Source of the DNA: Gemmatimonadota bacterium
GTDB lineage: Bacteria > Gemmatimonadota > Gemmatimonadetes > Longimicrobiales > Gaopeijiaceae
Assembly: GCA_009841475.1 (NCBI GenBank)
Contig: VXLT01000089.1
Span: 1-46,541 of the forward strand
Length of the DNA stretch: 46,541 nucleotides
Direction of reading: 5' to 3'
A program made the position numbers and the translations under genes. Positions 1-46,541 of this stretch are shown one piece after another (the stretch's first letter is position 1; every line of letters starts with the position of its first letter). The notes below the pieces were generated by a model. That model saw only the letters and a list, made by a program, of their open reading frames with translations, did not search any database and was not told the origin of the DNA.

Positions 1-240
1 TTCCTGGGCGGGAAGGGGGGTGGTGGGGGCCGCGATCATCGCGACCGCCACAGCGGCGTATCGGTATCGGTGCATGTGGTTTGTGGCCCGTGGCTGTGGC
101 CGCGTCGGCGGCTGCGTCGGCCGCAACTCGGGATGAGGCGGGCCGCGCCAACTTCCCGACAGCTTGACCTTTTGCGGCGGACATTGCTAGTTCAATGCTG
201 CTGCTGCGCGAAGGCAACGGCAAGTATCGAGGCATGTCTG

Positions 241-723
241 ATGAACACCGCAACTATCGGTAGAGCCGGATTCCGTCTGCTCGCCGCCGGCACGATTCTG
301 AGTGCCGGAGCCGCGTGCGTCTCGTACCGGCAGGTCGGCGTCGACGAATTGGGGTCCCAGCAAAGCGTTCGACTTCAGCTCACCGCCGAGGAACTTGCCA
401 GGCACCTCAGCTTTGCGGATGTCAACCGGCGAACCGTGAGCGGACGATTCGTGGAGCTGCAGGGGGACTCCGCGATCTTCGTCCTCACCACTCCGGTGGC
501 ACACCAGCAGGTCAGTCTGCCTTTGACATCGATCGTAGTAGCCGAGCGCAGGGACCCGGATCACGTACGCAGCATCCTGCTTTCGTCGGCGGTCGTGGGC
601 GGCGTTGCCACCCTGGCCTATCTCGGTTTTGAGGGGAACCAGAACACCGATCCCGACGGTCCCGGCGAAGTGGTCGACCAGTTCGCTCCCGTCTTCAGAC
701 TCGTGATCCCTTTCGGACGGTAG
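241..723 (+). CDS. Small putative lipoprotein/membrane protein of unknown function (ORF 70..723 trimmed to ATG 241)
   Basis: MNTATIGRAGFRLLAAGTILSAGAACVSYRQVG: signal-like N-terminus with Cys; one further hydrophobic segment (ILLSSAVVGGVATLAYLGF). Upstream part of the longer ORF looks non-native. Confidence 0.55.
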   Translation: MNTATIGRAGFRLLAAGTILSAGAACVSYRQVGVDELGSQQSVRLQLTAEELARHLSFADVNRRTVSGRFVELQGDSAIFVLTTPVAHQQVSLPLTSIVVAERRDPDHVRSILLSSAVVGGVATLAYLGFEGNQNTDPDGPGEVVDQFAPVFRLVIPFGR

Positions 724-759
724 GGGCGGCCGCGCGCATGGAATCCCGCCGACAACATC

Positions 760-864
760 GGCTCGGACAGTTGCGACACCGGCTTCGTCAGTGGCGGCAT
801 CGGCTTCGTCAGTGGCGGCATCGGCTTCGTCAGTGGCGGCGTCGGCCCCGGCCCTTGCGGCAAT
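760..864. repeat. 21-bp tandem repeat, three near-perfect units (781-843, GGCTTCGTCAGTGGCGGCATC) flanked by degenerate units
   Basis: Direct reading: ggcttcgtcagtggcggcatc x2 then ggcttcgtcagtggcggcgtc; the preceding 21 nt (ggctcggacagttgcgacacc) match at about 15/21 positions. Confidence 0.85.
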
Positions 865-938
865 CGCCGAATTACGTAATCCTTATTCGCCGGGGATGCA
901 GCGGCGTCCCCGTTTTTTCCCCATTACCCGGAGGCACA

Positions 939-3900
939 ATGTCCCCAACAAACTTTCGCCGGGCGGCCGCGCGCGCCGCCCTTCCCACGCTGCTGGCCGG
1001 CGCCCTGGTCGCGACGGTCCCTGCCCTCATTGAGGCGCAGCAGACCGGCACGATCACGGGAACGGTGCGCAGCGCAACCAACGGGCAGCCGCTGGCCGGC
1101 GCCCAGGTCTCGATTCCGGCCATCAACGCCGGGATCATGGCCAACAATGTGGGCCGCTACCTGATCCCCAACATTCCCGTAGGGACGCACACCGTGACCG
1201 TGACGTTCATCGGGTACGAGACCGTGGAGGCCGAAGTGACAGTGACGGCCGGAGGTGCAGCCGTCGAGAACTTCGAGATGCGCTCCGAGGCGATCAGCCT
1301 GGAGGGCGTCGTGGTCACCGGCACCGCCGGGGCGGCCCGGAGGCGTGAAATCGGCAACTCGGTCAGCCAGCTCAACGCAGAGGTTTTCGAATCCTCCCCC
1401 GTGGTCAATGTGGCCGACATTCTGCAGGGCCGTGCTCTCGGTGCCACCGTCCTCACCAACGGCGGCCAGGTGGGCGCCGGTTCCACGATCAAGCTGCGAG
1501 GCAACAACTCGGTGTCGTTCAGCAACTCTCCGCTGGTGTACGTCGACGGCGTGCGCATCCGCGAAAGGGGCATGGTCCACTCCCAGGAGGCCAACCAGCA
1601 GCGGAACCCCTTCGACGACATCAACCCCGCCGACATCGAGAGGATCGAGACGATCAAGGGCGCTGCGGCCACCACCCTGTACGGGACGGAAGCTGCGGGC
1701 GGCGTGATCCAGATCTTCACGAAGCGCGGCGTGGCGGGCGCCCCGGCGTGGTCGCTTACCGTCGACCAGGGCCTCAACACCCTCGGTCACATCGGCCCCT
1801 CGTCGGACGTGAACCCCACCGGCCTCGGCCTGAACAACTGCAACTTCACCGGTGACGACAACTTCCCCGGCGGAGACCCGATGTTCCCGGCCGACCCGAG
1901 CTGCCCGGAAGGCGGAGACTGGCTCAAGAACGGCGCCATCCAGAACTACAACCTGTCGGTTCGCGGCGGGGCCCAGCGGATGAACTACTTCATGTCCGCC
2001 AACTGGGGGAACGAGGAAGGCGTCTTCGACACCGGGATCGACGACAACGGCGTCGCGCGCCCCACGCAGGGCGTGGAAACGTGGAGACTCCGCGGCAACT
2101 TCGCCTTCGCCCCCAGCGACGCCATGGACGTGCGCTTCAACACTTCGTACGCGCACCGTGACATCACCTGGGTTCCGGACGGCAACAACGCGGAAGGGCT
2201 TCTGCTGAACGTATTCCGCGGCGGCAGCGACTACACCAACGACTCGGACGGCAAGCTCCTCGACATGGGTGTCAACAACATCGCTGACCACTTCACCAGC
2301 GGGATGAACGTTACCTGGACCCCGATGGAGGGGATGAGCCACCGGGTCAACGCGGGCATCGACTGGAACCGGGACACCTACTTCGAGAACCGGCCCTGGG
2401 GCTACTTCTACGTCCAGGGCGGCAACCGCGAGACCGTCGAGAGGACCTACCGGTATCTGACGCTCGACTACGCCGGCCAGTACGACAACGAGATCTTCGG
2501 CCTGTCCTCGTCCTTCTCGGTGGGCGGACAGCTGTACAACAACTTCATCACCGGTACGTCGGGAGACGGCCGGGACTTCGCGGGCCCGGGCGCCAAGGTA
2601 CTACAGTCCGGCGCGATCACCTCGGCGTCGGAAGCGAACAGCACGGTCACCAGCGGCGGATTCTTCGTCCAGGAGGTTCTCGGCCTGTCCGACAAGCTCT
2701 TCCTGACCCTCGGCCTGCGCGTGGACGGCCACTCAACCTTCGGCCAGGACTTCGGGCTGGAGCAGTATCCGAAGGCGTCGTTCTCGTACGTTATCTCGGA
2801 CGAGGACTTCTACCCCGCCTCGTTCGGGACCCTGAAGCTCCGGGGAGCCTTCGGGGAATCGGGCAAGGCCCCGGGACTCTTCGACGCGACGCGGACCTGG
2901 AGCTCGGTGGCCGGCGACAACGGCAGGCCGGGCGTGACGCCCTCCAACCTCGGCAATGCGAACCTCGGGCCGGAGCGAACCAGGGAGTGGGAGGTGGGAT
3001 TCGAGGGCACCACCTTCAACGACCGGATCACCTTCGAGTACCAGTACTTCGATCAGAACACCTTCGATGCGCTGATCGACGTGGTGCAGCTCCCCTCGGG
3101 TGGATTCGTCGGTGATCAGCTCGAGAACGTAGGGCAGGTTACGAACGCGGGGCACGAAGCCTTCGTGGGCGTGAACCTGCTGGCGACCAACAGCGTCATC
3201 TGGGACACCAACGTGCGCATGTCCACCAACCGGTCCCGTGTGATCGATCTCGGAGGGCTGGAGAGCATCAACCTGGGTTGGCGCAACTACGTGCGCGCGC
3301 CGGTGGTTTGCACCGCCGACCTGGCCAATCAGGTCGACTTCGACGGCAACGGCTTCATCGGTAAGGGCTGCGAGGTCGGCGAGAAGGTCTACTTCCCGCT
3401 TCCCGCATTCTGCCACGACCGGGTGCAGAACCCGGACGAAGTCGGTGCGCCGGACTATGAGGAACAGTGCCTCGGCCCGACCACCCCGACCATGACCTAC
3501 GGGATCGGGACCAGCGCCACCTTCTTCCAGCGCCTCACTTTCGATGTCCTCGGCGAGGGCGTGGCTGGACAATGGCTATCCTCGGGGACCGCCTACCAGA
3601 ACGCGCGGCGCCGGGTCTGGCCGCTCTGCCGCGAGACCGTCGCGGCGATCGCGGACGGCCGGCAGGATCAGCTGACGGCTGGCGAGAGAGCGCTGTGTGA
3701 CCGGTCGGTGGTGCGCTACGGGATGTGGACTCAGCCCTCCGACTTCTTCAAGCTGCGTTCGGCTTCGGTCAGCTACCGCGTGCCGGATGGATGGCTGCCG
3801 GGGCAGATCCGGGGCGCCACCATCCGCCTGCAGGGCCGGAATCTGCTGACGTTCACGGACTTCGAGGGCGTCGATCCGGAAGCGTTCGAGGACGGATCCG

Positions 3901-3980
3901 CCGAGGTGCTCTTCAGGCAGGAGTACTACAACCTGCCGCCCATGCGGAGCTTCCTGCTTTCCGTCAAGGTCGACTTCTAG
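939..3980 (+). CDS. SusC/RagA-family TonB-linked outer membrane protein (ORF 738..3980 trimmed to ATG 939)
   Basis: Signal peptide after MSPTNFRRAAARAALPTLLAGALVATVPALIEAQQ, CarboxypepD_reg-like domain (GTITGTVRSATNGQPLAGAQVSI), plug motif (IKLRGNNSVSFSNSPLVYVDGVRI, IETIKGAAATTLYGTEAAGGVIQIFTKRG), C-terminal beta-strand ending in F. Confidence 0.93.
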   Translation: MSPTNFRRAAARAALPTLLAGALVATVPALIEAQQTGTITGTVRSATNGQPLAGAQVSIPAINAGIMANNVGRYLIPNIPVGTHTVTVTFIGYETVEAEVTVTAGGAAVENFEMRSEAISLEGVVVTGTAGAARRREIGNSVSQLNAEVFESSPVVNVADILQGRALGATVLTNGGQVGAGSTIKLRGNNSVSFSNSPLVYVDGVRIRERGMVHSQEANQQRNPFDDINPADIERIETIKGAAATTLYGTEAAGGVIQIFTKRGVAGAPAWSLTVDQGLNTLGHIGPSSDVNPTGLGLNNCNFTGDDNFPGGDPMFPADPSCPEGGDWLKNGAIQNYNLSVRGGAQRMNYFMSANWGNEEGVFDTGIDDNGVARPTQGVETWRLRGNFAFAPSDAMDVRFNTSYAHRDITWVPDGNNAEGLLLNVFRGGSDYTNDSDGKLLDMGVNNIADHFTSGMNVTWTPMEGMSHRVNAGIDWNRDTYFENRPWGYFYVQGGNRETVERTYRYLTLDYAGQYDNEIFGLSSSFSVGGQLYNNFITGTSGDGRDFAGPGAKVLQSGAITSASEANSTVTSGGFFVQEVLGLSDKLFLTLGLRVDGHSTFGQDFGLEQYPKASFSYVISDEDFYPASFGTLKLRGAFGESGKAPGLFDATRTWSSVAGDNGRPGVTPSNLGNANLGPERTREWEVGFEGTTFNDRITFEYQYFDQNTFDALIDVVQLPSGGFVGDQLENVGQVTNAGHEAFVGVNLLATNSVIWDTNVRMSTNRSRVIDLGGLESINLGWRNYVRAPVVCTADLANQVDFDGNGFIGKGCEVGEKVYFPLPAFCHDRVQNPDEVGAPDYEEQCLGPTTPTMTYGIGTSATFFQRLTFDVLGEGVAGQWLSSGTAYQNARRRVWPLCRETVAAIADGRQDQLTAGERALCDRSVVRYGMWTQPSDFFKLRSASVSYRVPDGWLPGQIRGATIRLQGRNLLTFTDFEGVDPEAFEDGSAEVLFRQEYYNLPPMRSFLLSVKVDF

Positions 3981-4001
3981 GATCGGGAGATACAGAAAAT
4001 C

Positions 4002-5360
4002 ATGAAAACGAGAAAAACCCAAGGACTTGTCCTGGGCGCCCTGCTGGCGAGCTTCGTGTTCACCGGTTGCGGCGACGGCAGCATCTTCGATGTCAAGAAC
4101 CCGGGCCAGATCCTGGACGACGACCTGAACACCGTCGCGGGCGTGCAGTCGCTCGTGACGGGGATGTCCTCCGACTTTTCGGTGTCGTACGACAACCTTT
4201 CCTTCATGACCGCCATTCTCTCCGACGAGATCGTCGGCTCGGGAAGCTACTTCTCTACCGGGCGGTACCGGAGGGGACTCTTCGATTCGGAAGACGCCAA
4301 CGGGTTCTGGGGCGGAGTGCAGAGAGCCCGCTGGGTCGCGGAAGCCGGCCTGATCCGCATGGCGGGAATCGAGGGTTACCAGTTCGACGGCAATGCGGAA
4401 ACCGCACGGGCCTACCTCTTCGCGGGTCTCGCCAACCGCTGGTTCGGCGAGAACTTCTGTCAGACGGTGTTCAGCCAGCCCTACGACGAGGAAAACCCCG
4501 GACCCGGAGGCGAAACCGATACCGGGGATGCGATGGACCGGAACGCGGCGTTCAACCGCGCCATCCCGTTGCTTCAGAGGGCGGTACAAAACGGAACGTC
4601 CGCTGGGGCGACGGACATCGTGACCGCGGCCGAAGGCGCCCTGGCTCAGATCTACCTGGGGCTGGGCGATATGGGCAACGCGGTCGCGCACGCCGCCAGG
4701 GTGCCCACCGACTTCGTCTTCGCGGCAGCCTATTCCTCCAACTCGCCGCGTGAGACCAGCCAGATCTGGAACGAGACCCACGGACGCCACGAGATATCGG
4801 CGTGGATGACGCTGGCCGGTACAGTGGGCGCGGGGGATCCGCGTACTCCATGGACCGACTGTTCCGATCCGGGAGCCGGATGTCCCAGCGGCAACGGGGC
4901 GGACGGCACCACCACGCACTACCGCCAGGAGAAGTACCCCACCCGCGACGATGACATTCCCCTGGTGAAGGGGACCGAGATGCGGCTCATCGAGGCGGAA
5001 GCGGCGCTGGTGGCCGGAGATCTGAACGGTGCGATGGCCAAGATCAACGAGATGCGCGCGCATCACGGTCTTGCGCCACTCGAATCGGACGGGACGATCG
5101 GCCGGATCACGGGCGGCGAGAAGGGCGGCGCCAACCTGACGTCGATGTCGGGTTGGGATATCCTCGACCGCGAACGCCACCTCACGCTGTGGCTGGAGGG
5201 GCGGCGACTGTGGGACCTCCATCGCTGGGATCATCCGCACCTGGACGGCGGCGGAGTCGTCTACGAGGCGACCGTGGACCGCAGGGCGTCGTGCATACCG
5301 ATCTCGCTGGACGAGTGCCAGGTCAACGAGAAGGTGGCGGGCCTCTGCTTCAGCGTTTAG
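4002..5360 (+). CDS. SusD/RagB-family nutrient-binding outer membrane lipoprotein
   Basis: Lipobox (LASFVFTGCGDGS), directly downstream of susC-like gene, C-terminal WDILDRERHLTLWLEGRRLWDLHRWDHP motif typical of RagB/SusD. Confidence 0.9.
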   Translation: MKTRKTQGLVLGALLASFVFTGCGDGSIFDVKNPGQILDDDLNTVAGVQSLVTGMSSDFSVSYDNLSFMTAILSDEIVGSGSYFSTGRYRRGLFDSEDANGFWGGVQRARWVAEAGLIRMAGIEGYQFDGNAETARAYLFAGLANRWFGENFCQTVFSQPYDEENPGPGGETDTGDAMDRNAAFNRAIPLLQRAVQNGTSAGATDIVTAAEGALAQIYLGLGDMGNAVAHAARVPTDFVFAAAYSSNSPRETSQIWNETHGRHEISAWMTLAGTVGAGDPRTPWTDCSDPGAGCPSGNGADGTTTHYRQEKYPTRDDDIPLVKGTEMRLIEAEAALVAGDLNGAMAKINEMRAHHGLAPLESDGTIGRITGGEKGGANLTSMSGWDILDRERHLTLWLEGRRLWDLHRWDHPHLDGGGVVYEATVDRRASCIPISLDECQVNEKVAGLCFSV

Positions 5361-5384
5361 CGGTACAGGTCACGCGATGACCGG

Positions 5385-5420
5385 AACCGCCCCCCGGAGC
5401 ACTCGCCCTGGGGGGCGGTT
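5385..5420 (+). terminator. Strong hairpin (11-bp perfect stem AACCGCCCCCC / GGGGGGCGGTT, 14-nt loop) after susD; terminator or attenuator candidate
   Basis: 5385-5395 aaccgcccccc is the exact reverse complement of 5410-5420 ggggggcggtt; only a short T-run follows. Confidence 0.5.
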
Positions 5421-5424
5421 TCGC

Positions 5425-6234
5425 ATGGTAGGGGTGCTTCTCTCCCTGGCCGCCGGTGTGCCTGCGTCCCTTGCGGCGCAGATCAAGGTCGAGGGCGAGG
5501 TCCTCGACGCGGCGACCGGTCTCCCCGTGGCGGGGGTGATCCTGCACCTTCCCGATCTGAAGAAGGGCACCATCACCGACGAGCTCGGCTACTTCGCCCT
5601 CGACTCGCTGCCGGAGGAACCTCTGGTGGTCGCCACGCATCACCCCGGATATGTGGCGTTGCTGGAGAGGGTCCCGGTGGTCGCGGGCGAGACCTGGGTG
5701 CTGCGGCTGACGCCGAGCCCGGTCGTGCTTCCCGGAGTGGAGGTGGTGGGGCTTCGCAGCGAGGAGGTCGAGGCGCGCCGAACCGGGCGCCGCTCCGACT
5801 TCATCGGGCCGGAGGCGGTGGCCGAGGCGGCGGACCGCACCAACAAGCTGCTGGAGGTGCTTCGCAGCAAGGCGCCCCCACGGCTGCAGATCCGGCAGCA
5901 GGGCGGGGTCGGGGGGGTGAGGTTCTGTATCCAGTCGTCGCGGCGGCGGCCGTCGGTGCAGGAGCTGCTGGACCTGGGCACCGGGTGCCAACCGGTCCTG
6001 CTGGTCCTGGACGGGGTCGTCATCTACTCGCCGCCGGCGGTGCCCGAGATGGCGAGCATGGATGGGGCGCTCCCCGAGCATGTGGCCGCGTTGCTGCTGA
6101 ACCAGAACCCGCAGGAGATCGCCGGCATCCGCGTCCTGACTCCGTCGGATGGCTTCTTCCGATATGGCGAGGCGGGCCGCCTTGGGGCAGTGGAGATAAA
6201 GACGAAGCATCCGGGAAGGCCAAGGGGGCGGTAG
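5425..6234 (+). CDS. CarboxypepD_reg-like plus TonB-plug-like protein without a beta-barrel (ORF 5377..6234, ATG 5425)
   Basis: IKVEGEVLDAATGLPVAGVILHLPDLKKGTITDELGYFALDSLP, then plug-like GCQPVLLVLDGVVIYSP...EIAGIRVLTPSDGFFRYGEAGRLGAVEIKTK; ORF stops right after the plug. Confidence 0.7.
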   Translation: MVGVLLSLAAGVPASLAAQIKVEGEVLDAATGLPVAGVILHLPDLKKGTITDELGYFALDSLPEEPLVVATHHPGYVALLERVPVVAGETWVLRLTPSPVVLPGVEVVGLRSEEVEARRTGRRSDFIGPEAVAEAADRTNKLLEVLRSKAPPRLQIRQQGGVGGVRFCIQSSRRRPSVQELLDLGTGCQPVLLVLDGVVIYSPPAVPEMASMDGALPEHVAALLLNQNPQEIAGIRVLTPSDGFFRYGEAGRLGAVEIKTKHPGRPRGR

Positions 6235-6241
6235 CCGCCCG

Positions 6242-7780
6242 ATGCGCCCGCTCCTCATCCCCTGCGCTATCGCTGTTGCGCTCGCCGGGTTCCTGATCGA
6301 CCCGGGGGTGCGAGGCACGCCGGGCGCGTTCTGGACCTTCATCGTCGCCGCGGCTGGAATCCTCGCCTGGACCGGCTGGCTGTATTCGTCGCGTCGCAGC
6401 CGCGGCGAGAAGCTGGATCTGGAGGTCGTCATCCGCACGCCCCACTGGATGCAGACGCTCGCGCAGGGGGCGTTGCTCGTGTGGTGGGGCACGTTCGTCG
6501 ACATGGTGCAGCTGTGGGCCCCGATGATCCTCGCGCAGTTGCTGCTGGCGGTCGCGATCGAGGGGCTATTCGCCTGGACCCGGAGGGGCCGCTACGCGAT
6601 CGGCCTGGGCGTCGTCCCGGTGATCTTCAGCGTCAACCTGTTCCTATGGTTCACCGGCCCGTGGTTCTTCTTCCAGTTCGCGATGGTCTTCCTCGTCTAT
6701 GCCGGCAAGGAGTTCATCCGATGGCAGCTGGACGGGCGCTCGCGGCACATCTTCAACCCGTCGGCGCTGGCGCTGTCGGTGGCTGCGGTGGGACTGATCT
6801 TGACGGGCTCAACGGAAATCACCTTCGGAATCGAGATCGCCCAGAGCCAGTTCATCCCGCCGCACATGTTCCTGGTGATCTTCCTGGCGGCCGTCCCCGC
6901 GCAGCTGCTATTCGGGGTGGCGATGATGACGATGCCGGCCGTGCTGACGATCCTCGGGTTCGGGCTGCTCTACCAGTCGGCCACCGGCATCTTCTTCTTC
7001 TACGACGCTTACATCCCGGTGTCGGTGTTCCTGGGACTGCACCTCCTCTTCACCGACCCGGCGACTTCCCCGCGCTCGGACGGCGGCCGGATCATGTTCG
7101 GCCTGATCTACGGCACGGGCGTGGTCGCGAGCGCCGCCATGCTCGACGCCATCGGCGCGCCCAACTTCTACGACAAGCTGCTGCCGGTCCCGATCCTGAA
7201 CATCCTCGCGCCGCGCCTCGACCGCGCGGCGAACTACCTGGGCGAGCGGCTGCCGGCTTTGATCGGCAGGTTGCAGAACCCCGCAACCGCGCGGCGCCGC
7301 TTCGCCACCGTCGGGCTCTGGGCCACGACCTTCACCGCGATGAGCTTCGCGGGCGGGGTCGGCGACAATCACCCCGGCCAGTACTACCCCTTCTGGCGCG
7401 CGGCCTGCGAAGCGGGCAACGACCGCGCCTGCAACTACTCCGGCGTCATGCTGCAGAACTTCTGCGACCTCGGATCCGGCTGGGCGTGCAACGAGTTCGG
7501 CGTGCTGCTGGTGGCGCTGGACCGCGACTTCGTGGGCGCCGTGGGCGAGCTCGAGCGGTCGTGTCGGCTGGAGTACGGGCCGGGGTGCGAGAACCTGCAG
7601 GGGTTGGTCGGCGGCGACGAGCGCTTCGCGGAGGGGGCGGCGGCGTTCCAGCGGGGCGACCCCCCGCCGGCGGAGTGGCCGATTGTGCTGCGCGGCAGCA
7701 AGGGACCGGTAGCGGAGCGTGACCCCGAGGCGCTCCGTGCGCTGGGGTGTGAGCGGGGGTGGGTGGAGCTGGGGTGCTGA
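6242..7780 (+). CDS. RnfD/NqrB-like polytopic membrane protein with C-terminal Cys-rich Sel1-like region
   Basis: Multiple TM segments; FNPSALALS and LLFTDPATSPRSDGGRIMFGLIYGTGV resemble RnfD/NqrB signatures; C-terminus ACEAGNDRACNYSGVML..CDLGSGWACNEFGVLL..SCRLEYGPGCENLQGL resembles Hcp/Sel1 repeats. Confidence 0.65.
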   Translation: MRPLLIPCAIAVALAGFLIDPGVRGTPGAFWTFIVAAAGILAWTGWLYSSRRSRGEKLDLEVVIRTPHWMQTLAQGALLVWWGTFVDMVQLWAPMILAQLLLAVAIEGLFAWTRRGRYAIGLGVVPVIFSVNLFLWFTGPWFFFQFAMVFLVYAGKEFIRWQLDGRSRHIFNPSALALSVAAVGLILTGSTEITFGIEIAQSQFIPPHMFLVIFLAAVPAQLLFGVAMMTMPAVLTILGFGLLYQSATGIFFFYDAYIPVSVFLGLHLLFTDPATSPRSDGGRIMFGLIYGTGVVASAAMLDAIGAPNFYDKLLPVPILNILAPRLDRAANYLGERLPALIGRLQNPATARRRFATVGLWATTFTAMSFAGGVGDNHPGQYYPFWRAACEAGNDRACNYSGVMLQNFCDLGSGWACNEFGVLLVALDRDFVGAVGELERSCRLEYGPGCENLQGLVGGDERFAEGAAAFQRGDPPPAEWPIVLRGSKGPVAERDPEALRALGCERGWVELGC

Positions 7781-7815
7781 GCGGCCGCCGCGGTCATCGA
7801 AGACCATGACCGGAT

Positions 7816-7854
7816 TGTAAAGCCTACCTTACAGAATGTAAGGTGTTGTTCACA
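7816..7854 (+). promoter_or_regulatory. 39-bp double-palindrome motif, site A (TGTAAAGCCTACCTTACAGAATGTAAGGTGTTGTTCACA)
   Basis: Same spacing and 24/39 positions invariant with sites at 20901-20939 and 42603-42641(-). Inner 8-bp arms ACCTTACA/TGTAAGGT are perfect here. Confidence 0.7.
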
Positions 7855-7859
7855 AGCAG

Positions 7860-7914
7860 GCCCTCCACCGCCCTACTGGGGGCCGACGACAAGACCGACG
7901 GCGGTGGCGAGGGC
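7860..7914. terminator. Inverted repeat between convergent genes (GCCCTCCACCGCC ... GGCGGTGGCGAGGGC), possible bidirectional terminator
   Basis: 7860-7872 pairs with 7900-7914 with a small bulge; sits between the 3' ends of two converging genes. Confidence 0.35.
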
Positions 7915-7976
7915 GCGGCGGGAGAGAAAACCACCCCGACGCGCCCTCTGGCCACGCCTGACTTCAGCCCCGCTCC

Positions 7977-10583
7977 CTAACCCCTCGGCTGTTCCGCCAG
8001 CAGTTCCAGAATGTCCACATTCCACTGGTCGTCGCCGAGCAGGTGCTTCACGAAGTACTCCGCCCGGAGCCAGAACCAGTAGTTGCTCATGTTCCCGAAG
8101 CCGTGGCGCTGGCCGGGGAAGATGAAGAAGTCGAAGCGCTTGTTGGCGCGGATCAGGGCCTGCGCCATGCGGAAGGTCCCGGCATGGTGGACGTTGTTGT
8201 CGACGTCGCCGGTGGTCAGCAGCAGGTGTCCCTTCAGGTTGGCCGCCAGGTCCGAGTTGCGGTCGATGTCGTACTCGAAGCCGGTGACCACGCCCGCGGT
8301 GTCCTTCACCTCCTTGACCCCGTCGTGCTTCTCCGACCAGTTGGCGTTGTAGACGTCGTTGTTGTGGTTCCCCGCTGACGACACGGCCACCTTGAAGAAC
8401 TCGGGGTAGACCAGCATGGCCGCCGTCGACATGAAGCCGCCCCCGGAGTGCCCGTAGATCCCCACCCGGTCGATGTCGATCCAGGGGTGGCGGTCGGCGA
8501 GCTGCTCGAGCCCTACCTTCTTGTCCTCGAGTCCGTAGTCGCGGAGGTTGCCGTAACCGTAGTTGTGGTACCACTTCGAGCGGTCGGGGTGGCCGCCCCG
8601 GTTCCCGATCGTGACCACGATGAAGCCGAACTGCGCGAGTGCCTGCTCGGTCGAGTTGAGCGAGAAGAACTTGGAGACGGATTCCGTCTGCGGCCCGGGG
8701 TAGACGTAGGCGATGATCGGGTACTTCTTCGCCGGATCGAAGTCATACGGCTTGTACATGACGCCGTAGATGTCAGTGACGCCGTCCCCGGCCTTCACCG
8801 AGTATATCTCCGGGAACTGGTAGCCGGCGGCCTCGAGCGCGGACATGTCGGCGGTCTCGAGGTCCATGATCCTACGGCCTGAGGCGTCGAACAGCGCGCT
8901 CGCCGGCGTGGTGTTTACGCGCGAATAATTGTCCACGAAGTAGAGCCCGCCGTCCGACGCGCTGGACCGGTGGTCGAAGTTGCCGGGGTTCAGCAGGGTC
9001 GTGCGGCTGCCGTCCAGCGCCACCCGGTACATGTGCATGTAGTAGGGGTCCTCGCCCTCCTCCCGCGCGTTGCCGCGCACCAGCGCGTAGCCGTCCTCCT
9101 CGTTCACCTCCATCAGCGCGTCCACGTGCCAGGGCCCCTCGGTCAGCCGGTTCCGCACGGTTCCGTCCGGCGCGTACCGGTACAGGTGTGCCCAGCCGTC
9201 CCGCTCCGACCACCAGATCAGGTCGCCGTTTTCGAGCCGCTCCGGGGTGGTGTGCTCGACGTAGGTGTTGAGGCGCTCCTCGATCACGACCGTCACCTCG
9301 CCTGTCGCGGGATCGGCCCGCATCACGTCCACGCGGTGCTGGTTGCGGCTGCGGCGCCAGAAGTAGAGCTCGTCGCTCTGGTCGGAGAGCCACCGGGACT
9401 GGCGGATCGCGTTCGGATCGAAGCCGCGCGGGAAGCTGAAGTCGGTGAAGATCCCCATGCGCTGGTCCTTCCAGCGGTCGTCCTCGATCTGCCTCATCTC
9501 GCGCGCCTCCATGTCGAAGACGTGCAGCGCGACCTGGGTGACGTTCTCCTCGCCCGGCATCTCGTAGCGGTAGCTCTCGAGCTTGGGGCGCGTGTTGCCT
9601 ACGGCGTGGACCACCCAGAGGTGGGCGACCTCGCGGCGGTCGCTCCGGGTCATCGCGAAGTAGCTGCCGTCGTGGGACCAGCTGATCCCCGGCGGCTGGC
9701 GCTTCTTGTGCTCCTCCTCGGTCTCCTCGTCGTTGGCGCCGCGTCCCTGCGACCCCCAGCTGAAGTCCTTCTCGCCATCGGTGGTGAGCTGAATCTCGTC
9801 GACCTCGACCGCGTCTTCCGCCTCCTCCGCCTCGTCGCCCGTCTTGCCGTGCCGCGCTTCACGGATCCGCTCGTAGTCCTCGTAGCTGATCATGTACAGG
9901 TTGAACTCGCGGCTGAAGACCACCCAGGTCGTGTCCGGCGAGATGCTGGCCCAGAACGGGTGGGTCCGCGGCTCCTCGTAGTCCTCGAGTTCGCGGAGCG
10001 TCTGCGTGGCCACGTCGTACTCGAAGTGGTGGACCTTGCGGCGCGTCTGCGGCCTGCGCGGCGCCCGCTGCTCCTCGTCCTCCTGGTCCTCCTCGACCTC
10101 TTCCTCGTCATCCTCCTCGACCACCTCGTCCTGCGACGACGTCACCTCGAACTGGATCGTGCCCTCGTTGATGAAGCGGATCCCGCGGATCGGGAGGTGC
10201 TGCGCATCCCACGGGTCGAGCGTGATGCGGGTCAGCTCGGCGGCGATGCGGTCGTTGTCGAAGATCTCGGTCTTCGTGCCGCGCTCCGGGTCGACCAGGT
10301 AGTAGTGCGTGCCGCCGGAGTTCTCCCACTGGTACCAGAACTTCTGAGTGTCCCCGACCCACCGGGGCTGCACACTGGTCGAGTGGAGGAGGTCCCCGAT
10401 CCTGTAGGGGGCGAAGCGGGCGGCCAGCTCGTAGTTCGCCGACCCGGGGCCCATGACCGGGATCGAGCCGGGCTCCTGGGCGGCGGCCGAATCGGCGGTG
10501 GGGGCCAGGGTCAGGGCCATCGCCGCGAAGGTGAAGGCGAAGAGGGCCGTCCGTGTGATGGTGGAGGTCGTGCGGGGAGTCAT
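7977..10583 (-). CDS. S9 family peptidase, DPP-IV-like (ORF ..10676 trimmed to ATG 10583)
   Basis: Signal peptide; DPPIV_N-like propeller; catalytic GIYGHSGGGFMS, Asp in TGDVDNNVH, His in FPGQRHGF. Confidence 0.9.
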   Translation of the reverse strand: MTPRTTSTITRTALFAFTFAAMALTLAPTADSAAAQEPGSIPVMGPGSANYELAARFAPYRIGDLLHSTSVQPRWVGDTQKFWYQWENSGGTHYYLVDPERGTKTEIFDNDRIAAELTRITLDPWDAQHLPIRGIRFINEGTIQFEVTSSQDEVVEEDDEEEVEEDQEDEEQRAPRRPQTRRKVHHFEYDVATQTLRELEDYEEPRTHPFWASISPDTTWVVFSREFNLYMISYEDYERIREARHGKTGDEAEEAEDAVEVDEIQLTTDGEKDFSWGSQGRGANDEETEEEHKKRQPPGISWSHDGSYFAMTRSDRREVAHLWVVHAVGNTRPKLESYRYEMPGEENVTQVALHVFDMEAREMRQIEDDRWKDQRMGIFTDFSFPRGFDPNAIRQSRWLSDQSDELYFWRRSRNQHRVDVMRADPATGEVTVVIEERLNTYVEHTTPERLENGDLIWWSERDGWAHLYRYAPDGTVRNRLTEGPWHVDALMEVNEEDGYALVRGNAREEGEDPYYMHMYRVALDGSRTTLLNPGNFDHRSSASDGGLYFVDNYSRVNTTPASALFDASGRRIMDLETADMSALEAAGYQFPEIYSVKAGDGVTDIYGVMYKPYDFDPAKKYPIIAYVYPGPQTESVSKFFSLNSTEQALAQFGFIVVTIGNRGGHPDRSKWYHNYGYGNLRDYGLEDKKVGLEQLADRHPWIDIDRVGIYGHSGGGFMSTAAMLVYPEFFKVAVSSAGNHNNDVYNANWSEKHDGVKEVKDTAGVVTGFEYDIDRNSDLAANLKGHLLLTTGDVDNNVHHAGTFRMAQALIRANKRFDFFIFPGQRHGFGNMSNYWFWLRAEYFVKHLLGDDQWNVDILELLAEQPRG

Positions 10584-10720
10584 GTCGGTCTCCGTTGTGC
10601 GGGTATGCGGTAAGCGCCCCGAACCCGGCGAGCGCGGCACGGGCGGGATCGAGGCGCGGGCCGTCCGGGATTGCACCAGTGAAATGGCGGGGGCGGTGGC
10701 GTGCGGTCAAGTCGTGAGGG

Positions 10721-12067
10721 CTAACCGCCCGGCTCCGCCTCCTCCGGAAACAGAAGGAACGCCCCGATCAGCTCGGGGTCGGTCTCGGTGCCCAACACGC
10801 GGCCGCCCATGTACTGCCCGACCATCGGTCCGAACTTGAACCCCTCCGCCGACCCGCCGCCGGCGAACCAGACATTGTCGAAGTCCGGGTGATGGTCGAA
10901 GAAGAAATTGCGCGTGACCGAGATTTCGTAGTGGCAGGCGCGGGTTTCGCTGATCGGAGCCTCCGTGAGCCCCGGGAAGCGCTGCGCGACGAACGCGCGG
11001 GGCCGCTCCAGCTCCTCGGGCTCCAGCCAGCGGCGACTGGTGTCGGGATCGGTATCGGCTTCGTCGCCGCGCCCGCGCCCTCCGGTGCGCACGCGAAAGC
11101 CGCGGTTGTCCGGACCGAGGGCGGGCCAGCCCGTCACCCCGGGAAAGTTGTAGCTGGGCAGGTTGGGATAGCTGTAGCTGTTGTCTCCCGGAGGAGTCCG
11201 GAAGTAGGCGACGTGTCCGATGGGGATGCGCACGCGGTCCCCCATGAGCTCCGGGAACGCCTTCGGGTACCACGGGCCGAGCGCGAAGACGTAGGTGCCC
11301 GCGGAGAGCGACTCGTCGGGGTCAAGCTGGAGTGCGCCCAGTCGCCGGCCGGTCGACGGACCCATCGCCGCGCGGGCGATCTTCACCTCGCCGCCCTCAT
11401 GCTGGAACACCTGCGCCACGGACTCGATCGCCCGGCGCGCCCGTACCACACCGGCATCCTGTTCCCACAGCGCGACTGTGATGTCGGTCAGATCGATCAC
11501 GGGCCACCGTCTGCGGATCTCGTCCGCGTCGATCACCTCGTAGCTTATGCCGAGTTGATCCCAGGCGCTTCGGATGCCCTCCATGAAGTCGTCCCACTCG
11601 TCGCGCATGATCAGGTCCGAGGTGGTGAAGAAGACCCGGGGCAGCAGCATGTCCTGCCACAGTTCGTCCCACGCGAGCCAATGCTCGATCGACTCCCTGG
11701 CCCACCGGGTCCACAGCAAGCCGGTGCCGCGGCTGCCGTAGCTGGTGCGAACTCCGCGTGTCTCGCCCCCGGAGGTCGCGCGGGAATTCGCCGGGCCGTA
11801 CTGGTCGATCAGCGTGACCTGGGCGCCGGACTGCTGGAGGTTGAGCGCAGTCCAGGCACCGAAGGCGCCGGCGCCGACCACGGCGATGTCGGGGGTCTGC
11901 CGGGTCCGAACCCAGGGCGCGCTCCGTCCGGTGGTGAGCACGGACGGACGGCCTCCTGTCGTCGCCCCAGCCTTCGAGACCCCCCCACCGACAAGCACCG
12001 CGCCCGCTCCCAATGCGGCGGTCTTCACGAATCCGCGTCGATCGAGTCCCTTCCCGTCCTCGGCCAT
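10721..12067 (-). CDS. Exported FAD-dependent oxidoreductase of the sarcosine/N-methyltryptophan oxidase (DAO) type
   Basis: Twin-Arg signal DRRGFVKTAALGAGAVLVGGG; Rossmann IAVVGAGAFGAWTALNLQQSGAQVTLID; ACHYEISVTRNFFFDHHPDFDNVWFAGGGSAEGFKFGP resembles the MSOX Cys-FAD region. Confidence 0.88.
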   Translation of the reverse strand: MAEDGKGLDRRGFVKTAALGAGAVLVGGGVSKAGATTGGRPSVLTTGRSAPWVRTRQTPDIAVVGAGAFGAWTALNLQQSGAQVTLIDQYGPANSRATSGGETRGVRTSYGSRGTGLLWTRWARESIEHWLAWDELWQDMLLPRVFFTTSDLIMRDEWDDFMEGIRSAWDQLGISYEVIDADEIRRRWPVIDLTDITVALWEQDAGVVRARRAIESVAQVFQHEGGEVKIARAAMGPSTGRRLGALQLDPDESLSAGTYVFALGPWYPKAFPELMGDRVRIPIGHVAYFRTPPGDNSYSYPNLPSYNFPGVTGWPALGPDNRGFRVRTGGRGRGDEADTDPDTSRRWLEPEELERPRAFVAQRFPGLTEAPISETRACHYEISVTRNFFFDHHPDFDNVWFAGGGSAEGFKFGPMVGQYMGGRVLGTETDPELIGAFLLFPEEAEPGG

Positions 12068-12125
12068 TCAGATGCTCCGGTTCTCGGTGTAGTCGGGTTC
12101 CTGTTGAGTCCGGGTCCCCGGTGAA

Positions 12126-12656
12126 TCAGCCCTCCGAAGCCGGCGCGATCCGCACCTCCCGCATCGGGGAGTCGGCGGAGAGTTCGGAGGTACCGGCCTC
12201 GTGCCCGTTCAGGCTCAGGATGTACGACACGACGTCCAGGTAGACCTGCTCCTCCAGTCCGCCCGGGTTGTTGTCGGGCATCGTCGAGCGAATCGTGCGG
12301 TAGAACGCGTACACGGTCCGGCGTCCCCAGTTCGACTGGAACAGCCGTCCCCGGAACTCGCTGTCCGTGTGGCATTCCGCGCAGAGTTCGTCGAAGGCGG
12401 TCCTGCCCCGGTCGGCCTGCGATTCGGTGAAGATGCCGGCCGGGGCTTCGGGCTCGACTGGGGGATCGGTCTCGGCCGGGGGATCGGTCGACTGTGCGGG
12501 AGCGACGGGCGTTGCCTGTTCAGGGGTGGCCTGTGTGGGAGGATCGGCCGGCGTTTCGGCCGGGCCGCGAGCCGCGCATCCTGCCACCACAAGGGCGAGC
12601 GCGAGAACGGCGGCGGGCACAATCTCGCGCCGCCGGGGTATCCTTAGGCAAACCAT
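12126..12656 (-). CDS. Lipoprotein c-type cytochrome (single CxxCH)
   Basis: Lipobox LALVVAGC, Pro/Thr/Glu-rich linker, FDELCAECHTDSEFRG heme motif, RSTMPDNNPGGL with distal Met. Confidence 0.88.
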   Translation of the reverse strand: MVCLRIPRRREIVPAAVLALALVVAGCAARGPAETPADPPTQATPEQATPVAPAQSTDPPAETDPPVEPEAPAGIFTESQADRGRTAFDELCAECHTDSEFRGRLFQSNWGRRTVYAFYRTIRSTMPDNNPGGLEEQVYLDVVSYILSLNGHEAGTSELSADSPMREVRIAPASEG

Positions 12657-12740
12657 GGACCGAAGCCCCTCCTGTGCGCTAGTCTATCACGCCGGCACCC
12701 ACGCGCCGGTTCGGAAAACCAATATAGAGGAATAAGCACT

Positions 12741-13781
12741 ATGCACGGTCGAGCACCAGTTCCCGCAACCCTCGCGGCAATCGTACTGCTCATCGGCGGC
12801 TGCGACAGCCGCCCCCTGGCGATGGGCGATGTCCAGGCCATCAACATGACGGCTTCGCCCGACCTCTGGGCCCAGGTCGGGGACGAAGTGCTCGACGGCA
12901 TCGAGGGCGGGGTCTACACGGTCCGCGACGACTACGCCTTCCGGGTCATGTACCAGGACCCGAACGAGGAACCGTGGCTCAGGATACGCCTGCTCAAGCA
13001 GGTGCTGGTCATCGGTACGCCCGGGGATCCGTGGATGACGCCGGTCCTGGAAGAGGTCGGCGTCGACCGGGGCGCCCAGGTTGGCACTCCCGAAAGTCCG
13101 GGTATCGTCCAGGTGCAGAATGTGTGGTCGCGAGGCCAGCTGGTAACGGCCCTCGTCCTCCCCGAGGAAGCCGGGACGGGCGCAGCGGCGGAGATGGTGC
13201 GGCAGTCCATTCCCGGGCTGCGCGAGATGTTCGACGCACAGTATCGCGAGTGGGTGGTCGCCAGGATGTTCGTGACGGAGCCGGACTCGGAGCAGGCCCG
13301 GATGCTGGCTGCGGAGTACGGGTTCAGCATGGTGTTTCCGAAGGTGTACGAATACGAAGTCCACGATGCCGTGCACATCTTCATCAACGACAACCCGGAT
13401 CCGTCGGAGCTGATCCGGCAGTTCGCGGTGGCATGGCGAAGCTCCGGGCCGGAAGAAATCACGAAGGAAGAGCTGCTGGAGTGGCGTGCCCAGGTCGTCG
13501 AATCCTACGATTTCCCCCAGGTGGTGGACACGAGTCGCCTGATCGAAGAGCGGAAGGAAGTCGGCGGCAGGCAGGTGTACTCGGTTCAGGCGGTCTGGCA
13601 GAATCCGCCCGAGGCGCTCTATCCGGCGGCGGGCCCGTTCATCACCTGGGCGGTTGCGTGCCCGCAGCATCAGCGTACGTACCTGGTCGACGCCTGGCTG
13701 TACGCGCCCGAGAAGGACAAGTACGAGTACATGATCCAGCTCGCCGAAATCCTGAATTCCTTCCGCTGCGGGGAGGATTGA
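12741..13781 (+). CDS. DUF4837-like lipoprotein
   Basis: Lipobox AIVLLIGGCDSRP; N-terminal DVQAINMTASPDLWAQVGDEVLDGIEG resembles DUF4837 as recalled; no search run. Confidence 0.6.
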   Translation: MHGRAPVPATLAAIVLLIGGCDSRPLAMGDVQAINMTASPDLWAQVGDEVLDGIEGGVYTVRDDYAFRVMYQDPNEEPWLRIRLLKQVLVIGTPGDPWMTPVLEEVGVDRGAQVGTPESPGIVQVQNVWSRGQLVTALVLPEEAGTGAAAEMVRQSIPGLREMFDAQYREWVVARMFVTEPDSEQARMLAAEYGFSMVFPKVYEYEVHDAVHIFINDNPDPSELIRQFAVAWRSSGPEEITKEELLEWRAQVVESYDFPQVVDTSRLIEERKEVGGRQVYSVQAVWQNPPEALYPAAGPFITWAVACPQHQRTYLVDAWLYAPEKDKYEYMIQLAEILNSFRCGED

Positions 13782-13845
13782 CGGCGACCGCCAGCTCGCC
13801 GCCCGGATTGAGTAGCCCGCAGGCAGGCCCCGCCGAGTGCTGCCG

Positions 13846-14313
13846 CTACTCCGGCACAATCCTGCGTGCCTGAACGCGGCGTTGGAGCAACAGGGACACC
13901 AGCGCGCCGCCGATCGCGACGAGGAGCACGGCGACGCGGTTGGGCGGTGTGGTGGAGGCGATCGTGTCCAACTGGTTCAGTCCGTACCAAAGGGTAGCAC
14001 CACTGCCGATTCCCGCGAACAGCAATTCAAGCCGGCCGCTCCACCACGAATCCTCTCGTGCTTCCTCCCGCACTCCCGCCACGATCGCATCCACCTTCGA
14101 TTCGGAGATCGGAACCCGGGCGGTCCCGATCTCCCGGATTGCGCTCACAAGTCGCACGACCTCGGCTTCGGCCTCACTGCCTGCGCGCCTTTCCAGCTGC
14201 CGTGCCCGGTCGGGGCCACCCTTCTGAACCGCATCGATCAGACGATCCACCGCCTCAGGATCGAGTCGGCGATCCGTACCCGGGCGTTGTCCCGGCTTTC
14301 GTCTCCCAATCAT
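13846..14313 (-). CDS. Small membrane protein, possible sigma-factor partner
   Basis: ATGA overlap with the upstream sigma gene (14310-14313); two C-terminal hydrophobic segments; no zinc-binding anti-sigma motif seen. Confidence 0.6.
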   Translation of the reverse strand: MIGRRKPGQRPGTDRRLDPEAVDRLIDAVQKGGPDRARQLERRAGSEAEAEVVRLVSAIREIGTARVPISESKVDAIVAGVREEAREDSWWSGRLELLFAGIGSGATLWYGLNQLDTIASTTPPNRVAVLLVAIGGALVSLLLQRRVQARRIVPE

Positions 14314-14888
14314 TGTCGCAGTCCTTCCGTTGCGAGGGTCGCTTGCTTCAAGCTCTTCATTCGGCGCAGCTTACGAAGTCCCCTGTGGATGAGTGAGCGC
14401 ACCGAAACTTCCCTCACTCCCATCGCCTTCGCGACCTCCGCGGTGCGCCATCCCTCCAGCAGGCGCAGCATGATCGCTTGCCGCTCCCTGTCCGTCAGTT
14501 TTTCGAGTGCCGCGTAGAGCGCCTTGGCCCTGCGGCGGCGCGCCAGCCGGGCTGCGGGGCCAGCAGCCGTGTCCGGGATGTCCCCGTGGTCCTGCAGGCT
14601 GACGCGCACCAGTCTTGAGCTTCCCCGCACCGACATCCGGCACACGTTGCGGCTGACCGCCAGCGCCCATCCCTGAAAGGAGCCCTTGCCCGAGAACCTG
14701 GCCCGCTTGCGGTAGATCTGGACCCAGCTCTCCTGGAGCAGCTCGTCGGCGTGGTCCTGGTCCTCGGCGTAGCAGCGAATCATCGCCAGCATGCCGGGGG
14801 ACACCTCGCGAACCAGCTGGCGGAAGAGCGCCGAATCACCCGCGCGAAAGAGCTCGCGGTCAAACCCGGTCTTGCGCGCGAGGGTCAA
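14310..14888 (-). CDS. ECF-type sigma-70 family factor (probable TTG start 14888)
   Basis: Region 2 (DHADELLQESWVQIYRKRARFSGKGSFQGWALAVSRNVCR) and region 4 (LTDRERQAIMLRLLEGWRTAEVAKAMGVREVSVRSLIHRGLRKLRR). TTG overlaps the stop of the upstream gene (TTGA). Confidence 0.85.
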   Translation of the reverse strand: MTLARKTGFDRELFRAGDSALFRQLVREVSPGMLAMIRCYAEDQDHADELLQESWVQIYRKRARFSGKGSFQGWALAVSRNVCRMSVRGSSRLVRVSLQDHGDIPDTAAGPAARLARRRRAKALYAALEKLTDRERQAIMLRLLEGWRTAEVAKAMGVREVSVRSLIHRGLRKLRRMKSLKQATLATEGLRQ

Positions 14889-15625
14889 CGGTCCGACCAC
14901 CAGCTGACACCGGCCATCACGGCGATCAGAAGCGGCAGGGCCAGGTGGATCGCCAGGATCAGGGCAAACAACGCGATGGCGGACAGGTCCAGGTTGTTGG
15001 CGAGGGTCTCGGCGATTGGCAACGGACCCCAGCAACAGCCGGAGAACATCCCGCCACCCAACCCCCTTACGAACGGAATCTCGCGGACACCGACGCCGAC
15101 CAGGGACCCGAGTCCGGCTGCCACAAAGACCATGGCGGCAGTCGCGAAGGGCACAACCAGCCGCATCAGGTGCCCGCCGGCCTCGCGCAGATACGTCTCC
15201 GTTTCCTCTCCCGTCGCATTCCGCGCTGCTTCTCCGGCTGCCTCCACGGCCCGGTCAAGGGCGCCCGGAAACAGGGCATCGGAACCGGTGTGCGGCGCCA
15301 GAAGCGGATCGACCAACGCCAACATCGCGTAGGCCGCTCCCGCGACCAGCGCCACGGCTATCCACAGATGGTGGCGGCTTTGGCGGTCGTAGCCTCCAAA
15401 GAGTCCGGAACGGCCCGAGGTGGCCGCGAACACCGCGACGGGGAGAAGCTGGCCGACGATGAAGGGCAGCCTTGCGATCAACTCGGGAAGTCGATCCGGG
15501 TTCGGCCGCAGCGCGATGTCGATCAACACATATGCGACATAGACCCCGAGCGGCACCAGGACCCAGAATCCGATGTGGCGAAGGAAACCGAGCCCCGATC
15601 GGATCGGTCGAGCATGAGCTTTCAT
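14885..15625 (-). CDS. Polytopic membrane protein, possibly LptF/LptG-like (ATG 15625)
   Basis: About 6 hydrophobic segments; LPELIARLPFIVGQLLPVAVFAAT and late TM block loosely resemble LptF/G permeases. Confidence 0.6.
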   Translation of the reverse strand: MKAHARPIRSGLGFLRHIGFWVLVPLGVYVAYVLIDIALRPNPDRLPELIARLPFIVGQLLPVAVFAATSGRSGLFGGYDRQSRHHLWIAVALVAGAAYAMLALVDPLLAPHTGSDALFPGALDRAVEAAGEAARNATGEETETYLREAGGHLMRLVVPFATAAMVFVAAGLGSLVGVGVREIPFVRGLGGGMFSGCCWGPLPIAETLANNLDLSAIALFALILAIHLALPLLIAVMAGVSWWSDR

Positions 15626-15838
15626 TGACGCACCTCCCGTCAACAAGTTGTTCGCGTTCCCGCCGGGCACCTGCCGACAGGATGCATGTGCCCGCGTTTC
15701 CGTTGCGTCCAACCTGTCACCCCCTTCCCTCCCCACCTAGATTCGAAGGGAAGCCGGGGAGCGGCCCTGACCGCCCGAGACCGCTGCCGGGCCGCTCGCC
15801 ACCGTGGATTCACCTCTCGCCCCCCAGCCAAGGCGCCA

Positions 15839-18800
15839 TTGTCCTTCGTCCATCTCCACACCCACTCCGAGTACTCGCTGCTCGACGGCGCGAATCGCCT
15901 TTCGGACCTGGTGCGGAAGGCGCTGGAGTACGAGATGCCCGCGCTGGCCCTGACCGACCATGGTTGCCTCTACGGGGCCTGGAACTTCCAGAAGGTGGCC
16001 CGCAAGGCGGGGATCAAACCGATCATCGGGATGGAGGCGTACGTGGCGCCGGGGGACCGGCGCGAACGCGCGCGCTCCGGCCAGGGAGGGAAGGCCCACT
16101 ACCACCTCGTCCTCCTGGCCCGCGACGCGGAGGGCTACCGCAACCTGATGAAGCTGTCGTCGATCGGGTACACCGAGGGGTTCTACTACCGCCCGCGGGT
16201 TGACCGGGAGACCCTGGCCCGTCATTCCGACGGCCTGATCGTGACGTCGGCGTGCATGGCGGGGGAGCTGGCACGCCAACTGAACGCGGGCAATGACGAG
16301 ATGGCGCGCGAAGTCGCCGATTGGTACGCCAACGCCTTCCCCGGCCGCTACTACCTGGAGGTGCAGGCCCACGGGACTGCGGGCCAGGCCGAGCACAACG
16401 AACGTATCTTCGCGTTGGCGGACGAACTCGGGCTGCCGGTGGTGGCGACCAACGACGCGCACTTCCTCCAGCACGAACACCACCCGGCGCACGACATCCT
16501 GGTGTGCATCGGCACCGCGAAGAACCACGACGACGAAGACCGGCTGCAGTACGACGACGGCCTCTACTTCAAGACGGCCGAAGAGATGGCGGCGGCCTTT
16601 CCGGACCACCCCGAGGTGATCGAGAACACCCTTCGCATCGCCGACGAGGTCTCGCTCACGCTGGAGAAGAAGTACCACCTTCCCAGCTTCCCCCTTCCCT
16701 CCCGCTTCGACGACGACAACGCCTACCTGGTGCACCTGGCGGAAGCCGGCGCGGTGGAGCGCTACGGCGACCCCCTTCCAACGGAGGTCCGCGAGCGCCT
16801 CGACTACGAGCTCGACGTCATCCTGAAGACCGGCTACGCGGGGTACTTCCTCATCACCTGGGACTTCATCCGCTGGGCTCGCGAGAACGGGATCCCGGTA
16901 GGCCCCGGCAGGGGGTCGGCCGCCGGTTCGCTCGTCTCCTACGGGCTCCGGATCACCGACCTGGACCCCATCGCCTACGGCCTCCTCTTCGAGCGCTTCC
17001 TCAACCCGGAGCGCATCTCGATGCCGGACATCGACATCGATTTCTGCTACGAGCGCCGCGGCGAGGTGATCGAGTACGTGCGCGGGAAATATGGCCGCGA
17101 CGCCGTAGGCCAGATCGTGACCTTCGGGACGATGAAGAGCCGTGCGGTGATCCGGGACGTGGGCCGCGTGCTGGGCTTCGAAGTCGGCGAGACCGACCGG
17201 ATCGCGAAGATGATCCCGAACCAGCCGGGGCAGAGCTATACGTTGGCCCAGGCCGTGGAGCGGATCCGCGACGTGAAGTCGCTCTACGAGTCCGACGAGC
17301 GCCACAAGCAGCTCTTCGACTACTCGATGACGCTGGAAGGGCTGTCGCGCCACGCCTCGGTCCACGCCGCCGGGGTGGTGATCGCGCCGGGACCGCTGCA
17401 CGACTACGTGCCGATCTGTACTCAGAGCAAGGGCGCGCGGAACGGGGGGGCGGGCGCGGGCGCGAACGGGAGCCAGGACGGGCCGGACATCGTCACCCAG
17501 TACGACATGAACTGCCTTGAGGACGCCGGGATGCTCAAGATGGACTTCCTGGGCCTCAAGACCCTCACGGTCATCCACGACGCGGTGAAGGCCGTGAAGG
17601 ACCGGCTCGGGGAGTTCAGCCACCCGGACACGGGCACAGTCTACCACTCGCCGGCCATGGACGATGTACCGCTGGACGATCCTGAGGTCTACCGGATGCT
17701 CGCGAGCGGCGGGACGGCCGGCGTCTTCCAGTTCGAGTCGAATCTGGCGCTTGACAAGCTGCGGGCCATGCGCTGCGACCGCTTCGACGACCTCGTCGCC
17801 ACCAACGCCCTGATCCGCCCCGGCCCCCTCGATTCGGGGATGACCGACAAGTACATCAAGCGGAAGCTCGGGCACGAACCCGTCTCCTACCCGGCCCCCG
17901 GGCTGGAGCACATCCTGGAGCCGACCTACGGCATCATCGTCTACCAGGAGCAGGTGATGCTGATCGCGAACGACCTGGCCGGCTATTCCCTCGGGGATGC
18001 CGACGTGCTGCGCAAGGCGATGGGGAAGAAGGATGCCAAGCTCATCCGCTCCGAACTGGCCCGGTTCCAGGAGAGGGTCGTCGAGCGTGAGGTGCCACGC
18101 AGCACGGCCTCGGAGCTCGCGAACCAGATCGAGACCTTCGGCCGCTACGGCTTCAACAAATCGCACTCGGCCGCCTACTCGCTGCTCTCGTACAAGACCG
18201 CGTGGCTGAAGCGCTACTACCCCGCCGAGTTCATGGCCGCGCTCCTCTCGTCAGTGCTCGACAAGACGGACGACGTGGTGAAGTACATGGGCGAGTGCCG
18301 TGACCTGGGGCGCTACCATCCCGCGCTCGCCGACGGCCTGGAGGTGCTGCCGCCCGACGTCAACGAGAGCGGCTGGAAGTTCACGCCCGTGGGCGCGACG
18401 ACGATCCGCTTCGGGCTCGGCGCGGTGCGGGGCGTGGGCTCGGCGGCGGTGCAGTCGGTCCTCGCGGCGCGCGCCGATGGCGGACCCTTCGAGAGCCTCT
18501 TCAACTTCCTGGACCGGGTCGACACGCGCGCGCTCAACAAGCGGGCGTGCGAGGCGCTGATCACCTCCGGGGCGCTGGATTCGTTCGGGCACCGTGCGCA
18601 GATGGCGGCCGGGCTCGACGCCGCGTACGGGGAGGCCGTGGCGCGCATGCAGGAAGCCGAGCAGGGGCAGCACTCGCTCTTCGGCGGGGGTGGCGTGGAG
18701 CGTCCGACGCCCGAGCTCCCCACCGTCCCCGAATGGCCGGACCGGGAACGCCTCAAGCGTGAAAAGGAGGCGCTCGGCTTCTTCATCTCGGGGCACCCGC

Positions 18801-19390
18801 TCGACCGCTACCGCGAAGTCGTACGCGCCTTCGATCCGGTCGGCTCGGACGCGCTCAAGGCCCGGATGGGCGACTCCGTGGAGATGGCGTGCGTGGTGAC
18901 CGCCGTATCCCGCCAGGTCTCGCGGCGCGATGGCTCCGAGTGGGCGAAGATCACGATCGAGGGCTTCCAGGGCACGGCCACCGTCCTCGCCTTCAAGGAC
19001 ATCTGGCAGTCCAGCAAGGAGACGCTGCACCCCGACGCGGTGGTGCTCTTGCGCGGCAAGGTCAGCGACCGAGAGCGCGACGAAGAGGACCCCCCCGTGT
19101 TCCTCGACGGAGCCGAGCCGCTCAAGGGGGTCCCCGGGAGCGGCCGTATCGCGGTGAGGATCGCGGTGGGGTGGCACGGCGAACTCCCCGACGACGCCTT
19201 CGGCCGGGCCCGCGAGGTGATGGTCGCCCGCGCCGGGGAGGCCCCGGTCGAGGTGGCGGTCGGTGACGGGAACGGAGCCGCGCTGCCCCGGCTCAGATCG
19301 CGCAGCCTGAAGGTCAGCCCCGACCGCGACACGATCCGCGCGCTCGAAGAGGTCTTCGGGAAGGGCAGGGTGGGGCTGGTGAGGGTTTGA
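15839..19390 (+). CDS. dnaE: DNA polymerase III subunit alpha (probable TTG start 15839)
   Basis: PHP domain FVHLHTHSEYSLLDGA; PGRGSAAGSLVSYGLRITDLDPI; PDIDIDFCYERRGEVIEYV; GFNKSHSAAYSLLSYKTAWLKRYYPAEFMAA; OB-fold C-terminus. Confidence 0.96.
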   Translation: MSFVHLHTHSEYSLLDGANRLSDLVRKALEYEMPALALTDHGCLYGAWNFQKVARKAGIKPIIGMEAYVAPGDRRERARSGQGGKAHYHLVLLARDAEGYRNLMKLSSIGYTEGFYYRPRVDRETLARHSDGLIVTSACMAGELARQLNAGNDEMAREVADWYANAFPGRYYLEVQAHGTAGQAEHNERIFALADELGLPVVATNDAHFLQHEHHPAHDILVCIGTAKNHDDEDRLQYDDGLYFKTAEEMAAAFPDHPEVIENTLRIADEVSLTLEKKYHLPSFPLPSRFDDDNAYLVHLAEAGAVERYGDPLPTEVRERLDYELDVILKTGYAGYFLITWDFIRWARENGIPVGPGRGSAAGSLVSYGLRITDLDPIAYGLLFERFLNPERISMPDIDIDFCYERRGEVIEYVRGKYGRDAVGQIVTFGTMKSRAVIRDVGRVLGFEVGETDRIAKMIPNQPGQSYTLAQAVERIRDVKSLYESDERHKQLFDYSMTLEGLSRHASVHAAGVVIAPGPLHDYVPICTQSKGARNGGAGAGANGSQDGPDIVTQYDMNCLEDAGMLKMDFLGLKTLTVIHDAVKAVKDRLGEFSHPDTGTVYHSPAMDDVPLDDPEVYRMLASGGTAGVFQFESNLALDKLRAMRCDRFDDLVATNALIRPGPLDSGMTDKYIKRKLGHEPVSYPAPGLEHILEPTYGIIVYQEQVMLIANDLAGYSLGDADVLRKAMGKKDAKLIRSELARFQERVVEREVPRSTASELANQIETFGRYGFNKSHSAAYSLLSYKTAWLKRYYPAEFMAALLSSVLDKTDDVVKYMGECRDLGRYHPALADGLEVLPPDVNESGWKFTPVGATTIRFGLGAVRGVGSAAVQSVLAARADGGPFESLFNFLDRVDTRALNKRACEALITSGALDSFGHRAQMAAGLDAAYGEAVARMQEAEQGQHSLFGGGGVERPTPELPTVPEWPDRERLKREKEALGFFISGHPLDRYREVVRAFDPVGSDALKARMGDSVEMACVVTAVSRQVSRRDGSEWAKITIEGFQGTATVLAFKDIWQSSKETLHPDAVVLLRGKVSDRERDEEDPPVFLDGAEPLKGVPGSGRIAVRIAVGWHGELPDDAFGRAREVMVARAGEAPVEVAVGDGNGAALPRLRSRSLKVSPDRDTIRALEEVFGKGRVGLVRV

Positions 19391-19392
19391 AC

Positions 19393-20880
19393 ATGAGAAC
19401 ACCGGGAGTCTGCGTGTCCGCCGTCCTTGCGGCGTTCGCCCTCGGTTGCGCCGCTCAGGAACAACGGGAAGCCGCTGCCGGTCCCCCCAGTCTCTCGGGG
19501 AACTGGGCAGGCACGGCGGACGCCGGCGCCGTCCAACTGGAGCTGCGCCTGGTCCTGGCCGAAGAGGAGGGCTTGGTGAGTGCCCCCGTGACCTCGCTGG
19601 CACGGTGGAACTGGGAAACCCACCGGACCGAGAGGTTGTCATTCCGGCTCGGTGCCCCTGTCGTGACCGTAAGCGGAGACACGATCTCGGTTCCAATGTT
19701 GGACTTCGAAGCATCCTACACGGGCACCTGGTCACAGAATGACGACAGGATCAGCGGCACCTTCACCCAGGCCGCCGAGACCTTCCCGCTTGAGCTTGAA
19801 CGCTCGTCCGAGGATGAGGCCGAGACGAGACGGCCCCAGACCCCCGAGGAGCCCTTCCCTTACGCTGCAGAGGACGTGACATACAGCAATCCGGATGGCG
19901 GACACTCGCTGGCGGCCACCCTTGCGCGCCCCACGGACGGCGGTCCGTTCCCGGCGGTGATCCTGATCTCGGGGTCGGGTCAATATGAAAGGAGCCGAAC
20001 CGGGGATGGACACGATGCGTTTCTCGTGCTGGCCGACTACCTCACCCGGCGGGGGATCGCGGTCCTTCGTTACGACGACCGCGGCGTGGGTGAATCGACG
20101 GGGGACTTCTCGACCGCCACCACAGAGGACTTCGCCTCCGACGTACTGGCCGGAGTTACGTACCTCACGACCCGCGACGATGTCGACCCCGGCAAGATCG
20201 GCCTGGCCGGCCAGTCCGAGGGCGGGCTGATCGCGCCGATGGCGGCGGTCCAGTCCCCCGATGTCAGCTACATCGTCCTCTTGGCTGGCCCGGGGGTGAA
20301 CGGGGAACGAATCTCCAGTGCGCAGATGGAGTTGCGTGCCCGTGCGAACGGTGCCTCCGAGGAGGCGATCGCCGAGATACTGCAGCGGCAGACCGCCATA
20401 AACGAGATCCTCATGTCCGAGGCCGATCCCGAACGTTCGCAAGAGGCGATCGAGGCGATCATTCGAACGCGGTTCGGGAAAGCGAGCGTTCAGGAACGGC
20501 TGCTGTACAGCACCACGGACGACACCTCGCTTGCGATGGTCGTGTCGGAGGAGGTGCGGAGGGTCAACACCCCGTGGGGGCGCTACTTTCTGACCTACGA
20601 GCCGGCGCCGACGCTCGAAAAGGTGAGCGTGCCGGTCCTGGCGATCAACGGAACCAGGGACCTGTATGTCCCCCACGAGGAGAACCTGCGCGAGATCGAA
20701 GCGGCACTGAAGCGCGGCGGCAACACCCGCTACGAGATCCACGCACTTCCGGGTATCAACCACTTCCTACAGCATGCGGAGACCGGCACCGCGCGCGAAT
20801 CCGAAACGATCGAGGAGACAATCGCGGTCGAGGTTCTGGAGCTGGTCGGGGACTGGATCGTGCGGGTGACGGGCGGTTGA
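19393..20880 (+). CDS. Alpha/beta hydrolase (secreted, S9/esterase-like), paralogue 1
   Basis: GQSEGG nucleophile elbow, RYDDRGVGESTGDFSTAT, signal-like N-terminus; ATG 19393 or TTG 19387 overlapping dnaE stop. Confidence 0.85.
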   Translation: MRTPGVCVSAVLAAFALGCAAQEQREAAAGPPSLSGNWAGTADAGAVQLELRLVLAEEEGLVSAPVTSLARWNWETHRTERLSFRLGAPVVTVSGDTISVPMLDFEASYTGTWSQNDDRISGTFTQAAETFPLELERSSEDEAETRRPQTPEEPFPYAAEDVTYSNPDGGHSLAATLARPTDGGPFPAVILISGSGQYERSRTGDGHDAFLVLADYLTRRGIAVLRYDDRGVGESTGDFSTATTEDFASDVLAGVTYLTTRDDVDPGKIGLAGQSEGGLIAPMAAVQSPDVSYIVLLAGPGVNGERISSAQMELRARANGASEEAIAEILQRQTAINEILMSEADPERSQEAIEAIIRTRFGKASVQERLLYSTTDDTSLAMVVSEEVRRVNTPWGRYFLTYEPAPTLEKVSVPVLAINGTRDLYVPHEENLREIEAALKRGGNTRYEIHALPGINHFLQHAETGTARESETIEETIAVEVLELVGDWIVRVTGG

Positions 20881-20900
20881 TCGGCTTACTGTTGCAAGAT

Positions 20901-20939
20901 TGTAAAATTTACATTACGAAATGTTAGGTACGCTTTACA
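20901..20939 (+). promoter_or_regulatory. 39-bp double-palindrome motif, site B (TGTAAAATTTACATTACGAAATGTTAGGTACGCTTTACA)
   Basis: AT-rich island between two co-directional hydrolase genes, 46 nt before ATG 20986; same spacing as sites A and C. Confidence 0.75.
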
Positions 20940-20985
20940 TATTGCCAATCCCTGCATGTCGTACCCACCCAAACGGGAACACCTC

Positions 20986-22443
20986 ATGAAGACCCTGCTG
21001 GCCTGCATGACCCTCACTCTCGCCACCCTGGCCATCGGCGTTGGCGCTGCACCCACCACCGCCCAGGAACCCGAACCGGACACCGCGGGCTTCGTCGGAA
21101 ACTGGATGGGAACCCTGGACGTCGGCGCCGCGCAACTCCGCCTGCGCTTCGTCATCGCCGAGACCGAAGGCGCGCTGGGCGCCACCCTGTACTCCGTGGA
21201 CCAGGGCAACGCGCAGATCCAGGTCGCGGAGACAACCGTGTCCGGCGACACGATCTCCATGTCCATGCCGATGGTCGGCGCATCCTTCCGCGGCACCCTC
21301 TCCGCCGAAGACGGGAACATCACCGGCACCTTCACCCAGGCGGGCCAGTCCTTCCCGCTCGTCCTTGAGCGCGTGCCCGACGACGAAGGCGAAGTTACGC
21401 TGCGGCGCCCCCAGAACCCCGAGGAGCCCTACCCGTACCTTGCCGAAGACGTCACCTACGTCAACCCGGAGGGCGGCCACACCCTGGCGGGCACCTTCAC
21501 CCGGCCCGCATCCGGAGGCCCCTTCCCGTCCGTGATCCTCATCTCGGGTTCGGGTCCCCAGGACCGGGACGAAGCCCTCATGGGACACCGCCCGTTCCTC
21601 GTGCTGGCCGACCACCTCACCCGGCGCGGCATCGCCGTCCTGCGCTACGACGACCGCGGCGTCGGCGAATCGACCGGCGACTTCGGCTCGGCGACCTCAC
21701 AGGACTTCGCCTCCGACGCGCTGGCCGCCGTCGCCTACCTCAAGACCCGCGACGACGTCGACCCCGGCGAGATCGGCCTCGCGGGCCACTCGGAGGGCGG
21801 CATCATCGCCCCCATGGCGGCGGTCGCATCCCCCGACGTCAGCTACATCGTCCTGATGGCCGCTACCGGGGTGAACGGCGAGCGCATCCTCTACGCCCAG
21901 GCCGCGCTGATCGCCCGTGCTGCGGGCGCCCCCGAGGAGGCGGTCGCGGCAAACCGGGAGCAGCAGCGAGCCATCTTCGAGGTCCTCAAGCGAGAGCCCG
22001 ATCCCGGGCGTGCGGGCGAGGCGATCACGGCGATCGTCAGGGCGGGGCTCGAGCGCGCCAACCCAGGAGGGGACACGGCCTACGACGACGCGATGCAGCA
22101 GGCCGTCACGGCCCAGGTGCGGCAGGTCAACAACCCCTGGTTCCGCTACTTCCTGACCTACGAGCCGGCGCCCATGCTCGAGAGGGTGACCGTCCCCGTT
22201 CTGGCGATCAACGGCGAAAAGGACCTGCAAGTCCCCTACGAGGAGAACCTGCGCGAGATCGAGGCGGCGCTGCGGCGCGGCGGCAACACCCGCTTCGAGA
22301 CCCACGCGCTCCCAGGCCTCAACCACCTCTTCCAGCACGCGCAAACCGGTGCCCCGAGCGAATACCAGTCGATCGAAGAAACCTGGTCGGTCGAAGCGAT
22401 GGAGCTGGTCGCCGACTGGATTCTGAGGACGGTGGGCGGGTAG
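20986..22443 (+). CDS. Alpha/beta hydrolase, paralogue 2 (ORF from 20956; signal peptide starts at ATG 20986)
   Basis: MKTLLACMTLTLATLAIGVGAAPTTAQ signal; GHSEGG; collinear with the preceding gene over its full length. Confidence 0.87.
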   Translation: MKTLLACMTLTLATLAIGVGAAPTTAQEPEPDTAGFVGNWMGTLDVGAAQLRLRFVIAETEGALGATLYSVDQGNAQIQVAETTVSGDTISMSMPMVGASFRGTLSAEDGNITGTFTQAGQSFPLVLERVPDDEGEVTLRRPQNPEEPYPYLAEDVTYVNPEGGHTLAGTFTRPASGGPFPSVILISGSGPQDRDEALMGHRPFLVLADHLTRRGIAVLRYDDRGVGESTGDFGSATSQDFASDALAAVAYLKTRDDVDPGEIGLAGHSEGGIIAPMAAVASPDVSYIVLMAATGVNGERILYAQAALIARAAGAPEEAVAANREQQRAIFEVLKREPDPGRAGEAITAIVRAGLERANPGGDTAYDDAMQQAVTAQVRQVNNPWFRYFLTYEPAPMLERVTVPVLAINGEKDLQVPYEENLREIEAALRRGGNTRFETHALPGLNHLFQHAQTGAPSEYQSIEETWSVEAMELVADWILRTVGG

Positions 22444-22541
22444 CGGTGCAGCAATGCTTCGCGATCAGTCGTGAAGAACCAACACTGCTCTCTGCGCGTG
22501 CTCCGGTGGAAGAGAAACCGAGCGATTTCGCCCATGGTCGG

Positions 22542-23006
22542 CTAGGCGGGGTGGTAGAGACGCCTTAGAAGGTCCGTCAGTGCCACCGGGAACCTGTCAT
22601 CCCAATGCAGGAAACCGTAGGCAGTTCCATCCACAAGCCCGGCCGCGTAGCTCGGGTCTCCCTCGGATCCGATGCTGACGGACACCATGGTGCGGTCGGG
22701 ACGAATCCAATCGAAGGCCACCTCGCCATCCGGATCAAGCCCGATGTCTGGAACCGGGAATCCGCTTGGTATGGTGTCCAGCAGTCGGCGTGCCCTCGCG
22801 AACGTGGCCGGAAGCATGTTGTCTTCCGCCATCGATTCGGAGTCCTCGAAAAGATCGATGAGATCCAATCGCGCGGTCCAGTAACCACGACTCTTGGCTC
22901 TGCGGGTCAGCTGTACGATCTCTCGGTCCGCCTCTACAGACTGTTCGTAGGAAACCCGAGATCGAGAGGAACGGTGTGCCGGCGGAACATTGCGTGCCAG
23001 AATCAT
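22542..23006 (-). CDS. Small protein of unknown function, translationally coupled to the TIGR04255-like gene
   Basis: ATG (23006-23004) overlaps a TGA (23005-23003) that ends the second segment of the TIGR04255-like gene; PDIGLDPDGEVAFDWIRPDRTMVSVSIGSEG...GTAYGFLHW. Confidence 0.6.
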   Translation of the reverse strand: MILARNVPPAHRSSRSRVSYEQSVEADREIVQLTRRAKSRGYWTARLDLIDLFEDSESMAEDNMLPATFARARRLLDTIPSGFPVPDIGLDPDGEVAFDWIRPDRTMVSVSIGSEGDPSYAAGLVDGTAYGFLHWDDRFPVALTDLLRRLYHPA

Positions 23007-23810
23007 TCGTGAAGCCTCGCGTTACGCTCCGTGATGAGTTCGAAGAAGATCCTGTTCTTGAAATCCCTTAGTGACTCGAAAGTTCCCCTGATCTGATCCT
23101 CTTCGGGACCGAACCGGTTGTCCGAGAACACGTCAATGTCCAGCAGGTGCCCAATCCTCCCAGGCGCAAGATCGTCAAGAAGGACATGCCATGACGTGCA
23201 CCGAGCGCCCGGATTCCGAATGGCGGGCGGTAGTCGATGTAAGTAGTCGGTCCACGGACAGACTCAATGAATCCGGGAGCGAGGGTAGAGACACGAAGTA
23301 ATCGCGGGGATCCCTGTCAGGGAGCCGGAAGTGATTGACGTACCGGAGTCCGAGCCGAACGACTTGAGCTGGCATGGTGATCGAGAGGAATTCCTCGACA
23401 AGGGGACGGGCCAGACCGGAGTACTCTCGCCAACTCGGATAGGGGGATCTACGGCTGAAGGTCAGCCCGTCCCTGCGAAAATCAACGACCCAATCACGCT
23501 CGTCGGTAAATCCACGCACTCCGATCACGCCACCAGGTCCAGAGCCATGCTCCAGATCCTGCTCGTTCGGGGTGTGTTGGGGCGACGATTCCGAAGTGAT
23601 GTCATGGACCTCGGGGAAACGTTCCGTCGATTCCAGGGAATTGCGGAGAAGGCGCAGGTCAACGGGTGTTCCCCCGGCGACGCCGACATCCAGCACAGCC
23701 TCGCGGATCGGTGCCTTCGAGAGGTGACGTTGATGGGCCAATCGGTACTCGGGGTGGTCGGCAGATCGATGGAGGTCTCGTGTCTCGACAACATAGACAC
23801 TGTAGATCAT
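23003..23810 (-). pseudogene. TIGR04255-like protein split by an apparent frameshift (start ATG 23810 or TTG 23741)
   Basis: Frame 1: HLSKAPIREAVLDVGV...WREYSGLARPLVEEFLSITMPAQVVRLGLRYVNHFRLP, stop at 23175. A different minus frame continues VLLDDLAPGRIGHLLDIDVFSDNRFGPEEDQIRGTFESLRDFKNRIFFELITERNARLHE* to 23003, matching the family's expected C-terminus. Confidence 0.65.
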
Positions 23811-23922
23811 CGATCGATCAGTGACAACGACCCTGCGCGTTCGGGCCGATCCATCCCACATTCCCCGGACGACCCGCCGTGTCACGGAGGGCACGGCCAG
23901 CCGCCCGGAGAATCCCCTTCGA

Positions 23923-24426
23923 TCAACTCCCCGGCCGCCGCGGCGGCTGCAGCAGCTCCGCAAGCTTCTTCGTCTGATCCTCGTTCAGCAGTTCGCCCAC
24001 ATCGGTGTGCAACTTCGTGAAGGCAGGACCGAGCTTCTCCAGCAACGTCTGCATCCGCTGGAAGGTCGCCTGCATGGCCTGGCGGTTTCCGCCGCCGCCC
24101 CCAGCGCCGCGGCCGCCGCCCCCGCGGTTGCGCATGCTCTGGCGCATCTCGGTGTACTCTTCCAGCCCCTGCTCGTTCTTCTCGCGGAAGTCCTTGAGGA
24201 GCGCGGCGATGCTCTCTCCCTGCTCTTCCGTGAGGGTCAGCTGTTTGGTGAACTCCTCGTAGTTCTCGTCGAACTGGGTCCACAGCCGGATGCCGGGGTT
24301 GTTGAGCATCCCGCGCGCACCGCCCGCGCCGCGCTGGGCGGACAGGGAAGCCGGGAGGACGAGGGCGATCGCCACGGCGAGGACGCCGAGCGCAGCGATG
24401 CGTCGATGGAAAGTCGCGTGCTTCAT
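23923..24426 (-). CDS. Spy/CpxP-like periplasmic LTxxQ-type protein with Gly-rich insert
   Basis: Signal peptide; LTLTEEQGESIAALLKDFREK and LLNEDQTKKLAELLQ; central RNRGGGGRGAGGGGGNRQ. Confidence 0.65.
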   Translation of the reverse strand: MKHATFHRRIAALGVLAVAIALVLPASLSAQRGAGGARGMLNNPGIRLWTQFDENYEEFTKQLTLTEEQGESIAALLKDFREKNEQGLEEYTEMRQSMRNRGGGGRGAGGGGGNRQAMQATFQRMQTLLEKLGPAFTKLHTDVGELLNEDQTKKLAELLQPPRRPGS

Positions 24427-24466
24427 GTCTTTATCTCCTTGGGTGGTTGAACACTGCAGGCCCGCC

Positions 24467-25357
24467 TTATACGGTCAGGCTCTGCAACTTCTGGTGGATT
24501 CGGTTGGCCCGCTCGTGGAGGCCCGGCGCGCCGAGGTCGCCGGCAAACTTCGCGAAGGCGCGCGTGGGCCCGTGCCACTCCAGTTCGTCCACGTTGTCGA
24601 ACAGGGCGGCGCCGTCGCGAAGGGTTGCCAGATCGCGAAAGAGAAAGGCGTTGGCGCGGTGTTCCCGCAGCGCAGCAGCCAGACGCGCCGCGCCGCGCAC
24701 CGTCACGTCCCAGTCCCGGGCCCGCGCGGGGATGTCTTCCAGGTGCCGGTAGCGGGACAGCACGGCAGCGGTCGACTTGGCACCCCAGCCGGGAACCCCG
24801 GGGAAGCCGTCCGCGCTGTCGCCTACCAGCGCGAGGTAGTCGGGGATGCTGCGCGGCGGCACCCCAAACTTGCTGACCACGCCGTCGGCATCCCGCACCT
24901 CGCCCTGGCGCCGGTCCCACTGGACGATGCGATCCCCCCGCACACACTGCGCGAGGTCCTTGTCGGGCGTGCACAGGTAGATGCACTCTACCCGCGGATC
25001 GCGTGCCGCGAGCGCCGCCCCCGAGGCGAGCCCGTCGTCGGCCTCCAGCTCCTCCATCGGCCAGACCTGCACTCCCATCGCGCGCAGCCCGTCCTCCAGG
25101 GGCCCGAACTGCGCCAGCAGGAGCGGATCGATCCCCGCTCCGGTCTTGTAGCCGGGCCACATCCGGTTGCGGAACGACTCGATCACGTGGTCGGTGGCGA
25201 CGGCCATGTGCGTCGCCCCTGCGTCGAGCATGGTGAGCAGCGAGTAGAGCACGCCGCGCATGCCTCCCACCTCGCGGCCGCCGCGATCGGTTGCGCCGGG
25301 CGCGCCGTAGTAGTGCCGGAAAAGCTCGTAAGTGCCGTCGATCAGGTGAACGTTCAT
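24467..25357 (-). CDS. Stand-alone 5'-3' exonuclease (FEN/Pol I N-terminal type)
   Basis: MNVHLIDGTYELFRHYYG; ELEADDGLAS; CTPDKDLAQCV; YLALVGDSADGFPGVPGWGAKSTAAVL (H3TH). Confidence 0.9.
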   Translation of the reverse strand: MNVHLIDGTYELFRHYYGAPGATDRGGREVGGMRGVLYSLLTMLDAGATHMAVATDHVIESFRNRMWPGYKTGAGIDPLLLAQFGPLEDGLRAMGVQVWPMEELEADDGLASGAALAARDPRVECIYLCTPDKDLAQCVRGDRIVQWDRRQGEVRDADGVVSKFGVPPRSIPDYLALVGDSADGFPGVPGWGAKSTAAVLSRYRHLEDIPARARDWDVTVRGAARLAAALREHRANAFLFRDLATLRDGAALFDNVDELEWHGPTRAFAKFAGDLGAPGLHERANRIHQKLQSLTV

Positions 25358-25409
25358 CGATTCAAGGACAGCCGAGCCGGTCGTTTCGTTACAGGCGGCC
25401 ACCGCCCGC

Positions 25410-27644
25410 TCAGAATGCCAGCAGCTTCGTGAACTTCACCGTGATCGCACGATCGATCAGCCCCGCTTCGCCGGCTTCCGGAGCGGGGTTCCTCCGCTCC
25501 GAGTACACCAGGAAGAGGTCGCTCAGGGGCGCGTGAACAAGGTTGAAGCGGATGTTCGTCTGCAGCTCGTCCGCCGACTCGTTGTACTGCACGAAGGCGC
25601 TGAGGAAGGTGCGGGTGTCGCGAGCGAGCCTCACCCGTCCGCCAAAGAGGTTGGCTTCGAAGGTCCGGCCTGCCAGCGTGAGCCGGTTGCGCTGGGCAGT
25701 GCCCTCGACGAAGAGGCGGGCGCTGGGGCGCAGCGTCACACTCCCGCCCAGCGATGTCCGTTCCCCGTCGAAGAAGCCGCCTTGAGTGACGGACACCCTG
25801 CCGCCCACCTTGCGGCCCAGATTCGACTGGTAGCTGGCCGTGAACGCGCCGAAGTCGTATTCGCCGGCCGGGACCGACGCTCCGGCGATGCGCGTCTCGG
25901 CCGCCAGCCGCTCGTAGGACACCGCGTACTCCAGCGTCAGGATGCCGCTGTCCAGGAACGACACCCCGAGACCGGGCGTGATCTCCCGCGTCTCCAGCGC
26001 CCACTCCAGGTCCGAGTAAAGGTCAATGTCCACGTAGGGGTTCAGCTCGCGCACCCGCGGGATGTCCGGCTGCGGATGCGCGCCGAGGGTCACAAAGCCC
26101 TGCCGCACCCCTCTCCGCGCCACGAATCCGACCCCGGGATTGAAGTCGTCGCCGACTGTCTTGAGCAGCATCGACGCGTCCCAAAGCGGATCGCGCCACG
26201 CGACCTCCAGCAAGCCCGCCGTGCGGTCACCGTCCGCGCCCGGCTCGTCCGTGAGCGCTAGGTACGTATTGAGCAGCATCCGCCCGCCGGCGAGCCGCAG
26301 ATTGGCGTCCGCGCCGAACGACCGGTTGTAGTCGCCCGCCACCTCCGGCCCCGTGCCCGCCCGGTTTACGAACATCACCCCGATGTCGCTGCTCCCGAGC
26401 ACGTTCTTTCTGAGGCGGACCACCGATGAGTTCTCAGCCGGACTCCCCCCTTTGTCCCGGGTCTGCATGTTGAGCAGCCCGACCGCGTAGCCCCCCGCGC
26501 GCCCGGTGAGCCGGACCCCGCCCGCGATCGGCACAGGCGTCCGCTCCGCCGACAGCCCGATCCGCCGGCTGTGGAAGAGCTTGAAGTTCTGCGGCCCCGA
26601 ACCCGTGCGGAAATTGCGAACGCGCGCGTCCTGAAAGGCGAATATCCCCTCGTTTTCGAGGAAGAAGTCCCGCTTCTCGGGGAAGAAGAGCGAAAAACGG
26701 GTCAGGTTGATCTGCTGCTCGTCGACCTCCACCTGGGAGAAGTCGGTCAGCGCTGTAAAGTCGAGTGTAAACTGAGGCGTGATTCCCCACTTCAGGTCGA
26801 ATCCCCCCTCCACCGCCTCACCCGGCGACGCCGCCTGCGCGCCGTCCGTGCGAACCCCGTTCACAAACGGCTTCACCCACAGGTTCCGGCCCTGCCTGAG
26901 CCCCTCCAGCGAGCTCAGCGTCCCCGCCCGGGACATCTTGTAGATGCGAAACTGCCGGGTCAGCGGCGCCCACTGCGAGTCCTCCGAAATACGCCGGATC
27001 CGGCGCGCAAAGTTCAATCCCCAGCTCTGCGCGCCTTCGGTGGCGCGAAAACGCAGCGTCGTCAGCGGCACGGCCACCTCGGCCACCCACCCCTCGTCCG
27101 TGATCCGCGTGGACACCTCGACTTCGCCCTCCCAGGCCCGGTTCACCGACTGCTGGTCGTTGAACGCCTGCGCGTCGAAGAGCGCCCCGGCCGGGTTCAC
27201 GGCAAAGAGGAATGCGTTCTGCCGGTCGAGATACGTGTCGAGGGCGAAGCCGAAGATGTCCGAGTCCTGCGTGGCGAAGTCCTGCTCCATGCCGGCGGAC
27301 ACCAGCAGGTCGGGGCGGCTGTCGTACATGACGGCGCCCACGTAGAGGCGCTCGTCGTCGTAGAGGACGCGGACGACCGTGCGCTCGGTGGCGGGCGCGC
27401 CCTGGTCCGGGATCGACTGGTAGAAGGTGCCCCGGGTGGAGTCGGCGAGCGACCAGGCCAGCTCGTTCAGGGTGCCGTCGAGGGTGATTGGGCCCGCGGC
27501 ACGCCTCGCTTCCAGGGTAGGGCGGGGCATCGTGTCGGGGTCGATGCGGGTCGCCGGGCGGGCTTGCGCGGTGAGGTCGGGGGTGGGCAGGGCCGCCAGC
27601 GCGAGGATCGGCAGCGTGACAGGCGGGAGGAGTCTGGTCGGCAT
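25410..27644 (-). CDS. DUF5916 domain protein with N-terminal CBM9-like domain
   Basis: ITLDGTLNELAWSLADST...VRVLYDDERLYVGAVMYDSRPD; FPEKRDFFLENEGIFAF; beta-rich C-terminus. Confidence 0.87.
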   Translation of the reverse strand: MPTRLLPPVTLPILALAALPTPDLTAQARPATRIDPDTMPRPTLEARRAAGPITLDGTLNELAWSLADSTRGTFYQSIPDQGAPATERTVVRVLYDDERLYVGAVMYDSRPDLLVSAGMEQDFATQDSDIFGFALDTYLDRQNAFLFAVNPAGALFDAQAFNDQQSVNRAWEGEVEVSTRITDEGWVAEVAVPLTTLRFRATEGAQSWGLNFARRIRRISEDSQWAPLTRQFRIYKMSRAGTLSSLEGLRQGRNLWVKPFVNGVRTDGAQAASPGEAVEGGFDLKWGITPQFTLDFTALTDFSQVEVDEQQINLTRFSLFFPEKRDFFLENEGIFAFQDARVRNFRTGSGPQNFKLFHSRRIGLSAERTPVPIAGGVRLTGRAGGYAVGLLNMQTRDKGGSPAENSSVVRLRKNVLGSSDIGVMFVNRAGTGPEVAGDYNRSFGADANLRLAGGRMLLNTYLALTDEPGADGDRTAGLLEVAWRDPLWDASMLLKTVGDDFNPGVGFVARRGVRQGFVTLGAHPQPDIPRVRELNPYVDIDLYSDLEWALETREITPGLGVSFLDSGILTLEYAVSYERLAAETRIAGASVPAGEYDFGAFTASYQSNLGRKVGGRVSVTQGGFFDGERTSLGGSVTLRPSARLFVEGTAQRNRLTLAGRTFEANLFGGRVRLARDTRTFLSAFVQYNESADELQTNIRFNLVHAPLSDLFLVYSERRNPAPEAGEAGLIDRAITVKFTKLLAF

Positions 27645-27840
27645 GGCCGGGAAGAATCCGGCGGGCCGGGGCGAGTGTCAAGCGGGAGCGGGCCCCCGCG
27701 GGCGTGCCCGTCGATCGCTGGGAACCTGCGGGGAAACTCCCCGCGTGCCGCTGGCCGTCCCGGGCTGGCGCGCACCCGTCCAAAGCCCCAAGTTGGCAGT
27801 CCGGTTCAGTCCACTCCGTGGTGCAAGACGGGAGAAACAG

Positions 27841-28314
27841 ATGGCAGAGATCGAGCGAACGATTCGCTTCATGGTCGGGTCCGCAATCGTGGCCGCGATG
27901 GCAGGGTGCGGGGGCGGGGATGCGGGCGGCGAGTCGGACGAGATGGACATGGTGCCGATGGATGAGGCGGCCGGACCAGCCACGGTCACGATCGTGTCTC
28001 CCGCCGATGGCGCGGAGCTCGATGCCGGGCCCGTGCTCGTGGTGATGGAAGTCGAAAACCTGCTGGTCGTCGAGGCCGGTGTCATGGATGCAGGGACGGG
28101 CCACCACCACCTGATCGTGAACGGCGACGTGGACTGGGAGCTGCCCATCCCCAACGACCCCGGCGTCCACTATCACATGGGACTCGCCCAGACCGAGTTC
28201 ACCCTGGAAGACCTTCCCCCGGGTGAGCACCGGATCATCGCGGTGGTCGCCGACGGTGTGCACATCCCGCTCGATCCTCCGGTCGCCGACACCATCATGG
28301 TGACCATCAAGTAG
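27841..28314 (+). CDS. DUF4399-like protein (ORF 27427..28314 trimmed to ATG 27841)
   Basis: MAEIERTIRFMVGSAIVAAMAGCGGG lipobox; TGHHHLIVNG...VHYHMGLAQTEFTLEDLPPGEHRIIAVVADGVHIPLDPPVADTIMVTIK. Confidence 0.75.
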   Translation: MAEIERTIRFMVGSAIVAAMAGCGGGDAGGESDEMDMVPMDEAAGPATVTIVSPADGAELDAGPVLVVMEVENLLVVEAGVMDAGTGHHHLIVNGDVDWELPIPNDPGVHYHMGLAQTEFTLEDLPPGEHRIIAVVADGVHIPLDPPVADTIMVTIK

Positions 28315-28320
28315 GGCGCG

Positions 28321-29793
28321 GTGGGACGCAGTTCGCTGCCCTGGCAGCCCGTGGACAGGACCCCCCCGGCATTCGAGCGGCGATGCATCCGGGCTGGACC
28401 GCTTCGCCGGCCCGTCCACGCTGCGCTGCCATTCACCTCTCTCCTGATCGGGACGCTGGCGGCGCTGACCGCGTGCGGCGACCTGACGGATCGGGGGGTG
28501 GTGGCGCGGGCCGGTGACTGGGCCCTCACCGAGGAGCGGCTGGCCGAGCTGCTCGTGCTGGCCCAACCGTTCCCGCTCGATTCGGTGCCCGTCGGCGAGC
28601 TGGTGGATCACTGGGTCGCCGCGGCGGCCATGTCGCAACGCGCGGCGGCGGGCGACTCGCTGCTGGGCAGTGAGGCGCTGGAGGCGGCCGTGTGGGCGGT
28701 GCGCCGGGAGGCGATCCTGGCCGCGGACCGGGAGCAGCGCCTGGGTGGCGGGGTGGTGGTGACCCCGGCCGAGGCCGAAGCCGTTCACCGGGAGGGGGCG
28801 CTCCGGCTGGTCGCGCAGGTGTTTCAACGGGCCGGCCCGGAGATGTCGTCAAGCATGCTCCTGCAGCAACAGAGAACGGCGGACCGGCTGCTGCAGGAGA
28901 TCGCCGACGGGGGTTCGTGGATCGACGCCGTTGCGGAGAGCGAGGACGAGGCGTCGAAGCCGTCCGGCGGAGTGATGGGCCTCTTCGGGCCGGGCGAGCT
29001 GCCATCCACCCTGGACCGGGTCACCTTCCGCCTGGAGCCCGGCCAGGTATCGCCCGTCACGCAGAGCAGCCAGGGGTTTCACATCATCTATCGCCCCACC
29101 TTCCCGGAGGTCGAGTTCCAGTTCATCGGCCTTCTCCGCGAGCGGCGCCTGGCCGAGGCGGACGCAGCGGCGGCCCAGGACGAACGGACGGCCCGCAGCT
29201 TCGCGGTGGTTCCGGGCGGTGCGGCCGTCCTGGCCAGGATTGCAGAGGATCCGGCCGCATGGCTTGAATCGCGCCAGCCGCTGGCAACCTGGGAGGCTCG
29301 CGCGGACGCGGCAGGCGATCCGTTGGCCAGCCACCCGGCCGGGCAGCTCACCGCGGGCATGATCGCTCGCGACTTCCATTTCGTTCCCCCCCAGGCGCTG
29401 GCCCAGTGGGCGGAGACCGGCCAGGAACAGCTGGAGGACCTCATCACCGACGTCGGGACCCGGGCACTGCGGATTGCGGACGCTGCCGCGCGCGGCATGT
29501 CCCTTGACCCGGTGCTCGACGAGTCGTTCTTCATGGCCCACGCCGACCGGATGGAGTACTGGACCCGCACCCTGGCGCTGGGCGGCGCCGATGGCCCTTC
29601 GCGCGACGCGCTGGCACGGCACATGGCAGGGATCGTGTCGAGAGAGGAGCCCACCCGGGTGATGTCGCCGCTCTTCGAAGCCTGGCTGCTCGAGCGCGTC
29701 GATACGAGGGTGCGGAAACGTGGCATGCTGGCGGCTATTGTTCAGGCCAGGGCCGCGCTGGAATCGGCGGGAGGGACAACGGGTACGCCATGA
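28321..29793 (+). CDS. Parvulin-type peptidyl-prolyl isomerase
   Basis: GGSWIDAVAESEDEASKPSGGVMGLFGPGELPSTLDRVTFRLEPGQVSPVTQSSQGFHIIYRP rotamase signature; signal-like N-terminus. Confidence 0.82.
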   Translation: MGRSSLPWQPVDRTPPAFERRCIRAGPLRRPVHAALPFTSLLIGTLAALTACGDLTDRGVVARAGDWALTEERLAELLVLAQPFPLDSVPVGELVDHWVAAAAMSQRAAAGDSLLGSEALEAAVWAVRREAILAADREQRLGGGVVVTPAEAEAVHREGALRLVAQVFQRAGPEMSSSMLLQQQRTADRLLQEIADGGSWIDAVAESEDEASKPSGGVMGLFGPGELPSTLDRVTFRLEPGQVSPVTQSSQGFHIIYRPTFPEVEFQFIGLLRERRLAEADAAAAQDERTARSFAVVPGGAAVLARIAEDPAAWLESRQPLATWEARADAAGDPLASHPAGQLTAGMIARDFHFVPPQALAQWAETGQEQLEDLITDVGTRALRIADAAARGMSLDPVLDESFFMAHADRMEYWTRTLALGGADGPSRDALARHMAGIVSREEPTRVMSPLFEAWLLERVDTRVRKRGMLAAIVQARAALESAGGTTGTP

Positions 29794-29839
29794 CAGCCCC
29801 TGCATCTTCTGGCCGCGGCGCTCGCGAATTCGTGCAACC

Positions 29840-30271
29840 ATGAAGGAGGAATCCGTGAAGGAATCAATGACCCCGCAGGAGCTGCGCGGCCTGCGCCGGG
29901 CCTCGATCGCGGCTACAATCGGATTCGCACTGACACCGGTCGCGGGCGTGGCTGCACTCGTGTCCGCGTTCATCGACCCGGAGCGGGGCTGGTCGATGGG
30001 TCTTTTCTTTATTGCGGTGGGCCCTTCCATGTATGCGTTCACCGTTTCCCCCCTGGTTGCCGGTCCGCGAAGTCTTGCGTTGCTCAGGCTATTGCACAGC
30101 GTGCGCCCCCTCCATTTCGTTCTGTTGATTGCGGTGATCGCTACGAGCGTGTACGACGGAATGCACGGCCTGATGCCGTGGTGGTGGGTGGGTACCTCGG
30201 TGGTGGCCTGTGGTTGCATGCTGATGGCTCTGAAGCAGCTGTCTGCGCCGGGACCCGCTGGGCAACCTTGA
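29840..30271 (+). CDS. Small polytopic membrane protein of unknown function (ORF 29720..30271, ATG 29840)
   Basis: Four hydrophobic segments; good upstream purine-rich stretch; same strand as the following ABC cassette. Confidence 0.6.
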   Translation: MKEESVKESMTPQELRGLRRASIAATIGFALTPVAGVAALVSAFIDPERGWSMGLFFIAVGPSMYAFTVSPLVAGPRSLALLRLLHSVRPLHFVLLIAVIATSVYDGMHGLMPWWWVGTSVVACGCMLMALKQLSAPGPAGQP

Positions 30272-30346
30272 CCCCGTCCGGTCGTACCCTAGCTTTGCAG
30301 TCGTGTATTCACCGCTTGCATCCACTTTGCCCGCTCCCCTGATCGC

Positions 30347-31306
<960 letters not shown>

Positions 31307-31308
31307 CG

Positions 31309-32037
31309 ATGGGCGCCACCGGGATCATCTTCCGGCGCGAATTCAACGCGTACGTGCGCGCGCCCATCGGGTACATCGTCGGTGCGGTGGTTCTCTTCCT
31401 CGATGGACTCCTCTTCTTCGGATACATCCTGGGGGCGGACGCCCAGATGCTCTCGGGATACGTCCTCAGCGAGTTCTTCTACTTTGCCAGCGGCATGACC
31501 ACGATCGCGGCGGTCGTCCTCTCGCTGCGCCTGATCGCCGAAGAGCGCCAGACCGGGACGCAACTCCTGCTGGACACGTCCCCGGTCCGCGACCGGGAGA
31601 TCGTGCTCGGCAAGTTCCTCGCCGCGCTCGCCTTTCTCTCCGCCCTCAACGCGGCGACGATCTACATGCCGCTGCTGATCATGGTCAACGGCAAGATCAC
31701 GATCGGCCAGATCGTCGCCGGGTACGTGGGCCTGACGCTGATCGGGGGGGCGGTCCTCGCGATCGGCATCTTTGGCAGCGCGCTCAGCCGCAGCCAGCTG
31801 GTTGCCGCGGTGGTCACCTCGGTCATCACCAGCATGTTCTACCTCTTCTGGCAGATTTCGGAGGCGGTCGAATATCCGCTGTCCAGCTTCTTCTCGGCGC
31901 TTGCGATACACCAGCGCCACTTCCCCGGCTTCCAGCAGGGGATCTACCATCTGCGCGACATCGTCTACTACCTGTCGCTCACCTGGTTCTTCCTCTACCT
32001 GGCGACCCGCACCATGGAGGCCAAGCGATGGGAGTGA
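31309..32037 (+). CDS. ABC-2 type permease, GldF-like
   Basis: Six TM segments, RREFNAYVRAPIGYIVGAVVLFLDGLLFFG, EERQTGTQLLLDTSPVRDREIVLGKFLAAL. Confidence 0.88.
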   Translation: MGATGIIFRREFNAYVRAPIGYIVGAVVLFLDGLLFFGYILGADAQMLSGYVLSEFFYFASGMTTIAAVVLSLRLIAEERQTGTQLLLDTSPVRDREIVLGKFLAALAFLSALNAATIYMPLLIMVNGKITIGQIVAGYVGLTLIGGAVLAIGIFGSALSRSQLVAAVVTSVITSMFYLFWQISEAVEYPLSSFFSALAIHQRHFPGFQQGIYHLRDIVYYLSLTWFFLYLATRTMEAKRWE

Positions 32038-33953
32038 AGCGTCCCTGGCTGACCTGGGTCCTGGTGGCGGGGCTGGTCTCCGTCTTTGCCGGCGCGCGCA
32101 TCTTCGCCGGGATGGAGGTGCTCGATACCTTGCTGGTCGTGGTCGGCGTCGCCGCGGTGGGGACCGCGAAGGCGCTGCGGGCGCTCTCCTGGCGAGCGGC
32201 CGACAAGGACGCGCGCGGCATGGAGACCGTCTTCATGCTGGGGTACGCCGGGTGCGCTCTGGCGCTGGTCGGGTTCGCCCCGGCCACCGAATTCGGGGTG
32301 AATCTGCTGGGGCTCGAGTTCGATGCGGCGCGGGCGGAGCTGCGCTTCAAGCGATTCTTTCTGGTGGGTTCGTCGATCCTGCTGGTCTGTTCCCTGCTGC
32401 CGGTACTCGCGGCCCAGTGGGCGGTGAGCAAGGGGGGAAGCGCCGGAGCGGCGAGCGTCGATACACTACGCGTGCGCCGGACGGCCGGAGGGGCCCTGAG
32501 CGCCTCGTTTCTCGCCCTCAGCCTGATCTTCATCGGCTACATTACGACAGAATTCAATCGCAGTGCGGACTTCAGCTACAACAAGACGGCCATGCCGGGT
32601 GAATCGACCCGCCAGATCGTGCTCAACATGGATGGACCGCTCCGGGCGGCCCTCTTCTACCCGGAGGTCAACGAGGTCAAGGACCAGCTGCTCGACTACC
32701 TGAACGAGCTGGCGCGCACGACCGGCAAGGTCGTGATCGAGGAGTACGACCGGTTCGTCGATATCGAGGCCGCGAGGGAATGGCAGGCGGGGGGCCAGGG
32801 GTCGCTGTACCTCGGCAGGGGCGAAGACGCCAAGGAGTCGATCTACGTCGGACTGGACATCGACGACGCGCGTGGCTCGCTCAGGGTTCTGGACAGCCAG
32901 GTGCACGAGAAGCTGCTGCAGCTGAGCCGGGAGCGCCGCTCCGTCTACCTGACCACCGGCCACGGCGAGCTGAACGACCCGCTGGCACTCGAGGAACCGG
33001 GAGCCGGGCCCCGGCCGAATCCGGGAGAGTTCTACGGGCCTCAGCTGCCGCTCCAGGAGCTCCGCGAATGGCTGGCGGTGCTCAACTACCGTGTCTCGGA
33101 CATCGGCATCGGGGAGGGGCTCGCCGACGCAATTCCGGACGATGCCGCGATGCTCATGATCCTCGGCCCGCAACGCCCGTTCTACGAACCCGAACTCGAT
33201 GCGGTCCGGAGATACCTGGACCGGGGCGGGTCCCTGCTGCTGGCTCTGGAAACCGGTTCGGAGTTCACCCTTGACGGCCTCCGCGACTACCTGCCGTTCG
33301 ACTTCGAGCCGGCCATGACCCTCCACGATCAGGCGCACCTGCCGAGCTCGAACCCTTCGCTGGCTGACCGCCGCCTGATCCACACGCAGCGCTTTACCAC
33401 GCATCCCTCGGTCATGACGGCCAGCCGCTCGGGCGGAGCCACGCTTCTCGTCGGGTCGGGCAGCTTCGCCGAGGGCGACGAGATTCCCGGGATCAGCACC
33501 CAGGTCACGATCGAATCCGCCCTGGGCAGCTACGCCGACCTGAACGGCAACTACACATTCGACGACGACACCGAGGAGAGGGGCCTCTATGTCCTCGGCG
33601 TCGCGGTGGAACGGGAGGAGCCCATGGGAGCGGCCGGAGACGACGCGGATACCGGCATGCGCCTGCTGGCGCTTGCAGACGCCGAGATGTTCTCGGATCA
33701 GGCTCTGAATCGCCCCAACCTGAACCGATTCGTCTTGTTGGACGGTGTGCGCTGGCTCGACCAGGAGGAAGCGTTCATCGGCGGCATCGTTTCCGAGGAG
33801 GACATCCCGGTGCTGCACACGCGGGAAGAGAACGTGGTCTGGTTCTACGCGATCATCTTCGGGGCGCCGGGGGCGCTGCTGGCCCTGGGACTCGGCATGA
33901 TCTATGCGCGCAGCAAGCAGGGTGTCCCCGAGCCGAAAGCGAGTAGCTCGTGA
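32028..33953 (+). CDS. GldG-like ABC auxiliary protein (ORF 31269..33953 trimmed to ATG 32028)
   Basis: RSADFSYNKTAMPGESTRQIVLNMDGPLRAALFYP..VKDQLLDYLNELA; VYLTTGHGE; LMILGPQRPFYEPELDAVRRYLDRGGSLLLAL; C-terminal TM. Confidence 0.85.
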   Translation: MGVKRPWLTWVLVAGLVSVFAGARIFAGMEVLDTLLVVVGVAAVGTAKALRALSWRAADKDARGMETVFMLGYAGCALALVGFAPATEFGVNLLGLEFDAARAELRFKRFFLVGSSILLVCSLLPVLAAQWAVSKGGSAGAASVDTLRVRRTAGGALSASFLALSLIFIGYITTEFNRSADFSYNKTAMPGESTRQIVLNMDGPLRAALFYPEVNEVKDQLLDYLNELARTTGKVVIEEYDRFVDIEAAREWQAGGQGSLYLGRGEDAKESIYVGLDIDDARGSLRVLDSQVHEKLLQLSRERRSVYLTTGHGELNDPLALEEPGAGPRPNPGEFYGPQLPLQELREWLAVLNYRVSDIGIGEGLADAIPDDAAMLMILGPQRPFYEPELDAVRRYLDRGGSLLLALETGSEFTLDGLRDYLPFDFEPAMTLHDQAHLPSSNPSLADRRLIHTQRFTTHPSVMTASRSGGATLLVGSGSFAEGDEIPGISTQVTIESALGSYADLNGNYTFDDDTEERGLYVLGVAVEREEPMGAAGDDADTGMRLLALADAEMFSDQALNRPNLNRFVLLDGVRWLDQEEAFIGGIVSEEDIPVLHTREENVVWFYAIIFGAPGALLALGLGMIYARSKQGVPEPKASSS

Positions 33954-34957
33954 AAGGTCTCACAGGCTCCCGGGGAGCCGCGCGCATGACGGATCTTCGG
34001 TTTCATGCCATCCTCTTCGGGGTGGTGCTGATCGCCACGTACTTCACCTGGAACCGGGAGATTTCCTACGGACAGGCGGACATCCTCCGCGTATGGGACC
34101 GCGACAGCACCGACGTCCTGGCCATCGCCTATCAGATCTCCGAGGTGGAGGTCCGGATCGAACGCCGCACGGATCAGGCCGGTGACTTTTTCTGGGGCAC
34201 CGAAACCGTCGGAGGCGACGAACCGCGCACGACCGATTTTCCCGTCGGGGGGCCCGGCAGGAACCTTGTGCATCAACTCGCCGGCCTTCGGACGGTGAGG
34301 GACCTGGGGCCGCTGTCGACGGAAATGATGACCACCTTCGGCATCGCGGATTCGTCCGACCGGCTGGCGGTGCAGTTCCGCGACGGGCAGCGCGAGCTGG
34401 TCCTGGGCGATCAGGTCTACGGTGCCGAGCAACGGTATGCGTACGAGCCGGCGACGGGAATGGGGCATGTGCTGCCGCGGGATATCATGACGCCGCTGTC
34501 CAACGGGCAGGAAGCGGTCCGTGAGCGCTTGGTGCACCGTTTCGACGGAGAGGACCTGGCCAGGGTGCGAGTGCATTTGGGCGGCACCGTCCGCACGATG
34601 TCGCGCCTCGGCGACACCGGAGAGTGGGCCGAACCGGGAAGCCCGGCGCCGGATGTGCCCTTCGGCACCTTCATGCAGCGGGTCGGCCAGCTGGCGATTC
34701 AGGGATTCGCCGTCCGCCCCGGGCCCGATGCCCGTGTGCTGGTACGCCTCGAGTACCTGGGGAGCGACGACGAACCGCTCGGCTTCATGGAACTGTTGCG
34801 CGACGACGGCCGCGAGGCCGATCCCTACTTCGTGCTGACCGAGACCACCCGTGTCCCGGCGCAGGCAATGACCTTCCTGGCGGTGCGGGTCGACGAGTGG
34901 CTGGGGGGTGTTGCAACCGGCGGTGCCAGAGGAGGCCTGGAACTGTCGGAACTGTAG
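33950..34957 (+). CDS. DUF4340-like protein
   Basis: Single N-terminal TM, GTGA overlap with GldG-like gene, position in the cassette and domain layout. Confidence 0.68.
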   Translation: MKGLTGSRGAARMTDLRFHAILFGVVLIATYFTWNREISYGQADILRVWDRDSTDVLAIAYQISEVEVRIERRTDQAGDFFWGTETVGGDEPRTTDFPVGGPGRNLVHQLAGLRTVRDLGPLSTEMMTTFGIADSSDRLAVQFRDGQRELVLGDQVYGAEQRYAYEPATGMGHVLPRDIMTPLSNGQEAVRERLVHRFDGEDLARVRVHLGGTVRTMSRLGDTGEWAEPGSPAPDVPFGTFMQRVGQLAIQGFAVRPGPDARVLVRLEYLGSDDEPLGFMELLRDDGREADPYFVLTETTRVPAQAMTFLAVRVDEWLGGVATGGARGGLELSEL

Positions 34958-34967
34958 AGGCCTGCCA

Positions 34968-35414
34968 ATGAAGAGACTGGCCATCCCAACCATGTTCATG
35001 GCTCTCGCCGCTTGTGCGACCGCATCGGAAGCGGGACCGGAGGCCGAGCCGATCACCATCCGGGTGGACAACATGACCAGCCGGGTGATTACGGTCGAAC
35101 GCTACATCGGGAGCACGATCGCCCGGCGCGTCGGGCTGGTGAACGGACAGTCCCAGCGCGTCCTGACCATCCCATGGCATCCGTCCCGCCTGGCCCATCA
35201 GCTCCTTCGGCTGGAAGGCGTGGCGCGCGTTGCCACCGGCGCCGAGACTGGCGCTGCTCCCGCCCTGGGCTACGGCGTCGAAGAGTGTTACGAAGGTGTC
35301 TGCGCATTGACGGGAGCGCTTCATCTGCCTCCGGGTGCGGAGGTGTCCCTGGTGATCGACACGCGCGGGGTAGCACGCATGTACTATAACCGGCCGGCCG
35401 GCCCGCCTCAGTAG
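34968..35414 (+). CDS. Small putative lipoprotein of unknown function (ATG 34968)
   Basis: MKRLAIPTMFMALAACATASEAG lipobox; 10 nt after the DUF4340-like stop. Confidence 0.6.
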   Translation: MKRLAIPTMFMALAACATASEAGPEAEPITIRVDNMTSRVITVERYIGSTIARRVGLVNGQSQRVLTIPWHPSRLAHQLLRLEGVARVATGAETGAAPALGYGVEECYEGVCALTGALHLPPGAEVSLVIDTRGVARMYYNRPAGPPQ

Positions 35415-36094
35415 GGCACCGCCAGCGCGCGGCACAGCCAGCGCTGGAATACGGCGCCGTCACGGCAGAGCTGCGCGAAGGTCTCCAGAAAGTCCCCTGC
35501 GATGAGCGCCTGCGCGTTCAGCCGGGCCACACCGATGAAGTCCTTGCGCCTCAGATCCTCGATGAGCCGGTGATCGGGGCTGTAGCCCTTCGGAGCGCGG
35601 ATCAGGGAATCGCCGGTGAGGTCGAAAGCCTCGCGGAAGCGCGCGTCCCGGGAGGCCTGCTTCCATGCCGCGGGCTCCTCGTCGATCGATTCACGGATCT
35701 TCCGTAGCGCGGGACCGCTCGGGCGCCAGACCCCGCAGCCCGCGAAGCAGTTTCCCGGCTGGATGTGGAGGTAGAAGCCGGGTGCGTGGGCGTCGCGTGC
35801 AGCGTCGTGACGAAAGTGGATGCCGGTGTGGGTCTTGTAGGGGCTCTTGTCCTTCGAGAAGCGCGTGTCGCGGTAGATCCGGAAGAGGGAGCCGCCGTTG
35901 GCTCGCGGGTCCGCGCGGAAGTGGGGGCTGATCTCCTTCAGAATGGGGCCGAAATCGGTGATGAAGCGGAGCGCGGGGTCCTTCACGTGCTCTTCGTACC
36001 GTGGCTTGTTCGCCTTGAACCAGGTGCGGTCGTTGTTGGCGGCGAGCCCGGCGAGGAACTCGAAGGTGGCGTCGGTGAAATAGGGGTTGGTCAT
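35408..36094 (-). CDS. DUF2461 family protein (ORF ..36388 trimmed to ATG 36094)
   Basis: FEFLAGLAANNDRTWFKANKPRYEEHVKDPALRFITDFGPIL...FRIYRDTRFSKDKSPYKTHTGIHFRH...GFYLHIQPGNCFAGCGVW. Confidence 0.93.
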   Translation of the reverse strand: MTNPYFTDATFEFLAGLAANNDRTWFKANKPRYEEHVKDPALRFITDFGPILKEISPHFRADPRANGGSLFRIYRDTRFSKDKSPYKTHTGIHFRHDAARDAHAPGFYLHIQPGNCFAGCGVWRPSGPALRKIRESIDEEPAAWKQASRDARFREAFDLTGDSLIRAPKGYSPDHRLIEDLRRKDFIGVARLNAQALIAGDFLETFAQLCRDGAVFQRWLCRALAVPY

Positions 36095-36158
36095 GGATGC
36101 CTTCCGGTGTGGGGTCGGTCTCCGTTGACCGCCCACAGGGAAGATATACCTTGCGGGC

Positions 36159-36848
36159 ATGACGCGGATTGAACTCGCGACCCTGCGCGACGAGCTGGTG
36201 GAGTGCCGGCAGTGCCCGAGGCTGGTGGCCTGGCGGGAGAAGACCGCCCGGGACAAGCGGGCGGCGTTTCGTGAGGACGAGTATTGGGGCAGGCCCGTAC
36301 CGGGCTTTGGCGATGCGCAGGCCGGCGTGCTGGTGGTAGGCCTGGCGCCTGCGGCGCACGGGGCCAACCGCACCGGCAGGATGTTCACGGGGGACCGGGC
36401 CGGCGACTGGCTGTACCGCGCGATGCACCGGGCCGGGTTCGCAAACCAGCCGCTCAGCCGTGACCGGGATGACGGGCTGGAGCTGAGCGGGGCGTATGTG
36501 ACGGCCGGGGTGCGGTGCGCGCCGCCGAAGAACCGGCCGACGACCGGGGAACGCGACCGGTGCGCGCCGTTTCTACGGCGGGAGCTGGAGCTGCTGTGGC
36601 CAGGTCTTCACACGGTCGTTGCGCTGGGCGGCTTCGCCTTCAGCGTGGTCCTCGGGATCCTCGCCGGGCGCGGGTTGCCGATTCCCCGGCCGCGTCCGCG
36701 TTTCGGGCACGGGGTGGAGGTGGATCTGGGCCGTGTTGCGGTCCTGGCGTCGTACCACCCCAGCCAGCAGAACACCTTCACCGGGAAGCTGACCGAGCCG
36801 ATGTTCGACGCGGTGTGGGGCCGGGCGGCGGAGCGGGGGGGCGGATGA
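36159..36848 (+). CDS. Family 5 (UdgB-type) uracil-DNA glycosylase
   Basis: CRQCPRLVAWRE, GFGDAQAGVLVVGLAPAAHGANRTGRMFTGDRAGDWL, ASYHPSQQNTFTGKLT. Confidence 0.93.
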   Translation: MTRIELATLRDELVECRQCPRLVAWREKTARDKRAAFREDEYWGRPVPGFGDAQAGVLVVGLAPAAHGANRTGRMFTGDRAGDWLYRAMHRAGFANQPLSRDRDDGLELSGAYVTAGVRCAPPKNRPTTGERDRCAPFLRRELELLWPGLHTVVALGGFAFSVVLGILAGRGLPIPRPRPRFGHGVEVDLGRVAVLASYHPSQQNTFTGKLTEPMFDAVWGRAAERGGG

Positions 36849-36893
36849 GGCCGGTTGCGGAGAGCAGAGGAGCGGGGTGACGCGGCGCGAGTC

Positions 36894-37463
36894 ATGCAGG
36901 GGCGCGACGTGACGCCGGACGCCGGTTCGGTACCGCTTCTGAGGGCGTTACACCAGCGCGTATTCGCCGCGCCGGAGGTGCGGGTGTTGCTGGATGCGGC
37001 CTTCGAGGAGCTGGTTGGGGAGTTGCGTGAGCGACGCGAGCCGCCGCACGCCGCGCGTGTGATTCCCATTGAGTTGTTCACGGACGGGTTGGGATCGGCG
37101 CTGGCGGACAAAGTGCGGCTATGCCGGGCTTTCCTGCTCCGCCGCGGGAGGCGGATGGCAGTACCGGAGGTGCACCGGAACAGCGTACAGCGGCTGGTCT
37201 CGTATCGGGGGTGGGGCCGGATCCACGCTGAAAGTCCCGTTGAAGGGCGCAGCCGGCGCGGTCCCCGGGATCTCGCGGCCAGGGCGATTCACAGCCCTGA
37301 CCGCGGCGACCCTCGCCCATTCCCCATCGAGCACTCCTGGGACATCGTCCCGGCGGGGGTTTGGCACTATCCAGAGGCCGGGGGCGGCGCAGATTGGGCC
37401 ACCGTTACCTTCCATAGCGCATCGGAAGACGAGATCATCGACGAGTATTGGGAGGGCGAGTGA
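36894..37463 (+). CDS. Hypothetical protein
   Basis: ORF 36855..37463 with ATG 36894; GTGA overlap with next gene supports expression. Confidence 0.5.
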   Translation: MQGRDVTPDAGSVPLLRALHQRVFAAPEVRVLLDAAFEELVGELRERREPPHAARVIPIELFTDGLGSALADKVRLCRAFLLRRGRRMAVPEVHRNSVQRLVSYRGWGRIHAESPVEGRSRRGPRDLAARAIHSPDRGDPRPFPIEHSWDIVPAGVWHYPEAGGGADWATVTFHSASEDEIIDEYWEGE

Positions 37464-38038
37464 CGGGAGAGAGCGCAAAGGCCGAAAACCGGACTCGGGC
37501 CGTTGGTGAGGATGGCGCGATCACCCGGGGCGTATCCGGCGATGCCTCCGCTGAGGGCAGGCGAGGCGGCACGCCGGCTTCGGGGTCCCGGCTTCGGGAC
37601 GGGAGCGCCCCGGTGCGCGGGCTCGCCGCGAACAAGTGCTTCGTCTGCGGGCCCGACAACCCCATCGGGCTGCATCTGACGTTCCGGCTGGAGGACGGGG
37701 TCTGCGTCTCGGAATTCACGCCTGGAGAGAACCACCAGGGCTATCCCGGGGTGATTCACGGCGGGATGCTCTACAGCGCGCTCGACGATGTGATGGCCAA
37801 CTGGCTGTACCTGCGCGGCGCCCGCGCATACACCGCCAAGTGCGAGATCCGCTACCGTACACCGGCTCGGGAGGGGGAGAAGCTGGAGCTGGTGGGGCGC
37901 CAGACGGCGAGGAAGCGGAAGCTGGTGGAGATGGAGGGGATCGCCAGGCGGGCGTCGGACGGGGAGGTGGTGGCCATCGCGAACGCCACCTTCGTGGTGA
38001 TCGACGAGGAAGAGTTCGCGGGGGTGGTGGGGAGTTGA
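37460..38038 (+). CDS. Hotdog-fold thioesterase (PaaI-like)
   Basis: NKCFVCGPDNPIGLHLTFRLEDG...GYPGVIHGGMLYSALDDVMANWLYLRGARAYTAKCEIRYRTPAREGEKL. Confidence 0.88.
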   Translation: MTGESAKAENRTRAVGEDGAITRGVSGDASAEGRRGGTPASGSRLRDGSAPVRGLAANKCFVCGPDNPIGLHLTFRLEDGVCVSEFTPGENHQGYPGVIHGGMLYSALDDVMANWLYLRGARAYTAKCEIRYRTPAREGEKLELVGRQTARKRKLVEMEGIARRASDGEVVAIANATFVVIDEEEFAGVVGS

Positions 38039-38071
38039 GTCTCACATTCGCCGACAGTCGAACGCCCGAGA

Positions 38072-38130
38072 ATGAATCACGTTCATATCAATTATGAATC
38101 ATATGTCATGACTATGGATCATGCGTTATT
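38072..38130. repeat. AT-rich cluster of three imperfect ATGAATCA(N3)TCAT-like repeats in a convergent intergenic gap
   Basis: atgaatcacgttcat (38072), atgaatcatatgtcat (38094), atggatcatgcgttat (38114). Confidence 0.55.
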
Positions 38131-38662
38131 CGGGCGGCCCGTCCGGGTGCAACTCGCACTCCGGGGGCTGCAGCCGGGTCCAGGAGAGCGCCACGACCGT
38201 CCACGACTCTCCGGACCGTGCGAGCACGAACGCATCGGCGCCGCAGTGGCTGAATTCGTCGCCGACGTAGAAGTCATATGGCGTCCAGACCATGGCGAGG
38301 TCGCCGCTGACGCGTACCTCGGGGTCCCACATCCGTTCGGTCAGGACGGCCTCGCTGCCTTCCACGCGTGCCACGAGCTGATCCAGGGTCGAGGTCGAGC
38401 TGGACCGGGTACCGTCGGCGGCGCGCTCCACGGAGTGCATGACGACGTTCGGGTGCATGATGTCGCGCAGAACCTGGCCGTCGCTGGTTGCGAGCGCGTC
38501 GAAGAGGGACTGGACGGTGGCCAGGATGGCCGCGTGGTCGGCGTCGGTGGGGGCGTGGGCCGATTCCGTTATGGGAGCGGCCGGTTCAGCGGGGGGCGCC
38601 TCCCCGGACGTACACGCGGCGAGGGCCACAGCGGCCAGAAGGGCTGAAGCGAGTCTCTTCAT
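38126..38662 (-). CDS. SnoaL/NTF2-like lipoprotein (ORF ..38878 trimmed to ATG 38662)
   Basis: MKRLASALLAAVALAACTSGE lipobox; VQSLFDALATSDGQVLRDIMHPNVVMHSV...VWTPYDFYVGDEFSHCGADAFVLARSGESWTVVALSWT. Confidence 0.8.
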   Translation of the reverse strand: MKRLASALLAAVALAACTSGEAPPAEPAAPITESAHAPTDADHAAILATVQSLFDALATSDGQVLRDIMHPNVVMHSVERAADGTRSSSTSTLDQLVARVEGSEAVLTERMWDPEVRVSGDLAMVWTPYDFYVGDEFSHCGADAFVLARSGESWTVVALSWTRLQPPECELHPDGPPE

Positions 38663-38741
38663 AGGTGAATGTCTCCTTGATTGGTCAACCTTGGCAGTTT
38701 GTCGAGTGGCCGCATCCATGGACGGAAAAGCGGCCAAGTCA

Positions 38742-44393
<5,652 letters not shown>

Positions 44394-44408
44394 TCATTCA
44401 GACGACGG

Positions 44409-45686
44409 ATGCTCACTCAACCCCAACGACGAATGCTCACGCTGACCGGGTTCTCCAGCGACAACCGGAGCCGCTTCCCGACATGGCGGCGACCCGCACT
44501 TCCGCAACCGGCGCGACACCTGCCGTGCGCAATCACCGCTGCCGCGCTTCTGGCCACCGGCGCAGTGCCGGCGGATGCGCGCGCGCAGGCCGTCGTCGAG
44601 AACACGCTCGCGTCGGGCTGGACGACCACTCCCGAGTGGACCCTCGAAGAGGATCTGCGGATCTGGGGGCCGCCCGACGGGTACCTGGGCGACGTCGACG
44701 CCGTGGCGGCCGATTCCCGGGGCAACATCTACATCCTGGACGGCACGTCGCAGGAGATCCAGGTCTTCGACGCCGAGGGCGGTCACTTGCGGACGCTCGG
44801 CGGACGGGGACAGGGGCCGGGGGAGTTCCGGGAAGCGCTGGGACCCGCCATCGCGCTGGGGGACACGCTGTGGGTGGCGGACGGGCTGGCGCCGCGCTAT
44901 TCGATCTTCGCGCCGGACGGTACGTTCATCCGTACGAGGGTGCGCCGGATGGCGTCGGGCATGCTCACGGAGCGTTGCACGATCCCCCCGGACGGCAGCT
45001 ACATGGAGTGGTGGACGCGTTTGCCGAGGGTGGAGAGGAGCGAGGACATGGACAACAACGACCTTCGCCATCACCATCCGATCCGGGTATCGGCCGACGG
45101 GGGGAAGCAGGACACGCTGCCGTACCTGGAGTTCACCCGACAGCTGGCCGATCTGCCGTCGGTGGGCAGCCGGCGGCCGGTCTGGTTCGGACCAACTCTC
45201 CAGAGGGCCCTGGGTTGCAGGGACGATGTCTGGTTCGCGCCCAGCAACGAGTACCGGGTCTACAGGCGCACGCTCGCCGGTGACACAACCGTGGTGTTCA
45301 CTCTGGAGGGCGTCAGGCCGGCGGCTGTCGACGAGGACGACCGCGACGAGGTGCGGGCCACCTTCGAACGCTACCCCGAACTCGCGTCCGCTTCCGCATT
45401 GATGGCGGACCACCTGCGAGCCCTGCCGGAGAACAAACCGGTCATCGCCGGCCTCTTCGTGGATGGCGCAGGCCACGTCTTCGTGGTCCCGGAAACCTCG
45501 CGGGTCGACGCGGGCACGGCCATCGACGTATTCCGGGAAGACGGGGTCTTCCTGGGGCGGGCCGCGGTGCCGGAGGCGGTCAGGGTCAACCCCGGCAGGG
45601 CGTACGCCACCGGGGACTACCTCCTCTTCGCGGGCGAGAGCGACGCGGGGGAACCCTACGTGACCCGGCTGAGGATTCGGCGATGA
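44409..45686 (+). CDS. 6-bladed beta-propeller (NHL-type) exported protein; start ATG 44409 or 44433
   Basis: DVDAVAADSRGNIYILDGTSQEIQVFDAEGGHLRTLGGRGQGPGEFREALGPAIALGDTLWVADG repeats. Confidence 0.8.
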   Translation: MLTQPQRRMLTLTGFSSDNRSRFPTWRRPALPQPARHLPCAITAAALLATGAVPADARAQAVVENTLASGWTTTPEWTLEEDLRIWGPPDGYLGDVDAVAADSRGNIYILDGTSQEIQVFDAEGGHLRTLGGRGQGPGEFREALGPAIALGDTLWVADGLAPRYSIFAPDGTFIRTRVRRMASGMLTERCTIPPDGSYMEWWTRLPRVERSEDMDNNDLRHHHPIRVSADGGKQDTLPYLEFTRQLADLPSVGSRRPVWFGPTLQRALGCRDDVWFAPSNEYRVYRRTLAGDTTVVFTLEGVRPAAVDEDDRDEVRATFERYPELASASALMADHLRALPENKPVIAGLFVDGAGHVFVVPETSRVDAGTAIDVFREDGVFLGRAAVPEAVRVNPGRAYATGDYLLFAGESDAGEPYVTRLRIRR

Positions 45687-45898
45687 CGATGCCATCGGCC
45701 GATTCCGCTCGCGAGGAGGGCGTCCGGCGGCCGCTTGACGCCGACGCCGGGCGGCCGTCCGCGGGGGAGGCATCGCCGATCGGTCGCGGCGGCACCTCCG
45801 GCCCCGGCCCCGATGCAACCAATGGGCACATTGCCGGTGTCATCGGATCGGAGGCGGCGGCCAGGGCGGAAGGGGCGGGTGACCGGAGACTCGGCTCG

Positions 45899-46441
45899 GT
45901 GACGGAAACACAGCTCATACAGCGGTTGAAGGACGGAGATCAGTCGGTCGCGCGGACGCTGTACGAGGCGCACGTCGACCGGATCTTCCGTCTGTGCTAC
46001 CGCTTTGCGGGCGAGTACGACCTCGCCCAGGACTTCACGCAGGAGACGTTCGTGCAGGCGTTCACGAAGATCGGCAGCTTCCGGGGCGAGGCGAAGTTCA
46101 GCACCTGGATCACGGCGATCGCCACCAACGTGTCGCTGAACCAGCTGAGGAAGGTGAAGCGCTTCCGCGACCGGCAGGCGGAGCTCGACGAGCGGATGCA
46201 TGTGGTGAACTCGCCCAAGCAGGTCGAACCCGACCTGCGCGACGATCTTCACCGCGCGATCGACGCGCTGCCCGAGGGCTGCCGCACCGTCTTCATCCTG
46301 CACGATGTTGAGGGCTACACCCACGCCGAGATCGGCGGCATTCTGGGGGTCGAGGTCGGCACGTCGAAGTCGCAGCTGTTCCGGGCGCGCAGGCGGCTGC
46401 GCAAGGCGCTGGCCGTGCACGCGGGGGAGTGGGCATCGTGA
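45899..46441 (+). CDS. ECF sigma-70 family factor (probable GTG 45899; ORF from 45683)
   Basis: DLAQDFTQETFVQAFTKIGSFRGEAKFSTWITAIATNVSLNQLRK; DALPEGCRTVFILHDVEGYTHAEIGGILGVEVGTSKSQLFRARRRLRKAL. Confidence 0.93.
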   Translation: MTETQLIQRLKDGDQSVARTLYEAHVDRIFRLCYRFAGEYDLAQDFTQETFVQAFTKIGSFRGEAKFSTWITAIATNVSLNQLRKVKRFRDRQAELDERMHVVNSPKQVEPDLRDDLHRAIDALPEGCRTVFILHDVEGYTHAEIGGILGVEVGTSKSQLFRARRRLRKALAVHAGEWAS

Positions 46442-46541
46442 GCGGCTTCGACCGGTTTGCGGAGTTTCTGCGGCGCGAGGCCAAGGGGTACAACGAGGCG
46501 CCGGGTGTGCCGAGGGAGGTGATGTGGCGGGGGGTGGAGGC
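46438..46541 (+). CDS. Truncated downstream gene, GTGA-coupled to the sigma factor; anti-sigma candidate
   Basis: GTG 46438 overlaps the sigma stop; reads VSGFDRFAEFLRREAKGYNEAPGVPREVMWRGVE to the window edge. Confidence 0.5.
   Translation, partial: MSGFDRFAEFLRREAKGYNEAPGVPREVMWRGVE

Follow-up and report, generated by a model that had tools for sequence, protein, structure and literature searches.

A 39-bp double palindrome dispersed through a Gemmatimonadota genus is probably the operator of an autoregulated regulator encoded at the head of modABC

Three copies of a 39-bp double palindrome occur in the stretch of Gemmatimonadota DNA analysed here (46,541 bp, hereafter the window), which raises the question of what recognises this sequence and why it recurs beside unrelated genes. 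Site A (7816-7854, forward strand; boxes 7816-7833 and 7837-7854) is located between an ORF of 512 aa without Pfam match (6242-7780, forward) and a DPPIV_N/Peptidase_S9 gene (7977-10583, reverse), both directed at the site. Site B (20901-20939, forward; boxes 20901-20918 and 20922-20939) lies 46 bp before the ATG of an alpha/beta hydrolase gene (20986-22443, forward), and thereby sits between tandem paralogs, the other hydrolase gene being at 19414-20880. Site C (42603-42641, reverse; boxes 42624-42641 and 42603-42620) separates a sodium:solute symporter (SSF) gene upstream (42716-44245, reverse) from a GH2 beta-galactosidase gene downstream (38742-42557, reverse). All three were recovered at the positions and on the strands given by the earlier note, and they align without gaps, with 24 of 39 positions common to the three. 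One correction concerns site A, which is upstream of neither neighbour because its flanking genes are convergent.

Pooling of the sites gave the general form TGTMA-N8-TKACA-N3-TGTMA-N8-TKACA, i.e. two 18-bp boxes 3 bp apart, each box reading TGTMAWSY-N2-RSWTKACA with the half-site TGTMAWSY. The dyad symmetry about position 20 was retrieved as first described (12-13 of 19 pairs matched); the resolution into two 18-bp palindromes is clear in the pooled consensus and weaker in single sites (3-6 of 9 pairs). The host genome (G000, a Gemmatimonadota MAG of 4.18 Mb in 369 contigs, whose genomic context was read from contig pieces) was scanned with the original three-site consensus at up to 3 mismatches. 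This yielded 38 forward and 36 reverse matches, which correspond to 63 distinct places as near-palindromic sites match twice, and the reversed-pattern control gave 0 matches under the same threshold. Chance is therefore excluded as the origin of the matches, and the expected genome-wide enrichment is positive. With the general form at up to 2 mismatches, 127 occurrences were counted in the host genome, 29-265 copies in 17 of the 18 sampled genomes of the genus (the eighteenth, G008, has 0) and 0-5 copies in each of the 280 remaining genomes from the phylum, the control always being 0. Exact matches among 84,980 species were restricted to six Gemmatimonadota MAG contigs. On the complete chromosome G021, 180 sites were found at up to 3 mismatches; a macrodomain-like clustering was rejected there, as sites with 0-1 mismatch are uniformly distributed along the chromosome (KS p 0.50).

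The restriction to non-coding DNA that had been anticipated was borne out: with genes predicted by a simple codon-usage caller written for this analysis, 87% of the 1.63 Mb of DNA examined from the genus is coding, yet 81 of 83 sites fall between genes. Between the close relatives G009 and G006, four orthologous sites show 0 changes at 64 invariant core positions versus 15 at 76 spacer positions; these changes were counted by eye on four flank-verified pairs (pairing by spacer similarity alone gave some doubtful pairs), and as the sites were found by motif match some ascertainment remains in the count. Phylogenetic footprinting was likewise positive. The offset of site B before the hydrolase is kept in 8 of 10 aligned orthologs, with diverged spacers and some diverged half-site letters, the site being missing in G011 and G022; the ortholog of site A is present in G005 and absent in the same two genomes. 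More generally, many sites are turned over between species, with presence/absence differences. The flanks of sites A, B and C and of most other copies in the genome are unrelated, and cores are kept while spacers have drifted, which agrees with the view that conservation does not stem from simple duplication.

An RNA or single-strand hairpin, e.g. a terminator, could equally be palindromic, intergenic and sometimes located between convergent genes. Across 82 non-redundant sites, however, no Watson-Crick covariation of spacer positions was detected, only scattered weak signals, and we consider a hairpin highly improbable. Because the sites are intergenic, keep their cores while spacers drift and lack hairpin covariation, the 39-mer is a predicted protein-binding site; the earlier note's reading in this sense, with a pair of 18-bp palindromes set 21 bp from each other, is supported by intergenic placement, core conservation and enrichment.

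Part of the copies are carried by a mobile element. About 14-20 of the 63 sites of the host genome belong to an element of about 250 bp with inverted ends GCAGYCCGTGGACAAA, which is usually flanked by TA and has the motif some 80 bp inside one of its ends (loci L015, L022, L025, L030, L034, L035, L046, L047, L056, L059 and L064). This carrier has both features that define a MITE, i.e. terminal inverted repeats and a clean insertion relative to an empty site (filled and empty sites compared in G011 against G022). Three motif copies at an exact spacing of 249 bp were also observed in G021 (C1:207279, 207528 and 207777), probably a tandem MITE array. It could thus be argued that the motif belongs to a MITE- or REP-like interspersed repeat without regulatory role, whose core would be conserved owing to its youth or to a need of mobility: copy number ranges from 0 to 265 across genomes with presence/absence polymorphism, and the turnover of many sites is what selfish DNA would display. 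Yet most sites, the window's three included, have unrelated flanks, which led us to reject a pure MITE origin; spacers have drifted around unchanged cores, and a one-copy form precedes a regulator gene in genera devoid of the repeat. A repeat devoid of regulatory function hence appears unlikely.

This regulator gene provides a candidate for the binding protein. Motif-like sites, which are rare in other families, stand there directly upstream of small XRE genes, and the regulator was found by searching the genus with such an XRE protein. A single clear ortholog of about 370 aa is present in 22 of 23 genomes of the genus, G008 having none, and in each of these 22 genomes the motif is located 32-110 bp before its ATG (1-2 mismatches of 20). 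In the host genome the gene (C112:14544-15647, reverse) is at the head of the modABC operon, in the order GPP34 - regulator - modABC; the succession regulator, modA, modB, modC was seen in G000, G009 and G021, and matches to modA (TIGR01256) and modB (TIGR02141) lie downstream of the regulator ortholog in the group g18. Two Pfam domains were identified, i.e. an N-terminal HTH_3 (2.3e-13) and a C-terminal PBP_like (PF12727, 6.9e-43). PDB profile matches of the HTH to CylR2 and to the 434 and P22 repressors assign it to the Cro/C1-like HTH_3 fold, and C.AhdI is among its sequence matches. The AlphaFold model (pLDDT 87.7) combines the HTH with a PBP fold, with matches to solute-binding proteins and LysR effector domains, including molybdenum-binding proteins. 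Whereas the earlier note named no binding factor, this HTH_3 and PBP_like protein, with the motif before its own ATG in 22 of 22 genomes, is now a strong candidate.

Regulator orthologs occur widely across the family. In several genomes of other genera with hardly any further copies of the motif, one copy stands just upstream of the orthologous gene, with 0 (G182), 1 (G125), 3 (G159) or 4 mismatches (G161 and G181). Upstream of the regulator in several g18 genomes (G106, G081 and G238) no good operator was found, the best candidate having 7 mismatches; G106 and G238 contain a few motif sites elsewhere in the genome. Outside the family, loci L202, L204 and L206 of other Gemmatimonadota families consist of operons encoding a protein of about 135-150 aa and an XRE protein of 64-73 aa, preceded at about 30-170 bp by an operator of similar 18+3+18 layout.

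G008, the only genome of the genus without the regulator, is also the one with 0 sites. At L267:6227-7799 its GPP34 gene adjoins an intact modA, the regulator gene and its operator being missing in between, a natural deletion. A mod tree rooted with outgroups nests G008 among site-rich species (support 92.9/88), and the unrooted tree gives its clade a support of 99.4/99. As G008 thus falls within the genus, the simplest account is a joint loss of the regulator and the sites. This co-loss concerns a single lineage and does not by itself name the factor, because G008 probably lost other genes as well.

Taking motif, counts, distribution, conservation, and both co-occurrence and co-loss with the regulator together, we consider it likely that the 39-mer is the operator of this autoregulated HTH_3 and PBP_like regulator, multiplied across the genus. 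In the model that we infer, each 18-bp palindrome would be bound by one HTH dimer, and the centre-to-centre distance of 21 bp would set two dimers on the same face of the DNA, able to bind together and perhaps cooperatively. The ancestral role would be the control of the regulator-mod operon, presumably in response to metal, and sister genera, whose genomes have one or a few sites each, would have retained it. Within the genus, the operator would have been multiplied to 29-265 intergenic copies, partly inside the MITE, and selection would maintain the dispersed copies only in genomes that possess the regulator.

A similar box geometry could also point to another known regulator class, since box length and spacing closely match those of TyrR, whose box is TGTAAA-N6-TTTACA, and of ArgR, which uses paired 18-bp boxes 3 bp apart. 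Neither family was found among the genes beside the sites, however, and it is the HTH_3-PBP_like gene that carries the operator in 22 of 22 genomes and shares the loss in G008. An operator of the TyrR or ArgR class is accordingly very unlikely.

The proposed HTH_3-PBP_like regulator resembles known systems in part. A literature search for an XRE-PBP_like molybdate regulator returned only a citation of TaoR, a Mo/W regulator with an HTH and a PBP-like domain (Rajeev et al. 2019, as cited in PMC11980592). As in this type, the protein described here joins an N-terminal HTH to a C-terminal PBP_like domain and is linked to molybdate transport genes. In PMC11980592, TaoR-like proteins are described with HTH_17 plus TOBE and TaoR is cited as the regulator of one enzyme, whereas the present regulator matches HTH_3/HTH_31 with no TOBE in Pfam and would face up to 265 sites. 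With the controller proteins of restriction-modification systems, such as C.Csp231I (PMC4321490) and C.AhdI, it shares an XRE-type HTH and, as predicted here, autoregulation in which two dimers occupy a pair of palindromic operators. The sequence and spacing of the operator differ from those of C.Csp231I (CTAAG-N5-CTTAG, 18-bp spacer; PMC4321490), and no restriction-modification genes were seen at the regulator locus. As for the carrier, the Correia elements of Neisseria are repeat elements able to bind IHF (PMC2649163); the MITE is comparable in being a small interspersed element near genes that carries the (here predicted) binding site of a host protein, but most sites lie outside it and the protein would be a regulator of local type instead of IHF.

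What the dispersed copies do is the least certain part. In an ordinary large regulon each site would be the promoter operator of the adjacent gene, for the same or another repressor, in line with the distance of the site from the hydrolase, which is constant in most orthologs, and with the many sites located 20-100 bp before a start codon. Free-standing sites, however, show no promoter bias, their class following intergenic space: 33 are in tandem, 11 in divergent and 13 in convergent gaps, whereas gap length predicts 33.7, 16.1 and 7.2, and the surplus in convergent gaps is weak (p 0.03 by length, 0.09 by count). Conservation between species was observed for some sites in convergent gaps (G018/G007), and MITE copies of G021 lie between rplL and rpoB, rpoB and rpoC, and tuf and rpsJ (gene names assigned by eye from protein sequences). 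We regard a conventional large regulon as somewhat unlikely. An avoidance of divergent gaps, an impression gained from 800 kb of one genome, was rejected, having disappeared in 1.6 Mb.

Genes beside the sites are functionally mixed, i.e. peptidases, sugar and amino-acid catabolism, a TonB receptor and a transporter. The proposal that the sites mark promoters of exported hydrolases and transporters was therefore not supported, the neighbours being mixed and convergent gaps at least as frequent as expected. A molybdoenzyme regulon was rejected on the same mixture, molybdenum genes being involved in only one case (coxM/coxG). Separately, a cluster of 13 related proteins was noted near motif sites (loci L011, L026, L035, L038, L041, L048 and L058 of G000, and 44433-45686 in the window); the single Pfam-matching member corresponds to DUF5128, a 6-bladed beta-propeller.

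Returning to the operator of the modABC-linked regulator, we tentatively suggest, with somewhat less than even confidence, that its dispersed copies form a genome-wide binding network not confined to promoters. The output of such a network might, at a similarly guarded level, be to modulate transcription or chromosome structure broadly, or to buffer the regulator. A more doubtful extension is that a molybdate-operon repressor turned into a genus-specific, chromosome-wide nucleoid-like DNA-binding protein, its operator dispersed partly by the MITE and uncoupled from metal sensing. The uncoupling is suggested because the regulator of G010 (L213:913-1698 and L271:3484-4269, both reverse) has lost about 100 aa in frame, i.e. 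most of its PBP_like domain, and G010 nevertheless has the most sites of all sampled genomes of the genus (265 in 2.8 Mb).

The motif thus gains a candidate binder, and the operator of a local metal regulator has apparently given rise to a binding network spanning the genus. This is also a warning against taking every conserved intergenic site of transcription-factor type for a promoter operator. These genomes offer a natural series, from a local regulator with one site in sister genera, through a network of 29-265 sites in the genus, to the loss of both protein and sites in G008, which would let the growth and collapse of bacterial regulatory networks be tested directly.
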